Source: an uncultured Aquimarina sp.
Lineage (GTDB): Bacteria; Bacteroidota; Bacteroidia; Flavobacteriales; Flavobacteriaceae
Reading direction: 5' to 3'
DNA length: 64,000 nt
Assembly: GCA_947493035.1 (NCBI GenBank)
Contig: CANLOW010000001.1
Location: 248,001 to 312,000, forward strand
The translations under genes and the position numbers were made by a program. The notes beneath the pieces were generated by a model that saw only the letters and a program-made list of their open reading frames with translations, made no database searches and was not told the origin of the DNA. Positions 1 to 64,000 of this stretch are shown in pieces; the stretch's first letter is position 1; the number at the start of each line of letters is the position of its first letter.

Positions 1-109
1 GCAATAAAAAATAAGTTTTCATATCTGATTGTTTTATAATTATAGCTCAAAACTATTGTGATAATCGTCTTTTCAAGTTCGTTAAATAAGTTTTTCTTAT
101 TTAATTTTT

Positions 110-120
110 GTGATAATCAC
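110..120. promoter_or_regulatory. palindromic operator-like site before the HTH regulator
   Basis: The 11-bp perfect palindrome GTGATAATCAC lies 20 bp upstream of the preferred start of the HTH regulator gene. Its left part GTGATAATC recurs at 58-66. A palindrome this close to a regulator start suggests autoregulation; this is inference from position and symmetry only. Confidence 0.35.
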
Positions 121-139
121 AAATTTTATATTTTTAAGT

Positions 140-1108
140 ATGATAGATTACAATCTGATTCAAGAATTAAACAAGCATTTATCTAAAGGGAAATCTCTAA
201 ACGATACCATTTCGGAGGTATTAGATATCAGTTACGACGCAGCACATCGCAGAGCAAGTGGTAAGAGTAAATTTTCACTAGAGGAAGGAATTTCGCTTTC
301 TAAACATTTTGGGATTTCTCTTGACAAATTATTCAAGACTAATGATCGAGATTTTATAGCTGTTGAAAAAACAGCTCAAATAAACAACGAAGAAGATTTA
401 GCGTCTTATTACAACAGATCATTTAAAGAAATTTCTGCTATCCCTAACAAACAACAATGTCAGTTATTTTATTCTGCAAAAGATATTCCCATATTCTATA
501 CGCTAAGCAATGAAATTTTAAACAAATTCAAATCTTTTGTATGGTTGAAAATTCTAGATACGAGTTTCCCCCATATTACCTTCAGTGACTACACTCCTAT
601 ACCTCAACTAAAAAAAGCTGCAGAAAACCTTGGCACTCTTTATGATAATTTCAAAAGAGTTGAAATTTGGGATATAACCACAATCAACAGCTTGTTAAAG
701 CAAATTCATTTTTACTTTCTATCTCAAGAGCTATCCCATAAAGACGCATTCAAGATTACAACTGAATTGAAATCACTTGTTTTAGATATTGAACAAAAGA
801 TCAACACCAACGACGAAAGGCTTTCTATCTATCATAATGAATTATTACTTATGAATAATAGTGTACTGATTAACAGTGAGCAGGCAAATTTCTTTTACAC
901 CCCATTTACAATGTTGTCTTATTACAAAACGAATGACAAGCAAACCTACCAAGAAGCTGAACTCTTTTTCCAAAAACAACTTAGCAGCTCTAAAATGCTT
1001 AACACTTCTGGAGCCAAAGAACAAAAGACTTTTTTCAATAAAATACATGGAAAAATTGATGCCTTAGAACAACTGATTAGAGCAACATTGACTTTAGATT
1101 TTCAGTAA
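140..1108 (+). CDS. HTH (XRE/BetR-like) transcriptional regulator
   Basis: This 322-residue protein starts with a helix-turn-helix of the XRE/BetR type (about residues 3-65, with the run DISYDAAHRRASGKSKFS and a following LSKHFGISLDKLF helix). The remaining 250 residues are helical with no recognised enzymatic motif and may be a ligand or oligomerisation region. A GTG at 110 in the same frame would add ten hydrophobic residues and falls inside the GTGATAATCAC palindrome, so I prefer the ATG at 140. It stands alone, with a lipoprotein gene 88 bp downstream on the same strand. The family is common in Flavobacteriia; its target genes cannot be told from the sequence. Confidence 0.7.
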   Translation: MIDYNLIQELNKHLSKGKSLNDTISEVLDISYDAAHRRASGKSKFSLEEGISLSKHFGISLDKLFKTNDRDFIAVEKTAQINNEEDLASYYNRSFKEISAIPNKQQCQLFYSAKDIPIFYTLSNEILNKFKSFVWLKILDTSFPHITFSDYTPIPQLKKAAENLGTLYDNFKRVEIWDITTINSLLKQIHFYFLSQELSHKDAFKITTELKSLVLDIEQKINTNDERLSIYHNELLLMNNSVLINSEQANFFYTPFTMLSYYKTNDKQTYQEAELFFQKQLSSSKMLNTSGAKEQKTFFNKIHGKIDALEQLIRATLTLDFQ

Positions 1109-1196
1109 ACTAAATCGCAGCACTCATAAATCAAACACTAAAACCATCTATATAATGTATCTTTAATTACAGATATCAAAAAACTATCACAACATT

Positions 1197-1979
1197 ATGC
1201 TTAGATTAAACTATATACTAATATGTATTATCAGCTTACTTATTTCATGCTCAAACAATGATGATAGCAAGACTATTGAAACAAACAATAAGAATACAAA
1301 TCAAGAAAAACCAAATGTCACATCAATTCCTGATGATTTTGTAATTGGTTTTGATTTCAACAATGAATTAAGCGACCTAAGTCTTAACCCAAATACTATC
1401 AATTCTTCCAATATAAATTACGAGATAGACAGAAAAGGCATAACCAACGGTGCTGCAAGTTTTTCAAGTGATACTAAAAGCTATATAGAAATAGAACACA
1501 GCGAAACGATTAGCCTCGACAAAAAAATGTCCATATCTATCTGGTTTTATTACATAAAGCAAAAAAACAAATCATTCTACACCATTTTAGAGAAAAGTAA
1601 TCCTGCCGACGGAGGACACTCTCGATATGGAATGTGGGTTTACAATGATGGGATTATTGAACTCTGTATAGAGCCGGACACTTGCCCTCAATCGTTATGT
1701 CAAGAATGTATAGATGCTACTAGTCCATTAACAGAAAACACTTGGAATCATTTAGTAGGTATCTTTGATGGCGAAAATTTAAAATTATACTTGAATGGAA
1801 AAGAGAATATCTCAAAAAACATAGGGGAATCTGGTATATCTCAGACCAACTTTGAACTTTTCTTTGGAACTGATAAATATGGAATCCCAAGTCGTTTTTT
1901 AGATGGAAGAATAGATGATTTCAAACTTTATAATCGAGCAATCTCTGAGACAGAAATAAAAGCACTCTACAACGAATAA
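1197..1979 (+). CDS. LamG/concanavalin-like domain lipoprotein
   Basis: A 260-residue predicted lipoprotein. The N-terminus has a hydrophobic segment followed by the lipobox LISC (Cys18), after which comes an Asn/Asp/Lys-rich linker typical of exported Bacteroidota lipoproteins. Residues about 45-260 form a laminin-G/concanavalin-like (LamG_3) domain: the strands around SISIWFYY, NTWNHLVGIFDGENLKLYLNG and the closing GRIDDFKLYNRAISETEI are the classic signature. Four cysteines near residues 159-172 (LCIEPDTCPQSLCQEC) may form disulfides. Such domains bind carbohydrate or act as adhesive modules at the cell surface. The ligand is unknown. It has no obvious operon partner. Confidence 0.75.
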   Translation: MLRLNYILICIISLLISCSNNDDSKTIETNNKNTNQEKPNVTSIPDDFVIGFDFNNELSDLSLNPNTINSSNINYEIDRKGITNGAASFSSDTKSYIEIEHSETISLDKKMSISIWFYYIKQKNKSFYTILEKSNPADGGHSRYGMWVYNDGIIELCIEPDTCPQSLCQECIDATSPLTENTWNHLVGIFDGENLKLYLNGKENISKNIGESGISQTNFELFFGTDKYGIPSRFLDGRIDDFKLYNRAISETEIKALYNE

Positions 1980-2025
1980 AACATCTTCTTAATTAAACTC
2001 TCTCCAAACACCTTATCACTTTCAA

Positions 2026-2056
2026 CAAAAAAAGCACCTCTAAAAAAGAGGTGCTT
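2026..2056 (-). terminator. Rho-independent terminator after accD
   Basis: Perfect 8-bp stem AGCACCTC/GAGGTGCT with an A/T loop (2033-2056). Read on the minus strand it is followed by a run of seven T. It lies 26 bp beyond the accD stop, and 54 bp past the lipoprotein stop on the other side, so it may serve both convergent genes. Confidence 0.85.
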
Positions 2057-2081
2057 CATTATATTGTTCAAATAAACGAGA

Positions 2082-2945
2082 CTATTCTGCTACAGCCATT
2101 GGTTTATTCATTACTAACTTAATATAGTCAGTTACTTTCTTCTTAAGATCTTTACGTTGAACGATGAAATCCAAGAACCCATGTTCTAACAAAAATTCTG
2201 AGGTCTGAAAACCTTCAGGCAATTCTTGCCCTGTCGTATCGCGTACCACACGAGGCCCCGCAAAAGCAATCAATGCACCTGGCTCAGCAATATTGATATC
2301 TCCCAACATTGCAAAAGAAGCTGTAATGCCTCCTGTCGTTGGATCTGTACACAATGATATGTAAGGCAACCCTTTTTTAGAAAGCACTCCCAGTTTTGCA
2401 GACACCTTTGCCATTTGCATCAAAGAATGTGCAGCTTCCATCATACGTGCACCTCCAGATTTAGAAATTACCATTACCGGTAAGTTATTTTCAATAGCAT
2501 AATCTACAGCACGAGCGATCTTCTCCCCCATTACACTTCCCATAGACCCACCAATAAAGGCGAAATCCATACAAGCTACTACTAGATCAACACCATTAGA
2601 TTTACCAACAGCAGTTCTAACCGCATCTTTTAAGTTGGTCTTCTTTTGTGCTGCTTTTAAACGATCTACATATTTTTTAGTATCCTCGAATTTCAAAGGA
2701 TCTTTAGCTACCATGTTTTCATTTAGCTCCGTAAAATCATTATCATCAAATAAAATTTGAAAATATTCTTTACTTCCTATACGTACATGATATCCATCTT
2801 CAGGGCTTACCCAGAAGTTTTGTTCTAATTCCTTTGCTTCTATTACTTTCCCTGTTGGGGATTTGTACCAAAGACCTTTAGGAACATCTTTTTTCTCCTC
2901 AGTTGGAGTCGTAATTCCTTTCTCTTTTCTTTTGAACCAAGCCAT
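2082..2945 (-). CDS. accD: acetyl-CoA carboxylase carboxyltransferase subunit beta
   Basis: Encodes the beta subunit of the carboxyltransferase that moves the carboxyl group from biotin to acetyl-CoA, making malonyl-CoA for fatty-acid synthesis; its partner AccA is not in this window. The 287-residue protein aligns along its length with E. coli AccD: the [16 protein letters not shown] segment, [39 protein letters not shown] and FAGPRVV are all present. Unlike E. coli AccD, the N-terminal zinc ribbon has lost all four cysteines (residues 28-50 read KSPTG ... VSPEDGYH where E. coli has two CxxC pairs). It lies 100 bp downstream of fbaA, same strand, with a hairpin between. Length and start are normal. 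Confidence 0.95.
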
Positions 2946-2988
2946 AGTTATTGGGATTTAGTTAATCCTACCTTATTCTATAAGGCAA

Positions 2989-3020
2989 CAAAAGCAAAGC
3001 TGCGGACAACTTTGCTTTTG
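2989..3020 (-). terminator. hairpin between fbaA and accD
   Basis: Perfect 11-bp inverted repeat CAAAAGCAAAG / CTTTGCTTTTG with a 10-nt loop, 26 bp after the fbaA stop. The T-run is weak (TTTTGTTG on the minus strand), so this could be a leaky terminator or a processing/stability hairpin in an fbaA-accD transcript. Confidence 0.55.
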
Positions 3021-3045
3021 CTAAATTATAAGTTGTAACACAAAA

Positions 3046-4113
3046 TTACAACGTATTTACATTATTTAAATCTTCAAATGCTTTTTTCAAACGAGCAATA
3101 AAAGATTTTTCTCCTTCACGAACCCATTTACGAGGATCGTAATGCTTTTTATTTGGCTCATCAGCACCTTCTGGGTTACCGATTTGAGTCTTCAAATAGT
3201 CTTGTTTTCCAATCATATAGTCACGAATACCGTCACAATATGCAAACTGAAGATCTGTATCGATATTCATTTTGATTGTTCCGTAACCAATCGCTTCTCT
3301 AATTTCTTCTACTGTAGAACCAGAACCTCCGTGGAATACAAAATCAATATGATTTTCTCCTAAACCATGCTTCTCAGAAATAAATTCTTGAGAATTCTTT
3401 AAGATTTTCGGAGTCAATTTTACATTTCCAGGCTTGTAAACACCGTGTACATTTCCAAATGCAGCTGCTACCGTAAACTTCTCGCTTACTTCACTTAATT
3501 CTTCGAAAGCATAATTCACCTCTTCTGGCTGCGTATACAACTTAGAATCATCTACATCCGAATTATCTACACCATCTTCTTCTCCACCAGTGATCCCCAA
3601 TTCGATCTCTAGTGTCATACCTATTTTGCTCATACGCTTTAGGTATTCTTTACAGATAGCGATATTCTCTTCGATTGGCTCTTCAGATAAATCAATCATG
3701 TGAGAAGAAAACAATGGTTTTCCTGTTTGCTTATAAAACTCTTCACCAGCATCTAACATACCATCAATCCAAGGCAACAACTTTTTTGCACAGTGATCTG
3801 TATGTAATACAACAGGCACTCCGTAAGCTTCTGCCAATAAGTGAACATGCTTAGCTCCAGCTACTGCTCCAGCAATTGCGGCTTTTTCACCTTCATTTGA
3901 AAGTCCTTTACCAGCATTAAACTGAGCTCCTCCATTAGAAAACTGAATAAAAACAGGTGCATTCAACTCTGCAGCTGTTTCCAATACTGCATTGATAGAA
4001 CTTGAACCAATTACGTTTACTGCAGGCATTGCAAAGCCTTTCTCTTTAGCATACTTAAATAACGCTTGTACGTCATCTCCAGTTACTACTCCTGGTTTAA
4101 TGTTATGACTCAT
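3046..4113 (-). CDS. fbaA: class II fructose-bisphosphate aldolase
   Basis: Zinc-dependent class II aldolase interconverting fructose-1,6-bisphosphate with dihydroxyacetone phosphate and glyceraldehyde-3-phosphate in glycolysis and gluconeogenesis. The 355-residue protein has the long (type A, E. coli FbaA-like) form. Visible signatures are VVLHTDHCAKK (catalytic Asp and zinc His), the ELGITGGEEDGVDN active-site loop, FGNVHGVYKPGNVKL and FVFHGGSGS, followed by the NIDTDLQFAYCDGIRDY substrate-binding region. The start ATG is preceded at 4134-4141 by a TAnnTTTG -7 element. The gene precedes accD on the same strand; both serve central carbon flow. Confidence 0.96.
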   Translation of the reverse strand: MSHNIKPGVVTGDDVQALFKYAKEKGFAMPAVNVIGSSSINAVLETAAELNAPVFIQFSNGGAQFNAGKGLSNEGEKAAIAGAVAGAKHVHLLAEAYGVPVVLHTDHCAKKLLPWIDGMLDAGEEFYKQTGKPLFSSHMIDLSEEPIEENIAICKEYLKRMSKIGMTLEIELGITGGEEDGVDNSDVDDSKLYTQPEEVNYAFEELSEVSEKFTVAAAFGNVHGVYKPGNVKLTPKILKNSQEFISEKHGLGENHIDFVFHGGSGSTVEEIREAIGYGTIKMNIDTDLQFAYCDGIRDYMIGKQDYLKTQIGNPEGADEPNKKHYDPRKWVREGEKSFIARLKKAFEDLNNVNTL

Positions 4114-4133
4114 TTATTTCATTTTTAATGTAA

Positions 4134-4141
4134 CAAAAGTA
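4134..4141 (-). promoter_or_regulatory. candidate Bacteroidota -7 element for fbaA
   Basis: TACTTTTG on the minus strand matches TAnnTTTG. It would start transcription roughly 14 nt before the fbaA ATG. No good -33 TTTG is visible. Confidence 0.5.
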
Positions 4142-4347
4142 GTAATTTCTTTAAAAAAGTCAGTAGTCATTTAGCTAAAGTGCAACAAATAGGATAGAAT
4201 ATTATTTAAAAGTGATTAATTAGTGCCATTATATAGTAAACACACAAAGCACTACATATACACAATATCACTGCCAATTCCTTTTCACAGCCGTTAGGTT
4301 TTTGTTAATCCATACCGCTTAATACTTAAAAGCTAGTAAATTATAGC

Positions 4348-4437
4348 ATGCTTTTAAATACGACACACAACGACCCTGAAATCAAACTAAAAATCAATGA
4401 ACTTGTAGGAGCCCCCTTCCTCTTTTTGTTCGATTAA
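4348..4437 (+). other. short ORF, possibly the 5' part of the downstream gene split by a frameshift
   Basis: A 29-codon frame (MLLNTTHNDPEI... ending in PFLFLFD) stops 2 bp before the ATG of the hypothetical gene at 4440, in a different frame. Adding one base within the T-rich stretch around 4420-4435 would join both into a single 144-codon frame whose junction would read about FFVRLKMKRVGSPK. The codon use looks coding, so this is either a real N-terminus lost by an indel (or sequencing error at the T5 run) or a small upstream leader ORF. See findings. Confidence 0.35.
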
Positions 4438-4439
4438 AA

Positions 4440-4781
4440 ATGAAACGTGTTGGATCTCCAAAATTACTTATCACTAAATGTAGTCGAGATATTGCGTTCG
4501 TTTTAGACATTGACCAAAGTTTAAACACCTGTAATATTGAATTACGTCCATCAGGTATTATCATCGGTTTTCAAAAAAAACTAGAAACCTACAACCTTAT
4601 CATACCATATTACAAATTAACAATCTACAAAGGATCTAGCGATGAGTACACTTTTTTCGTTGATCAACACTTTATTAAAGTACTCGCCAAAAGCTCACAA
4701 AAAACCACCTTGAATTTTATAGACGAAATCATCAGTAACAAGCGCTCAAATTTCAAAATATTAAGTAATTCTCCATATTAA
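4440..4781 (+). CDS. conserved hypothetical protein, 113 aa
   Basis: I do not recognise this family. The protein is small, basic and beta-rich, opening with MKRVGSPKLLITKCSRDIAFVLDID and closing with a Lys/Asn-rich tail. It has no signal peptide or membrane segment. It ends 2 bp before the ATG of the DUF2867 oxidoreductase gene, so the two are almost certainly co-transcribed. Its N-terminus may be incomplete: the open frame at 4348-4437 directly upstream could be a frameshifted first part. Confidence 0.5.
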   Translation: MKRVGSPKLLITKCSRDIAFVLDIDQSLNTCNIELRPSGIIIGFQKKLETYNLIIPYYKLTIYKGSSDEYTFFVDQHFIKVLAKSSQKTTLNFIDEIISNKRSNFKILSNSPY

Positions 4782-4783
4782 TT

Positions 4784-6202
4784 ATGAAAATATTATTAAC
4801 CGGAGCTAATGGATATATTGGGATGCGCTTATTACCGCTCCTAGTAGCACAAGGCCATGAGGTTATCTGTTCTGTAAGAAATAAACATCGCTTTAAAATT
4901 CCTAGAGAATTAAGACAAAAAGTATCTATTATTGAAGTTGATTTTTTAGAGGCTGTTGACATCTCCTGTTTTCCGTCAGATATTGATGTAACTTATTATT
5001 TAATACATTCGATGTCTTCATCTACAGAAGATTTCGATCGAAAAGAAGCTTTGTCTACAGAAAACTTTAATACTTATATGTCATACGCCAACACAAAGCA
5101 TGTGATTTACCTAAGTGGAATTGTAAATGACCAAAATCTTTCTAAACACCTTTGGTCTCGAAAAAATGTAGAAAACATACTATACAATGGCAACTTTGCT
5201 TTAACCGTTTTAAGAGCAGGAATCATTGTCGGTTCGGGTAGCGCTTCTTTTGAAATCATAAGAGACCTTTGCGAAAAGCTACCTTTAATGATTACCCCCA
5301 AATGGGTGAATACTCCAACTCAACCCATTGCCATTCGAGATGTTCTAGATTTCTTAATTCGTATTCCTTTATTAGAAAAATGTTATAACCAAAGTTTTGA
5401 TATCGCAGGGCCCGAAGTACTTACTTACAAACAAATGTTATTGCAATATGCTAAGTATAGAAAAATACCACTGTACATTTTCACCCTCCCCATAATGTCT
5501 CCTAAACTTTCTTCGTATTGGCTTTATTTTGTGACTTCAACTTCATACAAACTCGCTATAAATCTAGTTGACAGCATGAAAGTACCTGTTATTGCAAATG
5601 GTAATAACCTTGCAGACTTATTGGCTATAAAAACTATGAGTTACGAAAAAGCACTTTCACTTGCTTTTCAAAAAATACAACAAAATCAAGTCGTATCTAG
5701 TTGGAAAGATTCAATGATCAGCGGTAGATTCAAAAAAGATCTATCAAAATATATTAAGGTTCCTATCAAGGGATGCTTACGTGATCAAAAATCTACTTTC
5801 ATCACTAATCAAACAAAAACGCTAGAAAACATATGGGCCATAGGTGGCGAAACTGGATGGTATTACGGCAATTGGATGTGGCAAATACGCGGGTTTCTAG
5901 ACAAACTTTTTGGAGGCGTAGGTTTAAGAAGAGGAAGGACTCACTTAGATCATATTGACAATGGAGATGTGATTGATTTTTGGCGTGTTTTGCTTGCTGA
6001 TAAAGAACACAAAAGATTATTACTTTTTGCAGAAATGCGATTACCTGGAGAAGCTTGGCTAGAATTTCAAATTAAAAACAATGTCTTAGTACAGACTGCA
6101 ACATTTCGCCCTAAAGGATTATTAGGGCGACTTTATTGGTATAGTCTAATACCTTTTCACTATTTCATTTTCAATGGTATGCTTAGAAATATAAAATCTT
6201 AA
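4784..6202 (+). CDS. NAD(P)-binding SDR-type protein with DUF2867 C-terminal domain
   Basis: A 472-residue two-domain protein. Residues 1-about 300 are an atypical extended short-chain-dehydrogenase/NmrA-like Rossmann domain with the nucleotide motif TGANGYIG (7-14), YYLIHSM and the TVLRAGIIVGSGSASFEIIRDLCEKLP stretch. From about residue 330 on it carries a DUF2867 domain (WAIGGETGWYYGNWMWQIRGFLDKLFGG, GDVIDFWRV, LPGEAWLEF, TATFRPKGLLGRLYWY). This fusion is widespread in bacteria and annotated as an NAD(P)H-binding protein; the reaction is not known to me. The start is fixed by 2-bp spacing to the upstream hypothetical gene. Cytoplasmic; a hydrophobic patch near the end (YWYSLIPFHYFIF) may contact the membrane. 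Confidence 0.8.
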   Translation: MKILLTGANGYIGMRLLPLLVAQGHEVICSVRNKHRFKIPRELRQKVSIIEVDFLEAVDISCFPSDIDVTYYLIHSMSSSTEDFDRKEALSTENFNTYMSYANTKHVIYLSGIVNDQNLSKHLWSRKNVENILYNGNFALTVLRAGIIVGSGSASFEIIRDLCEKLPLMITPKWVNTPTQPIAIRDVLDFLIRIPLLEKCYNQSFDIAGPEVLTYKQMLLQYAKYRKIPLYIFTLPIMSPKLSSYWLYFVTSTSYKLAINLVDSMKVPVIANGNNLADLLAIKTMSYEKALSLAFQKIQQNQVVSSWKDSMISGRFKKDLSKYIKVPIKGCLRDQKSTFITNQTKTLENIWAIGGETGWYYGNWMWQIRGFLDKLFGGVGLRRGRTHLDHIDNGDVIDFWRVLLADKEHKRLLLFAEMRLPGEAWLEFQIKNNVLVQTATFRPKGLLGRLYWYSLIPFHYFIFNGMLRNIKS

Positions 6203-6215
6203 AATCTATTCTGAA

Positions 6216-7742
6216 TTAGTTAACAAATTTTAAATACAATAAACGGTTAACCTTTTTCAACAATTGCTTCTCAGAAAATGGTTTAGACAAAAAAGCATCC
6301 ATACCAGCAGATATCGCCTTATTTGTCATATTTGGAGCCCTCAAAGCACTCATTCCTAATATTGGTATATCTTTAATCACCTTATCTCCGTAATGATTTC
6401 GGATACGTTGTGCTAACTGAAAACCTGATAATTCTTCTAATTTAATATCAGAAATAATTAAGTTATAAGCTCGGTTTTCTATAGCTTTAATAGCAGCTTC
6501 CCCCGAACTTACAGCATCCACGAAGAAATTACCTTGAGGCAATAATATTTTCAATAATAAATATTGAGTATTCAATTGATTCTCTACAATCAATATTCTG
6601 TACTTCTTCCCTTTTGGAAGAACATAACTATTCTTCTCTTCTTCTACCTCTTCATCAGCTGCATTCCTTAGCGACAATTCAATAGTAAATTTACTTCCTT
6701 TACCAACCTTACTTTCGAGATCAATATCCCCATCCATAAGCCCCACAAGACTTCTAACTATATTAAGTCCTAGCCCTGAACCTTTCATATTAGGGTTTAG
6801 TTGAGAAAACGGTTCAAAAATAGCATCTTTATCTTCTTTACTTATTCCTATACCAGAATCTTCGATAACTATAGCTACTTTCTGCCTTTTATTTTTTCCT
6901 CCTAAACGCTTAATTGAAAATTTCACAAACCCTTCATCTGTATATTTCAACGCGTTATTAAGAAGATTGTTTATAATTTGATACAAACGTGTTTTATCAC
7001 CAATCAATTCAGTATTAAGCTTTGAATCAATTTCAACTATAAAATCGAGTGCTTGCTCTTCAATCGGTCCTCTATTTGAATTTACAATCGTATCAAATAA
7101 CTCTTTCAAATCAAAAGGAGCTTCTTCCAACTTAAATCCACCTGATTCTATTCGAGAAATATCAAACATATCTCCAAAAATATTCTGAAGATGATCACTT
7201 TCCGTCTTAATGATTCTAACTAATTCTTCTTGCTCGTAATCTAACTTTGTCTTTTCTAATAATTCCAAAAAACCTTTGATCGATGTCAATGGCGTTGCCA
7301 GTTCATGATTGATACTAGCTATGAAATCATTCTTGAAATTTTCTTTTTCCACCAAGAGTCGATTAGTAAATTCCAACTCTTGAGTTTTTATCATCGACTC
7401 ATTACGCTCTTGTGATATCTTGTTTAGCTCTAAATATGCTTGTGTATAATCGAAGATCACAATATTTGTTTCTCCTAAACTAACCGTAAAAGTAATATCA
7501 CAAATACGCTCTAACCCTTCTTCTTCATTAAGATGCACACAAGGAAAAGTAAATTCATTCTCTTTAGAATGATCTTCATCTTTTAAACTATCGATAATAG
7601 AAAAGAAAGCATGAGCATCATAAATAGAACTTCCTACATTCCATTTAAATAAATTTGCATCAGAGTATATGATAACACCTGATTTATCAACAGTAACTAA
7701 CTGAACTTTCTTATAAAACTTTTTTTGATTTTCGTTTTCCAT
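6216..7742 (-). CDS. hybrid sensor histidine kinase/response regulator
   Basis: A 508-residue cytoplasmic hybrid kinase with no membrane segment. Residues 1-about 105 look like a PAS-type sensor (VDKSGVIIYSDANLFKWNVG), followed by a short coiled coil, a HisKA dimerisation domain (phospho-acceptor His146 in SINHELATPLTS), an HATPase domain (about 250-370; NNALKY N-box, EDSGIGIS, GSGLGLNIVRSL) and a C-terminal receiver (about 385-505). The receiver keeps the acceptor Asp (IISDIKLEELSG) and the Lys (LSKPFS), but the usual acidic pair near its start is reduced to one residue (ILIVENQ). It is the last gene of a four-gene operon, 4 bp after a Ras-like GTPase gene. The input is therefore probably cytoplasmic and linked to the GTPase. 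Confidence 0.88.
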   Translation of the reverse strand: MENENQKKFYKKVQLVTVDKSGVIIYSDANLFKWNVGSSIYDAHAFFSIIDSLKDEDHSKENEFTFPCVHLNEEEGLERICDITFTVSLGETNIVIFDYTQAYLELNKISQERNESMIKTQELEFTNRLLVEKENFKNDFIASINHELATPLTSIKGFLELLEKTKLDYEQEELVRIIKTESDHLQNIFGDMFDISRIESGGFKLEEAPFDLKELFDTIVNSNRGPIEEQALDFIVEIDSKLNTELIGDKTRLYQIINNLLNNALKYTDEGFVKFSIKRLGGKNKRQKVAIVIEDSGIGISKEDKDAIFEPFSQLNPNMKGSGLGLNIVRSLVGLMDGDIDLESKVGKGSKFTIELSLRNAADEEVEEEKNSYVLPKGKKYRILIVENQLNTQYLLLKILLPQGNFFVDAVSSGEAAIKAIENRAYNLIISDIKLEELSGFQLAQRIRNHYGDKVIKDIPILGMSALRAPNMTNKAISAGMDAFLSKPFSEKQLLKKVNRLLYLKFVN

Positions 7743-7746
7743 ACTG

Positions 7747-8241
7747 TTAGGTCGTTAAATCAACTGCAATATCAGCAAATAACTCTTCCACATATTCCCC
7801 TGTCTTAGCACTTGTTAAATAATCATAATTCACTTGAAATTCTTGTAGCATTTCCATTGCCTTTTTCTTGGCCGCAGCATCTACTTTATTCCCTACAACT
7901 TTTATAATCGCCTTTGGGTATTTTTCTTTCAAAAATGAAAGTTGTTCATTTATGTCTTTATATGTATCAACTCTTGTTATATCAAAAACATATACAAAAG
8001 CATGTGACCCTAACAAATAAGAACTTCTTCCTTCTGATATATTTTCATGCCCTTCGGTATCCCAAAGAATCATAGTAAGCTCTGTACCATTATCCATGGT
8101 AATAACTTTCTTTTGTATTTGAACGCCTAGTGTAGATTTATAGTCTGTTGAAAATTCATTGTCTATAAATCTTCGAAACAATGAGGTTTTCCCTACTCCG
8201 AAAGACCCCACCAAAGCAATCTTTTTAGATAACTTGATCAC
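7747..8241 (-). CDS. Ras-like small GTPase
   Basis: A 164-residue, single-domain small GTPase of the Ras/Rab/MglA-like type. All five G motifs are visible: P-loop GSFGVGKTS (12-20), switch-I Thr in STLGVQI, DTEGHE (61-66), NKVD (118-121) and TSAK (143-146). The residue matching Ras Gln61 is His65, as in many translational GTPases. It has no lipidation motif or membrane segment. Its start overlaps the end of the upstream Roadblock/longin-like gene by 17 bp and its end is 4 bp from the hybrid kinase, indicating translational coupling. By analogy with MglA-MglB pairs it may act as a switch regulated by its neighbour; that role is inferred. Confidence 0.87.
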   Translation of the reverse strand: MIKLSKKIALVGSFGVGKTSLFRRFIDNEFSTDYKSTLGVQIQKKVITMDNGTELTMILWDTEGHENISEGRSSYLLGSHAFVYVFDITRVDTYKDINEQLSFLKEKYPKAIIKVVGNKVDAAAKKKAMEMLQEFQVNYDYLTSAKTGEYVEELFADIAVDLTT

Positions 8242-9040
8242 TGAAGAATATTTTTAATTTATTAGTAAATAGCTTGTTGTCCTGTAATTCTTTTTTAGAA
8301 ACACCTTTATCAGCAAATTCCAATAATAGGTTTTCTAATTTATCTTTTGTCACTATAGTGTAGACTCCTGACACTACAGCAACAATGTAATATTTATAAA
8401 AATTTTGAATATGTAACGTATATAACTCGTAAGATAAAGTCTCTAACTCTTGATTACCCCCTTTAAAAGCATCTTCTACAAAACTTTTTATTGCTGTCAA
8501 CATACCCGCTACTAAATCCTCATCAACACCATTATCAGGCCTCGTAGCATGATTTGCTATTAACAAACCCGTTTCCTTTTCAATTACCATAATCTGAATC
8601 AACTCAGGGGCGGTAGCAGCATTTATAATATCCGTACTCTTAGGTTTCTTACCAAAAAAACGCTTCATAATATTTTCTAAAGTGAACATATTCTGAAGCT
8701 GATCGTTTATTTTCTCATTTAACACCTTGATTTCCTGAGCAACATACTTTTTTATCATCTTTCCTATAATAGGAAATAACGCTTCGACTACAGCATCTTG
8801 GGAATTTTTAATCTCAGTTTTCAAAGCTTCTGTAATCACAGGAGATAGTGTTTTTGGCATCTCCTGTATTAAGTTATTAATCTTAGCGTCAACTAATGGG
8901 TTGACTTTTTGTGAAAGTTCTGTAGGTTCATTTAGGGTATGGGCTAGCCTGTCTACTTTGTCCACCAAAGACTGGGTAATGTCTTTTTCTTCGGCGAGTA
9001 GAATTTCCTTTAATAGCTCTAAACGATTTTGCTGTTCCAT
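8225..9040 (-). CDS. coiled-coil protein with Roadblock/longin-like C-terminal domain
   Basis: A 271-residue protein of unknown function. The N-terminal 130 residues are helical and charged (LVDKVDRLAHTLNEP, IKKYVAQEIKVLNEKINDQ), likely coiled coil. From about residue 145 there is a compact alpha/beta region: a strand IQIMVIEKETGLLIAN, a helix DEDLVAGMLTAIKSFVEDAF, then strands ending in KYYIVAVVSG. This order (two strands, helix, strands) resembles Roadblock/LC7 or longin folds that act as partners of Ras-like GTPases. The assignment is by pattern, not by strong motif. It overlaps the GTPase gene by 17 bp and follows the small coiled-coil gene by 23 bp, so the three products probably act together. 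Confidence 0.65.
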   Translation of the reverse strand: MEQQNRLELLKEILLAEEKDITQSLVDKVDRLAHTLNEPTELSQKVNPLVDAKINNLIQEMPKTLSPVITEALKTEIKNSQDAVVEALFPIIGKMIKKYVAQEIKVLNEKINDQLQNMFTLENIMKRFFGKKPKSTDIINAATAPELIQIMVIEKETGLLIANHATRPDNGVDEDLVAGMLTAIKSFVEDAFKGGNQELETLSYELYTLHIQNFYKYYIVAVVSGVYTIVTKDKLENLLLEFADKGVSKKELQDNKLFTNKLKIFFSDQVI

Positions 9041-9063
9041 ATGGGCTAGGCTGGGCAGCGTTT

Positions 9064-9408
9064 CTATTTACGGATATTTTCCCCCATTTTTACAAGTAGA
9101 TCTCCTAGTAGACTTCGGTCTACTTTCACCTCATCTAACTCATCTGCTCGGTCATTAAATTTATCTTCTAACGCTGTCAATCTGATATTTAGATCCGTAC
9201 TTAGATTATCTACCAATGCATTTAGTTCTTGATGAACTTCTTCTATATAGCTTTTTAACTCTTCTCTTTTGGTTTCCAAGTCTTTTTTCAAAGTCTCGAA
9301 CTCAGAATCATACGCCTTGATATTTTCACCAAAAATTAAATTCTTTATTGTTTCAATTTTTGATGATGCATCTACGATGCCATTTTCAACAGGGGTAGTT
9401 TCTTCCAT
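9064..9408 (-). CDS. small coiled-coil protein, first gene of the GTPase operon
   Basis: A 114-residue acidic protein, almost entirely helical with heptad-like hydrophobics from about residue 35 to 105 (for example FETLKKDLETKREELKSYIE). It ends in DRSLLGDLLVKMGENIRK. There is no signal peptide, membrane helix or known motif. It starts a minus-strand operon with the Roadblock/longin-like protein, the Ras-like GTPase and the hybrid kinase. A scaffold or adaptor role is plausible but unproven. Confidence 0.7.
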   Translation of the reverse strand: MEETTPVENGIVDASSKIETIKNLIFGENIKAYDSEFETLKKDLETKREELKSYIEEVHQELNALVDNLSTDLNIRLTALEDKFNDRADELDEVKVDRSLLGDLLVKMGENIRK

Positions 9409-9541
9409 AATAATAGTTTTAACAAAAATAGTTACAATTTTTTCAGCATCCTCTTAAGATTAGATAATTTACTGTATTTATCGGACAAAAACTAAAATTA
9501 ACTAGTTAAAACCCAATATTTAAGTACCATTAACTAAGTAT

Positions 9542-9576
9542 TTTGTTTTTTGTTCTCTAAGGTATGCTTAAATTTG
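9542..9576 (+). promoter_or_regulatory. promoter of the aspartate kinase gene
   Basis: A -7 element TAAATTTG (9569-9576) preceded by TTTG boxes at 9542-9545 and 9549-9552, in the Bacteroidota sigma-factor pattern. It lies upstream of the ATG at 9625 and overlaps an in-frame upstream start at 9550, which argues that translation begins at 9625. Confidence 0.65.
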
Positions 9577-9624
9577 CAGCCAAAAATTGTACCAAAAAAA
9601 ACGGTATTACTTAATCTATTGATT

Positions 9625-10878
9625 ATGAAAGTATTTAAATTCGGTGGTGCTTCCGTAAAAGATGCAGCGGGAGTCAAAAATGTAGTTAATGTTATTGATA
9701 AGGTAGGCTCTGGCGCTACTTTAGTTGTTGTTTCCGCTATGGGAAAAACAACAAACGCACTTGAAGTTGTAGTTAAACAGTATCGTGAAAAAGACCCCGA
9801 ACTTAAACAAAACATCCTTAATCTAAGAGATTTTCATATCAATATCCTTAACGATCTTTTCGAAGATAAGGGACATAGTATTTTTGATAAGGTAAATGCT
9901 ATATTTAATGATCTAGACACTTTATTAGAACGTAACAAATCGCCTAAATATGATTACATCTACGATCAAGTTGTTAGTTACGGCGAAATAACTTCTACTA
10001 CTATACTTAGTGCTTACTTTGACTACAAAGGGTACACCAACGAATGGCTAGACGCTCGTAGTTTAATAAAAACAGACAGCACATACCGTGATGCTAAAGT
10101 AGATTGGAATGCTACAGAAAAAGCTATCCAAAATAATGTAAATAAAAGCGGCCTTTCTATCACCCAAGGGTTTATTGGTTCGGATACAAACAACTTTACC
10201 ACGACTTTAGGTAGAGAAGGTAGCGATTATACTGGAGGGATATTTGCTTATTGCTTAAATGCTGAAAATCTAAGTATTTGGAAGGATGTACCAGGAGTCT
10301 TAAACGGCGACCCAAGAGTTTTTGAAGATACTATTTTACTGAATCAAATTTCATATGAAGAGGCTATAGAACTAGCTTTTTACGGAGCTTCAGTAATTCA
10401 CCCAAAAACTTTACAACCTTTACAACAAAAAGAAATCCCTCTTTATGTAAAGTCCTTTATCAACCCTGAAAATGCTGGAACAGCAGTAAGCAAAGGACAA
10501 ACACTCGAACCTTTCGCACCTTGCTTTATTGTTAAGAAAAACCAAGTATTAATATCCTTATCGTCATTAGATTTTTCTTTTATCGTAGAAGAAAACATTA
10601 GCGATATCTTCAGATTATTTCACAAATATCAGATTAAGGTCGATTTGATACAAAATACGGCTATCAGTTTCTCTGTTTGTGTTGACAATAAATTTGGACA
10701 CCTAGAAGAATTAATTGATGAATTAAAGAACGATTTCAAAGTAACTTTTGAAGAAAATGTTTCTCTATACACTATCCGTCATTTCAACGAAGAAGCTGCT
10801 CAAAACCTTGAAGCTGGAAAAGAAGTATTATTAAAACAAAGAGGTACTGAAACCTATCAAATCATAACTAAACAATAA
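9625..10878 (+). CDS. monofunctional aspartate kinase
   Basis: Phosphorylates L-aspartate as the first step toward lysine, threonine, methionine and diaminopimelate. From the ATG at 9625 the protein has 417 residues and opens with the amino-acid-kinase motif KVFKFGGASVKD. Downstream are VVSAMGKTTNAL, the TTLGREGSDYTGG nucleotide/substrate region and the KDVPGVLNGDPRV loop. Residues about 300-417 form the C-terminal ACT regulatory region that normally binds the feedback inhibitor. There is no fused homoserine dehydrogenase or decarboxylase domain. A longer frame from 9550 would cover the promoter and add an unrelated N-terminus, so I reject it. It is divergent from the GTPase operon and is followed by olsF. 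Confidence 0.92.
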   Translation: MKVFKFGGASVKDAAGVKNVVNVIDKVGSGATLVVVSAMGKTTNALEVVVKQYREKDPELKQNILNLRDFHINILNDLFEDKGHSIFDKVNAIFNDLDTLLERNKSPKYDYIYDQVVSYGEITSTTILSAYFDYKGYTNEWLDARSLIKTDSTYRDAKVDWNATEKAIQNNVNKSGLSITQGFIGSDTNNFTTTLGREGSDYTGGIFAYCLNAENLSIWKDVPGVLNGDPRVFEDTILLNQISYEEAIELAFYGASVIHPKTLQPLQQKEIPLYVKSFINPENAGTAVSKGQTLEPFAPCFIVKKNQVLISLSSLDFSFIVEENISDIFRLFHKYQIKVDLIQNTAISFSVCVDNKFGHLEELIDELKNDFKVTFEENVSLYTIRHFNEEAAQNLEAGKEVLLKQRGTETYQIITKQ

Positions 10879-10911
10879 TTAATACTTAACGCTAAGTTCT
10901 TATACTCATTA

Positions 10912-10919
10912 TATTTTTG
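10912..10919 (+). promoter_or_regulatory. candidate -7 element for the OlsF-like gene
   Basis: TATTTTTG matches TAnnTTTG and lies 38 bp before the ATG at 10958. It overlaps the in-frame GTG at 10919, supporting the later start. Confidence 0.45.
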
Positions 10920-10957
10920 TGCGCTGCTTTCTCTTAAGGCTGCGCACATTTATTTTT

Positions 10958-12769
10958 ATGAGTTTAATTACACCTAAAGACGTTTCTTCTATCTTAAAAA
11001 TCGAAAAATTCGGTTTTTTAAGCCATTTTGTTTCGTGGATTATTTTAAAAATCACCAAGCTATCTGCCATCAGTGATCATTACACAAAACATCAAAACAA
11101 AAGCTGTACTGAATTTGTAGATATTTGTCTTGATGAGTACAACATCAACTTTAAAATCCCCAAAAAAGACTTAAAAAACATCCCAAAAGAAGGGGCTTTT
11201 GTGAGTATATCTAATCATCCATTCGGTGGCATTGAAGGATTGATTCTCTTTAAAATATTTCACGAAATCCGTCCCGACTATAAGGCTGTCGCTAACTATT
11301 TATTACAAAGCTTCAAACCACTTAGCCCTAATGTAATTCCTGTAAATCCTTTTAGTGAAGCACAGTCAAAAAAATCAAGTACTAGTGGATTAAAAGAAGC
11401 TATTCTTCACTTAAAAAAAGGAATGCCTTTTGGCGTTTTTCCAGCTGGAGAGGTAAGTAATATCAAAAACGGTAAATTTTATGTAGATCAGCCATGGAAT
11501 GACGGGATCATACGCTTGATTCAAAAATCGAAAGTCCCTGTATTACCTTTATATTTCCATGGGAAAAACAGTAATTTATTCTACAAATTAGCTAAAATTC
11601 ACCCTCTTCTTCAAACTGCCAAATTACCTAGCGAACTATTCAGTCAAAAAAACAAAACAATATACGTTCGTATTGGTAAACCTATCAATGTAAAAAAGCA
11701 AGCTAAATACGAAGACCTATTTTCTTACAAAGCTTTTTTACGAAACAAGACCTACATACTAGCTAACACTTTTGATAAGGATAATTTACTAAAAAAGATT
11801 CCTAAAAAAATGAAGAAGAAAGTAAAGAAAAAGCCTAAAAAAATCGCCTTAGCTATTGAACCTTCTATCATAAAAAATGAAGTTACCCAATGTTTAAGCA
11901 AAGGTTTGGGGCTATTTAAAAGTAATAGTTATGAAATCATTTTAGCTAAAGCTGAAGACATTCCAAATATACTTAATGAAATCGGTCGTCTTAGAGAGGT
12001 AACTTATCGAAATGTTGGAGAAGGGAGCAATAAGGCTTTAGATCTAGACAAATACGACATGTATTATCGCCATATGTTTTTATGGGATCATGAAACAAAT
12101 CAAGTTATGGGAGCTTACCGTATGGGACTTGGCAATGAGATATTCGAAAAACATGGCATAAAAGGCTTTTACTCTCATAGTTTATTTCGTTTTGAACCAG
12201 AATTACACTCTATGATGTCTCAGTCTATAGAAATGGGACGTGCTTTTGTCAGAGACGAATATCAAAAAAAGCCTTTTCCTTTATTCCTTCTTTGGAAAGG
12301 AATTGCTTATTGTACTCTTAAATTTCCAACACTAAAATACTTAATCGGTGGTGTTACTATTAGTGATCAGTTTAGCGACTTTTCAATGTCATTAATGGTA
12401 GAATTCATGAAATCTAACTATTACGATCCTTTCGTTGCACAATATGTTCGCCCTAAAAAAGAATATAAAGTCAGTTTAAAAGACCACGAAAAAGGATTTG
12501 TCTTTGATCATTCTGAAAAAAGCTTAAAACAACTAGATGATATCATTGCTGATCTAGAACCTAATGCTCTTCGCATCCCCGTTCTGCTTAAAAAATACAT
12601 TAAGCAAAATGCCAAAGTGATCGCCTTCAATGTTGACCCTTTATTTAACAATGCCGTTGATGGCCTTATGTATATTAAAATTGCTGATCTTCCTGAAAGT
12701 ACCATAAAACCATTATTGGAAGAAGTGCAAAAAGAATTACTTTTTCAAAATAAAATTACCGATAATTAA
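10958..12769 (+). CDS. olsF: OlsF-like bifunctional aminolipid acyltransferase
   Basis: A 603-residue fusion of two acyltransferases. Residues about 70-270 form a PlsC/LPLAT-type O-acyltransferase (SISNHPFGGIEG, GVFPAGEVSN, VPVLPLYFHGKNS). A Lys-rich linker (KKIPKKMKKKVKKKPKK) follows, then from about 320 a GNAT-type N-acyltransferase of the OlsB/hemolysin-like kind (IGRLREVTYRNVGEGSNKALDLDKYDMYYRHMFLWD, MGAYRMGLG, IEMGRAFVR). Known OlsF proteins of Flavobacteriia use such a fusion to N- and O-acylate ornithine or glycine into phosphorus-free membrane lipids; the exact amino acid here is not readable. The GTG at 10919 overlaps the -7 element, so I use the ATG at 10958. Its 3' end overlaps the convergent carbamoyltransferase gene by 33 bp. 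Confidence 0.85.
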   Translation: MSLITPKDVSSILKIEKFGFLSHFVSWIILKITKLSAISDHYTKHQNKSCTEFVDICLDEYNINFKIPKKDLKNIPKEGAFVSISNHPFGGIEGLILFKIFHEIRPDYKAVANYLLQSFKPLSPNVIPVNPFSEAQSKKSSTSGLKEAILHLKKGMPFGVFPAGEVSNIKNGKFYVDQPWNDGIIRLIQKSKVPVLPLYFHGKNSNLFYKLAKIHPLLQTAKLPSELFSQKNKTIYVRIGKPINVKKQAKYEDLFSYKAFLRNKTYILANTFDKDNLLKKIPKKMKKKVKKKPKKIALAIEPSIIKNEVTQCLSKGLGLFKSNSYEIILAKAEDIPNILNEIGRLREVTYRNVGEGSNKALDLDKYDMYYRHMFLWDHETNQVMGAYRMGLGNEIFEKHGIKGFYSHSLFRFEPELHSMMSQSIEMGRAFVRDEYQKKPFPLFLLWKGIAYCTLKFPTLKYLIGGVTISDQFSDFSMSLMVEFMKSNYYDPFVAQYVRPKKEYKVSLKDHEKGFVFDHSEKSLKQLDDIIADLEPNALRIPVLLKKYIKQNAKVIAFNVDPLFNNAVDGLMYIKIADLPESTIKPLLEEVQKELLFQNKITDN

Positions 12770-14425
12770 CACATCTATTCCTGTAGAAAAGAAGCATCTT
12801 AAGGCGTCTTGAGGAGATTCTACCACAGGCTCTCCTTGTATATTAAAGCTTGTATTTAAGACAACAGGAACTCCTGTCTTATTACCTAGTTTTTTAATTA
12901 GGTCGTAATACCTAGGATGTAATTCTTTTTTAACCGTTTGCAATCGAGCGCTACCATCTACGTGTGTCACCGCAGGAATAATAGCTTGTTTTTCTTGCAG
13001 TACATTACATACTTTTAACATAAACGGAGCTTCTACATCTAAGTCAAAAAAATCGTTTTTAGCTTCAAGAATAGTAGATGGAGCAAAGGGACGGTAAGCT
13101 TCTCTAAATTTCACTTCCGCATTTATTTTATCTTTCATATCCTTAATAGCTGGGTTTGCCAAAATACTTCTACTTCCCAGTGCTCTTGGCCCAATTTCCA
13201 TTGTCCCTTGAAACCAACCTATTATTTCACCATCATTTAAAAGCTTTGCCGCTTCTTCACAAATATCATCATGATATTCGTAATTCAACTTAGCTGCTTT
13301 TATTGCCTTTTCTATTTCATCGTTGGTATAACTAGTACCTACATATGGATTATCATGAACAAAATTTCGCTCTTTCTTAAAAACACCGTTGTACAAATAA
13401 TATGCCGCGCCAATAGCTGTACCATTATCTCCTGCAGCAGGCATAACGTATACATCTTTAAATTTACTTTCTCTTACAATACGACCATTCATAACACTAT
13501 TTAAAGAAACACCTCCCGAAATAACTAAATAATCTGCTTTCGTCTTATCATGAAGAAAATCACAGATTTCCAACACTTTATTTCCTAAGACACGCTGAAA
13601 GGCAGCAGCAACATCCATGTGACGCTGTTCAAAAGGTTCATTCGGCTTTCTAGGTTGTCCAAAAATCTTGTAAAATTTATCTGAGCAACGTCTCCAATGC
13701 ATATTTTGGTAATTGAAATAACTTAAATCTAATTTCAATTGCCCCTTATCGTTTACTTGAATTATTTTTTCAACTTCGTTTAAAAACACATTTGGATCTC
13801 CCATCGGTGCTAAACCCATCGTTTTCCCTTCATCATAAGAAGTTTTAAAACCACAAAATTGAGTGACGCTTTCATAAAAAGATCCTAAAGAATGAGGAAA
13901 AAAACTTTCACTAATGCATTCAATTTTATTGCCCTCTCCGTAACCCAACCAACTTGTAGCCCATTCTCCTGAACCATCGATACCAAGCAATGCTGCTTTT
14001 TTATATGGCGAAACAAAAAAAGTTCCGGGAGCATGGCTATAATGATGCGGTATTAAATGTACTTTAGGGCCATTTTTTTTGGTTACCCAGTGATGTCTAT
14101 ACCAATTCCAAAAACTTTTTTGTTTATTAAAAGCGTGAATAAATTCGTGATTAACAAAAGCTTTTATACTTTTTGGATGTACTAAGCTATAACCAATCTT
14201 TCGCAATAAGTTATGAGTCGGCTTAATTGATACTGCAATATGATCGATATCTTTCTTAGTAATGTTTGCTATTTCCAAACAACGATCAATAGCTTTTTGA
14301 GGAAAGACACGTGTATGCTTATCTCTATTTAACCTTTCTTCTTCTATAGCAGCAATTAACTTTCCATTAATTATAATACACGCAGAAGAATCGTGAAAAT
14401 AATAGTTTAGTCCCAGTATGATCAT
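12737..14425 (-). CDS. carbamoyltransferase, NodU/CmcH family
   Basis: A 562-residue O-carbamoyltransferase-like protein. The N-terminal Kae1/YrdC-like (ASKHA) half has MIILGLNYYFHDSSACI, EEERLNRDKH, LIPHHYSHA and GIDGSGEW; the His pair and Asp of these motifs bind metal and nucleotide in the family. The C-terminal half has VISGGVSLNSVMNGRI, GWFQGTMEIGPRALGSRSILA and VPVVLNTSFNIQGEPVV. Family members transfer carbamoyl from carbamoyl phosphate to hydroxyls of Nod factors, antibiotics or surface sugars. Substrate here is unknown, but the neighbouring glycosyltransferases point to a glycan or glycolipid. It is divergent from the formyltransferase gene (45 bp between starts) and overlaps olsF tail-to-tail. 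Confidence 0.88.
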   Translation of the reverse strand: MIILGLNYYFHDSSACIIINGKLIAAIEEERLNRDKHTRVFPQKAIDRCLEIANITKKDIDHIAVSIKPTHNLLRKIGYSLVHPKSIKAFVNHEFIHAFNKQKSFWNWYRHHWVTKKNGPKVHLIPHHYSHAPGTFFVSPYKKAALLGIDGSGEWATSWLGYGEGNKIECISESFFPHSLGSFYESVTQFCGFKTSYDEGKTMGLAPMGDPNVFLNEVEKIIQVNDKGQLKLDLSYFNYQNMHWRRCSDKFYKIFGQPRKPNEPFEQRHMDVAAAFQRVLGNKVLEICDFLHDKTKADYLVISGGVSLNSVMNGRIVRESKFKDVYVMPAAGDNGTAIGAAYYLYNGVFKKERNFVHDNPYVGTSYTNDEIEKAIKAAKLNYEYHDDICEEAAKLLNDGEIIGWFQGTMEIGPRALGSRSILANPAIKDMKDKINAEVKFREAYRPFAPSTILEAKNDFFDLDVEAPFMLKVCNVLQEKQAIIPAVTHVDGSARLQTVKKELHPRYYDLIKKLGNKTGVPVVLNTSFNIQGEPVVESPQDALRCFFSTGIDVLIIGNFILKK

Positions 14426-14470
14426 TTTGTTGGTTTTTTGTCAGCTAATGTATACAAAAACTTATATTTT

Positions 14471-15088
14471 ATGCCAAAAAAAATAATGAGCCGAAATACA
14501 CAAAAAATTAAATGGGCTTTTATGGTCTCTGGCTGGGGAAGAACTGCGGTAAATGCTTTAGAATTATTCGAAAAGTCAACTTTTAATTTTAGTGAAATCA
14601 GCCTTCTCATTTATGACGAAATTCCATGTGGCGCACATGAAAAATCAAAAGAAATGGGTATTAAATCCATACAGGTTTCTCGCAAGAATTTCAAAAATAG
14701 CACGCTGCACCAAAAACACTTACTTAAAGTACTAAACGAATATCAAATTGATTTTATATTCATGCTAGCCTATAAATACCGTGTTAAAAAAGAGCTACTT
14801 AATGCATTTCAAAATCGTATCTTAAACATACACCCTTCTCTATTTCCTAGTTTTTTAGGAACACAAACAGCTATTCAGGACGCATTAGATTATGGTGTAA
14901 AAATCACAGGGATTACAACTCACATTATAGACGAAGAATATGACAAAGGAGTCATACTAGCTCAAGAACCAATCCGAATAAATGACTCTGATGATTTCGA
15001 AACATTATATGTGAAATTTATTGACAAAGGCAAAAAAGTGATTGAAGATACAATCTTACTTACAGAACAGCGCTTTGACAACCAATGA
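14471..15088 (+). CDS. formyltransferase family protein (PurN-like)
   Basis: About 205 residues with the folate-dependent formyltransferase fold. The catalytic triad regions are visible: Asn and His in LNIHPSLFPSF and Asp in HIIDEEYDKGVILAQEP, as in GAR transformylase (PurN). The first half is less typical (WAFMVSGWGRTAVNALELF; IPCGAHEKSKEMGI), so it may formylate an amino-sugar or another amine instead of GAR. I chose ATG 14471; ATG 14486 (MSRNTQ) is an alternative and an upstream TTG is unlikely. It is divergent from the carbamoyltransferase and upstream of glycosyltransferases, fitting a sugar-modification role; if this is the only PurN in the genome, that reading would be wrong. Confidence 0.7.
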   Translation: MPKKIMSRNTQKIKWAFMVSGWGRTAVNALELFEKSTFNFSEISLLIYDEIPCGAHEKSKEMGIKSIQVSRKNFKNSTLHQKHLLKVLNEYQIDFIFMLAYKYRVKKELLNAFQNRILNIHPSLFPSFLGTQTAIQDALDYGVKITGITTHIIDEEYDKGVILAQEPIRINDSDDFETLYVKFIDKGKKVIEDTILLTEQRFDNQ

Positions 15089-15220
15089 TATCAGATAAAC
15101 ATCAATAAAACTTAAGTTGACAATTAAAAACACTCATACTTTTTTACAATATTTTAAGACCGAGCATTTGTAAGGTTGAGGATAAATTACGACAACAGAT
15201 GCAAAAGAAGGTCTTTTGCG

Positions 15221-15682
15221 ATGAAGTTATTTTTGTCTTTCACCATTTTTATAATGTCATTTTCAAATAAGAAAATGTATGTTACTAATTATTATGACTC
15301 TGGCACCCCTAAGTCTGAAGGGTGGCAATTGAATGGGAAAATGGAAGACTATTGGACTTTTTTTCATGAAAATGGAAATATCGCTTCCAAAGGAGCTTTT
15401 AACATGGGCGCCAAAAAAGGCTACTGGTATTTCTATGATACTTCTGGAAAAAAAGCTAAAGAAGGACATTACCTAAACAATAAACCTCATCAATGGTGGG
15501 TTTATTATTATGAAAATAGTTACGAAAACTGTTTATATCAAAATGATAGTAAAACCAGATTTTGTTTGACTTATGAGAATAATACTATCACTAAAGCTAA
15601 AAAATATGTGAATGACGTATTTTTGCAGCAATGGACAAGCATCCCTAGTTTTAAACGAGACAACCCCGATTTCAAATTTTGA
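15221..15682 (+). CDS. MORN/YwqK-like repeat protein
   Basis: A 153-residue protein with an N-terminal hydrophobic stretch (KLFLSFTIFIMSFS) that may be a signal peptide or anchor. It then has three to four MORN-variant (YwqK-like) repeats of the type NYYDSGTPKSEGWQLNGKM, FFHENGNIASKGAFNMG and FYDTSGKKAKEGHYLNNKP. Such proteins are frequent in Bacteroidota and are usually exported, function unknown. A frame opening at a TTG at 15176 would hide the signal-like N-terminus, so ATG 15221 is preferred. The stop overlaps the TTG start of the next glycosyltransferase by 4 bp, implying coupling to the glycan genes. Confidence 0.65.
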   Translation: MKLFLSFTIFIMSFSNKKMYVTNYYDSGTPKSEGWQLNGKMEDYWTFFHENGNIASKGAFNMGAKKGYWYFYDTSGKKAKEGHYLNNKPHQWWVYYYENSYENCLYQNDSKTRFCLTYENNTITKAKKYVNDVFLQQWTSIPSFKRDNPDFKF

Positions 15683-16374
15683 ATACTCCTTTAATAAAAG
15701 TTATTATACCTGCAGTCAATGAAGAAGCATCGATTGCTAAAGTTATCGCGGAGATTCCTAAACATATTTCGGAAGTAATCGTCGTTAATAATGGTTCTAC
15801 AGATCAGACTAAAAAAGTAGCTCAAAAAGAAGGCGCTACCGTATTAGACGAACCACAAAGAGGTTACGGAAACGCATGTCTTAGAGGTTTACGCTATTTA
15901 GCTGCATTTGATACTCCTCCAGATATTGTTGTTTTTTTAGATGGTGACTATAGTGATTATCCTGAAGAAATGCCAAAGCTAATAGCACCAATAATTAATG
16001 ATCATATAGATTTAGTAATTGGAGCACGAAAACCAGAATTACAAGAAAAAGGTAGCATGACAATACCTCAACGATTTGGAAATTGGCTAGCAACCACCTT
16101 AATGAGATGGTTTTTTAATGCTCAATTTACAGACTTGGGTCCTTTTAGAGCTATCAAATATGACAAATTAGTTTCGTTAAAAATGCAAGATCAAACCTAT
16201 GGATGGACCGTAGAAATGCAATTGAAAGCACTCAAACAAAACCTTACCTACACAGAGATTCCTGTTAGGTATAAAAACAGAATAGGAACCTCTAAAGTTT
16301 CAGGTACGCTTAAAGGCGCTATATTAGCCGGCGTAAAAATTTTAAGTTGGATTTTTAAATATAGTTTCAAATAG
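15679..16374 (+). CDS. family 2 glycosyltransferase (dolichyl/undecaprenyl-phosphate type)
   Basis: A 231-residue GT2 enzyme without membrane helices. Motifs are VIIPAVNEEASI, VVNNGSTDQTKKVA, GYGNACLRGL, VFLDGDYSDYPEEMP (metal-binding DxD-like) and GWTVEMQLKALKQN. It resembles dolichyl/polyprenyl-phosphate glucosyl- or mannosyltransferases, which load a sugar on a lipid carrier for use by a membrane transferase. The start is a TTG that overlaps the stop of the MORN gene (TTGA), with no better in-frame ATG near. It is 4 bp from the next GT2 gene. The sugar-phosphate lipid it may make could feed the polytopic transferase at 17854. Confidence 0.82.
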   Translation: MNTPLIKVIIPAVNEEASIAKVIAEIPKHISEVIVVNNGSTDQTKKVAQKEGATVLDEPQRGYGNACLRGLRYLAAFDTPPDIVVFLDGDYSDYPEEMPKLIAPIINDHIDLVIGARKPELQEKGSMTIPQRFGNWLATTLMRWFFNAQFTDLGPFRAIKYDKLVSLKMQDQTYGWTVEMQLKALKQNLTYTEIPVRYKNRIGTSKVSGTLKGAILAGVKILSWIFKYSFK

Positions 16375-16378
16375 CCTC

Positions 16379-17854
16379 ATGTATTTAACCATTATCATAG
16401 TGTATACCCTAGCACTAACGATTATTTTTCTTTATAGTTTGAGCCAACTCAACCTGCTCTTTGGATACTTAAAATCTAAAAAAACAAGCCCTGTTGACGC
16501 TCCTCTTTTCGATTTGAGTAAACCAGAAGAAATTCCTTACGTAACTATACAGCTTCCTGTTTTTAACGAACTTTACGTAATGGAGCGACTTCTTGACAAT
16601 ATAGCTTTATTAGATTACCCTAAAGACAAACTTGAAATTCAGGTATTAGACGATTCTACAGACGAATCTGTAAATACAACTGCAGCTAAAGTTACGAAAC
16701 TAAAAGCTACAGGTATAGACATTAAACACATCCACCGAACCAATAGAGAAGGTTTTAAAGCCGGAGCACTGAAAGAGGGGTTAAAAGACGCTAAAGGTGA
16801 ATTTATTGCCATTTTTGATGCTGACTTTTTACCTGAACCCGATTGGCTACAAAAGACAATACCTCACTTTAAAAACCAAAAGATAGGAGTTGTGCAAACT
16901 CGTTGGGGGCATATTAATCGCGATTATTCCTTATTAACTAAAATTCAAGCGCTATCGTTAGATTATCATTTTACAATGGAGCAGCGAGGACGTAATTTCA
17001 AAAAGCACTTCATCAATTTCAATGGTACCGCAGGTATTTGGAGAAAGACCTGTATTGAAGATGCTGGAAACTGGCAAGGAGATACATTAACAGAAGATCT
17101 AGATCTTAGCTATCGAGCACAATTAAATCAATGGGAATTTAAATATCTTGAAGATGTGGTTACTCCTGCCGAATTACCTATGATTGTTAGTGCTTCTCGC
17201 TCTCAACAATTTCGATGGAATAAAGGAGCTGCAGAAAATTTCAAAAAAACATATAAGAGAGTATTACAATGTGATCACACTCCTTGGAAAACTAAAATGC
17301 ATAGTTTTTTCCATCTTTTAAACAGCTCTATGTTTATTTTAATTTTATTAATGGCGATCCTTAGTGTTCCTGTTTTATATATCAAAAACTACGAGCCTTA
17401 TTTTAATTTATACTTCAATATTACGAGTGTATTTGCTTTAAGCTCTGTAATTTTCTTTGTCAATTATTGGGTAAGTTATAAAAATGTGCATGGAGGTGGA
17501 TTTAAAAACTTCTGGAGTTACACAGGATTATTCTTAACCTATTTTTCAGTCGCCATGGGCTTCTCACTCCATAACACTATTGCGGTACTAGAAGGTCATT
17601 TCGGTAAAAAAAGTGAATTTGTTCGCACACCTAAATTCAATATGAAAAAGCTTTCTGACAAATGGAAAGGCAATAAGTATATCAATAAAAATATTTCTAA
17701 ACATACTTTCTTTGAAGCTATATTAATGCTATACTTTGCTTTTGCCCTTTATAGCGGTATTCACATGGGAGATTATGGTCTATTTGGTTTCCATTTGATG
17801 CTGTTTTCTGGTTTTAGCTTTGTTTTCTTTAAATCTGTAACTGATAAATTGTAG
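16379..17854 (+). CDS. processive-type family 2 glycosyltransferase, membrane-bound
   Basis: A 491-residue membrane GT2 enzyme of the cellulose synthase/ceramide glucosyltransferase-like class. It has an N-terminal membrane helix (1-25), a cytosolic catalytic domain with LDDSTDES, IFDADFLPEPDW, TEDLDLSYRAQLNQW and QQFRWNKGAAEN (the D, DxD, TED and QxxRW set), and four C-terminal membrane helices (about 310-345, 350-370, 385-400, 450-490). The QxxRW motif is typical of processive or lipid-acceptor enzymes. It shares one base with the start of the next gene (TAGTG). The product could be a glycolipid; the sugar is unknown. Confidence 0.87.
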   Translation: MYLTIIIVYTLALTIIFLYSLSQLNLLFGYLKSKKTSPVDAPLFDLSKPEEIPYVTIQLPVFNELYVMERLLDNIALLDYPKDKLEIQVLDDSTDESVNTTAAKVTKLKATGIDIKHIHRTNREGFKAGALKEGLKDAKGEFIAIFDADFLPEPDWLQKTIPHFKNQKIGVVQTRWGHINRDYSLLTKIQALSLDYHFTMEQRGRNFKKHFINFNGTAGIWRKTCIEDAGNWQGDTLTEDLDLSYRAQLNQWEFKYLEDVVTPAELPMIVSASRSQQFRWNKGAAENFKKTYKRVLQCDHTPWKTKMHSFFHLLNSSMFILILLMAILSVPVLYIKNYEPYFNLYFNITSVFALSSVIFFVNYWVSYKNVHGGGFKNFWSYTGLFLTYFSVAMGFSLHNTIAVLEGHFGKKSEFVRTPKFNMKKLSDKWKGNKYINKNISKHTFFEAILMLYFAFALYSGIHMGDYGLFGFHLMLFSGFSFVFFKSVTDKL

Positions 17855-19254
17855 TGGATAAAATTCTTCAATACAAATGGACTCCTTACATAACAATTGT
17901 AGTAAGTCTTGTATTGTACGTCTTATCATCTCGATGGATACCTAGACATCATTTTTATGAAATGTCTATTGTATGGTTGATACTTTTTGGTCTATCATGG
18001 ATTATTTTAGAATCTAAAAAAACAACCTTATCTAATATCCTTCTTATAGGGATTATCTTTCGTTTACTATTAATAGATCTCCTCCCTTGGATGTCACAAG
18101 ACTACTTTCGTTTCATTTGGGATGGAAGGCTATTGTTTGACGGAATTAATCCTTATCTCAGCACTCCGCTAGAACATATCGAAGCTAACAGTTTCCCTGT
18201 CAACCATGCTGAACAGCTTTTCAAAGGAATGGGATCATTGAACGCCAAACACTACACCAATTACCCTCCAATGAGTCAATTAGGGTATTGGATTGCTGCT
18301 CTATTTGGACGTGATTCTATTTTAGTTAGTGTTGTTACCATGCGAGTTTTATTAATATTAGCTGATATTGGTACTTTTATATATGGGGTTAAAATATTAA
18401 GTATTCTAAAACTACCTTCAAAAAACATTGGTCTCTATTTCCTAAATCCTTTTGTTATTTTAGAGCTTACTGGAAATCTACACTTCGAAGCCTTAATGGT
18501 ATTTTTCCTAACAATCAGTCTTTATTTTATCTTAAAAAAGAAATGGATTTTAGGGAGTGTTTTATTTGGGATATCTGTAAACGTGAAATTACTACCCTTA
18601 ATTCTAGTTCCTGTATTTGCGCGTTTCTTCTTAAAACTACCTATAAAAAATCACACTAATATCCGAAGCTTTTTCAGTATCGAAAAAAGTCAGTTTCTAA
18701 AATATCTCTTTTTTGTATTTACCATTTTAGGAATCAATTTTGCTCTATTCGCACCTTTTATATCTTCTGACCTTATTCAAAATTATAGTATCTCTGTAGG
18801 ACTATGGTTTAAAAATTTTGAATTTAATGCCAGCCTCTATTACATCGCTAGATGGATAGGCTATCAAATAACGGGTTGGAATATGATTGCTGTTACTGGT
18901 AAATTAATGCCCGCTTTTGCTGTACTAGGTATTTTCTTGATTAGTATTTTCCGTAACAATGAAAAGAAGGAAACTCTATTAGTAAGCTTACTTTTCTCTT
19001 TTTCTATTTATCTTTTCTTCACAACTACAGTTCACCCATGGTATTTGGCCATCCCTTTAATAATTTCCTGCTTCACTAGATATAGCTTTCTTTGGGTATG
19101 GACTGCTTTAGTTATTTTATCCTACAATGCTTACCTAGACCCTAATCATTGGGAAGAAAACTTGTGGTTTGTAGGATTGGAGTATTTAGTTGTTTTTGGG
19201 GTAATGGCTTTTGAATTATTGAAATCTAAAAACACAACAACTGCTATTCAATAA
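17854..19254 (+). CDS. polytopic GT87/mannosyltransferase-like glycosyltransferase
   Basis: A 466-residue membrane protein with about 10-12 hydrophobic helices. The first large loop carries acidic motif residues in WMSQDYFRFIWDGRLLFDGINPYL and NYPPMSQLGYWIAALFG, typical of GT-C transferases that take sugars from polyprenyl phosphate. FTTTVHPWYLAIPLI near residue 390 is another family-like segment. The GTG start overlaps the upstream stop by one base. Together with the two preceding GT2 genes it forms a coupled set: lipid-linked sugar donor, glycolipid synthase and GT-C transferase on the outer face of the inner membrane. Confidence 0.78.
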   Translation: MDKILQYKWTPYITIVVSLVLYVLSSRWIPRHHFYEMSIVWLILFGLSWIILESKKTTLSNILLIGIIFRLLLIDLLPWMSQDYFRFIWDGRLLFDGINPYLSTPLEHIEANSFPVNHAEQLFKGMGSLNAKHYTNYPPMSQLGYWIAALFGRDSILVSVVTMRVLLILADIGTFIYGVKILSILKLPSKNIGLYFLNPFVILELTGNLHFEALMVFFLTISLYFILKKKWILGSVLFGISVNVKLLPLILVPVFARFFLKLPIKNHTNIRSFFSIEKSQFLKYLFFVFTILGINFALFAPFISSDLIQNYSISVGLWFKNFEFNASLYYIARWIGYQITGWNMIAVTGKLMPAFAVLGIFLISIFRNNEKKETLLVSLLFSFSIYLFFTTTVHPWYLAIPLIISCFTRYSFLWVWTALVILSYNAYLDPNHWEENLWFVGLEYLVVFGVMAFELLKSKNTTTAIQ

Positions 19255-19389
19255 CTTGAAATACAATTTTAGAACTAGACATATTATCTAAACTTATTTT
19301 CTTAAAATTAAGAAGATGTTTAAGACCAGGTGAAAGAATTAATACTCGCCTTTATTATATATTGCAGATTCATTTAACTATTGAACCTA

Positions 19390-20403
19390 ATGGATCCCTT
19401 TGCTCATTTTTCGACTGGAGCGGTTATCGGCAAACTATTCCTTTATGATATTATATCTAAAGAATTGGGGGATAAAAACGCTTTAATCATTAGCTTACTT
19501 CTTGGGGGTATTTTGGGTATTTTACCAGATATTGATATTCTTTATAAAAAATTTATTTCTAATATTAAATATTTAGAAATCCATCGCACCTGGACACATT
19601 CTATTTTTTCACATATTGTAATAGCTTTTTTTTTCTGTTATTTATTTTGCCAGATCACACAAACAACATTCGAAATCTCTTATCAAAATATCAAACTCTT
19701 TTTTGCTGCTTTCATCATTTTATTTAGTCACATTTTTTTAGATGCCCTAACATCTTGGGGCGTTTTCTATTTTTACCCTTTTAAAGTACAATGGTCATTA
19801 AAAAGTATGTCAGTAGTAGACTTGGTTTTCGACTTTTTTCTACTTGTTCAACTCATTTTACTAACCTTAAACCTCCAGTCTTACATTCCCTTCTTTATTG
19901 CTATTTGTTATTTAATTTTTTCTTTAATTAATAGAGAAACATACATAAAGCCGCTATTTAAAAGAGAACTTAAAAAGCAAGAAATAATCTACAGTGACTT
20001 ATTTATAAAACCTGTTTTTTCTAACGCTTTCATTTGGACTTGTATTGTAAAACAGGGAGATAAATATTATACAGGGTATTATTCTTTATTCCAAAACAAG
20101 AAATCAATCGAATTTTCCACCCATTCTAGAAATGAAATATTAGCCAACAATAGCGGATATTTAGAATCACAAGAGCTAATACACCGAATTAAAAAAGTCA
20201 CATCTGACTGGGTCTCTTTTACTGTGCTAAACAAACGTTTATTTATTAATGATGTTCGATATGGCTTTAAAACATTTTCACCTGACGAAACACGCTATGC
20301 TGTATCATATGAAATCATAGATGAAAAAGCAGATGTAATTTCTCATATCAATCCATTACCTAACTGGTATAAAATAATTTGGAACAGATTATTTGCAAAA
20401 TAA
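19390..20403 (+). CDS. YdjM/YbcI-type membrane metal-dependent hydrolase
   Basis: A 337-residue protein of the LexA-regulated YdjM/DUF457 type. The N-terminus MDPFAHFSTGAVIGKL, GILPDIDILY and HRTWTHSIFSHI supply the conserved His and Asp residues thought to bind metal in the membrane. There are about five membrane helices up to residue 185. The C-terminal 150 residues are soluble and beta-rich. An in-frame TTG 9 bp upstream is possible, but ATG 19390 fits the family start. The substrate is unknown; some relatives are linked to phospholipid hydrolysis. It stands apart from the glycosyltransferases by 135 bp and ends tail-to-tail with the YiiX-like gene, whose stop abuts it. Confidence 0.8.
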   Translation: MDPFAHFSTGAVIGKLFLYDIISKELGDKNALIISLLLGGILGILPDIDILYKKFISNIKYLEIHRTWTHSIFSHIVIAFFFCYLFCQITQTTFEISYQNIKLFFAAFIILFSHIFLDALTSWGVFYFYPFKVQWSLKSMSVVDLVFDFFLLVQLILLTLNLQSYIPFFIAICYLIFSLINRETYIKPLFKRELKKQEIIYSDLFIKPVFSNAFIWTCIVKQGDKYYTGYYSLFQNKKSIEFSTHSRNEILANNSGYLESQELIHRIKKVTSDWVSFTVLNKRLFINDVRYGFKTFSPDETRYAVSYEIIDEKADVISHINPLPNWYKIIWNRLFAK

Positions 20404-21315
20404 TCAAGCTTCACAAAATTCACAGTCCTTATGCTTTTTTACTTTATAAGTATCCTTTTTTTCTAAATTAAGAGCATTTGCTATATCTCCTGGTGTTATA
20501 AAATTACTTAAGTCAATTTTATCTAATAAGGAAAGTATACCAGGGTTCTTTACATTCAAATTACCAATAGACATTTTCAGTTTTTTTAAGCTACCCATTT
20601 CTGAATCTAAAAAAACAATATTATTATTACATGCATCTTGTACGGACCTCCCTTGATTAATTTCTGAAATTAATACATCGCTCGAGTCTAATACTGATTT
20701 AAGGTCTTTTCCTTGACCTCCTTTATGATCTACTGTTTCAAATAGTTCTTTTTTCTCCACAACGTTTCCTAAAATGCTAGTATCTCCTAGAAAGATAATA
20801 TTCGTACCTAGATCGTCTTCAATTTGACAAACATCTCTATAAGTCCTGTAAATCAACTCTGAACAAATGAGATATCTATTTTTAGGGTCTACAACTTTAA
20901 TAGCTGTATTGATAATATATATAAAGCCTATTTTAAGGAAATTTAGTTTCGAAGGTATTGCTGGCAACAACTTCTTTAGAAATAGTATTAGCAATAATAC
21001 TAACTGAATTTTAGCATATGGTCGATTTCGATAACTTTCTTCTATGTTATCAATTATTTTTTTAGCTGAATCTTCAGACAAATTTTTAACCCTGAAATTG
21101 GTTACAGCATATGACTTTTGCTTTTCCAAACTATCTTCTAGTTTTTTCCTTACCAAGCCTTCTGCTACCATTTCATAGATATAACCATCTTTATCGTAAA
21201 TAGAACAGTGATTATAATCCTTATGATCTAACGATCTGATTATATTTGCTATTGTGTCGTGTGCATGATGAAATATAATATCTCCACGCTTCAGTTGTTT
21301 TATAAATGCCTCCAT
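20404..21315 (-). CDS. YiiX/LRAT-like permuted NlpC/P60 (papain-fold) hydrolase
   Basis: A 303-residue protein. Residues 8-160 match the permuted papain-like fold shared by YiiX/YebB hydrolases and LRAT/HRASLS phospholipid acyltransferases: LKRGDIIFHHAHD near the start, His36 in DYNHCSIYDKDG, a Glu in YIYEMVAEGLV and the nucleophile Cys151 in NRYLICSELIYRTYRD. A hydrophobic helix (about 103-137) sits between His and Cys and could contact membrane lipid. The C-terminal half has no recognised domain and ends in a Lys/Cys-rich tail (KKHKDCEFCEA). It is divergent (55 bp) from the cyclooxygenase-like gene. A role in releasing acyl substrate is inferred from that context; a peptidase or amidase role is equally open. 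Confidence 0.72.
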   Translation of the reverse strand: MEAFIKQLKRGDIIFHHAHDTIANIIRSLDHKDYNHCSIYDKDGYIYEMVAEGLVRKKLEDSLEKQKSYAVTNFRVKNLSEDSAKKIIDNIEESYRNRPYAKIQLVLLLILFLKKLLPAIPSKLNFLKIGFIYIINTAIKVVDPKNRYLICSELIYRTYRDVCQIEDDLGTNIIFLGDTSILGNVVEKKELFETVDHKGGQGKDLKSVLDSSDVLISEINQGRSVQDACNNNIVFLDSEMGSLKKLKMSIGNLNVKNPGILSLLDKIDLSNFITPGDIANALNLEKKDTYKVKKHKDCEFCEA

Positions 21316-21370
21316 TGATACGCCAAAGATGCAAAAATGAATCTAAACTGAACTAATTACACTAAAAACT

Positions 21371-22990
21371 ATGCTTTTAAAACGTTTTCTTTCTAGAATT
21401 ATCATTAAAGCCAATATAGATACTAAGCCCCCAAGGCCTTTTAATCTATCCATGTATTCACCTTCTCCATCTCCAAATATTTTTTCAGAGAACAACTGTA
21501 TGCCTAAAAAAAACATTGACTATAAATCGTATGACAAATGGCATTTATCAAATTATACGTCTTGGGATAGCTTAACCGACGAAACATTCTCTACTCGGCT
21601 GTTACCTCCTATAACAACAGAAAAAGCAAAAAGCTTACCTCCAATCGACGAAGTTGTAAGCATATTGATGCGTAATCAAAGACCTATGAAATCTTGCCAT
21701 CGCACATCTCTTCTGTTTATGGGTTTTGCTCAATGGTTTACAGATGCTTTTTTACGAATTGATATTCGTGATTTAAGAAAAAACACCTCAACTCATGAAA
21801 TAGATCTTTGCCAAATTTACGGGCTTAATAGACAGACAACAGACCTATTAAGAAGTAATAAATTAGGCTGTTTAAAAACACAAATAATTGACGGAAAAGA
21901 ATTTGCTCCTTTTCTATTCAACAATGATCTATCAATAAAAGAAGAATATAAAAACCTTCAATATTTAAATTCATTAAAACACACCTATAGAGATCAGTGG
22001 AAAAATGAAGAAAGAAAAAAACTGTTTTTCGTATTTGGTTTAGACCGTGGAAATACGACAATTACGCATACTGCTATTAATACTTTATTTATAAGATTAC
22101 ATAATAAAGTGGCTAGGTTATTACATTCTAAATATACAAATTGGGACGATGAAAGGTTGTTTCAAACTACTAGAAATATATTAATTGCTACACTAATAAA
22201 AGTCACTATCGAAGATTATGTAAACCACCTCAAACCATTTTCTTGGATGAAGTTCAAACTAGATACCACTTTTGCTGAAAAATCTAATTGGTATCGCGAT
22301 AATTGGATTTCTACGGAGTTTAACTTAGCCTATCGCTGGCATTCTTTAATCCCTGACAACTTTGAATTTAAAGGAAAGACATTAGATACAGCTAATAGCT
22401 TTAGATTCAATAATAATATTGTTCTAAAAAATGACCTTACTTCTATTTTTGAAACTATATCTTATCAAAAAGCAGGTAAAATAACTTTAGGCAATACACC
22501 TGATTTCCTTAGAGAGGTTGAGATGATGGGACTTTATATCTCTCGCGCTTCTCAATTAGATACTTTCGATGTCTACAAAAACCAATTTTCGACCACATGG
22601 GATAAAGCATTTAGAAAAAACACAATCAATTCCTTTTCGGATGTCACTAAAGATGTAGAAATGCAATATAAACTAAAACAACTATATAAAACTCCTGATA
22701 AAATGGATTACACTATCGGTTTAATAGCCGAAGACCAATCAAATATGTTTATGTATGAAGATGCTCCAATTTTAGGAAGAACAATGCTAAACTTAGTAGC
22801 TTCAGATGCTTTTTCTCATGCTTTAACGAACCCTATACTATCAAACAACGTTTATGATAAAAAAACATTTAGTAACGAAGGGTGGGAACTTATTCACCAA
22901 TTTACAACCCTAAAGGATATTATTGATTTTGTAGAAGAAAAAGACGCTAAAGTAAGTTTCAACTATAATGATTTTCCTAACAAACTATAA
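21371..22990 (+). CDS. cyclooxygenase-like haem dioxygenase (animal haem peroxidase superfamily)
   Basis: A 539-residue homologue of prostaglandin H synthase catalytic domains. From YTSWDSLTDETFSTRLLPP to the C-terminus it tracks COX almost block by block: FAQWFTDAFLR (COX FAQHFTHQFFK), HEIDLCQIYG, RLHNKVARLL (REHNRVCDLL), QTTRNILIATLIKVTIEDYV, and EFNLAYRWHSLIPDNF (EFNHLYHWHPLMPDSF). Tyr321 and His324 match COX Tyr385 (radical tyrosine) and His388 (proximal haem ligand). The distal haem His207 is Asp125 here, while Gln203 is kept as Gln121. There is no signal peptide, EGF module or membrane-binding helices. Family knowledge predicts haem-dependent fatty-acid oxygenation. It overlaps the convergent catalase-like gene by 28 bp and is divergent from the papain-like hydrolase. 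Confidence 0.9.
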   Translation: MLLKRFLSRIIIKANIDTKPPRPFNLSMYSPSPSPNIFSENNCMPKKNIDYKSYDKWHLSNYTSWDSLTDETFSTRLLPPITTEKAKSLPPIDEVVSILMRNQRPMKSCHRTSLLFMGFAQWFTDAFLRIDIRDLRKNTSTHEIDLCQIYGLNRQTTDLLRSNKLGCLKTQIIDGKEFAPFLFNNDLSIKEEYKNLQYLNSLKHTYRDQWKNEERKKLFFVFGLDRGNTTITHTAINTLFIRLHNKVARLLHSKYTNWDDERLFQTTRNILIATLIKVTIEDYVNHLKPFSWMKFKLDTTFAEKSNWYRDNWISTEFNLAYRWHSLIPDNFEFKGKTLDTANSFRFNNNIVLKNDLTSIFETISYQKAGKITLGNTPDFLREVEMMGLYISRASQLDTFDVYKNQFSTTWDKAFRKNTINSFSDVTKDVEMQYKLKQLYKTPDKMDYTIGLIAEDQSNMFMYEDAPILGRTMLNLVASDAFSHALTNPILSNNVYDKKTFSNEGWELIHQFTTLKDIIDFVEEKDAKVSFNYNDFPNKL

Positions 22991-23964
22991 ATTTCATCAA
23001 GGTCTTTTAGATAATTTTCGCTGTATTCAGAAGAAGCTTGATTTCTAAAGTCTGATAATGCTTTATAAACAACCTTTCTAGCATTGTTAAGTTCTCCAAC
23101 TGCTTGATGGGCTTTTACACTATTAATTATATTAAAACGCAACACTTTGCTTAACTGATTATCATCAATCAACTCTTGCTTAGGAATTATTAATTGACCT
23201 ATTTTGACAAACGGGAATTTATCTTCATTCCATTCTACAGAAACATCATTTACAGGGGTTTCATTTTCGTTATCAAAAAATTGAACACAAAAGTCGAATA
23301 CAATATCTTTATTCTCTACACATGACTTTAGATTCTCCCTTAAAAAATTATCGTTCCGACTAGCATTAAATTTATGATTAGATCTTACAGCAGGAGTCAA
23401 CTTATATTTCACTACAGAATCTCCTAATCGAAATGGAGCAGCACTCCAATATTCAGTCTGACTTAGATCATTATGCCGACCTCTAACTTGAAGTACTTTC
23501 CTAAGAGTTTTAAGATTAAAAAGCATCCATTTAGCTACACCTAAAAACGAACCATCTACAGTGCTATGAATAACATCTCTGAATGATTTTAATGTACCAA
23601 ACGGTAATATTGGACTAGACATTAACAGTAAATCATGATTCCCTTTTTCTAAAGAGTCTTCAGTACTCATACTTTCAGGAACCCCAAAGACCTTAAATGC
23701 GATCCCCCTAACATCTGCTTTTTTATCTGATTGAATTTTATGTGATCCATTTGAAAACCTGACTACAGCTTTATATTCATTTGCTTCACTAAACAAACCT
23801 ACTCTAGCCTTATCCAAAATATCTTTATTTATTTTAAATGTTGCTTTAAGAACCCCTAATGTTTTGGGGTGAGCATCTCTCGACAATTGACCTCCAACTG
23901 AAGACTTTAACATGTAAGCCTTCATCTTTTCTAAGATATCAGCTATGTGATTTTCTGAACTCAT
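22963..23964 (-). CDS. catalase-fold haem protein (allene-oxide-synthase/SrpA-like)
   Basis: A 333-residue protein, much shorter than true catalases (about 480). It keeps the catalase core: a distal His32 in RDAHPKTLGVLKATF (catalase V-H-A-K-G), RFSNGS and DVRGIAFKVFGV, and the proximal haem ligand motif R-x3-Y at Arg296-Tyr300 (NARKVVYKALSDFR). Small catalase-like proteins of this type include coral allene oxide synthase, which converts fatty-acid hydroperoxides, and organic-peroxide reductases. It overlaps the cyclooxygenase-like gene tail-to-tail by 28 bp and is 11 bp downstream of the histidine kinase gene on the same strand. Conversion of a hydroperoxide made by the COX-like enzyme is the natural hypothesis. 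Hydrogen peroxide detoxification is less likely given the size. Confidence 0.82.
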   Translation of the reverse strand: MSSENHIADILEKMKAYMLKSSVGGQLSRDAHPKTLGVLKATFKINKDILDKARVGLFSEANEYKAVVRFSNGSHKIQSDKKADVRGIAFKVFGVPESMSTEDSLEKGNHDLLLMSSPILPFGTLKSFRDVIHSTVDGSFLGVAKWMLFNLKTLRKVLQVRGRHNDLSQTEYWSAAPFRLGDSVVKYKLTPAVRSNHKFNASRNDNFLRENLKSCVENKDIVFDFCVQFFDNENETPVNDVSVEWNEDKFPFVKIGQLIIPKQELIDDNQLSKVLRFNIINSVKAHQAVGELNNARKVVYKALSDFRNQASSEYSENYLKDLDEIYSLLGKSL

Positions 23965-23975
23965 ATAAGTGCAAA

Positions 23976-25757
23976 TTAAAAACTTAATTTAACACGCACC
24001 CTTGTTCCTTTTCCTTCTGTAGTGTTTAATTCGAATTCACCCTCTAACAATTCGGCTCTCTCCTCTAGACCTCTTAACCCAAATGACGATGTCTTTATCT
24101 TTTCTTTATTAAACCCTATCCCGTCATCTATAACTTCTAGTGTTAAAATATCTGATTGACAATCTAGCTTTACAATTACTTCCGTTGCTTTAGAATATTT
24201 CAACGCATTAGTAGTTAATTCAGAAGAGGCTTTAAATATATACTTTGCAATATTTTGAGGAATACCACTTTCTAAAACTCCTGTTTTTAATAGCTTAATA
24301 TCTATTGAAGTTACACTATTCATTCGTTCACAATAGTCTTCTATTGAATGCAAAAAGTTTTCAGAATCGATATTAGGAACATATAATGAATTTAATAAAA
24401 ACCTATAGTCTTTCCTAAATGCATCCAATATTGATTCTACATCAGGTGTCAAGATATCTTTGGTTATCAAACGTAATTTAAGAGCTTCTAAATATCCACC
24501 AAAAGAATCATGCACATCACTAACTATAGCGTTTTGTTGCTCTTCTTGATTGATTGATAATTCTTCATGAAACTCATTCTTCAACTTTGTATTTTCTTCT
24601 TCCAAAGAAATTGCTTCAAACTCTTTATCAATAGATTGCTTCATAATATAGAAAATGATAACAATGACTTCTATCAAAATCCCTAAGTATACAGATTGAA
24701 ATAAGAAATATGTAATACTCTCATTATCGAATGAATTTTTAAAATCGCCTGTGTTAGCAAAAATTCCTAATACAGGTAAAAGAAAAGCTACAAATAAATA
24801 TACTGGAATGACACCTGCTATTACTAAAATACAATGTATTGCTAAAGAAAGTAACGATGCATAGTTTAAAACCGATTGAGCATAAAATTCAACATTATAA
24901 ACATTACCCATGTAGCCATCGAAGATGGCATATATTGCACCTAAGAAACAAGCAGTACTGATAGCTAAATAAATCCATTTACAAAACTTTGTCTTTTTAG
25001 TATAATTATAATAATTCCTAAAAAACTCGGATAAAGCCATTGTAGAAAGCAGCATAAATACATGATCCAGACCAAATTTCATAATCCATTCGTCTGCTAA
25101 CACCCATTGACTAAAAATCCCTGTGCTAATTAGATATTCTACAATTAATAAAAACAAATGTATAGCATACCATAATATTGGATAAACTCTCTTATACAAG
25201 AAAAGTATTGCTGCAGAAATAAGAAGTACAAACAAACTAAGGGCATAGCCTCCTATGAAAAAATAATCTTTTTGCTGTTGTTTTGCAAAAGACGTATCTG
25301 TGTAAGTATAAATATTAAACTCTGTCCTATAGCTTAGTTTATCTTTAAACCTTACAAACAATTTTGAAGGAGTATTTGCTGGCAAAACTTCAATTATAGG
25401 GAATCTATATTCCTTCTCTTTTCGTAAATCTTTAAGTTGATGAATAGTTGTTCCATCGTATGAATAAAATTCTAGTTCTTCGAACAATGAATTCTCTATA
25501 GAAATAAAGTTTCTTTGATCTAACTTTTGGATATTAAAAACAAGCCACCCTGCATTTTTACCTTTTAAAAACTTGTAGGTTTCAATGTCAAAATCCTTAT
25601 TGAATTTACCTAACTCATATAATTGGACTGCCTCTTCAATACTTAAAGTATCATCATCTATCTCTAACTGTTGAATATTTCCCTCTACAGAAAATTGTGC
25701 TAAAGCAGTCCTTAACACAAATAAAAATAAAAACAGTAACTGAATATTTCTTTTCAC
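23976..25757 (-). CDS. 7TMR-DISM sensor histidine kinase (NarL/HisKA_3-type)
   Basis: A 593-residue membrane kinase. A signal peptide (1-20) precedes a periplasmic beta-rich 7TMR-DISM extracellular domain type 2 (about 25-160), seven membrane helices (about 165-372), a coiled coil (375-410), a phospho-acceptor region with His416 in SDVHDSFGGYLEALKLRL, and an HATPase domain (about 495-593; SELTTNALKYSKA, DDGIGFN, FGLRGLEERAELL). The HD motif after the coiled coil places it with NarL/DesK-like kinases, matching the LuxR-type regulator 11 bp upstream. DISM domains sense small ligands in the periplasm. The operon continues into the catalase-like gene, so the ligand may be an oxidised lipid; that is inference. 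Confidence 0.9.
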   Translation of the reverse strand: MKRNIQLLFLFLFVLRTALAQFSVEGNIQQLEIDDDTLSIEEAVQLYELGKFNKDFDIETYKFLKGKNAGWLVFNIQKLDQRNFISIENSLFEELEFYSYDGTTIHQLKDLRKEKEYRFPIIEVLPANTPSKLFVRFKDKLSYRTEFNIYTYTDTSFAKQQQKDYFFIGGYALSLFVLLISAAILFLYKRVYPILWYAIHLFLLIVEYLISTGIFSQWVLADEWIMKFGLDHVFMLLSTMALSEFFRNYYNYTKKTKFCKWIYLAISTACFLGAIYAIFDGYMGNVYNVEFYAQSVLNYASLLSLAIHCILVIAGVIPVYLFVAFLLPVLGIFANTGDFKNSFDNESITYFLFQSVYLGILIEVIVIIFYIMKQSIDKEFEAISLEEENTKLKNEFHEELSINQEEQQNAIVSDVHDSFGGYLEALKLRLITKDILTPDVESILDAFRKDYRFLLNSLYVPNIDSENFLHSIEDYCERMNSVTSIDIKLLKTGVLESGIPQNIAKYIFKASSELTTNALKYSKATEVIVKLDCQSDILTLEVIDDGIGFNKEKIKTSSFGLRGLEERAELLEGEFELNTTEGKGTRVRVKLSF

Positions 25758-25768
25758 TTTAAGACTTC

Positions 25769-26407
25769 TTATTGCAACAAAATACCATTTTCAAACCCAA
25801 ACTTTAAAAGATCAGGAATTCTCTTTGTATTTGTCATTTCATAAAGCTGTCTTTTATGCGTTTTCAAAGAGCTTACTGAAATATTGAGGTGTGTGGCAAT
25901 TTCTCCTTCTGTTTCACCAGAAAATTGATATAAAGATTTCAAAATATTAATCTTATTTTCTGTAAACTTCACTCCATTAATTTCCACAGATAACTTTCTA
26001 GATCCCTTACCTACAGAAATCTTGTTAGAAGTAGTGCTGTAATAACAATCAGAAATTATATCATGAAAACCTTTGAAAGAACTCTCTTTACTCAAGAAGG
26101 ACTCTACTTTATGTTGTTCAGCTAATGATCGATTGAAGGCATCATTTAGTGAAGTCAACATAATAATCTTAAAAGCTGAGATATCTTTTCTTATTTCACT
26201 TAAATGATCAAAAGAACTTGTTCCATTAAAATTAACATCTAAAATCAGTATATCTATACTATTACTGTTGCAGAAAACTTCTAGTTCATTTAAATCCGAC
26301 AGTACAGCTTTTACACTATACCCCTCTTTCATATTTAAGTTTTCAGCTAATGCCTCAGCAAAAAACAGATTATCATCGGCTATTACTATTCGGATATCAC
26401 TATTCAT
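25769..26407 (-). CDS. NarL/LuxR-family response regulator
   Basis: A 212-residue two-domain regulator. The receiver has the acidic pair Asp11-Asp12 (VIADDN), acceptor Asp57 (ILDVNF), Thr85 and Lys107. The C-terminal LuxR-type helix-turn-helix spans about 145-205 (EGEIATHLNISVSSLKTHKRQLYEM). It begins the operon with the 7TMR-DISM kinase and the catalase-like protein. A perfect 10-bp inverted repeat lies 39-60 bp before the ATG and could be its own binding site or an attenuator hairpin. Confidence 0.9.
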   Translation of the reverse strand: MNSDIRIVIADDNLFFAEALAENLNMKEGYSVKAVLSDLNELEVFCNSNSIDILILDVNFNGTSSFDHLSEIRKDISAFKIIMLTSLNDAFNRSLAEQHKVESFLSKESSFKGFHDIISDCYYSTTSNKISVGKGSRKLSVEINGVKFTENKINILKSLYQFSGETEGEIATHLNISVSSLKTHKRQLYEMTNTKRIPDLLKFGFENGILLQ

Positions 26408-26906
26408 CTTGGGGGAGAAATATTAATTAAATGCAAATTAATAAAAAAATCATACTAAAGTATGATTTCTATCACCTAACCTCAAATTACTTTTGTACCA
26501 GACAAATCAGCATACTCTTTTATTAGTAAAATAAATCTTAATAAAGAATATGCAACTACATAAAATACAAATTACTAATCATACTTCTTAGAATCACTGA
26601 ATAGTATTGTTGTTAGAAAAGCGGCTTGAATCATTATGGGGGTAAGGATTTTCGGTCGCTTTTTATTTTTTCCCAATTATTTAAACCTAGCTAGATAATA
26701 CCCAAGGACAAAACCTTTATCTATTCCATCAAAAAACAATAGCTTATCTAGTCTCTTTTTAGTCAATTAAGAGCAACTAGAAACCTAAAACAATTGTTTC
26801 GCATCACCTAAAAAGGGTATTTCTACTATAAATTGAAACATATTTTAAACTGAAATAACACTAGAAAAAGAAACAAATATTACTTTTACAGCATCACATA
26901 AACAAA
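26408..26906. other. 500-bp divergent intergenic region with a possible small RNA
   Basis: It contains the palindrome at 26446-26467, a plus-strand -7 element TACTTTTG at 26487-26494 and a hairpin with 7-bp stem AAAAGCG/CGCTTTT (26617-26663) followed by TATTTTTT. The last two could bound a plus-strand transcript of about 170 nt with no open frame. No protein gene is visible. A TACTTTTA box near 26880 may serve the DUF5723 gene. Confidence 0.4.
26446..26467 (-). promoter_or_regulatory. inverted repeat upstream of the two-component/catalase-like operon
   Basis: Perfect palindrome with 10-bp arms, AAATCATACT and AGTATGATTT, separated by AA. On the minus strand the second arm runs into TTTTTTT, so it can be read as an operator for the response regulator or as a terminator-like attenuator in the leader. 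A -7-like TACTTTAG is embedded in it. Confidence 0.5.
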
Positions 26907-26918
26907 ATGATTAAGACT

Positions 26919-28307
26919 ATGACCAAAAAATTACAATTTTTAGGCGCATGCCTAGCTACATCGGTTGCTTTTGGGCAGTCATTTACTGGCTTAACCCAAG
27001 ATAACTACGCTGGTATACATGGAGTAATTGTCAATCCTGCCAACGTCCACAACTCTCCTTACAAAGTAGACATTAACCTTTTCAGTGCTAGTGTTCTTGG
27101 AGGTACTGATGCATTTGAAGTTAGTATAGATAAATTTTCAGAAGATGACTATGATTTATTTGATGATGAGGAAGCTAAAAAATATAATGAAAACAATAAC
27201 CTCTACACCAATATCGACATACTAGGCCCATCATTTATGTTTGGAATTAACCAAAAATCTAGTATCGCCTTAAGTTCAAGAGTAAGAGGAATCGTAAATA
27301 TCAATGGTTTAAAAGGAGAACTAGTTGATGAGATCGAATCTATTGATGATGAACTTAACGAAAATTTTTCTGTAACTGAAGATAGCTCTGTAAATACAGC
27401 CAATACTTGGTTAGAAATAGGGGCAACATATGGAAGAGAAATCTTTTCAAATGAGCGTCATTACATTAGTGCTGGTATTACAGCCAAATATTTACAAGGT
27501 AGAGGTGCTGCCACTGCCGAAGCTAATGATTTAACTGTAGCATACGATACAGGTAATGCAAATGTAGATGGTGATGAAGTTTTTACTGCAACAGGAAATG
27601 CTTCTTATACTTTATCTGAAGGCGGTTACGATCCTGATACGGAAGAATATGAATTTGACAGTAATGGTAGTGGTTTCGGTTTGGATATTGGTGCCGTTTA
27701 TGAATGGAAAAGAAAGAATACAGAATTAGACTCTCTATCAAATAAACTGTACAAAAGAAATTACATCTTAAAAGTTGGTCTTGCTGTAACTGATATTGGG
27801 AAGATTTCATATGATGGTGCCGAAAGAGAAAATTATAATTTTGGCAATCAAACTATCGATAGAAACACTTTCTTAAACGACGATATACTTGGTATTATTG
27901 AACGCTTAACAACACCAGAAATCACAAATGAAGACCTAGAGATTAAGCTACCTACAGCATTACGATTAAATGTCGATTTCCAAGCCACTAAAAGATGGTT
28001 CCTAAATGCAGGTATTAATCAGTCACTAATTAGTGAAGACGAAAAAAACGCAAATCGTATTTACAGTGAATATTATCTAGCCCCTCGTTTCCAAACAAAA
28101 TTCTTAACTGTGGGGACAACCTTATTGACAAGACAACATTTAGGCTTTGCTTGGGGTGCTAATTTACGTGTAGGACCACTTGTTGTTGGATCTAGTACAT
28201 TATTCTCTGGCCTATTCAGCGACTCGACGCAACAAGCAGATGTATATGTCGGACTAAAAATTCCTGTATACAAAAAACTGAAAGCTAAAAAAGAAAAAGA
28301 CCTATAA
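26919..28307 (+). CDS. DUF5723-type outer-membrane beta-barrel protein
   Basis: About 462 residues. The N-terminus from ATG 26919 (MTKKLQFLGACLATSVAFGQ) is a signal peptide; ATG 26907 gives a 4-residue longer form. The mature protein opens SFTGLTQDNYAGIHGVIVNPANV, the FadL/DUF5723-like start of Bacteroidota outer-membrane barrels, and continues with alternating amphipathic strands (SSIALSSRVRGIVNING, FQTKFLTVGTTLLTRQHLGFAWGANL). An acidic loop (about 70-105) is rich in Asp and Glu. The final 20 residues are Lys-rich instead of ending in an aromatic strand. Function unknown, possibly gliding or transport related. It is followed 32 bp later by a lipoprotein gene, likely the same operon. Confidence 0.75.
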   Translation: MTKKLQFLGACLATSVAFGQSFTGLTQDNYAGIHGVIVNPANVHNSPYKVDINLFSASVLGGTDAFEVSIDKFSEDDYDLFDDEEAKKYNENNNLYTNIDILGPSFMFGINQKSSIALSSRVRGIVNINGLKGELVDEIESIDDELNENFSVTEDSSVNTANTWLEIGATYGREIFSNERHYISAGITAKYLQGRGAATAEANDLTVAYDTGNANVDGDEVFTATGNASYTLSEGGYDPDTEEYEFDSNGSGFGLDIGAVYEWKRKNTELDSLSNKLYKRNYILKVGLAVTDIGKISYDGAERENYNFGNQTIDRNTFLNDDILGIIERLTTPEITNEDLEIKLPTALRLNVDFQATKRWFLNAGINQSLISEDEKNANRIYSEYYLAPRFQTKFLTVGTTLLTRQHLGFAWGANLRVGPLVVGSSTLFSGLFSDSTQQADVYVGLKIPVYKKLKAKKEKDL

Positions 28308-28339
28308 ATAACCTAAAACTAATTATAAAAATAATAACG

Positions 28340-28936
28340 ATGAAAACATTAAAAGTAATAACAATAGCTTTTTTAGCAGCAGCAGCTTTTTCTTGTTCAG
28401 ATGAAGACAGAACTGAATTTCAAGATGACTTATCAACAAACATAGAAAAGAGCTTTTTAGAGTCTGACGCATTAGCTGATGGATTCCAAATCGATGGTGC
28501 TAGCCTTGAAACAGGAACACCTCCTGCTCCATCTGGCGACCTACAATTATTGACTCCTTCTGCATCTGGAAACAACACTTCGAATGCTCAGTTTAGCTTC
28601 GAAACAGAACAAGATGTTGACGGTGCATTTGTTCAATTAACTACTCGAGGAGGAGAAACCTTAGATCGCTTTTTTGATATTCCTGCAATTGCTTTAAATA
28701 GTAATGCTACACCTAGTCAGGCAGCTCAGAAATCATTGAATGGACAAGAACTTGTAACATATTCTTTCAATATTGACATTACAAATATTGCTGAGGTACC
28801 TGTAGGAACTTTTTGTTTTACTTTCTGTTTTTACAATGCTAATGGAGTATCAAACCCTGTAGTAGGATGTGCTGTAATTGTAAAAGAAGGGGGAAGAAAA
28901 ATATTTAAAGAAGTACAAATAGGGCTTTTCGAATAA
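28340..28936 (+). CDS. exported lipoprotein of unknown function
   Basis: A 198-residue predicted lipoprotein with signal peptide and lipobox AFSC (Cys19) followed by an acidic SDEDRTE stretch. Residues about 75-198 are beta-rich (NAQFSFETEQDVDGAFVQL, TFCFTFCFYNANGVSNPVVG) and suggest an Ig-like or lipocalin-like sandwich, with no recognised family. It lies behind the DUF5723 gene and ends in a strong terminator, so the two are probably co-expressed envelope proteins. Confidence 0.6.
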   Translation: MKTLKVITIAFLAAAAFSCSDEDRTEFQDDLSTNIEKSFLESDALADGFQIDGASLETGTPPAPSGDLQLLTPSASGNNTSNAQFSFETEQDVDGAFVQLTTRGGETLDRFFDIPAIALNSNATPSQAAQKSLNGQELVTYSFNIDITNIAEVPVGTFCFTFCFYNANGVSNPVVGCAVIVKEGGRKIFKEVQIGLFE

Positions 28937-28980
28937 TTCAAAAACCACAAATATTTACACCTAAAATATAGGTATAAAAA

Positions 28981-29008
28981 AACCAGCTTAAAGCTGGTTT
29001 TTTTTCTT
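28981..29008 (+). terminator. Rho-independent terminator after the DUF5723/lipoprotein pair
   Basis: Stem AACCAGCTT/AAGCTGGTT (9 bp, very short loop) followed by a run of T, 44 bp after the lipoprotein stop. Confidence 0.85.
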
Positions 29009-29073
29009 TATAATTGTGTGTCCCGTCCTAAAATAGCGCTACAGTGAGGTAAATATCATCATCTAAGCCATCA

Positions 29074-29940
29074 CTAGTAAGCCATTTGAAAATTAATAAG
29101 CTCTTGTTTTGTTAATTCTCTGTAACGTCCACGTGGTAAATCTTTCTTTGTCAACCCTCCAACAACCGTACGGTCTATTTTAGTCACGGTATAGCCTAAC
29201 TTTTCAAAAATACGAGTAACAATTCTTCTTCTTTGTGAAGTCAACTGTATCCCTATTTCTTTTTTGTTATCATTTAGATAATGTAATTCTTGTACTGGTA
29301 TTTGGGCATCTTCTATGAATACCCCTTCTAAAATTTTATCAAAATGAACAGGAGAAAGACTTTTATTAAGTTCTATCTGATAAATCTGTCTTATTCTATT
29401 CGAACCATTAACACTTCCTAAAAAACTATCATCATTTGACAACAATAACAAACCTGTAGCATTACGCTCCATTTTACCTATTGGCTTCAGTGTACTCTTC
29501 GCTGCATTACGCAATAAATAATAAACTGATTTTTCTTCATTAGAAGTATTTAATTCTACTGTAAAACCTTTAGGCTTATTTATAAGAATATACTTTTTTT
29601 CTACAGGAGTAATAGTTTGCCCATCGAAGTTTACTTCGTCAGTCTTCTTAACCTTATACCCCATTTCAGTAACTACTTTCCCGTTCACACGAACAACACC
29701 TGTACTAATGTACAGATCAGCTTCACGTCGTGTACACATACCAGAATTAGCAATATACTTATTCAAACGAATCTCATCAGGATTCAAGTTTACTGGCGGT
29801 TTAGATTTCAAAGGACGTTGTTTCGATAGCTTATTAAAATCAGCCGAATTACTTGCTGGTTTATTACTATGACTACTCTTACCTTTTCGTTGACCCGTTG
29901 GCTTTTTTCTACCTCCTTTATTTCCTTGATTCCGATTCAT
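29074..29940 (-). CDS. RsuA/RluB-family pseudouridine synthase with Asp-to-Glu active site
   Basis: A 288-residue protein. The first 50 residues are a basic, disordered extension (GNKGGRKKPTGQRKG). An S4 RNA-binding domain follows (57-105, IRLNKYIANSGMCTRREADLYI), then the RsuA/RluB/RluE/RluF catalytic domain (ILINKPKGF, PIGKMERNATGLLLLSND, IDRTVVGGLTKKDLPRGRYRELT). In this family the active-site motif is GRLDxxTxGLLLLTND with an invariant Asp; here that residue is Glu158 (codon GAG). The usual SGRNR loop is SQRRR. The gene may encode a modified or inactive enzyme that still binds rRNA. It stands alone, minus strand. Confidence 0.82.
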   Translation of the reverse strand: MNRNQGNKGGRKKPTGQRKGKSSHSNKPASNSADFNKLSKQRPLKSKPPVNLNPDEIRLNKYIANSGMCTRREADLYISTGVVRVNGKVVTEMGYKVKKTDEVNFDGQTITPVEKKYILINKPKGFTVELNTSNEEKSVYYLLRNAAKSTLKPIGKMERNATGLLLLSNDDSFLGSVNGSNRIRQIYQIELNKSLSPVHFDKILEGVFIEDAQIPVQELHYLNDNKKEIGIQLTSQRRRIVTRIFEKLGYTVTKIDRTVVGGLTKKDLPRGRYRELTKQELINFQMAY

Positions 29941-30403
29941 TGGGCATTCTTTTTCTGCAAAGATACATTAAAGGGTATCAGCAATCAGGTATCAGGTATC
30001 AGGTTTTCTTAGAAAAATTTTGAGCACATATATTTTTTTTGATATGACTTTAAAACCTCGTCACGAAACTAATTTCACAAAAACTACTAGCTAATACATT
30101 ATTGGCGGTCAGGTATCGGGCATCAGGTTTTCAATCACTCAAAACATACATTTTAGAATTTACGTTAAAATCAATTCATTTTGTGCTAGCATTAACACAA
30201 CGCTAAACTGACACCGGATAGCCGACACCTAATAGTCACAGCTTCGCTGTTGACCATCGTAAAATTGACTATTGCAAACCATTCCATATTAGAGAAAAAC
30301 TACATCTTTACCTACGATTTTGTTAAATTTGCATTTCTCATTATCAATTTAAGTAGATTACTTTTTTTGAAACAATAAATGAGGAAGCTTTAAAAAAACG
30401 AAA
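29941..30403. repeat. intergenic region with tandem and dispersed palindromic repeats
   Basis: Between the pseudouridine synthase gene and leuC. It holds a tandem ATCAGGT-type run (29971-30006, ATCAGGT repeated with slight variation), a second copy (30104-30132) and a partial inverse copy GATAGCCGACACCTAATAG with the hairpin CAGCTTCGCTG (30209-30253). Similar text recurs between leuC and leuD (31803-31893). The leuC -7 element lies at 30324-30331. No gene is visible. Confidence 0.6.
30324..30331 (+). promoter_or_regulatory. candidate -7 element for leuCD
   Basis: TAAATTTG, an exact TAnnTTTG match, 72 bp upstream of the leuC ATG. The -33 box is not clear. The leader of about 65 nt has no evident leucine-rich ORF. 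Confidence 0.5.
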
Positions 30404-31801
30404 ATGAGTAAGACATTATTTGACAAGGTATGGGATTCACATGTAGTTAAGCATGTTGAAGATGGCCCAGATGTATTGTTAATCGATCGTCACATGGTAC
30501 ACGAAGTAACGAGTCCAGTGGCTTTCTTAGGTATTAAAAATCGTGGTATTGGTGTATTGTATCCTAACAAGACATTTGCTACTGCCGATCACAATACCCC
30601 TACAATTAACCAGCACTTACCTGTGCAAGATCCACTTTCTGCAAACCAATTAGAAGCATTAGAAAGAAATGCTAACGAGCATGGCATTAGCCACTGGGGA
30701 CTTGGTCACGAAAAAAATGGTATTGTACACGTTGTAGGTCCAGAATATGGAATTACTCAACCAGGTGCGACTATCGTATGTGGTGATTCGCATACTTCTA
30801 CTCACGGGGCTTTCGGAGCAATTGCTTTTGGTATTGGAACTTCTGAAGTAGAAATGGTATTAGCTACACAATGTATTATGCAGCCTAAGCCAAAGAAAAT
30901 GCGTATCAATGTAGAAGGTGAATTAAACTTTGGTGTTACACCTAAAGATGTTGCTTTATACATCATATCTAAATTGACTACTTCTGGTGCAACAGGATAT
31001 TTTGCTGAATACGCTGGTCAAGTATTTAGAGATATGTCTATGGAAGGTCGTATGACTGTTTGTAATCTTAGTATTGAAATGGGTGCCCGTGGAGGAATGA
31101 TTGCTCCTGACGAAAAAACATTCGAATACATCAAAGGTCGTGAGCACACTCCTACAGGAGACGCTTGGGACAAAGCAATGACTTATTGGGAAACTCTATA
31201 TACTGATGAAGATGCTAAATTCGATAAAGAATTAACATTCCAAGCCTCAGATATTGAGCCAATGATTACTTATGGTACTAACCCAGGTATGGGATTAGGA
31301 ATCACTAAGAATATTCCTTTTGCTGCTGATGCTACAGACGGTGAAGCTACCTATAAGAAATCATTAGGTTACATGAACTTCAACGAAGGTGACGATATGA
31401 TTGGAAAACCAATTGATTTCGTATTCATCGGAAGTTGTACAAACGGACGTATCGAAGATTTCCGTGCTTTTACAGAAATTGTTAAAGGACGTAAAAAAGC
31501 AGATAACGTTACCGCTTGGTTAGTTCCTGGATCTCACAAGGTAGAAGCAGCGATCAAAGAAGAAGGCTTATTAGATATATTAACAGAATCTGGTTTCGAA
31601 TTACGTGAGCCTGGATGTTCTGCATGTTTAGCAATGAACGACGATAAAGTACCTGCTGGAAAACTAGCTGTAAGTACTTCTAACCGTAACTTCGAAGGTC
31701 GTCAAGGCCCTGGATCAAGAACATTATTAGCTTCTCCATTAGTAGCTGCTGCCGCAGCTGTAACTGGAAAAGTGACTGATCCTCGTGAATTGATGAAGTA
31801 A
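30404..31801 (+). CDS. leuC: 3-isopropylmalate dehydratase large subunit
   Basis: Large subunit of the [4Fe-4S] isomerase that converts 2- to 3-isopropylmalate in leucine synthesis. At 465 residues it has the bacterial LeuC length. Cluster cysteines are visible in FIGSCTNGR and in [11 protein letters not shown] (C-x2-C). Other signatures are [29 protein letters not shown] and [20 protein letters not shown]. It pairs with LeuD, encoded 104 bp downstream behind a long palindrome. leuA and leuB are not next to it. Confidence 0.97.
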
Positions 31802-31802
31802 T

Positions 31803-31893
31803 ATTCGCGAAGCGAATTGGCTGCCAGCTGTTAGGTATCAGCTGTCAGTATTTTTAATTATGGCTGATAGCTGATACCTAACAGCCGATAGCT
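31803..31893. repeat. large imperfect inverted repeat between leuC and leuD
   Basis: Starts with the small palindrome ATTCGC GAA GCGAAT (31803-31817). Then two arms of about 30 bp (31819-31848 and 31861-31893) sharing the core GCTGTTAGGTATCAGCT and its complement, with an A/T loop. It would fold into one long hairpin in the leuCD mRNA. Related text lies upstream of leuC, so it looks like a dispersed REP-like palindrome. Confidence 0.7.
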
Positions 31894-31905
31894 AAAACAA
31901 AAAAT

Positions 31906-32499
31906 ATGGCATACGATAAATTTGAAATATTAAAAAGTACTGCGGTTCCATTACCTATCGAGAATGTGGACACCGATCAAATCATCCCTGCTCGTTTCTT
32001 AAAAGCTACAGAGCGTAAAGGATTTGGAGATAATTTATTCCGTGATTGGAGATATAACAATGATGATTCTCCTAAAGAAGATTTTGTATTAAATAACCCA
32101 AAATATTCAGGTAAAATATTAGTTGGAGGAAAAAACTTCGGATCTGGATCTTCTCGTGAACATGCAGCTTGGGCCGTATACGATTACGGATTCCGTTGTG
32201 TAATCTCTAGTTTCTTTGCTGATATATTCAGAGGAAACTGTTTAAATATTGGTGTATTACCAGTACAAGTAAGCGAAGCGTTTGCGGAAAAAGTTTTTGC
32301 TACGATTGAAGCTGATCCTAACGCTGAAATTGAAGTAAACCTTCCTGAACAAAAAGTTGTTTTACCATCAGGAGAAAGCGAACCTTTCGAAATCAATGGT
32401 TATAAAAAACAGAATATGTTAAATGGTTTTGATGACATCGACTATTTAACAAACATAAAGGACGATATTAAAGCTTTTGAAGCTAAGTCTCCTTTATAG
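31906..32499 (+). CDS. leuD: 3-isopropylmalate dehydratase small subunit
   Basis: Small (swivelling) subunit of isopropylmalate isomerase, 197 residues, forming the active enzyme with LeuC. Motifs: NVDTDQIIPARFLK, GKNFGSGSSREHAAWA (substrate-binding loop) and FADIFRGNCLNIGVLPV. It is separated from leuC by a palindrome that might uncouple translation or stabilise one half of the mRNA. A strong terminator follows. Confidence 0.97.
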   Translation: MAYDKFEILKSTAVPLPIENVDTDQIIPARFLKATERKGFGDNLFRDWRYNNDDSPKEDFVLNNPKYSGKILVGGKNFGSGSSREHAAWAVYDYGFRCVISSFFADIFRGNCLNIGVLPVQVSEAFAEKVFATIEADPNAEIEVNLPEQKVVLPSGESEPFEINGYKKQNMLNGFDDIDYLTNIKDDIKAFEAKSPL

Positions 32500-32530
32500 T
32501 AAAGATATTCTCTTTCAAAAAAACACTAAA

Positions 32531-32562
32531 AGCACTTAAGTTCGAACTTAAGTGCTTTTTTT
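32531..32562 (+). terminator. Rho-independent terminator after leuD
   Basis: A 26-bp perfect palindrome (32531-32556; arms AGCACTTAAG and CTTAAGTGCT around TTCGAA) followed by TTTTTT. The next start codon follows within 1 bp of the T-run, so the sigma-factor gene must be read by readthrough or a promoter inside this region. Confidence 0.9.
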
Positions 32563-33864
32563 ATGCCTAAATTTAAGAACATAATATCTCTTTTGAAAAA
32601 ACAAAGAAATACATACACATCGTCTCTCGCCGAGCATTTCTTTAGAAATGAATACGGAAAAATGGTAGTCGTTATTTCTAGATATCTTGGCATAAACCAA
32701 ATAGAAACCGCCGAGGACATTGTGCAAGAAACTCTTTTAAAAGCTGTAGAAAACTGGCAACAAAACGGTATGCCTCCTAACCCAGAGGGATGGCTATATA
32801 CAACTGCAAAAAACATCACGCTTAACATTCTGAAAAGAGATAAAAACTTTCAAAAAATCATTAACGAAAAAAGAAATATTGACTTTAAGAGTGAAGAAAA
32901 TCTCAATTTTTCTAACAACTATATTTCGGATGAGCAACTACGAATGATGCTTTCTTGCTGTCACCCCACTATCCCCGAAAACACTCAAATTGCATTAATT
33001 TTAAAGATACTCTGTGGATTGAGCATTAAGGAAATCGCCAGTGCCTACCAGACTTCCCCTGAAACTATAAATAAACGCCTAGTAAGAGGGAGAAAGCAAT
33101 TACGAGAAAACCACATTGATTTACAAGGTAAAGTTGATCTCAACACACAGCTACCCATTATTTTAAAAACCATCTATTTGATTTTTAATGAAGGATATAG
33201 TCCACATTTCAAAAATGACATTATTCAATTTGATCTATGCTTAGAAGCTGTACGAATATGTGAAATCATAATCAACAATCCTCATATACCCGATAAAACA
33301 GAAAGTCATGCACTAGCCGCATTAATCTATTTTAACACATCTCGTTTCAAAGCCAGATTTAATAAAAATAATGAGGTTATAGATTTAAAGCATCAAGAAC
33401 GAAACCTTTGGGACCAACGACTAATACAGAGAGGAATTCATTATTTAAACCTAATAATGAATGAGAATAAAGAAATCATTAGTAAATACTTCATTCTTGC
33501 TTCCATCTCTATGCACCATTGCTTAGCTACAAACTATAACCAAACCAACTGGAATGAAATCCTAATGCTTTACAACCTTCTATTAAACATTGAAAATTCT
33601 GCTACAGTCAAACTAAATAGAGCGGTAATAATTTGCGAAGCTAAAGGAGTAGAAGCTGGAATTGAAGCGCTAAAACCTTTAGAAAACGAAATCAATACAA
33701 CAAACATCTATCTATTTCACGCAACATATACTGACTTTTTAGTCCGAAAAAATGATATTGAAAATGCTAGAGTTCATTTTAATGAAGCAATTAAAACATG
33801 TAAAACTAAAAGAGACCGCAATTTTTTAGAAAAAAAGTTCAGCAACCTTGTCCCTATTTCTTAA
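32563..33864 (+). CDS. ECF RNA polymerase sigma factor, ECF42-like with C-terminal helical extension
   Basis: A 433-residue sigma-70-family protein. Residues about 20-90 are region 2 (ISRYLGINQIETAEDIVQETLLKAVENWQ), residues about 130-185 are region 4 (LALILKILCGLSIKEIASAYQTSPETINKRLVRGRKQLRE, read approximately), and the last 240 residues are a helical domain like the TPR-type extension of ECF42/SigJ-like factors (FNEGYSPHF, LNRAVIICEAKGVEAGIEAL). In ECF42 the C-terminal extension replaces an anti-sigma factor and a YCII/DGPF protein gene lies next door, as here. The ATG at 32563 immediately follows the leuD terminator. Target genes are probably the partner itself and unknown stress genes. 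Confidence 0.85.
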   Translation: MPKFKNIISLLKKQRNTYTSSLAEHFFRNEYGKMVVVISRYLGINQIETAEDIVQETLLKAVENWQQNGMPPNPEGWLYTTAKNITLNILKRDKNFQKIINEKRNIDFKSEENLNFSNNYISDEQLRMMLSCCHPTIPENTQIALILKILCGLSIKEIASAYQTSPETINKRLVRGRKQLRENHIDLQGKVDLNTQLPIILKTIYLIFNEGYSPHFKNDIIQFDLCLEAVRICEIIINNPHIPDKTESHALAALIYFNTSRFKARFNKNNEVIDLKHQERNLWDQRLIQRGIHYLNLIMNENKEIISKYFILASISMHHCLATNYNQTNWNEILMLYNLLLNIENSATVKLNRAVIICEAKGVEAGIEALKPLENEINTTNIYLFHATYTDFLVRKNDIENARVHFNEAIKTCKTKRDRNFLEKKFSNLVPIS

Positions 33865-33908
33865 TTCCGATTGTCATAGAAGTGATTATTAACTTTAAAT
33901 AGAAAATC

Positions 33909-34268
33909 ATGAAAGAATTTATGTTATTTATCCGTAGTGAAAAGCAGCCTAAAGCTGACTTATCTCCAGAACAACTTCAAAAACATGTCGAAAAAATAGG
34001 AAGTTACTTAAAAAGAATGACAGAAAAAGGTCATATGAAATCTGCTCAACCCTTGGAAATGGAAGGCAAAATACTTTCCTCTAAAAACGGAACCATCATC
34101 GATGGGCCGTACAATGAAACTAAGGAAATTATTTCTGGTTACTACCACATTCTAGCAAAAGACATGAATGAAGCCATTGTTATCGCAAAGCAAGACCCCC
34201 GTTTTGAAGAAGATTTCAATTGGAGAATAGAGGTAAGGCCTATTAAGAATGTTGAAGGCATTAACTAA
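33909..34268 (+). CDS. YCII-related (DGPF domain) protein
   Basis: A 119-residue protein of the YCII/DGPF family, with the hallmark IIDGPYNETKEIISGYYHI (DGPY variant of DGPF) and a ferredoxin-like fold, MKEFMLFIRSE at its start and DFNWRIEVRPI at its end. These genes accompany ECF42 sigma factors, and members can bind small molecules or catalyse simple dehydration. It lies 44 bp behind the sigma-factor gene. Its biochemical role is unknown. Confidence 0.82.
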   Translation: MKEFMLFIRSEKQPKADLSPEQLQKHVEKIGSYLKRMTEKGHMKSAQPLEMEGKILSSKNGTIIDGPYNETKEIISGYYHILAKDMNEAIVIAKQDPRFEEDFNWRIEVRPIKNVEGIN

Positions 34269-34486
34269 CCCTTCAATCTTCAATAAGAGATTCAAAAATC
34301 TATCAGTTATCATTCCAACAACGACGATGTATTTTCTAAAAAAAAAGATTTTATCCCGTTAGTTTACCAACTACAGGTTTCTGATAAAAAGATATCGTAT
34401 TTAAGTAGCACGACACTTATTTGGTTTTTGAATCTCTTTCCAATTAATCTATTCCTTAAAACTAATTCATTTCTGTACTAAATACT

Positions 34487-34494
34487 TAAATTTG
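34487..34494 (+). promoter_or_regulatory. candidate -7 element for aspS
   Basis: TAAATTTG, exact TAnnTTTG match, 25 bp before the aspS ATG. Confidence 0.55.
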
Positions 34495-34519
34495 TCCTCA
34501 CGACATTAATTACAGATTC

Positions 34520-36277
34520 ATGTACAGAACACATACTTGTGGAGCATTACGCACCGAAGATATCAATAAAGAAGTAACCCTTTCTGGATGGGTTCAAAAA
34601 ACGAGAGATAAAGGTTTTATGATTTGGGTAGACCTTCGTGATCGTTATGGAATTACACAATTAATCTTTGACGAATCTCGTACTGATAAAGCACAAATCG
34701 AAAAAGCAAAAACCTTAGGTCGTGAGTTTGTGATTCAAGTAACGGGTACTGTTATTGAACGTGAATCTAAAAATAAAAATATACCTACAGGTGACATTGA
34801 AGTATTAGTTTCCGAATTAAACATACTTAATACTTCCGAAGTTCCTCCTTTTACTATTGAAGATGAAACTGATGGAGGTGAGGATATTCGTATGAAATAT
34901 CGTTATTTAGATATTCGTAGAAATCCAGTAAAAGAAAGTCTAATCTTTCGCAGCAAAGTAACTAACGAAGTTAGAAACTACCTTGCTAACCAAGACTTCA
35001 TAGAAGTAGAAACTCCTTATTTAATTAAATCTACTCCTGAAGGAGCTAGAGATTTCGTAGTTCCTTCTCGCATGAATGAAGGGCAATTTTATGCACTTCC
35101 TCAATCACCACAAACCTTCAAGCAATTATTGATGGTTGGTGGTATGGATAAGTATTTCCAGATTGTAAAATGTTTCCGCGACGAAGATTTACGAGCAGAT
35201 CGCCAACCCGAATTTACACAGATTGACTGTGAAATGGCTTTTGTAGAACAAGAAGATATCTTGAATGTATTTGAAGGCTTAACAAAGCACCTTCTAAAAA
35301 AGCTTCATAATTTCGAAATCGAGAATTTCCCAAGAATGACATTTGACCATGCAATGAAAACGTATGGAAATGACAAACCAGACATTCGTTTTGGAATGGA
35401 ATTCGGTGAATTGAACGAGGTCGCAAAACATAAAGAATTTAAGGTTTTCAATAGTGCTGAATTGGTTGTTGGTATTGCTGTACCAGGAGGTGCTAGTTAT
35501 ACCCGTAAAGAAATCGATAAATTAATCGACTGGGTAAAACGACCACAAGTTGGTGCACTAGGAATGGTTTATGTAAAATGCAATGAAGATGGTTCTTTTA
35601 AATCTTCCGTAGACAAATTTTACAATCAAGAAGATTTAGCAAAATGGGCAGAAGCTACTGGCGCCAACCCTGGTGATCTAATCTGTGTACTTTCAGGAGA
35701 TACTAATAAAGTACGTGCACAATTAAGTGCTTTACGTATGGAATTAGCAGAACGCCTTGGCTTACGTAAGCCTAATGAATTTGCACCATTATGGGTAATC
35801 GATTTCCCATTATTAGAATTGGATGAAGAAACTGGGCATTATCATGCAATGCACCATCCATTCACCTCTCCTAAACCTGGTCAATTAGAATTATTAGATA
35901 CTGACCCAGGTGCAGTAAAAGCAAACGCTTACGATTTGGTACTGAATGGTAATGAAATCGGAGGAGGCTCTATTCGTATTTTCGATAAAGACACACAGTC
36001 CATCATGTTCAAACATCTTGGTTTTACGGAAGAAGAAGCAAAAGCTCAGTTTGGTTTCTTAATGGATGCTTTTGAATATGGAGCCCCACCACATGGTGGC
36101 TTAGCTTTTGGATTAGATCGTTTAGTTGCTATTCTTGGTGGACAGGAAACGATTCGAGATTTTATTGCTTTCCCAAAAAACAATAGTGGTAGAGACGTTA
36201 TGATCGATGCTCCTGCTGCTTTAAATCAAGAACAATTATCTGAATTGAATATTGCTTTAGATCTAAAAGAACAATAA
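34520..36277 (+). CDS. aspS: aspartyl-tRNA synthetase
   Basis: Class II aminoacyl-tRNA synthetase that charges tRNA-Asp. The 585-residue protein has an N-terminal OB-fold anticodon-binding domain (about 1-105; [32 protein letters not shown]), the class II core with motif 2 ([23 protein letters not shown]) and motif 3 ([14 protein letters not shown]), and the bacterial GAD insertion (about 290-420), including [15 protein letters not shown]. It is the bacterial-type enzyme. A strong terminator follows, so it is a single-gene unit. Confidence 0.97.
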
Positions 36278-36305
36278 GAAAAGTTAACTTCTACAAACAA
36301 ATAGC

Positions 36306-36340
36306 AAACCCCGCAGTTTTTAAAAACTGTGGGGTTTTTA
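36306..36340 (+). terminator. Rho-independent terminator after aspS
   Basis: AAACCCCGCAGTTTTT paired with AAAAACTGTGGGGTTT (one G-T pair), followed by T-rich sequence, 29 bp after the aspS stop. Confidence 0.9.
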
Positions 36341-36354
36341 GTATATTCAAAAGA

Positions 36355-36800
36355 ATGATGACACACGAAGAGATAAAATATTTTATGCATGAAGCCATTT
36401 TAGAAGGCAGAAAGGCACTTCCAAAATGCTTACCCAATCCAATCCACCAGTTGGTTGTGTTATTGTTTACAAAGGAGAAATCATTTCTAGAGGTCATACT
36501 CAAGAACCAGGAAAACATCATGCCGAAGCTATGGCAATCCACAACCTTCAAATTTTAGATTATGAAAATATGAGTCTCTTTGCCACACTTGAACCCTGTT
36601 CTTTTCAAGGAAAAACACCTTCTTGTGCTAAGACTATAGTTGAAAAAGGTTTTAAAGAAATATATGTCGGAATAATAGATCCGCTCCCTAAAAATCAAGG
36701 AATGGGCATCAAAATTCTAGAAGACGCTGGAATTAAAGTAGAAGTAGGTATTTTAGAAAAAGAGATATTTAAAGATCTTAATGAGTACTTAATTAAGTAA
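36355..36800 (+). pseudogene. RibD-type cytidine/pyrimidine deaminase, frameshifted
   Basis: Homologue of the RibD deaminase domain (about 148 residues intact, no reductase domain). The first frame reads MTHEEIKYFMHEAILEGRKALPKCLPNP and is then broken. The rest continues in another frame from ATG 36426 as PPVGCVIVYKGEIISRGHTQEPGKHHAEAMAIHN and TLEPCSFQGKTPSCA, which hold the zinc ligands (HAE and PCxxxGxTPxC). The break is an exact tandem duplication of AATCC at 36436-36445; removing one copy restores LPNPPVGCV. Translation from ATG 36426 would still give a protein with all catalytic residues but lacking the first helix. I call it a pseudogene, with leaky or truncated function possible. The SDR gene follows 25 bp later. 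Confidence 0.85.
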
Positions 36801-36825
36801 ATTTATATACACATAAAATGTATCC

Positions 36826-37692
36826 ATGAAAAAGAATATACTTATCACTGGCACCTCTTCTGGGGTTGGTTTCGAAAGCGCTTTATTATTTGCCAGAAAT
36901 GGTTTTAAAGTGTATGCTACCATGCGAAACCTTAAAAAGGCTGAAAAACTACAATCTGCAATTAGCCAAGAAAATTTAGATGTTGACATTCTAGAACTTG
37001 ATGTTACAAAAATGGACACCATTAAAAGCTGTGTAAATTCTATCATAGCAAAAGATGGAAAAATTGACATACTCCTTAATAATGCAGGAGCTGGGTTTGC
37101 AAAAACGCTAGAGCAATCATCAATTGAAGAAATTGATTGGGTAACTGATGTTAATTACACAGGAGTAGTTAGAACTACAAAAGCCGTATTGCCACATATG
37201 AGGAAAGCCAAAAGTGGACATATTATAAATATCACTTCCATTGGTGGGCTTGTCGGGCAACCTTTTAATGAATTGTATTGCGGCGCCAAATTTGCAGTTG
37301 AAGGATTTACAGAAGGATTAGCTAGTTATATTTCTAAACCTTTTGGAATTCATTTTTCAATTGTAGAACCAGGAGGAATTGCTACTGAATTCATGAATTC
37401 TGCAGTTGCTAAGACTATCGATAAAGAAGGTAATTTAGCTTCAGGAGAATACGAAGCCATATTTCAAAAATACTTAGCTGGAGCTCAAGAACGCGCTTCT
37501 AGCGGAGAAAAATCCCCTTATCAAACTGGAGCTGAAGTTGCTGATGTTATTTTAAAAGTAGCCCAAGACGAAAACCCGCCTTTACGTATACGTACTTCCG
37601 AATGGGCTGAAGACATGTGCCAATTAAAAACAGAAAACGACCCCACTGGAAATAAATTAGCTGATAAAGTCTATAACTATTTTTTAAAATAA
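36826..37692 (+). CDS. short-chain dehydrogenase/reductase (SDR)
   Basis: A 288-residue classical SDR. It has the cofactor motif TGTSSGVG (8-15), NNAGAG, the catalytic Ser in INITSIGG and Y-x3-K in ELYCGAKFAVEG, and a PG-motif (VEPGGIATEF). An NAD(P)-dependent alcohol/ketone interconversion is expected; the substrate is unknown. It is followed 7 bp later by a DoxX-like membrane protein gene, likely an operon, and convergent to an Rrf2 regulator gene. Confidence 0.88.
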   Translation: MKKNILITGTSSGVGFESALLFARNGFKVYATMRNLKKAEKLQSAISQENLDVDILELDVTKMDTIKSCVNSIIAKDGKIDILLNNAGAGFAKTLEQSSIEEIDWVTDVNYTGVVRTTKAVLPHMRKAKSGHIINITSIGGLVGQPFNELYCGAKFAVEGFTEGLASYISKPFGIHFSIVEPGGIATEFMNSAVAKTIDKEGNLASGEYEAIFQKYLAGAQERASSGEKSPYQTGAEVADVILKVAQDENPPLRIRTSEWAEDMCQLKTENDPTGNKLADKVYNYFLK

Positions 37693-37699
37693 CCCCCTT

Positions 37700-38044
37700 A
37701 TGACTATGCCTTATTGGATTACTACAGGTCTTATTTCAGCATATTTACTACTAAGTTCTTATTCTTATCTTTTTAGTGGCTCCACTATTGAAGGAATAAG
37801 AGCTTTAGGCTTTCCTGATTTCTTTCGAATACAATTAGCCATTCTTAAGATTATAGCGGCATTACTACTCATCATTCCACAAATACCAGTCTCTACAAAA
37901 GAATGGGCTTATGCCGGAACTTTCTTTTTCATGATTACTGCGATCGTTGCTCATTTTTCACACAAAGATCCTATTGCCTTAAATATTGTAAATCTGGTAT
38001 TGCTAGGAGTTTTAGCCACTTCTTATTATTATTTAAAAATATAA
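37700..38044 (+). CDS. DoxX-like integral membrane protein
   Basis: A 114-residue protein with four membrane helices, opening MTMPYWITTGLISAYLLLSSY and containing GFPDFFRIQLAILKIIAALLLIIP, typical of the DoxX/DoxD-like family. Such proteins are linked to quinone or redox reactions in membranes. It follows the SDR gene by 7 bp and ends 8 bp before the convergent Rrf2 gene, so a redox-related SDR/DoxX pair controlled by Rrf2 is plausible. Confidence 0.8.
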   Translation: MTMPYWITTGLISAYLLLSSYSYLFSGSTIEGIRALGFPDFFRIQLAILKIIAALLLIIPQIPVSTKEWAYAGTFFFMITAIVAHFSHKDPIALNIVNLVLLGVLATSYYYLKI

Positions 38045-38052
38045 CACTGATT

Positions 38053-38463
38053 TTAAGAAGTATAATCAGCTAACGAAGTGTTCTCTAGAATCTTTAACGT
38101 ACTATCCCGAACTTCAATCATTAGCTTATGTACTGAGCATGCATTTTCATCTGGACAATCATCGCACTTTTCATAGTAATTTAAACTTACACAAGGCAAC
38201 ATAGCTATAGGACCTTCAAGGGTTCTAATAATTTTAGACATCTGGATTTCACTAGAAGGTTTTAATAGATAATACCCTCCTTGTTTTCCTTTTTTGGAAC
38301 TCAATACCCCTGCTTTCTTAAGACTAAGTAATATAGATTCTAAATATTTTTGCGAGATATTTTCACTCTTGGCAATCTCCGAAATAGAGACAGGCTCTTC
38401 GCAAGCTTTCTTGGCAATGTATGTCAATGCCTTAATCCCATATTTAGTTTTTTTACTTAACAC
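38053..38463 (-). CDS. Rrf2-family transcriptional regulator
   Basis: A 136-residue winged-helix regulator. The N-terminus MLSKKTKYGIKALTYIAKK and the HTH (SISEIAKSENISQKYLESILLSLKKAGVLSSKKGKQGGYYL) are typical of the IscR/NsrR/Rrf2 family. The Cys-rich stretch PCVSLNYYEKCDDCPDENACSVH (five cysteines) suggests an iron-sulfur cluster sensor of redox, nitric oxide or Fe-S status. The start is GTG and the -7 element TATATTTG lies only 6-13 bp upstream, so the transcript may be leaderless. It is convergent with the SDR/DoxX pair. Confidence 0.85.
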   Translation of the reverse strand: MLSKKTKYGIKALTYIAKKACEEPVSISEIAKSENISQKYLESILLSLKKAGVLSSKKGKQGGYYLLKPSSEIQMSKIIRTLEGPIAMLPCVSLNYYEKCDDCPDENACSVHKLMIEVRDSTLKILENTSLADYTS

Positions 38464-38468
38464 TTAAT

Positions 38469-38476
38469 CAAATATA
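38469..38476 (-). promoter_or_regulatory. candidate -7 element for the Rrf2 gene
   Basis: TATATTTG on the minus strand ends 5 bp before the GTG start codon, implying a very short or absent 5' leader. Confidence 0.5.
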
Positions 38477-38492
38477 ACAATTATGTATTCCA

Positions 38493-38519
38493 CAAAAAAA
38501 GGGTGCTTAGATAGCACCC
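38493..38519 (-). terminator. Rho-independent terminator after gltA
   Basis: Stem GGGTGCT/AGCACCC with a 5-nt loop, followed on the minus strand by a run of T, 28 bp beyond the gltA stop. Confidence 0.85.
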
Positions 38520-38546
38520 TCTTTTAATCTCCTATAAATAGTAAAA

Positions 38547-39833
38547 TTATCTTTTATCTAGATCTGTAAATGGTCTATGATTTTCTCCTGTATAAATTTG
38601 ACGTGGACGTCCAATTGGTTCCTTCTTTAAACGCATTTCTCTCCATTGCGCAATCCACCCTGGTAAACGACCTAATGCAAACATTACTGTAAACATATCT
38701 GTTGGAATTCCCATAGCACGATAGATGATTCCAGAATAAAAATCTACGTTTGGATATAATTTACGCTTCACAAAATACTCATCATTCAATGCTTCTTGCT
38801 CTAATCCTTTAGCGATATCTAATACTGGATCAGCAACACCTAAATCTCCTAAAACTTCATCAGCAGCAACTTTTATAATTGTTGCTCGAGGATCAAAGTT
38901 TTTATAAACACGGTGTCCGAATCCCATCAAACGGAAAGGATCTTGCTTATCCTTCGCCTTAGCCATATACTTTTTAGTATCTCCACCATCTTCTTTAATA
39001 GCTTCTAGCATTTCTAAAACTGCTTGGTTTGCACCTCCATGAAGTGGTCCCCAAAGCGCAGATATACCAGCAGAAATTGACGCAAATAAACCTGCATGAG
39101 AAGATCCAACAATTCTTACCGTAGAAGTAGAACAGTTTTGCTCATGATCTGCATGTAAGATTAGTAATTTATCTAACGCATTAATTACAATATCATTTTG
39201 CTTATATTCAGAATTTGGCTTCTTGAACAACAACTTAGCTATATTCTCTACATACCCTAAAGAATCATCACCATAATCCAAAGGCAAACCTTGCTTCTTA
39301 CGTAATGCCCAAGAAACTAATACAGGGAATTTCCCTAAAATAGTAACAATAGCATTATACATTTCCTCATCAGATTCTACATCTTCAGTTTCAGGGTTAA
39401 ATGCAATAAGCGCACTAGTCAATGAAGCTAATACTCCCATTGGGTGTGCAGTCTTAGGAAAACCATCTAAAATTTTCTTTACATCTTCATCAACATGAGA
39501 CTGAGCTTTGATATCTGCTTCAAACTTAGTCAACGTAGCTGCATCTGGAAGGTCACCAAAAATTAAAGCATATGCTGTTTCTAAAAAGTCTCCTTTTTCA
39601 GCTAAATCTTCAATAGCATAACCTCGGTAACGCAGTATTCCTTGTTCACCATCTAAATACGTGATTGCACTTTGACAACTTCCTGTATTTTTGAATCCTG
39701 GATCTAAAGTAATAACTCCACCCGATGCTCCTCTTAGAGCTTTGATATCGATTGCGACTTCATTCTCAGCTCCTTTAATTACAGGGAACTCATACTTCTC
39801 ACCATCGATTTCAATTGTTGCTATTTCTGACAT
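38547..39833 (-). CDS. gltA: citrate synthase
   Basis: Condenses acetyl-CoA and oxaloacetate to citrate at the entry of the TCA cycle. The 428-residue type-II-like (hexameric, NADH-sensitive class) protein has LDPGFKNTGSCQSAITYLDGEQGILRYRGY near the N-terminus, the catalytic His in LLILHADHEQNCST, SISAGISALWGPLHGGANQAVLEML, GFGHRVYKNFDPRA and the catalytic Asp in YPNVDFYSGIIY. Single-gene unit with its own terminator. Confidence 0.96.
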   Translation of the reverse strand: MSEIATIEIDGEKYEFPVIKGAENEVAIDIKALRGASGGVITLDPGFKNTGSCQSAITYLDGEQGILRYRGYAIEDLAEKGDFLETAYALIFGDLPDAATLTKFEADIKAQSHVDEDVKKILDGFPKTAHPMGVLASLTSALIAFNPETEDVESDEEMYNAIVTILGKFPVLVSWALRKKQGLPLDYGDDSLGYVENIAKLLFKKPNSEYKQNDIVINALDKLLILHADHEQNCSTSTVRIVGSSHAGLFASISAGISALWGPLHGGANQAVLEMLEAIKEDGGDTKKYMAKAKDKQDPFRLMGFGHRVYKNFDPRATIIKVAADEVLGDLGVADPVLDIAKGLEQEALNDEYFVKRKLYPNVDFYSGIIYRAMGIPTDMFTVMFALGRLPGWIAQWREMRLKKEPIGRPRQIYTGENHRPFTDLDKR

Positions 39834-40167
39834 GTATGTAACTCTTTTTTTATTAAAATTTGAAGATTCGCTAATGTACGAATTAATGTTAAAAAACGAA
39901 GCTTAATTACGTAGAATTTAAAGCAAAATACTTAAGTATTTTTATTAAAGAAATCTTATTGTAAGACAACTGAGAATAGAACATAGAAAATAGACCTTCT
40001 TTAAATGTAATTTAAGATCAATCCGAAATTTATATTAGCAATTCATATAACAACAAGAAAATAAAACCAAATTAAAAGTCTATTTTCTCTTCTCTATATT
40101 CTAAAAAAGAAAAGGTCACAAGCGTAAACTTGTAACCTTTAATATTATGAAAAAAAAGTAAAAAAGA
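39834..40167. other. intergenic region between eno and gltA
   Basis: It contains the eno terminator (40101-40140) and a degenerate inverted pair: AGAATAGAACATAGAAAATAGAC at 39971-39993 is matched in reverse by about 25 bp at 40078-40103. No gene is seen. The text is A/T-rich simple sequence like other degenerate intergenic repeats in this window. Confidence 0.45.
40101..40140 (-). terminator. Rho-independent terminator after eno
   Basis: Arms AAAGGTCACAAG and CTTGTAACCTTT (one G-T pair) with a 6-nt loop, followed on the minus strand by TTCTTTTTT. Confidence 0.85.
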
Positions 40168-41478
<1,311 letters not shown>

Positions 41479-41643
41479 TTAATGTTAAACTGTGGCAATA
41501 TACGAACACTGCCTATTTTTTTGTATTATGATACTGTTACTAATTATAGATTTCAGAACATAGATATTAGAAATTAGACTTGACCTTTTAATCTATGAAA
41601 ATCCCACTTCATATTCCACCTATCTATCCTCTAGGATCTAAAT

Positions 41644-42738
41644 TTAGCCTAAGTTTGCTATAAACTGATCGAATAAATACGTTCCGTCATTTGGCCCAGG
41701 GCTTGCTTCTGGATGATATTGTACCGAGAATATGTCTTTATCCTTAATCTTGATACCAGCTACTGTTTGATCATTAAGATGAATGTGAGTAACTTCAACA
41801 TTTGGTGTAGCATCTGCACTCTCTCTTTCTACAGCAAAACCATGATTTTGAGAAGAAATTTCACCCTTACCAGTCAATAAATTTTTAATTGGATGATTAA
41901 TACCTCTATGACCGTTGAACATTTTAAAAGTTTTCACTCCCTGAGAGATTGCTAATACTTGATGTCCTAAACAAATTCCAAATGTTGGAAGATTACGCTC
42001 CACTAATTCAGAAGCCACTTTAATAGCATTTTCCAAAGGCTCAGGATCTCCAGGGCCATTAGATAAGAAATACCCATCAGGCTTCCATGCTTCCATCTCT
42101 GCCAAAGGCGTATTGTAAGGGAAAACTTTTATGTAAGCGTCACGTTTAGATAAGTTTCTCAAAATATTTCTTTTGATTCCTAAATCTAAAGCTGCAACTT
42201 TATATTTTGCATCAGGGTTTCCAAAGAAATAAGGCTCAGAAGTAGACACCTTAGACGCCAACTCTAATCCTTTCATATTTGGTGCATCAGCTAATTGAGT
42301 CTTTAAAGCTTCAATATTATCAATCTCCGTAGAAATTACAGCATTCATTGCACCATTATCTCTGATATAGCTCACTAAAGCACGAGTATCAACATCACAA
42401 ATAGCCAATAAATTATTTGCTTCTAAAAAAGATTGTAATGATTCGCTTCCCGGTCTAGAATATTCGTAGCTAAAGTTTTTCACTACCAAACCAGCGATCT
42501 TAATAGAGTCCGACTCTACTTCTTCCTCTAAAGTTCCATAGTTACCAATATGTGCATTGGTAGCTACCATTATTTGCCCAAAATAAGAAGGATCTGTAAA
42601 AATCTCTTGATAACCTGTGGTTCCAGTATTGAAACACACCTCTCCAAAAACACTTCCTTCTCTTCCTACTGCTTTTCCGTGAAAAATAGTACCATCAGAT
42701 AACATAATGATGGCTTTTTTCTTAGACTGGTACTTCAT
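41644..42738 (-). CDS. carA: carbamoyl phosphate synthase small (glutaminase) subunit
   Basis: Releases ammonia from glutamine for CarB, supplying carbamoyl phosphate for arginine and pyrimidine synthesis. The 364-residue protein has the N-terminal CarA domain (GREGSVFGEVCFNTGTTGYQEIFTDPSYFGQI) and a C-terminal class I glutaminase with nucleophile Cys in TFGICLGHQVLAI and His/Glu in VQYHPEASPGP. carB is not in the window. Carbamoyl phosphate is also the donor for the NodU/CmcH-type enzyme at 12737. Confidence 0.96.
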   Translation of the reverse strand: MKYQSKKKAIIMLSDGTIFHGKAVGREGSVFGEVCFNTGTTGYQEIFTDPSYFGQIMVATNAHIGNYGTLEEEVESDSIKIAGLVVKNFSYEYSRPGSESLQSFLEANNLLAICDVDTRALVSYIRDNGAMNAVISTEIDNIEALKTQLADAPNMKGLELASKVSTSEPYFFGNPDAKYKVAALDLGIKRNILRNLSKRDAYIKVFPYNTPLAEMEAWKPDGYFLSNGPGDPEPLENAIKVASELVERNLPTFGICLGHQVLAISQGVKTFKMFNGHRGINHPIKNLLTGKGEISSQNHGFAVERESADATPNVEVTHIHLNDQTVAGIKIKDKDIFSVQYHPEASPGPNDGTYLFDQFIANLG

Positions 42739-42805
42739 AAAAAACTACTTTGAACGTTGATGATTTACAATTTACCTACACCCTTTGGATTGTGATAAAT
42801 CTGCG

Positions 42806-42813
42806 CAAAAGTA
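42806..42813 (-). promoter_or_regulatory. candidate -7 element for carA
   Basis: TACTTTTG on the minus strand, exact TAnnTTTG match, 67 bp before the carA ATG. Confidence 0.5.
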
Positions 42814-42879
42814 CAATAAATTGCAGAGTTTTTAATTAAAGAATTTACGAATTTTAGCAAAGATGCTATTTTTAGATTT

Positions 42880-42977
42880 GGGCGTTACCCTGATTTTGAA
42901 ATCAGGGTCGGGCTTTCACTCATACTCCTCGCACCTCCTACCGTCGGGCTGTGGGGTAACCGTTCTATCCCTAACGC
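42880..42977. repeat. GC-rich structured intergenic element of unknown type
   Basis: A 98-bp block clearly richer in GC than its surroundings. It begins GGGCGTTACCC and ends CTAACGC, so its ends can pair (GCGTTA with TAACGC). Inside is a near-perfect hairpin CCCTGATTT/AAATCAGGG and a second GGGGTAAC that could pair with the first GTTACCC instead. The phrase TCGGGCT occurs twice. It looks like a mobile palindromic element or structured RNA. Confidence 0.5.
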
Positions 42978-43130
42978 AAAATTTTGTATTAGAATATTGA
43001 CCATTACTTTTCTTGCAATCTGAGAAACCGATCAGAGATCTCATTACACTAATCCCGAAGTAGCAATACAAATACTAAGTAAACACACAAGCTAAGATTC
43101 TTTCATTGAAAATTATATTAAAATAACATC

Positions 43131-43160
43131 ACAAAAAAAGCCCTCCAAATTGGAAGGCTT
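43131..43160 (-). terminator. Rho-independent terminator after rplQ (end of the alpha operon)
   Basis: Stem AGCCcTCCAA/TTGGAaGGCT with one mismatch, followed on the minus strand by TTTTTTTGT, 25 bp beyond the rplQ stop. Confidence 0.85.
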
Positions 43161-43184
43161 TCATATTCTAGAATACTAATATTC

Positions 43185-43655
43185 TTATTCTTCTTCGTTA
43201 GAAGTAGTTTCTGTAGCAGGAGCAGCTTCTTTAGCTTTTGCACCACGACGACTACGACGAGTAGTTTTCTTAGTTGATTTTCCAGCAGAATAAACCTCGT
43301 TGAAATCTACTAATTCGATCATTGCCATTTGAGCATTATCTCCTAAACGATTTCCTAACTTAATGATACGAGTATATCCACCTGGACGATCACCAACTTT
43401 AGAAGCAACAGTTCTAAATAATTCTGTAACCGCATACTTGTTACGCAATCTAGAAAAAGCTATACGACGGTTGTGTGTAGTATCTTCTTTAGACTTAGTC
43501 ACTAATGGCTCTACGAATTGTTTTAAAGCTTTTGCTTTTGCAACAGTAGTGTTGATACGCTTATGCTCGATCAATGAACAAGCCATATTCGCTAACATTG
43601 CACTACGATGTGCCGTTTTTCTACCTAAGTGGTTGAATTTTTTTCCGTGTCTCAT
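43185..43655 (-). CDS. rplQ: 50S ribosomal protein L17
   Basis: Large-subunit protein near the peptide exit tunnel. The 156-residue form has the L17 core ([50 protein letters not shown] as [18 protein letters not shown]) plus a C-terminal extension of about 40 residues (Lys/Arg-rich then Glu-rich) typical of Bacteroidota. Last gene of the alpha operon, 63 bp behind rpoA. Confidence 0.97.
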
Positions 43656-43718
43656 GACATCATTTATTTACCATCATCTTGCTCAATCTACTTTATGCAG
43701 AGAGCAAAATATGATGCG

Positions 43719-44711
43719 TTAATCTTTATCTAATTTATATTTCGTTAAGTCCATCCCGAAACTTAATCCTTTAACATTTACAAGCTCTTCAAGCTCAGTT
43801 AAAGACTTTTTACCGAAGTTACGGAACTTCATTAAGTCATTTTTATTGTAAGATACTAAGTCACCCAATGTATCAACCTCTGCAGCTTTTAAGCAATTTA
43901 ATGCTCTGACAGAAAGATCCATATCAATTAACTTAGTCTTTAACAACTGACGCATATGTAATGACTCTTCATCATATGTTTCTGTTTGCGCTATCTCATC
44001 AGATTCTAATGTGATGCGCTCATCAGAGAACAACATGAAGTGGTGGATTAAAATCTTAGCAGCTTCTGTTAAAGCATCTTTAGGGTGAATCGACCCATCA
44101 GATTGAATTTCAAAAACTAATTTCTCGTAATCCGTCTTTTGCTCTACACGATAGTTTTCAATACTATACTTAACATTCTTTATCGGAGTGTAAATAGCAT
44201 CTGTAAAAACAGTTCCCACAGGAGCATTTGCCTTTTTATTCTCGTTTGCTGGCACATAACCTCTTCCCTTTTCAACAGAAATCTCAATATCAAGATTTAC
44301 TGATTTGTCCAAGTTACAGATTACCAAATCAGGATTTAACACCTGAAAACCAGAAACAAACTTCTGAAAATCACCAGCAGTCACCTGCTCTTGACCAGAG
44401 AAAGACATCGATACTGTTTCATTTTCTACATCTTCTATCTGACGCTTAAAACGCACTTGCTTTAAGTTTAAGATAATTTCTGTCATGTCTTCAACAACAC
44501 CAGAGACAGTAGAAAATTCGTGCTCAACACCTGATATTCTTACAGAAGTTATTGCAAAACCTTCTAATGAAGAAAGTAATACTCTACGTAATGCATTCCC
44601 TATTGTTAAACCATAACCAGGCTCTAATGGTCTGAATTCGAATTTACCCTCGAATTCAGTAGAATCTATCATGATTACTTTATCGGGCTTCTGAAAATTT
44701 AAAATTGCCAT
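43719..44711 (-). CDS. rpoA: DNA-directed RNA polymerase subunit alpha
   Basis: Scaffold subunit of RNA polymerase, 330 residues. N-terminal dimerisation domain ([28 protein letters not shown]) and C-terminal domain (about 255-325, [54 protein letters not shown]) are both complete. It lies between rpsD and rplQ as in the standard alpha operon. Confidence 0.98.
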
Positions 44712-44804
44712 GTTTCTTCGTTTTAATTGTTATTTAGTTGCGCGGTTTATAAGTATGAAGAAATCAAACAAACCCTTTGGCTAAACACCAATATGATAAA
44801 TTTA

Positions 44805-45410
44805 TTATTTAGAGTAAAGCTCGACGATTAACTGCTCGTTAATGTTCTCAGGAATCTGGATACGCTGAGGAACAGACACAAAAGTACCTTCTTTTGTCGC
44901 TGTATTAAAAGTGATCCACTCATACACAGCACTATTAGCCGCTAATGAATTTATGATTACCTCTAATGACTTTGACTTCTCACGAACACCAATAACATCT
45001 CCTGCTTTAACTTGGTAAGATGGAATATTTACAATACCTCCATTTACTGTGATATGTCTATGTGAAACTAATTGACGAGCACCACTTCTTGAAGAAGAAA
45101 GCCCCATACGGTAAGCTACATTATCTAGACGAGATTCACACAACTGTAAAAGTACTTGACCAGTAATTCCGTCTGCACGGTTAGCCTTATCAAATAAGTT
45201 ACGGAATTGCTTTTCTAATATACCATAAGTGTACTTAGCTTTTTGCTTTTCCATTAGTTGTACTGCGTACTCACTTTTCTTTCCACGACGACGGTTGTTA
45301 CCGTGTTGCCCTGGAGGGTAATTTCTTTTTTCGAAAGATTTATCATCTCCGAAGATTGATTGACCGAACTTTCGGCTAATCTTAGTTTTTGGACCAGTAT
45401 ATCTTGCCAT
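44805..45410 (-). CDS. rpsD: 30S ribosomal protein S4
   Basis: 16S rRNA-binding assembly protein, 201 residues, zinc-free N-terminus ([21 protein letters not shown]; no CxxC), with the S4 domain ([33 protein letters not shown]). In other bacteria S4 represses its operon; here a 166-bp hairpin-containing spacer precedes it (45411-45576), which might be its target. Confidence 0.97.
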
Positions 45411-45576
45411 TTCTTTAAAATTGAAAATTAAAATTTCGGGAATCTGAGAATTAAGGTCACTGTCCTTCGCCAGAAAAAACCCCGATGATATAAATACTTA
45501 AAATTAAAACAATTGCTTTGTGTAAAAACACAAAACAATTGAAATATATTATTACGTTAAATTCTATTTATAAGAA
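45411..45576 (-). promoter_or_regulatory. structured spacer upstream of rpsD
   Basis: 166 bp between rpsK and rpsD in an otherwise compact operon. On the plus strand it contains a long imperfect hairpin with arms ACAATTGctTTGTGT and ACACAAaaCAATTG (about 45508-45541). It is a candidate S4 autoregulatory site or internal processing signal. Confidence 0.4.
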
Positions 45577-45966
45577 TTAAACTCTACGTCTTTTTGGTGG
45601 ACGACATCCATTATGAGGAATTGGAGTTACATCGATAATCTCACTAACTTCGATTCCTGAGTTATGTAATGAACGAATTGCAGATTCTCTACCGTTACCA
45701 GGTCCTTTAACGTAAACTTTTACTTTTTTAAGACCTGCCTCACTAGCTACTTTAGCTGCATCTTCTGCTGCCATTTGTGCTGCATAAGGAGTGTTTTTCT
45801 TAGATCCACGGAAACCCATTTTCCCAGCAGATGACCAAGAAATAACGTCTCCCTTTTTATTAGTAAGAGAAATAATGATATTGTTGAATGACGCTGTAAC
45901 GTGAGCTTCACCTACTGCATCAACAATAACCTTACGTTTTTTTGCGGTTGCTTTTGACTTTGCCAT
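45577..45966 (-). CDS. rpsK: 30S ribosomal protein S11
   Basis: Small-subunit platform protein, 129 residues. Conserved blocks [30 protein letters not shown] (with a V for A at the start), [30 protein letters not shown] and [18 protein letters not shown] are intact. Located between rpsM and rpsD. Confidence 0.98.
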
Positions 45967-46047
45967 AATTCTGATTTCTAGATTTTACTATTGAAAATGA
46001 GATAAACATCTCGGCACCAATAGTTACCTCTAATTAGTTTTTAGTTA

Positions 46048-46413
46048 CTACTTTTTCTTGTTAGCAACTGTTTTACGTTTTCCTTTACGTGTTCTAGAGT
46101 TATTCTTAGTACGTTGACCACGTAATGGTAATCCAACACGGTGACGAATTCCTCTGTAACATCCGATATCCATTAAACGCTTAATGTTTAATTGAGTCTC
46201 AGTACGCAATTCACCTTCGATAGTGTATGCACCTGCAGCCTCACGAATTTTACTAATTTGGTCGTCATTCCAGTCAGAAACCTTAATACTTTCATCCACA
46301 CCAGCATTTGCTAAAATTTCTTTAGCTCTACTACTTCCGATTCCGAAAATATAAGTCAACGCTATAACTCCACGCTTTTGTTTTGGGATATCAACCCCTG
46401 CAATTCTAGCCAT
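46048..46413 (-). CDS. rpsM: 30S ribosomal protein S13
   Basis: Head protein of the 30S subunit contacting L5 and tRNA, 121 residues. [26 protein letters not shown] and [25 protein letters not shown] are diagnostic. Begins 2 bp after the rpmJ stop, so translationally linked to it. Confidence 0.98.
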
Positions 46414-46415
46414 AA

Positions 46416-46532
46416 TTACCCTTGTCTTTGTTTAAATCTAGGATTCTTTTTGTTAATTACATAAAGACGTCCCTTTCTGCGTACGATCTTGCAGTCAGCA
46501 CTTCTTTTCTTTAATGATGCACGAACTTTCAT
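46416..46532 (-). CDS. rpmJ: 50S ribosomal protein L36
   Basis: Small 38-residue protein, [20 protein letters not shown] through [10 protein letters not shown]. It is the zinc-free form: of the usual C-C-C-H ligand set only one Cys remains. It lies between infA and rpsM in the normal spc/alpha junction order. Confidence 0.95.
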
Positions 46533-46626
46533 CTATTTCTAATTTAGTACATTCTAATATGAATACTTCTACAAGTAGAAGTCATATCTGATAACAGACA
46601 TTACACCTATCATCAAATTATTTATC

Positions 46627-46650
46627 AAGAAAAACACCTCTAGGGTGTTT
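46627..46650 (-). terminator. hairpin between infA and rpmJ
   Basis: Stem AAACACC/GGTGTTT (46632-46650) followed on the minus strand by TTTTTCTTG. It lies right after the infA stop, upstream of rpmJ, so it may be a partial terminator between infA and the alpha operon genes. Confidence 0.6.
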
Positions 46651-46655
46651 CCTTA

Positions 46656-46871
46656 TTAGTATCTATAAGTAATTCTAGCTTTAGTAAGATCATATGGACT
46701 CATTTCCAACTTAACCTTATCTCCAGGTAACAATTTAATGTAGTGCATACGCATTTTACCAGAAATGTGAGCTGTCACAACATGCCCATTTTCTAATTCT
46801 ACACGAAACATTGCATTTGACAATGCCTCTATAATCTTACCATCTTGCTCTATTGCTGCTTGTTTTGCCAT
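46656..46871 (-). CDS. infA: translation initiation factor IF-1
   Basis: 71-residue OB-fold protein that binds the 30S A site during initiation. [41 protein letters not shown] is typical. It follows secY after 108 bp and has its own -7 element, so it can be expressed apart from the spc operon. Confidence 0.97.
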
Positions 46872-46926
46872 AAATATTTTTTAGATAAAAAATAATCAAT
46901 TACTTATATATTGATTTTAGCGAGTG

Positions 46927-46934
46927 CAAAAATA
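46927..46934 (-). promoter_or_regulatory. candidate -7 element for infA
   Basis: TATTTTTG on the minus strand, exact TAnnTTTG match, 56 bp before the infA ATG, within the secY-infA spacer. Confidence 0.45.
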
Positions 46935-46979
46935 CACAATTCTACTAACAATCACGAACTGACTATTATTTTCTATGTA

Positions 46980-48320
46980 TTAAGCTACTGCTTTACGTTT
47001 ATTTCCTGTTTTCATTAAACCGTCGTATTGACGATTTAACAAATATGAATTCACCTGCTGAACAGTATCTATAGCAACACCTACCATAATTAACAGAGAT
47101 GTCCCTCCAAAAAACAATGCCCAACCTTGTTGAATACCTAACAATTTAACTGCTATAGCAGGAAATATTGCTATTATAGCCAAAAACACTGATCCTGGTA
47201 ATGTAATCTGAGACATTATTTTGTCCAAATAATCTCCAGTTTCTGTACCCGGCTTATAACCAGCTACAAAACCACCACTACGCTTAAGATCATCAGCCAT
47301 TTTATTTGTAGGTACTGTTATCGCCGTATAGAAATAAGTAAACACGATAATCAGCAATGCAAATACCAAATTATACCAAAAACCAAATATATTAGTAAAC
47401 TCAGCTGTTACACCTTGAGCTGCTTCTGAATTAGATAATCCAGCAACTGCTGCAGGCACAAACATTATAGCTTGAGCAAAAATAATTGGCATAACACCTG
47501 ATGCATTCAGCTTTAAAGGAATATATTGACGAGAACCAAACATGTTCTTTTCATAACCTCCATCAGCAGTACGACGAGCATACTGAACTGGCACTTGACG
47601 CACAGCCATTACTAACAAAATAGATGCTAAAATTACTACAAACCAAATAACGATCTCTAATAAGATCATGATCAATCCTCCCCCTTCTTCACCACTTACA
47701 CGAGAAATAAAGTTTTGGACATAATACTGAGGTAACGTAGCAATAATACCAACCATTATTAATAATGAAATACCATTACCTATACCTTTATCAGTGATAC
47801 GTTCACCTAACCACATTGCGAAAATACACCCTGTAGTAATAATAATTACTGAAGACGCAACAAAAGCAAAAGAGTTACCCATTACAAAAGCAGTCTCAGG
47901 TAATGTATTGAATAAATTATAAATATACCCAGGTCCTTGCACTAATGTTATAGCTATAGTAAGCCAACGTGTTATTTGATTTATTTTTTTCCTACCACTT
48001 TCCCCTTCTTTTTGTAATTTCTGGAGGTAAGGGATAGCTATACCCATTAATTGAACTACAATAGAAGCTGATATGTATGGCATAATACCTAATGCAAAAA
48101 CAGAAGCATTAGAGAAAGCACCACCTGTAAAGGCATTTAGCAGCCCTATCAATCCATCTTTTGCCTGATCATCTAGCTTACCTAATTGCGAGGCATCTAT
48201 ACCAGGTAATACTACTTGAGCACCAAATCGATACACCAATAACAAACCTAAAGTTAAAAGAATACGATTCTTTAACTCTTCGATCTTCCAAATACTTTTT
48301 ATAGTTTCAATTAATTTCAT
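46980..48320 (-). CDS. secY: protein translocase subunit SecY
   Basis: Channel-forming subunit of the Sec translocon, 446 residues, about ten membrane helices. MKLIETIKSIWKIEELKNRI, GIMPYISASIVVQLMGIAIPYLQKLQKEGESGRKKINQITRW (cytosolic C1-C2), QVPVQYARR and the C-terminal TVQQVNSYLLNRQYDGLM are diagnostic. Position after rplO is the normal spc operon order. Confidence 0.98.
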   Translation of the reverse strand: MKLIETIKSIWKIEELKNRILLTLGLLLVYRFGAQVVLPGIDASQLGKLDDQAKDGLIGLLNAFTGGAFSNASVFALGIMPYISASIVVQLMGIAIPYLQKLQKEGESGRKKINQITRWLTIAITLVQGPGYIYNLFNTLPETAFVMGNSFAFVASSVIIITTGCIFAMWLGERITDKGIGNGISLLIMVGIIATLPQYYVQNFISRVSGEEGGGLIMILLEIVIWFVVILASILLVMAVRQVPVQYARRTADGGYEKNMFGSRQYIPLKLNASGVMPIIFAQAIMFVPAAVAGLSNSEAAQGVTAEFTNIFGFWYNLVFALLIIVFTYFYTAITVPTNKMADDLKRSGGFVAGYKPGTETGDYLDKIMSQITLPGSVFLAIIAIFPAIAVKLLGIQQGWALFFGGTSLLIMVGVAIDTVQQVNSYLLNRQYDGLMKTGNKRKAVA

Positions 48321-48404
48321 TTTCCTTTTTAGTTAAAAATGGTTGAGCAACAATTTGCCACGAATATAATGGATTCCCAAAATATTTGTGGCAAATTATA
48401 AAAA

Positions 48405-48863
48405 TTACTTTTCTATTACGATTGCTTCTCCTCCAGCCTTTTCAATAGCAGCTTTTGCAGTAGCAGTAAATTTATGTGCTGAAACTTTAATTTTAGCTTT
48501 TAATTCACCTCGCCCTAAAACCTTAACTAACTCATTTTTACGAACTAATCTAGCACCTACTAACGCATCAAAATCAACAGTATCTGATAATTTTCCGGCA
48601 TCAATAAATTCTTGTAACTTATCTAAGTTTACTCCTTGATATGCTACACGATTAATATTTTTAAATCCGAACTTAGGTACACGACGCTGAAGTGGCATTT
48701 GTCCACCTTCAAATCCTATTTTCCTAGAATATCCAGAACGAGACTTAGCCCCTTTGTGTCCACGTGCAGCAGTTCCACCTTTACCAGAACCCTGTCCACG
48801 ACCTAAACGCTTCCCTTGTGACTTTACAGCACCTTCAGCAGGCTTTAAATTACTTAAATTCAT
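48405..48863 (-). CDS. rplO: 50S ribosomal protein L15
   Basis: 23S rRNA-binding assembly protein, 152 residues. MNLSNLKPAEGAVKSQGKRLGRGQGSGKGGTAARGHKGAKSRSG is the conserved basic N-terminus; the globular C-terminus ends in EKAGGEAIVIEK. Followed by secY after 84 bp. Confidence 0.98.
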   Translation of the reverse strand: MNLSNLKPAEGAVKSQGKRLGRGQGSGKGGTAARGHKGAKSRSGYSRKIGFEGGQMPLQRRVPKFGFKNINRVAYQGVNLDKLQEFIDAGKLSDTVDFDALVGARLVRKNELVKVLGRGELKAKIKVSAHKFTATAKAAIEKAGGEAIVIEK

Positions 48864-48876
48864 TTCCTTTTGCGTT

Positions 48877-49056
48877 TTATTCAGTTTCCACAGAAACTAA
48901 GTGTTGAACTTTACTGATCATACCTTTTATACTTGAAGTATCTTCATGTACTTTAGTTTGACCAATCTTTTTTAATCCTAATGCTTCAAGGATTCTTTTT
49001 TGGTTAGCAGTACGGTTGATAGCACTTTTTACCTTAGTAACTTTAATCTTTGCCAT
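48877..49056 (-). CDS. rpmD: 50S ribosomal protein L30
   Basis: 59-residue protein, [20 protein letters not shown] through [14 protein letters not shown]. An in-frame TTG gives three extra residues; the ATG at 49056 fits the family. It sits between rpsE and rplO. Confidence 0.96.
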
Positions 49057-49067
49057 AATACCCAATA

Positions 49068-49592
49068 TTAACCGTTAAACACTTTAGATAAAGAAACACC
49101 ACGTTGTGAAGCAACTTGTTCAGGAGAACGCAATTGCAACAAAGCATCAAAAGTTGCTTTTACAACATTATGAGGGTTACTCGATCCTTGATTCTTAGAA
49201 AGTACATCATGTACACCAACTGATTCTAATACGGCACGGATTGCACCACCAGCGATTACCCCGGTACCCTTTGCAGCAGGTATCACTAACACTCTAGCTC
49301 CACCAAATTTTCCTTTTTGCTCATGAGGAATAGTTCCATCAGTTAAAGGAATACGTACTAAATTTTTCTTAGCATCTTCTACCGCCTTAGCAATAGCTTC
49401 AGAAACTTCCTTAGATTTTCCTAAACCATGACCAACAACACCATTTTCATCTCCTACAACAACAATTGCAGAGAAACCAAATGCACGACCACCTTTAGTT
49501 ACTTTCGTTACACGTTGAACTCCAACTAAACGATCTTTCAACTCTAAACCACTTGGTTTAACAAGTTCTGCGTTTTTATATTTTTGATACAT
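49068..49592 (-). CDS. rpsE: 30S ribosomal protein S5
   Basis: Small-subunit fidelity protein, 174 residues, with the dsRNA-binding-like N-domain ([44 protein letters not shown]) and the ribosomal S5 C-domain ([43 protein letters not shown]). Confidence 0.98.
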
Positions 49593-49598
49593 AGTTTC

Positions 49599-49955
49599 TT
49601 AAAATTTAAGTCCACCTTCTCTAGCTCCGTCAGCTAATGATTTAATTCTTCCGTGGTATAAATAACCTCCCCTATCGAAAGCTACTGTTTCAATATTAGC
49701 AGCAAGTGCTTTTTCAGCGATCGATTTACCAACTAAAGCTGCGATTTCTGATTTAGTACCTGTTGCATCAACAATCGCTTTATCACGAGAAGAAGCTGAA
49801 ACTAAAGTCGTTCCTTCTACATCATTTACGATTTGAGCATAGATCTCTTTATTACTTCTAAAAATAGAAAGTCTTGGACGATCCGAAGTTCCGTTTACAG
49901 AAGCACGAATACGTTTTCTAATTTTTAATCTTCTTGATTCTTTTGAGAATGCCAT
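49599..49955 (-). CDS. rplR: 50S ribosomal protein L18
   Basis: 5S rRNA-binding protein, 118 residues, [20 protein letters not shown] and [26 protein letters not shown] conserved. 6 bp from rpsE. Confidence 0.98.
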
Positions 49956-49966
49956 AACTTTAGCTA

Positions 49967-50509
49967 TTATGCAGATTTACCTGCTTTTCTTCTTAATACC
50001 TCACCTACAAACTTGATTCCTTTTCCTTTGTAAGGCTCTGGCTTACGGAATGAACGAATCTTAGCTGCTACTTGCCCCACTAATTGCTTATCGTGAGAAG
50101 TTAACTTAACAATAGGGTTCTTACCTTTTTCTGAAATCGTTTCAACTTTAACTTCAGAAGCTAAGTTTAATACAATATTATGAGAAAAACCTAATGCTAA
50201 TTCAAGCTTTTGACCTTGGTTAGAAGCACGGTATCCAACCCCTACTAATTCTAATTCTTTAGTGAATCCATTAGAAACACCTTCGATCATATTAGCAATT
50301 AATGCACGATACAAACCGTGTTTTGCTTTATGATCTTTAGCCTCAGTTGGTCTTTCTAAAGTGATGGTCCCATCTTCAATCTTTACATCAATTGCATCAA
50401 TTACTTGAGTCAATTCACCTAACTTTCCTTTAACGGTTACAACGCTATCTTTTACGTCTACTGTAACACCAGCAGGAATTGTAATTGGATTTTTTCCTAT
50501 TCTTGACAT
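49967..50509 (-). CDS. rplF: 50S ribosomal protein L6
   Basis: 180-residue two-domain protein near the factor-binding site. [17 protein letters not shown] and [23 protein letters not shown] are diagnostic. Confidence 0.98.
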
Positions 50510-50527
50510 TTCTTACGGTGTTTTATA

Positions 50528-50926
50528 TTAATAAACGTAACACAATACCTCTCCACCAACATTTTCACGACGAGCTTGTTTACCTGTCATTACTCCTTTT
50601 GATGTAGAAACAATTGCTATACCTAAACCATTTAAAATACGAGGCAATTCACCAGAACCAGCATACTTACGTAAACCTGGCTTACTAATCCTTTGAATTT
50701 CTTTAATCACAGGATCTTTTGTAAACTTGTCATACTTCAAAGCTATCTTGATGCTACCTTGAACAGTAGTATCTTCAAACTTATAACTTAAAATATATCC
50801 TTGATCGAATAGTATCTTAGTTATCTCTTTTTTTACCTTAGATGCAGGAATCTCTACAACTCTGTGCTGTGCAGCACTTGCGTTACGGATTCTTGTTAAG
50901 TAATCTGCAATAGGATCTGTATTCAT
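50528..50926 (-). CDS. rpsH: 30S ribosomal protein S8
   Basis: 16S rRNA central-domain protein, 132 residues ([49 protein letters not shown]). In E. coli S8 represses the spc operon. Here a 189-bp structured spacer precedes the gene. Confidence 0.98.
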
Positions 50927-51115
50927 TATAAATGCATTTAGTACCGGTTTTCGGGCATCTACCCCGACTAAAAATAGACGAGGTAGCCGAACCTAATACT
51001 GTTAATATGTACTCACTAAGTGAGTCAAAATATCGAGACTTTCTCGATTACTTTTAAATTTCCAGGACTAAGTATTAAGAGAAAAATTCTTAACATAAAG
51101 TCTTAGCGGTTGGTC
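50927..51115 (-). promoter_or_regulatory. structured spacer between rpsN and rpsH
   Basis: 189 bp inside the spc operon, where the other gaps are mostly 1-20 bp. It can fold into several hairpins: ACTCACT/AGTGAGT (51011-51025), ATCGAG/CTCGAT (51032-51048), TTAAGA/TCTTAA (51075-51093) and a bulged CTACC/GGTAG stem (50959-50993). No ORF or exact TAnnTTTG element is evident. Possible ribosomal-protein autoregulatory or processing region. Confidence 0.45.
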
Positions 51116-51385
51116 TTACCAACTTGCTTTTCTAACTCCAGGGATTAGCCCTTTGTTAGCCATCTCACGGAACATCACACGTGATAAACCGAATTGACGC
51201 ATATATCCCTTAGGACGACCTGTAAGCTTACAACGATTATGCTTTCTTATAGGAGAAGCGTTTTTAGGCAACTTTTGTAATGCTTCATAATCTCCAGCTT
51301 CTTTTAAAGCCTTACGTTTCTCAGCGTATTTAGCTACCGTATTAGCTCTTTTAACCTCACGGGCTTTCATTGATTCTTTAGCCAT
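51116..51385 (-). CDS. rpsN: 30S ribosomal protein S14 (zinc-free, long form)
   Basis: 89-residue C-minus type S14 ([20 protein letters not shown] ... [33 protein letters not shown]). The paired CxxC ligands of the short zinc form are absent. 2 bp from rplE. Confidence 0.97.
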
Positions 51386-51387
51386 AA

Positions 51388-51939
51388 CTAGTTCTTTTTA
51401 AATGGTAAACCTAAATGAGTTAATAAAGATTTTGCTTCACTATCCGTTTTTGCTGAAGTAGCAAAAGTGATATTTAATCCAGAAATCTTATTTACCTTAT
51501 CAATATCGATCTCAGGAAAAATAATTTGTTCTGTAACACCCATTGAATAGTTCCCACGACCATCAAAACCAGTAGCTTTGATTCCTTGAAAATCACGTAC
51601 ACGTGGTAAAGCAATAGTAACCAAACGGTCTAAAAATTCGTACATACGTTCACCACGAAGAGTAACTTTTGCACCAATTGGCATCCCTTTACGCAATTTA
51701 AATGTCGCAACATCTTTCTTAGAGATTGTAGAAACTGCCTTTTGACCAGCAATTGTTGTAAACTCATCTACAGCGTAGTCAATTAACTTCTTATCCGCAA
51801 CAGCTCCACCGATACCTCTACTTAAAACTATTTTTTTAAGTTTAGGTATCTCCATAATGTTACCGTAGCTAAATTCTTCTTTAAGAGCAGGAATAACTTT
51901 TTCCTTATACTCTTCTTTTAATCTAACTGTATACGACAT
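51388..51939 (-). CDS. rplE: 50S ribosomal protein L5
   Basis: 5S rRNA-binding protein, 183 residues. [24 protein letters not shown] and [23 protein letters not shown] are conserved. 2 bp from rplX. Confidence 0.98.
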
Positions 51940-51941
51940 AA

Positions 51942-52256
51942 CTAAATTACTTCATTTGATTTTTTAGAAAAACGCACTTTAGATCCTTTTTCAATTCTAT
52001 ATCCTACACGTGTTGTTTCACCTGATTTAGGATCTACTAACATTAGGTTAGAAACATGGATAGGTGCCTCTTTCTTTATAATTCCTCCTTGAGGGCTAGC
52101 TGCACTAGGCTTTTGGTGTTTTGAAATCATATTAACACCTTCAACGATAACTTTATTCTTATCGATGAATACCTTTTGCACTTTTCCTTCTTGTCCTTTA
52201 CTGTTTCCAGCTATAACTTTTACTAAGTCTCCTGTTTTGATCTTTAATTTTGCCAT
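51942..52256 (-). CDS. rplX: 50S ribosomal protein L24
   Basis: Assembly initiator with a KOW motif, 104 residues: [22 protein letters not shown] and [14 protein letters not shown]. 12 bp after rplN. Confidence 0.98.
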
Positions 52257-52268
52257 TTTATATATGAA

Positions 52269-52637
52269 TTAAAGCACTTCAGGTGCTAGTGAAACAATTT
52301 TCATGAAAGACTTGTCACGAAGTTCTCTTGCTACTGGTCCAAAAACACGAGTTCCTCTCATTTCACCTGTTGCATTTAACAATACACAAGCGTTATCATC
52401 GAAACGAATGTATGACCCATCGGCTCTACGAACTTCTTTTTTAGTACGAACAACTACTGCTGTTGAAACAATCCCCTTCTTCACTTGTCCGTTAGGTGCT
52501 GCATCTTTTACAGAAACAACAATCTTGTCTCCAACAGAAGCATATCTTTTCTTCGTACCACCTAATACTCTAATAGTAAGCACTTCCTTACCACCAGTAT
52601 TATCCGCTACTCTTAATCTAGATTCTTGTTGTACCAT
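52269..52637 (-). CDS. rplN: 50S ribosomal protein L14
   Basis: 122-residue protein at the subunit interface: [73 protein letters not shown]. 1 bp after rpsQ. Confidence 0.98.
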
Positions 52638-52638
52638 G

Positions 52639-52899
52639 TTACTTAGCTCTTTCTATTACTTCTACTAATCTCCAACACTTCGACTTACTTAACGGACGAG
52701 TCTCCATAATCTTTACGGTATCTCCGATATTACAGTCGTTATTTTCATCGTGTGCAACGTACTTCTTCGTTTTCAAAACGAACTTTCCATACATTGGGTG
52801 CTTTACTTTTTTCACTTCAGAAACTACGATTGATTTCTGCATTTTGTTACTTGTAACAACACCGATACGTTCTTTTCTTAAATTTCTTTTTTGTTCCAT
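52639..52899 (-). CDS. rpsQ: 30S ribosomal protein S17
   Basis: 86-residue OB-fold 16S rRNA-binding protein: [19 protein letters not shown] and [25 protein letters not shown]. Confidence 0.98.
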
Positions 52900-52912
52900 C
52901 TTTGGCGCAGAA

Positions 52913-53107
52913 TTAAGCGTTCACTTCTCTTTTAGTTAACTCAGTAGCGATTCGAGCAATAGATCTCCTCAAATTGCGTAACAATAATGGGTTTTCTAGC
53001 GGAGAAAGCGCGTGAGCCATTTTCAACTCTGAATATTCTTGCTTTGACTTACCAAGTTTTTCTTGTAACTCAGCTATAGAAAGTCCTATGATTTCTGATT
53101 GTTTCAT
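52913..53107 (-). CDS. rpmC: 50S ribosomal protein L29
   Basis: 64-residue helical protein at the tunnel exit: [20 protein letters not shown] and a C-terminal [19 protein letters not shown] longer in-frame start at 53134 would add nine unrelated residues, so ATG 53107 is used. Confidence 0.96.
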
Positions 53108-53138
53108 GTGTCTTTTCTTAAAATTGGTTATCAAAAAA

Positions 53139-53558
53139 CTAAGCTTGGTAGTCTCTAGCTACAATAAACTTTGTTTTTACAGGTAGCTTTTGTGCAGCTA
53201 ATCTCAATGCTTCTTTTGCAACATCGAATGGCACTCCAGCTATCTCAAACATTATACGTCCTGGCTTTACAACAGCAGCCCAGTATTCAACAGCACCTTT
53301 ACCCTTACCCATACGCACCTCTAAAGGCTTCTTGGTAATAGGCTTATCTGGAAAGATCATGATCCATAAAGAACCTTCTCTTTTCATATAACGTGTTGCC
53401 GCAATACGAGCAGCTTCTATTTGACGAGCCGTAATAAAATTCGCATCTAATGATTTGATTCCGAAAGTTCCATTTGACAAAGTAGTACCTCTTTGGGCAA
53501 TACCTTTCATACGTCCTTTCTGTTGCTTACGGAATTTCGTTCTTTTAGGCTGTAACAT
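53139..53558 (-). CDS. rplP: 50S ribosomal protein L16
   Basis: 139-residue protein near the A site, with [24 protein letters not shown] and [24 protein letters not shown]. Confidence 0.98.
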
Positions 53559-53575
53559 TGTCTAAAATCTTTTAA

Positions 53576-54298
53576 TTATTTTCTGCGACGAGATCTATTA
53601 TTACCGCGTCCGCCTCTATCATTTTTACCACCTTGCTTCTTAGAAAGACCTACTAAAGGAGATAATTCTCTTTTACCATAAACCTCACCTTTCATAATCC
53701 ACACTTTGATACCCATTCTTCCATAAGTAGTATGTGCTTCTACTAAAGCGTAGTCGATGTCTGCTCTAAATGTAGACAAAGGAATACGTCCTTCTTTATA
53801 AGCCTCTGAACGAGCCATTTCAGCTCCATTCAAACGACCAGAGATTAAGACCTTAATACCTTCAGCATTCATTCGAATTGCCGCAGCAATAGCCATCTTA
53901 ATTGCACGACGATAAGAAATACGATTTTCAATTTGACGAGCAATACTAGAACCAACTAAAAAGGCATCTAATTCTGGACGTTTAATTTCAAAAATATTTA
54001 ACTGTACTTCTTTCCCTGTAATCTTCTTAAGCTCTTCTTTCAACTTATCAACCTCTTGACCTCCTTTACCAATGATAATACCTGGCCTAGCTGTTGTTAT
54101 TGTAATAGTAACTAACTTAAGCGTTCTTTCAATAATTACTCTAGATACACTAGCTTTTGACAAACGAGCATGGATATACTTTCTGATTTTGTCATCTTCT
54201 GCAAGCTTATCTCCGTAATCGTTTCCTCCGTACCAGTTAGACTCCCATCCTCTGATGATACCTAATCTGTTTCCTATTGGATTTGTCTTTTGTCCCAT
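53576..54298 (-). CDS. rpsC: 30S ribosomal protein S3
   Basis: 240-residue protein with an N-terminal KH domain ([17 protein letters not shown]) and the S3 C-domain ([26 protein letters not shown]). Basic Gly/Arg-rich tail ([17 protein letters not shown]). Confidence 0.98.
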
Positions 54299-54303
54299 AC
54301 TAT

Positions 54304-54714
54304 TTACGAATTGCTTTGTGTATTTTTAGATCCAACTACTAAAGTCACGTGATTTGAACGTTTTCTGATACGATGCGCTCTACCTTGTGGAGCTGGACGT
54401 AATCTTTTCAACATTGTCCCACCGTCAACTCGGATTTCAGAAACAATTAAATCTGCCTCTTCGATATCCGCATCTTCGTTCTTCGCTTGCCAATTAGCTA
54501 AAGCTGATAATAACAACTTCTCTAAACGACGTGAAGCTTCTTTAGGACTAAACCTTAAAATCTGAAGCGCTTTTTCAACTTTCTCTCCACGAACTAAATC
54601 CGCTACTAAACGCATTTTACGTGGCGATGTAGGGCAATTATTAAGCTTCGCGATAGCGATTTGCTTTTTCTCGGCCTTTAACCTTTCGGCCATTTGCTTT
54701 TTACGAACTCCCAT
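54304..54714 (-). CDS. rplV: 50S ribosomal protein L22
   Basis: 136-residue exit-tunnel protein with [27 protein letters not shown] and [27 protein letters not shown]-terminal extension ([17 protein letters not shown]) common in Flavobacteriia. Confidence 0.97.
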
Positions 54715-54720
54715 TGCCTA

Positions 54721-55002
54721 TTATTTTTTTCCTTTACCTTTTTTGTCTGTACCATGCCCTCTGTAAGAACGTGTTGGCGAAAACTCTCCTAATTTATGAC
54801 CTACCATGTTCTCAGTAACATAAACTGGAACAAACTGACGCCCGTTATGAACAGCAATTGTCTGCCCTACGAAATCAGGACTAATCATCGAAGCACGTGA
54901 CCAAGTTTTAATCACTGTTTTTTTATTAGCTTCTACATTAGCTAACACCTTCTTCTCTAATTTATAATGGATATAAGGTCCTTTTTTTAATGAACGTGCC
55001 AT
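54721..55002 (-). CDS. rpsS: 30S ribosomal protein S19
   Basis: 93-residue head protein: [19 protein letters not shown] and [25 protein letters not shown]. 2 bp after rplB. Confidence 0.98.
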
Positions 55003-55004
55003 AA

Positions 55005-55832
55005 TTATTTCTTTCTACGTTCTACAATATACTTATTACTCGCTTTCGTCTTAGAACGGGTTCTATAACCTTTAGCAGGTAAACCTTTTCTAGAACGAGG
55101 GTGACCTCCAGACGCGCGTCCTTCACCACCACCCATTGGATGATCAACAGGGTTCATTGCTACTGGTCTCGTACGAGGACGACGACCTAACCAACGAGTA
55201 CGACCTGCTTTACCTCCAACTAACAACTGATGATCACTGTTAGAAACAGCACCAATAGTAGCAGAACAAGCAACTAAAATCATACGCACTTCACCAGAAG
55301 GCAACTTAACCGTAGCAAATTTCCCATCACGTGCCATTAACTGAGCAAAAGCCCCAGCTGAACGAGCCAAAACTGCTCCTTGACCAGGATGCAATTCGAT
55401 ACACGAAATAATTGTACCTAACGGAATCGCGCTTAACGGCAAAGCATTCCCTATCTCAGGTGTTGCATCTAACCCAGACACTACAGTCTGACCTTCTTGC
55501 AAACCATTTTGAGCAATGATATACTTCTTCTCTCCTCCTTCGTACTTTACTAACGCGATAAACGCAGTACGGTTTGGATCGTATTGTATAGAATCTACAA
55601 CACCGGCTACACCATGGTTAGCTCTCTTGAAATCTATGATTCTATAACGCCTCTTATGACCTCCACCTTTATAGCGAACAGTCATCTTTCCTTGATTATC
55701 TCTACCTCCAGACTTTTTCAAAGGAGCCAATAACGACTTCTCTGTTTTAGCACCTTTCGTTAACTGGTCGAAACCGTTAACTACTCTAAAACGCTGCCCT
55801 GGAGTGATTGGTTTTAATTTTCTTACTGACAT
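55005..55832 (-). CDS. rplB: 50S ribosomal protein L2
   Basis: 275-residue core peptidyl-transferase-region protein: [57 protein letters not shown] and [22 protein letters not shown] (conserved His). Confidence 0.98.
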
Positions 55833-55841
55833 CTCTTAGTC

Positions 55842-56132
55842 TTAAAGATTACTATATAAGTCAATGGTATCGCCATCAGCTACCTGAACGATAGCCTTCT
55901 TGTACGCGTTTGTTTTTCCAGTAATCACACCCGATTTTGTAAATTTCGAGTTTCTATCTGGACGCACATTTATAGTACGTACTTTATCAACTGAAACACC
56001 GTAAGCCTTTTCAACAGCTTGCTTAATCTCAATTTTATTAGCTCTTTTATTCACCACAAACGTAAAGCAGTTTCTTAACTCACTTAACCCTGTAGCTTTT
56101 TCCGTAATAACAGGTTTAATTAAAATTCCCAT
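55842..56132 (-). CDS. rplW: 50S ribosomal protein L23
   Basis: 96-residue protein at the tunnel exit that docks trigger factor and SRP: ILIKPVITEKATGL, NKIEIKQAVEKAYGVSVDKVRTINV. Confidence 0.97.
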   Translation of the reverse strand: MGILIKPVITEKATGLSELRNCFTFVVNKRANKIEIKQAVEKAYGVSVDKVRTINVRPDRNSKFTKSGVITGKTNAYKKAIVQVADGDTIDLYSNL

Positions 56133-56138
56133 GACCTC

Positions 56139-56768
56139 TTATTTACTTAGATTAGTTTCAATCCCCTCTAGAGAACCTTCCAACAATACAACATTAGCAG
56201 CATTAAGCACTTTATAAGTACTCAACTCAGAAGCTAAAACAACATCAGTATTCTGAATATTACGTGATGATAAATAAACATTTTTATTTTCAGCACCTAA
56301 TACGAATAAAGACTTTTTAGCATCCAACCCTAACGACCTCAATACCGCCGCAAAGTTTTTGGTCTTAATTTCATCAAAATTAAAATCCTCAACTACAGTT
56401 ACCGCTTGCTCACCCGCCTTAATACTTAAAGCCGACTTACGAGCTAAACGCTTAACATTTTTATTCAGCTTGAAAGAATAATTACGAGGCCTTGGACCAA
56501 AAATACGTCCACCACCACGAAACACAGGCGACTTAATACTACCCGCACGAGCTGTACCTGTCCCTTTTTGCTTCTTTAACTTTCTTGTACTCCCAACAAT
56601 CTCAGCTCTCTCTTTAGCTTTGTGAGTACCTTGACGCTGATTCGCCAAGTATTGCTTCACATCTAAATAAACAGCATGCTCGTTTGGCTCAATAGCAAAA
56701 ACAGCGTCAGAAAGGTTTGCCTTTCTACCTGTTTCTTTTCCATTTACATCTAAAACTGCTACTTCCAT
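56139..56768 (-). CDS. rplD: 50S ribosomal protein L4
   Basis: 209-residue protein: [53 protein letters not shown] tunnel loop. In E. coli, L4 represses its own operon through the S10 leader; the structured leader before rplC here could be an analogue. Its start overlaps the rplC stop by one base. Confidence 0.97.
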
Positions 56769-57385
56769 TACTTCACAACGGTTACATAAGCGTTTTTATG
56801 ACCAGGCACACACCCTTTCACAACAAGTAAGTTCTTTTCAGAAACTACTTTCAACACTTTTAAATTTTGAACTTTTACAGTATCACCACCCATTTGACCA
56901 GCCATACGCATACCCTTAAATACACGAGCAGGATAAGATGCCGCACCAATAGAACCAGGAGCTCTTAAACGGTTATGTTGACCATGAGTCGCTTGTCCAA
57001 CACCGCCAAAATTGTGACGCTTTACAACACCCTGAAAACCTTTACCCTTAGACGTACCAACTACATCCACAAACTCACCTTCAGCGAAATGCTCTACTGT
57101 AACCACATCACCTAAACTCAACTCCTCATCAAAATCTTGAAATTCGACAACTTTACGTTTAACAGGCGTTCCTGCTTTCTTAAAGTGACCAATAGCCGCT
57201 TTAGAAGCATTCTTGTCTGCCTTGTCATCGAAACCAAGCTGAACAGCACTATAACCGTCAACTTCTTCAGTTCTGACTTGGGTAACTACACATGGACCTA
57301 CCTCAATAACGGTACATGGAATATTCTTCCCACTCTCGTCAAAGATGCTCGTCATGCCAATCTTTTTTCCAATTAACCCAGACAT
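56768..57385 (-). CDS. rplC: 50S ribosomal protein L3
   Basis: 205-residue protein, [32 protein letters not shown] and [34 protein letters not shown]. First gene of the S10-type operon here because rpsJ is separated from it. Own promoter and a 140-nt leader lie upstream. Confidence 0.98.
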
Positions 57386-57530
57386 TTGTTATTAATTTAA
57401 TTTACTAATTATTAAAAAATTAAGGTCGAAAAAAAACACATTCGACCTTAGATTGTATTCTTTCTTCCGTTTTACCTTCGCCCGCAGCGGAAGGTCATGT
57501 TAATCTCCACCATGTGGAAATTTAGGACTG
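57386..57530 (-). promoter_or_regulatory. structured 5' leader of the rplC operon, attenuator-like
   Basis: Leader downstream of the rplC promoter. It contains a perfect 10-bp hairpin (TAAGGTCGAA with TTCGACCTTA, 57421-57450) followed on the minus strand by AATTTTTTAATAA, which resembles a terminator. Upstream, 57491-57496 encodes GACCUU in the RNA, able to pair with AAGGUC of the terminator's first arm, giving an exclusive alternative fold. A 6-bp stem ACCTTC/GAAGGT (57473-57496) is another competing element. Confidence 0.55.
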
Positions 57531-57561
57531 CAAAAGTAATGAATTTATTCTAAAATCCAAA
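57531..57561 (-). promoter_or_regulatory. consensus promoter of the rplC operon
   Basis: -7 TACTTTTG (57531-57538) and -33 TTTG (57558-57561) with an exact 19-bp spacer, matching the Bacteroidota housekeeping promoter. It gives the S10 operon (from rplC) its own start, independent of rpsJ. Confidence 0.8.
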
Positions 57562-57596
57562 TAATGAGACAGAAATGTTTTTAAAACAGAGAAAAA

Positions 57597-58316
57597 CTAA
57601 GAACTTCTTAACCTAGGTTTAGCAATATTAACTCTTACCCCAACTGTCAAACCTATACTTGATAAATTTTCTCTTTGCTTGGACCCATTTGAAAAATTAT
57701 CAACTGAAACAGTTCTTTTACCACTTCCATCCTTTACTTCTAACTCAGTAACAAAACTAACTAATGCACTTAAACGAGATGTCAGATACAAAAACGAAGT
57801 TAACCTGTACTCATAATCAAAACCACCCGATAAACCAATGGTGCTTGCAGACACTCTCATTAATTTATTCGAATAACTGGTATCACTTTCGTATCTCAAA
57901 TAACCTATTGCCAAATTCCCTACAAATTGATGCTTTATCTCTTCCTCATTCAAAAGAAAATATAATTTAGGGGCAATAAAATTTAATTCAATATCTGTAT
58001 CAACATCCACAACACCATCACTAAAATCTTCTTCAAAAAAAACTCCATCCACAACAGCTGATGCATCCGAATGAAAATTCTTAAAAGTCAAACCAAAGCC
58101 CCACACATCATTTACCCCATAATCAACATCTATTTCATAAAAATTACCAAGTTTCAAATCTCTAGATTGCCTTTCAATGCTATTTGGCAAATCAGACTGA
58201 ATCTCACCTGTCATAAAACCATATCCAATATTATCACTAATACGCAGCACCTTAAACTGAGAATATGCTGAAAAACAGCTAGACAAAACAATAAAAACAA
58301 TTAAATACTTGAGCAT
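57597..58316 (-). CDS. outer-membrane beta-barrel protein of unknown function, inserted between rpsJ and rplC
   Basis: A 239-residue exported protein. A signal peptide (LKYLIVFIVLSSCFSAYS) is followed by amphipathic beta strands (SDNIGYGFMTGEIQSDL, VWGFGLTFKNFHS, FIAPKLYFLLNEE, SSIGLTVGVRVNIAK), like OmpA/opacity-type barrels. No family is recognised with confidence. It sits on the same strand between rpsJ and rplC, where the two genes are normally adjacent. A terminator precedes it (after rpsJ) and the rplC promoter follows it. It has no clear promoter of its own. Confidence 0.65.
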   Translation of the reverse strand: MLKYLIVFIVLSSCFSAYSQFKVLRISDNIGYGFMTGEIQSDLPNSIERQSRDLKLGNFYEIDVDYGVNDVWGFGLTFKNFHSDASAVVDGVFFEEDFSDGVVDVDTDIELNFIAPKLYFLLNEEEIKHQFVGNLAIGYLRYESDTSYSNKLMRVSASTIGLSGGFDYEYRLTSFLYLTSRLSALVSFVTELEVKDGSGKRTVSVDNFSNGSKQRENLSSIGLTVGVRVNIAKPRLRSS

Positions 58317-58433
58317 ACCCTATTTTTAATAGCAAGCTAATCAAAAAAAAGTGAATGTTAAAAAATCCATAACATTTAGATCTGATGAAAAAAAAATCAT
58401 TACCTAACCACTAGACCTACGAAAACATTAGGC

Positions 58434-58468
58434 ACAAAAAAACCTCGAAGATAAATCTTCGAGGTTTT
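58434..58468 (-). terminator. Rho-independent terminator after rpsJ (end of str operon)
   Basis: Stem AACCTCGAAG/CTTCGAGGTT with a 6-nt loop (58441-58466), followed on the minus strand by TTTTTGTG. 24 bp after the rpsJ stop. Confidence 0.9.
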
Positions 58469-58490
58469 TACTATCATAAAATGTGAATAA

Positions 58491-58796
58491 TCACACCTTG
58501 ATCTCTACTTCAACACCACTTGGTAATTCTAACTTCATCAATGCATCGATTGTTTTAGAAGAAGAACTATAGATGTCTAATAATCTCTTGAAAGAGCTTA
58601 ATTGAAATTGCTCACGAGATTTCTTGTTTACGTGAGGAGAACGCAATACTGTAAAGATTTTCTTATGTGTCGGCAATGGGATTGGACCCGTTACTACAGC
58701 ACCTGTACTTTTTACAGTCTTAACGATCTTCTCAGCAGACTTATCTACTAAATTGTGGTCGTATGACTTTAATTTTATTCTAATTTTTTGACTCAT
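58491..58796 (-). CDS. rpsJ: 30S ribosomal protein S10
   Basis: 101-residue protein of the 30S head and NusE component of antitermination complexes: [56 protein letters not shown]. 11 bp after fusA, so co-transcribed with the str operon; terminated right after, not continued into rplC. Confidence 0.98.
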
Positions 58797-58807
58797 TTTG
58801 CAATTTT

Positions 58808-60931
58808 TTAACTAGCTCCGTTAGCTGCTTTAATTACTTCCTCAGAGATGTTAGATGGAGTTTCTGCATAGTGAGAAAATTCCATACTAGACGTTGCACG
58901 TCCTGAAGAAAGTGTACGTAAAGAAGTAACGTAACCAAACATTTCAGATAATGGCACGATCGCCTTAACTACTTTAGATCCCGAACGATCACTCATGTCA
59001 TTTACTTGACCACGACGACGATTTAAATCACCTACAATATCACCCATGTTTTCTTCTGGAGTTAACACCTCCAATTTCATCATAGGCTCCATAATTACGG
59101 CTCTAGCAGCTTTTGCAGCAGCTTTATACCCTAATTTAGCAGCTAATTCGAATGATAATTGATCCGAATCTACATCATGATAAGATCCATCCTTTAAAGT
59201 AACCTTCATTGCATCCATTTCGAATCCAGCTAAAGGACCATTTTTCATAGCCTCTTTAAATCCTTTTTCTACAGATGGAACGAATTCTTTAGGAATGTTA
59301 CCCCCTTTAATAGTTGACTCGAACTGTAAACCAACCTCACCTTCAGCAGCAGGCTCCATTGTAAATACGATATCTGCGAATTTACCACGTCCACCAGATT
59401 GCTTTTTGTAAACCTCACGGTGATCTGCAACAGCTGTAATTGCCTCTTTGTACTCAACCTGTGGTTGACCAACATTTACCTCTACTTTAAACTCACGCTT
59501 TAAACGATCTACAATAATATCTAAGTGAAGCTCTCCCATTCCTGAGATGATTGTTTGACCTGAAGCCTCATCTGTTTTCACCTGGAAAGTTGGGTCTTCT
59601 TCTGCTAATTTAGCCAAAGACATACCTAACTTATCTACATCTGCCTTAGTTTTAGGCTCTACCGCGATACCAATTACTGGATCAGGGAAGTCCATAGATT
59701 CCAAAATAATTGGATTCTTTTCATCCGACATTGTATCCCCGGTCTTAATATCTTTAAAACCTACAGCAGCACCAATATCTCCTGCCTCGATATAATCGAT
59801 AGCATTTTGCTTATTAGAGTGCATTTGGTAAATACGAGAAATACGCTCTTTTTTACCTGAACGGTTATTTAAAATATAAGAACCTGCATCCAATCTTCCT
59901 GAATATGCACGGAAGAATGCTAAACGCCCTACGAAAGGATCAGTAGCAATCTTAAATGCTAATGCAGAAAACGGCTCAGTTACGTCTGGCTTTCTAGAAA
60001 TTGACTCTTCTGTATTAGGATCTGTACCAACGATAGCATCCTTATCCAATGGAGAAGGTAAGTAACGACATACAGCATCTAATAAGAACTGAACTCCTTT
60101 ATTTTTGAAAGCAGAACCACAAACCATAGGAATGATAGACATATCCATCACAGCAGCACGTAATGCAGCATGCACTTCGTCTTCTGTAATAGAATCTTCA
60201 TCTTCCATATATTTCTCTAAAAGATTCTCGTCATAAGCAGCAACCTCTTCGATTAACTTCCCACGTAATTCACGAGCTTCTTCTTTTAAATCTTCTGGAA
60301 TCTCAATAACATCAAAAGTTGCCCCTTGAGTTTCATCATGCCATACAATAGCACGATTCTTTACCAAATCAACAATCCCTTTAAAATCAGCTTCATCACC
60401 AATATTTAAAACGATAGGCACTGCATTAGAACCTAACATGTCTTTCACCTGCTTACAAACTGCTAAGAAGTTAGATCCTTGACGGTCCATCTTATTAACA
60501 AACCCCATACGAGGTACTTTGTAGTTATCAGCTAAACGCCAGTTAGTTTCAGATTGAGGCTCAACACCATCAACAGCACTAAATAAGAATACTAAACCAT
60601 CTAATACACGTAAAGAACGATTTACCTCTACGGTAAAATCAACGTGACCTGGAGTATCAATGATGTTAAAGTGGTATCCTTTAGCATCATTTGTCGGCTT
60701 ACCATTTTCTGTTGGAAATTGCCAAGTACAAGTTGTCGCAGCCGATGTAATCGTAATACCACGCTCTTGCTCTTGTTCCATCCAGTCCATAGTTGCTGCA
60801 CCATCGTGCACCTCACCAATTTTATGACTTACTCCTGTATAATAAAGGATACGCTCAGTAGTTGTAGTTTTACCTGCATCAATATGGGCAGCAATACCAA
60901 TATTCCTAGTATATTTTAAATCTCTAGCCAT
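58808..60931 (-). CDS. fusA: elongation factor G
   Basis: GTPase that drives translocation, 707 residues. G domain ([39 protein letters not shown]), domain II, and C-terminal domains with PIMKLEV-type [28 protein letters not shown] and [14 protein letters not shown]. Located between rpsG and rpsJ, as in the str operon. Confidence 0.98.
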
Positions 60932-60942
60932 GGTTCTATAAA

Positions 60943-61419
60943 TTAAAATCTAAAGTGTGAGAATGCTTTATTTGCTTCTGCCATCTTGTGCGTGTCAACT
61001 CTTTTCTTAACCGCAGCTCCTTCTTCTTTTGCCGCTGCTAAAATTTCAGCAGCTAATTTATTAGCCATTGATTTCTCATTACGCTTACGAGCGAATAAGA
61101 TTAACCATTTCATAGCTGTAGAGATCTTACGATCTGGACGGATTGGATTAGGAATTTGGAATGTAGCCCCACCAACACGACGCGAACGTACTTCTACGTG
61201 CGGCATAACGTTAGTTAATGCTTCTTTCCAGATTTCTAAAGCCGTTTTTTCTTCGTCTTGATTCTTTTCTTCTACAATGTCAATAGCATCATAGAAACAT
61301 TTGAAAGCGGTCGATTTTTTACCATCCCACATCATCATGTTAACGAATCTAGTTACTAACTGATCGTTAAACCTTGGATCTGGAAGAATCGGCCTTTTTT
61401 TCGCCTTTCTTTTTCTCAT
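60943..61419 (-). CDS. rpsG: 30S ribosomal protein S7
   Basis: 158-residue 16S rRNA 3'-domain organiser: [54 protein letters not shown] (as [17 protein letters not shown]) and [23 protein letters not shown]. 11 bp upstream of fusA. Confidence 0.98.
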
Positions 61420-61510
61420 TTCTTGTCTTCAGTTTTGAAGGTAGAGGTTTGAGGACTGAAGGATTTCTCTCTTCTTACACCTCAACACTAACTTCTAATT
61501 TGTTAAAATT

Positions 61511-61891
61511 TTACTTACTGTCTTTAGGTCTTTTTGCCCCGTACTTAGATCTACGTTGTGTACGACCTGCTACCCCAGCGGTATCAAGTGCTCCACGAAC
61601 GATGTGATATCTAACTCCCGGCAAATCTTTAACCCTTCCACCTCTAACCAATACTATCGAGTGCTCTTGTAAGTTGTGACCTTCACCTCCGATGTATGCA
61701 TTTACTTCTTTACCATTCGTTAATCTAACACGAGCTACTTTACGCATAGCTGAGTTAGGTTTTTTTGGAGTGGTAGTGTAAACACGTGTACATACACCGC
61801 GACGTTGTGGGCACGAATCCAAAGCAGCCGATTTACTCTTCTTGGTTATTTTGGTTCTTCCGATACGTACTAATTGCGAAATTGTTGGCAT
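61511..61891 (-). CDS. rpsL: 30S ribosomal protein S12
   Basis: 126-residue decoding-centre protein: [63 protein letters not shown] and [23 protein letters not shown]. The [10 protein letters not shown] stretch (Lys at the streptomycin-sensitive position) looks wild type. First gene of the str operon. Confidence 0.98.
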
Positions 61892-62247
61892 AATATGCTT
61901 TACCTGTTAATAAATATTTAATCCTTATTCTAAGGACGTGCAAAATTATAACATTTTTCCTTCAAATCAAACTGACTTTTAGTTATTTAACTTTTATCTC
62001 ATTATTAGACATAAAATAAGGCCTTTATTTTTTTAACCAAAAGCCCACATACACACAAAACTCTTTGATTTCAAAGATGATAAAAAAGACCTCTTCAAAA
62101 AGAACAATTTATTACTAAGCCTGTGAAATATAAAATTTATCTAATCCACAGAAAGCAAACTAACATCAGTAAGACCAATGAAGTAATTTCAAGAAAATAA
62201 ATTTCAATTGCATATCGTTTGTTATACTGTATCTTCGACTTTGATTT
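61892..62247. other. divergent intergenic region between rpsL and the Omp85-like gene
   Basis: 356 bp. Besides the str promoter it holds A/T-rich sequence without open frame. A TATCTTCG box at 62230-62237 might be the -7 of the rightward gene but is off consensus. Confidence 0.5.
61941..61971 (-). promoter_or_regulatory. consensus promoter of the str operon (rpsL-rpsG-fusA-rpsJ)
   Basis: -7 TAATTTTG (61941-61948) and -33 TTTG (61968-61971) with a 19-bp spacer. It lies 50 bp upstream of the rpsL ATG. Confidence 0.8.
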
Positions 62248-63921
62248 ATGCTTAAAAAACTAGTAACACATATTATATTTATACTATCATTTGTTACTCT
62301 TCATGGACAAAATGAACATGCTCTCTATTTAAAAGTCATCACAAACAGAGATACATTAACCAATACCTTTGAAGATTTTAAAAGCTTAAAACACCATGTA
62401 GATCAAATCTCTGAAGAGATTCAACTAGATGGATTTTTTGCTTCTTATTATAACACCCCCTTAAAAATTAATGACAGTCTTTTTCAAACACAATTAATTT
62501 CTCACCCAAAAACAAACATTATTCAAATAGACAATTGGGATCAACTACAAGAATTAGAAATAACTGACAAAAAGGAGTTTTTAAAAAGCAGTACTATCAT
62601 TTCGTATTTGAAGCAATTAAACAATGAACTATCATCACAAGGAAACCCATTTAACAAAATCCAACTTAAGAATATAAAACCCAAAAAGGATACACTAGTT
62701 GCTTCTATATTGGTTTCTAACATAGCCCCAAGAACCGTTGACAGTTTGGTTGTAAAAGGATACTCAAGATTTCCTCGCACTTTTGTTAAACATTTTGCAG
62801 GAATCAAAAAAGGCATGCTTTACGATAACACAAAAGTGATTCAAAAAGCAACCTCTTTAAACAACTTATCTTTCGTTAACATCATCAAACCAGCAGAAGT
62901 ATTATTTAACCCTAAAAAAACTACCTTATATTTATATTTAAAAAAGAAAAATGCCAATAATTTTGATGGTTTCTTGGGCTTCGCGACTAATGAAGAGTCT
63001 GGCAACTTTGAACTCAATGGCTATTTGAATTTAAACTTAGTCAACAATCTACATTTTGGAGAAACTCTGAATCTTGCTTACAAGAGTGACAATGAAGATC
63101 AAACACAATTAAATATTAAAACAAAATTACCCTACATTTTCAAAAGCCCTTTGGGTATCGTTGGGCAAATAAATATTTTTAGACAAAAAGAAACTTTTTC
63201 TTCTACAGAATTAAAGCTTGGCTTAAACTACGCTTTAACACCTAAATCAGAGGCACTTATTGGCTTTTCTAGTATCGAATCTGCTGACCTTAGTGAAAGC
63301 TCTGCTGTCGTTGGTACTATTAATCGAGATTTTGACGCTTCTTTTGTTAACCTTCAATATCAATTTATACAGCGAAAAAAAAGTTTATTATTCCCTGTAA
63401 AAACAGCACTTCTTCTAGATACAGAAATCGGTACTCGCCAAGAGTCACTTCAACCCAAAGTCAATCAGTACAAAATTCAATTGAAAGGGAATTACATTTT
63501 CCAAATTAACAAAAGGAATAGCATCTATATTCAAAACAACACTAGGTATCTAAACTCTAGCAATTATATCTCAAATGAGTTATTTCGCTTTGGAGGAATC
63601 TTATCTATTAGAGGTTTCGAGGAAAATAGTCTGAGAGCTTCATTTTACAACATAACCAATACAGAATATCGTTTTCAACTTAATGAGACTATTTACGCAC
63701 ATAGTATTATTGATTTTGCTGTAATTGACAACCAAGCACCAAAAACCAATACTGACCTCACACCTGTAGGAGGTGACAATCTCACGAGCTTTGGACTTGG
63801 AATAGGACTTATTACCAAATCTGGCTTATTCAAACTTAATTATGCTAATGGGACAAGTAAAAACATCCCTTTTGAATTCAACAATTCTAAAGTACACTTC
63901 AGCCTAACAGCCTTTTTTTAA
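62248..63921 (+). CDS. Omp85-like outer-membrane barrel protein with POTRA-type N-terminus
   Basis: A 557-residue exported protein. The signal peptide (LKKLVTHIIFILSFVTLHG) ends about residue 20. Residues about 150-235 look like one POTRA unit (VDSLVVKGYSRFPRTFVKHFAGIKKGMLYDNTKV ... FVNIIKPAEVLF). The remainder is a beta barrel ending in Phe (HFSLTAFF), with the Omp85 lid-loop motif RFGGILSIRGFEENSLRAS (RGF) and final strands. It is shorter than BamA, so perhaps a TamA/FhaC-like or lipid-linked barrel protein. It stands alone, divergent from the str operon. Confidence 0.78.
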   Translation: MLKKLVTHIIFILSFVTLHGQNEHALYLKVITNRDTLTNTFEDFKSLKHHVDQISEEIQLDGFFASYYNTPLKINDSLFQTQLISHPKTNIIQIDNWDQLQELEITDKKEFLKSSTIISYLKQLNNELSSQGNPFNKIQLKNIKPKKDTLVASILVSNIAPRTVDSLVVKGYSRFPRTFVKHFAGIKKGMLYDNTKVIQKATSLNNLSFVNIIKPAEVLFNPKKTTLYLYLKKKNANNFDGFLGFATNEESGNFELNGYLNLNLVNNLHFGETLNLAYKSDNEDQTQLNIKTKLPYIFKSPLGIVGQINIFRQKETFSSTELKLGLNYALTPKSEALIGFSSIESADLSESSAVVGTINRDFDASFVNLQYQFIQRKKSLLFPVKTALLLDTEIGTRQESLQPKVNQYKIQLKGNYIFQINKRNSIYIQNNTRYLNSSNYISNELFRFGGILSIRGFEENSLRASFYNITNTEYRFQLNETIYAHSIIDFAVIDNQAPKTNTDLTPVGGDNLTSFGLGIGLITKSGLFKLNYANGTSKNIPFEFNNSKVHFSLTAFF

Positions 63922-64000
63922 AATTATTTTTACCCAAAGAGGTAGTTTTTGATTTATCTTTTCTTTAACAATTCACTTCAAAGACTATTTTCAAGTATTA

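Follow-up and report, generated by a model that had tools for sequence, protein, structure and literature searches.

A putative two-component-controlled oxylipin cassette in Aquimarina and related Flavobacteriaceae

The gene cluster described here, from an uncultured Aquimarina sp., probably represents a two-component-controlled oxylipin cassette, in which a cyclooxygenase-related haem dioxygenase (COX) is linked to a small catalase-related haem protein (CAT), a C92 YaeF/YiiX-type papain-like protein, a YdjM-family membrane protein and a sensor histidine kinase (HK) with a response regulator (RR) (Table 1). It lies within a 64,000-nucleotide stretch of DNA, hereafter the window (assembly GCA_947493035.1, contig CANLOW010000001.1, positions 248,001 to 312,000), and provides a compact, testable case of what appears to be regulated oxylipin synthesis in a marine member of the Bacteroidota. 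The five open reading frames listed in the initial annotation proved to have correct coordinates, and the 55-bp gap between the divergent C92 and COX genes was likewise confirmed; RR, HK and CAT, annotated there as one operon, share a direction with gaps of 11 bp; the YdjM gene, which abuts C92, had been overlooked. The convergent CAT and COX genes overlap by 28 bp, and the cassette has a G+C content of 30.5%, compared with 34.2% for the window.

Table 1. Features of the putative oxylipin cassette (window coordinates)
Feature	Position	Strand	Profile match
YdjM-family (PF04307) membrane protein gene	19381..20403	+	Pfam 93.2 bits
C92 YaeF/YiiX-type permuted papain-like gene	20404..21315	-	Pfam PF05708 24.5 bits
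C92/COX divergent start region, 55-bp	21316..21370	.	
COX-related haem fatty-acid dioxygenase gene, 10-DOX-like	21371..22990	+	PF03098 136.5 bits
Small catalase-related haem protein (CAT) gene, 333 aa	22963..23964	-	PF00199 37.2 bits
7TMR-DISM-like sensor histidine kinase (HK) gene	23976..25757	-	HATPase_c 47 bits
NarL/LuxR-type response regulator (RR) gene	25769..26407	-	Response_reg 51.2 bits

The identification of a COX-type haem dioxygenase was upheld, since the protein matches PF03098 (Table 1) and its top PDB matches, at E 3.8e-46, are to chains of prostaglandin H synthase 2, in an alignment that begins at residue 61, outside the EGF-like part. The radical tyrosine and the proximal haem histidine of cyclooxygenases are kept (Tyr321 and His324, aligned with Tyr385 and His388), as is Tyr348 (Tyr283), whereas distal His207 is replaced by Asp125, Gly526 by Val476, Ser530 by Ala480, Tyr355 by Phe and Tyr504 by Thr. 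Asp at 207, Val or Ile at 526, Ala at 530, Tyr385 and His388 recur in 18/18 aligned bacterial COX proteins, a set that includes near-copies and whose members are not all independent. The residues expected of a 10S-dioxygenase (10S-DOX) are present, with an F-T-D-x-F distal site, Val at 526 (Ile in Nostoc), Ala at 530 and Tyr348/Tyr385/His388; those of the Nostoc enzyme (F-tds-F, Ile483 and Ala487) are taken as quoted in a review rather than from its sequence (PMC13049297). The shared Asp207, Val/Ile526 and Ala530 argue for a putative maker of linear fatty-acid hydroperoxide rather than of prostaglandin. The term eicosanoid-like, applied to the locus in the initial annotation, is not supported: Gly526, Ser530 and the distal histidine are replaced as reviewed for a cyanobacterial linoleate/oleate 10S-dioxygenase, which makes linear hydroperoxides.

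A search for a conserved neighbourhood, proposed in the initial annotation, showed it to be kept in the loci found, which supports the earlier reading of the linked set as a release-oxygenate-convert pathway with a sensor. COX, CAT, C92 and HK genes occur together in all six cassettes, which come from five genomes and represent two genera of Flavobacteriaceae; YdjM accompanies them in four, a search for it in the two G454 cassettes being negative, and a regulator, variable in position, is also present in four. One arrangement is shared by the window, L002, L003 and L004/G456, and a second, co-directional one by L017 and L018. HK lies beside CAT, or is separated from it by one gene, in 6/6 cassettes, the G456 cassette spanning two contig ends with its HK on the adjoining one. 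The second genus is Wenyingzhuangia, in which the deposited strain W. aestuarii DSM 105044 has a homologous cassette, and the second gene order occurs within the window's own genus; recurrence in another genus and another order indicates a linkage that is more than chance. Full-length COX was found in 3 of 66 genomes of the window's genus, and C92 (E < 1e-100) in the same three, of 61; at the levels of family, order and phylum a full-length COX copy was found in 1/397, 1/395 and 1/395 genomes, each time the window's own. A separate scan of genome contigs relied on exact matches to short peptides, which overlook distant relatives. Weak PF03098 matches in other Bacteroidota (about 19-30 bits, partial query cover) were rejected as COX, and the COX query had no match among phages at E 1e-5. 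The window kinase exceeds the HATPase_c cut-off (26.4) and falls just below that for 7TMR-DISM_7TM (26.7 against 29), which the L018 kinase passes (30.6); the regulator exceeds the receiver cut-off (30.2) and scores 18.4 for the GerE helix-turn-helix, below 23.5.

Linkage of COX with CAT extends to alphaproteobacterial plasmids. Among the 12 near-full-length plasmid COX genes (of 15 records, those with at least 80% query cover, H13-H15 being left out), seven adjoin CAT, three adjoin a P450 gene and two adjoin neither, although these are not 12 separate cases: P. yeei contributes four, Ruegeria two and rhizobia three, and two Acaryochloris copies are nearly identical. The two Acaryochloris genes have neither CAT nor P450 within 7 kb. 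The P450 neighbours occur on rhizobial plasmids, and a catalase domain is fused to a PF03098 domain in two rhizobial proteins. Altogether, CAT (13) or P450 (3) is adjacent or close to COX in 16 of 18 bacterial loci; combined with the missing distal histidine in 18/18, this suggests that a separate converting enzyme takes over here from the peroxidase activity built into animal COX, which bears on COX evolution. On the other hand, CAT is matched in 115 plasmid records and COX in 15, so that the catalase group is not COX-specific. In the stretches examined around plasmid CATs (H17, H18, H19, H20, H22, H28, which is unannotated, H30, H32 and H42, among 30 of the 115 records), no separate COX gene was present near the eight annotated ones, two of which are themselves catalase-PF03098 fusions.

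The 333-residue CAT is a catalase-fold protein, as originally described, scoring above the PF00199 cut-off of 25 and having His32 and Arg296-x3-Tyr300. A short catalase domain with a distal histidine (H32) and a proximal RxxxY (R296, Y300) is the pattern of catalase-related hydroperoxide lyases and allene oxide synthases, and CAT is a candidate hydroperoxide lyase/isomerase. In true H2O2 catalases, a distal Asn acts along with the distal His. Ser116 of CAT aligns pairwise with the second of the two Asn residues in the GNNTP stretch of catalases, at a place where the profile alignment sets its gap differently. This residue is non-Asn in 9/9 COX-linked CATs and Asn in 8/10 other CATs, the count omitting the split G456 copy and three near-identical P. 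yeei copies. The G456 gene is divided between contig ends and interrupted by in-frame stops. An AlphaFold2 model built from 3 rows was too poor to use (pLDDT 37.1), and matches of the CAT profile to viral envelope chains (E 0.03-0.06) were taken as chance.

The assignment of C92 to the YiiX-like papain fold was also supported: the six-member cassette profile matches E. coli YiiX (2if6, E 2.2e-6), the window protein scoring just below the PF05708 cut-off of 27, as does L018 (26.6), with L017 above it (30.3). The dyad His36 and Cys151 are invariant in 6/6 cassette members, and the window protein has a C-terminal F-x-TP motif. Its GD-I start, His and later dyad Cys are shared with YaeF/YiiX (C92) enzymes as described in PMC3142127, from which, on our own reading of the alignment, the cassette proteins differ in a longer hydrophobic stretch between the dyad residues and a TP-motif extension. 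In published work, a fatty acid has been modelled in the YiiX active site, and a permuted papain-like relative of C92 has phospholipase activity; C92 itself is a candidate lipid acyl hydrolase or acyltransferase. A model from 4 rows was too poor to use (AlphaFold2, pLDDT 47.6), and the C92 query had no plasmid match at E 1e-5. YdjM, a possible metal-dependent hydrolase, scores well above its cut-off of 29 and has a conserved His/Asp set (H9, PDxD 49-52, H68RxWxHS and H117xxLD121); against the PDB no convincing relative was found, the one match being at E 0.44.

The reactions, substrates, products, regulation and cue, all of which we infer, would be as follows: (i) the 7TMR-DISM-like kinase and NarL-type regulator would sense a cue and switch the cassette on; (ii) C92, with or without YdjM, would act on an acyl lipid, releasing or handling an unsaturated fatty acid; (iii) the COX-related protein, through a tyrosyl radical at Tyr321, would add O2 to give a linear hydroperoxide, most likely by oxygenating a C16-C18 monoene or diene in the vicinity of C10, and, having no distal His, is expected to be a poor peroxidase that leaves the hydroperoxide intact; and (iv) CAT would cleave or rearrange the latter to a short-chain alcohol/aldehyde and an oxo-acid, or to an isomer. 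The C92 and two-component genes give a first handle on the acyl-substrate source and the trigger of such a pathway. The scheme is supported by the conserved linkage in two arrangements, the COX residue states, the CAT/P450 companions, the rhizobial fusions, the Nostoc precedent discussed below, the lipid links of C92 relatives, a single FA_desaturase-family match in the genome and a separate KatG-like protein. Counted against it are the C92 score under the Pfam cut-off, the poor AlphaFold models, CAT being commoner than COX, CAT relatives in settings of the peroxide-removal type, C92 relatives without COX or CAT, the absence of YdjM and RR from two of the six loci each, the partnerless Acaryochloris COX and the damaged G456 CAT.

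Several of these points could be read otherwise. In a possible though less probable order of events, C92 would act last, attaching the oxidised acyl chain to a lipid, amino acid or protein or removing it from one; what results would then be a modified membrane or protein and not a free oxylipin. Acyltransferases are found within the permuted papain group, YiiX has been proposed to cleave lipid-amino acid amides, the related LnsA is required for lipoprotein N-acylation in S. aureus, and one C92 relative occurs with a two-component system and also a CHAT-like protein but no COX; the hydrolysis documented for a permuted relative counts against this order. Relatives of C92 with neither COX nor CAT (G454 contig 35, G223) show in any case that C92 need not supply the substrate. 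CAT could also be simply protective, removing H2O2 or stray hydroperoxide from the COX-related protein with no specific product. Such a role would fit relatives joined to LodA domains (G448, G439) or lying close to a DyP peroxidase and an FAD oxidase (G417), the closest solved structure (3e4w, which we take to be an organic-hydroperoxide peroxidase) and the prevalence of plasmid CAT records without COX; we consider it unlikely, since the genome has a KatG-like protein (two PF00141 domains in a single 766-aa frame) that makes general H2O2 removal by CAT less needed, the distal-Asn place largely separates COX-linked from other CATs (shared ancestry may explain this), the replacement of CAT by P450 in 3/12 plasmid loci better fits conversion, and a Nostoc catalase-like protein is reported to be a specific lyase.

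A defence role is possible in view of one related run in G454, where HK-RR-CAT-C92-COX is followed by weakly recognised EAD11/CHAT-like, EAD11 and caspase-like genes; 0/6 window proteins match PADLOC-DB 2.0 anti-phage models at E 0.01. It is rather doubtful that the cassette forms one arm of two-component-controlled conflict/stress loci with exchangeable outputs, either oxylipin (C92-COX-CAT) or CHAT/caspase-like proteases, both being present in that run; if true, caspase-like proteases and a lipid signal made by a relative of COX would act within a single defence response in a prokaryote. A true prostaglandin-type cyclooxygenase using host or prey arachidonate is very improbable: the top PDB matches and the retained Tyr385 and His388 are outweighed by the replacement of Gly526, Ser530 and distal His207 in 18/18 proteins and of Tyr355 and Tyr504 in the window protein. 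Equally hard to credit are chance neighbours or hitch-hikers on a mobile stretch with no shared pathway, for although the patchy distribution and low G+C would agree with this, the set is kept in two gene orders and two genera, and the COX-CAT link reappears on alphaproteobacterial plasmids. An oxylipin cassette remains our preferred reading.

Of the known systems, the closest is that of Nostoc punctiforme, in which a 10S-dioxygenase and a catalase-related 10S-hydroperoxide lyase together yield 1-octen-3-ol (Brash et al. 2014, as cited in PMC13049297, PMC9579011 and PMC9410191). Common to this pair and the window are a COX-related haem dioxygenase in which Asp takes the place of the distal His, position 526 is bulky and position 530 is Ala, and a catalase-related partner in a separate gene; the window differs in its Bacteroidota host, in a locus that also encodes C92 (usually with YdjM) and a two-component system, and in being known here from its genes. 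Fungal DOX-P450 fusions, as outlined in PMC13049297, likewise couple a COX-like dioxygenase to a hydroperoxide-converting haem partner, but there the proteins are fused and the partner is a P450, whereas that of the window is catalase-fold; the COX-P450 neighbours of rhizobial plasmids look like their separate-gene analogue. In the coral and cyanobacterial catalase-lipoxygenase and catalase-dioxygenase fusions, a small catalase-related protein also processes a fatty-acid hydroperoxide, made there by a lipoxygenase or a fused dioxygenase, while the window has separate, convergent genes (PMC5617202 and PMC11719350). With mammalian COX-1/COX-2 the window protein shares the PF03098 family, radical Tyr and proximal His, and it differs in lacking the distal His, Gly526 and Ser530. 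No COX cassette with C92 and two-component genes is described in the titles or abstract openings of papers among the matches listed, which leave subscription journals mostly uncovered. The claim that no bacterial system of this composition was known is only half right: the core pair of dioxygenase and catalase-related lyase has been described in N. punctiforme, and the novelty lies in the host, a member of the Bacteroidota, and in the accompanying C92 (and YdjM) and two-component genes.

The five genes proposed in the initial annotation are real and lie at the coordinates it reported, and a sixth, of the YdjM family, lies next to them. The closest PDB relatives of the COX-related protein (COX) were prostaglandin H synthase 2 chains (E 3.8e-46), a PDB search with the catalase-related protein (CAT) matched 3e4w, with its profile also matching several catalases, and a profile built from six of the YaeF/YiiX-type papain-like proteins (C92) matched E. 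coli YiiX (2if6; E 2.2e-6). The G+C content of the cassette is 30.5%, versus 34.2% for the window, and a 7-kb frame moved along the window in steps of 200 falls that low at 1.8% of its positions (those overlapping the cassette counted), a rarity that fits acquisition of the cassette from outside the genome.

Coordinates and Pfam matches of the window genes and of features in related loci
Feature	Position	Match or setting
Conserved membrane gene	window 17854-19254	cassette lies 3' of it
YdjM-family gene	window 19381-20403	PF04307, 93.2 bits; abuts C92
C92	window 20404-21315	PF05708, 24.5 bits (below cut-off of 27)
COX	window 21371-22990	PF03098, 136.5 bits
CAT	window 22963-23964	PF00199, 37.2 bits
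Histidine kinase (HK)	window 23976-25757	HATPase_c, 47 bits; 7TMR-DISM, 26.7 bits (sub-threshold; cut-off 29)
NarL-type regulator (RR)	window 25769-26407	receiver domain, 51.2 bits; GerE HTH sub-threshold
Variable site	window 17854-26907	compared with L018, L095, L096
G454 genes following COX (EAD11/CHAT-like to caspase-like)	L017 11483-19258	downstream of COX, same direction
G454 run without COX or CAT	L062 4924-10848	contig 35
G456 CAT, N-terminal part	L061 275-961	contig 18 end
Ruegeria CAT	L029, L030 5789-6856	annotated 'hypothetical'
Ruegeria cyclase-domain gene	L029 8524-11526; L030 8510-11533	
Rhizobial catalase-PF03098 fusions	L102 2926-5775; L105 2866-5694	
RoxA-like cytochrome c genes	L026 4045-5907; L101 5068-6858	Paracoccus; S. 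fredii

Conservation of the neighbourhood, which the initial annotation had proposed to check, was borne out: COX, CAT, C92, and HK occur together in all six cassettes (that of G456 counted across two contig ends), drawn from five genomes and two genera. In four cassettes C92 and COX diverge as they do in the window. The two from genome G454 have their genes in one direction: L017 reads HK-RR-CAT-C92-COX, and in L018 four HK genes precede CAT-C92-COX. That the genes have stayed together in both arrangements is the chief evidence that they share a function. RR, at varying positions, is present in four of the six cassettes and was not found in L003 (21.6 kb) or L018 (20 kb); YdjM is likewise present in four. 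The G456 set is split between contig 17 (COX and the CAT C terminus) and contig 18 (the CAT N terminus and HK), and since the N-terminal part carries in-frame stops, this CAT gene may be broken or mis-assembled. Full-length COX was found in 3/66 genomes of the genus (the window's own, G456, and G454, the last with two copies), two more giving weak partial matches. It is rare in the sets of higher rank, with one of 397 family, one of 395 order, and one of 395 phylum genomes, always the window's own. A pattern-based scan of genome contigs returned three relatives of the COX gene, two from Wenyingzhuangia and one from an uncultured Aquimarina; locus L004 and G456 coincide in contig position. Among 61 members of the genus searched with the C92 profile, only the three with full-length COX gave E <1e-100; next came another copy in G454, its third (E 4e-19), and weak matches in four genomes. 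The CAT profile matched nine of the 61: the three with full-length COX, G417 (E 1.9e-76), G448, G439, and three weakly.

Two papers describe a Nostoc punctiforme dioxygenase that, together with a catalase-like protein, converts linoleate via the 10S-hydroperoxide to 1-octen-3-ol (PMC9579011, PMC9410191). The window genome (96% complete) has one FA_desaturase match, encodes a KatG-like protein, and yielded no second PF00199 catalase. From this precedent and this gene content, we infer a pathway in which (i) a cue would act through HK and RR, (ii) C92, with or without YdjM, would release or handle acyl chains, (iii) the COX-related enzyme would form a hydroperoxide that it would itself reduce poorly, and (iv) CAT would convert that hydroperoxide.

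Several relatives of these proteins occur in other settings. In G448 (L040) and G439 (L041), a catalase-like stretch, its Pfam match under cut-off in the former and absent in the latter, is joined to LodA-type oxidase domains, and in G417 a CAT relative lies near a DyP and an FAD oxidase, associations that count against the proposed pathway; G223 has a C92 relative without COX, CAT, or a window-type kinase. The chromosomal site of the window cassette holds differing gene sets in related genomes: G454 carries a cassette there, G433 (81% complete) has an HK and an RR that share 67% and 60% identity with those of the window, and an unrelated gene takes the place of the enzymes up to the contig end, and G425 (69% complete) has neither the cassette enzymes nor HK/RR. 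In L017, an EAD11/CHAT-like gene overlaps COX by 4 bp in the same direction, and the genes further downstream encode an EAD11-DUF4384 protein, a caspase-like protein, and a 1383-aa product whose caspase-like end was recognized by eye; most of these matches are under cut-off, EAD11 of a 260-aa protein being the only one above it. Contig 35 of G454 carries RR, HK, and C92-like genes with a CHAT-like/DUF7019 gene; its HK and RR are related to the window's, its C92 has no Pfam match, and its CHAT match is under cut-off. This run lacking COX, the variable site, and the genes following COX in L017 leave room for a role in defence, which we consider improbable.

Plasmid records gave 15 COX matches, 12 with at least 80% query coverage. 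CAT adjoins COX in seven of the 12 (one Methylobacterium, four Paracoccus yeei, with 4-bp overlaps, and two Ruegeria), P450 does so in three (Sinorhizobium medicae, Rhizobium etli, and R. gallicum), and neither was seen within 7 kb on each side in the remaining two, both Acaryochloris. The Ruegeria CAT is catalase-related by alignment, the L029 protein having no Pfam match at E 0.01; a gene annotated as an adenylate/guanylate cyclase-domain protein directly adjoins COX in both Ruegeria loci. The three P450-linked rows form one clade (100/99) that joins Paracoccus (99/99) in the COX tree, so that the simplest reading of the sequences is a probable switch of companion within one COX lineage. In two rhizobial proteins, a catalase domain is fused to a PF03098 domain, and these fusions keep the distal His; a gene annotated as a patatin-like phospholipase lies upstream of the L102 fusion. 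Records with a CAT match number 115, versus 15 with COX, which counts against a tight COX-CAT link. RoxA-like cytochrome c genes lie near CAT in two loci and may represent another kind of haem partner.

All 19 CAT rows keep the distal His and the proximal Arg and Tyr, the Nostoc HK-01 row having one residue fewer between the latter two. With the column set by single-sequence alignment to a true catalase (the CAT profile alignment gaps there differently), the distal-Asn position holds Ser, Thr, or Asp in 9/9 COX-linked CATs and Asn in eight of the 10 others, G417 and S. fredii being the exceptions. Because the S. fredii row nests in the proteobacterial COX-linked group and the G417 row lies beside the flavobacterial one, common descent may explain this pattern.

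The view that no bacterial system of this composition had been described holds in part: the pairing of a COX-related enzyme with CAT is already known, and the cassette with lipid-linked and two-component genes in Bacteroidota appears to be new, no account of one appearing among the matches listed in our literature search. Mapped onto human COX-2, the window COX keeps Tyr385, His388, Tyr348, and Gln203, and differs in distal His207 (Asp), Gly526 (Val), Ser530 (Ala), Tyr355 (Phe), and Tyr504 (Thr). The Asp for His207 and the Ala for Ser530 recur, with Val or Ile at 526, in all 18 bacterial rows aligned (six cassette and 12 plasmid, near-copies included); two more distant PF03098 domains retain the distal His. 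According to a 2026 review (PMC13049297), the N. punctiforme 10S-dioxygenase (10S-DOX) produces 10S-hydroperoxides of oleate and linoleate and has F143-t-d-s-F, Ile483, and Ala487 at the corresponding positions. Judged by these residues, those of Nostoc as given in the review, the window COX resembles a 10S-DOX-type enzyme more closely than a cyclooxygenase, sharing with it Asp at the 207 site, a bulky residue at 526, and Ala at 530.
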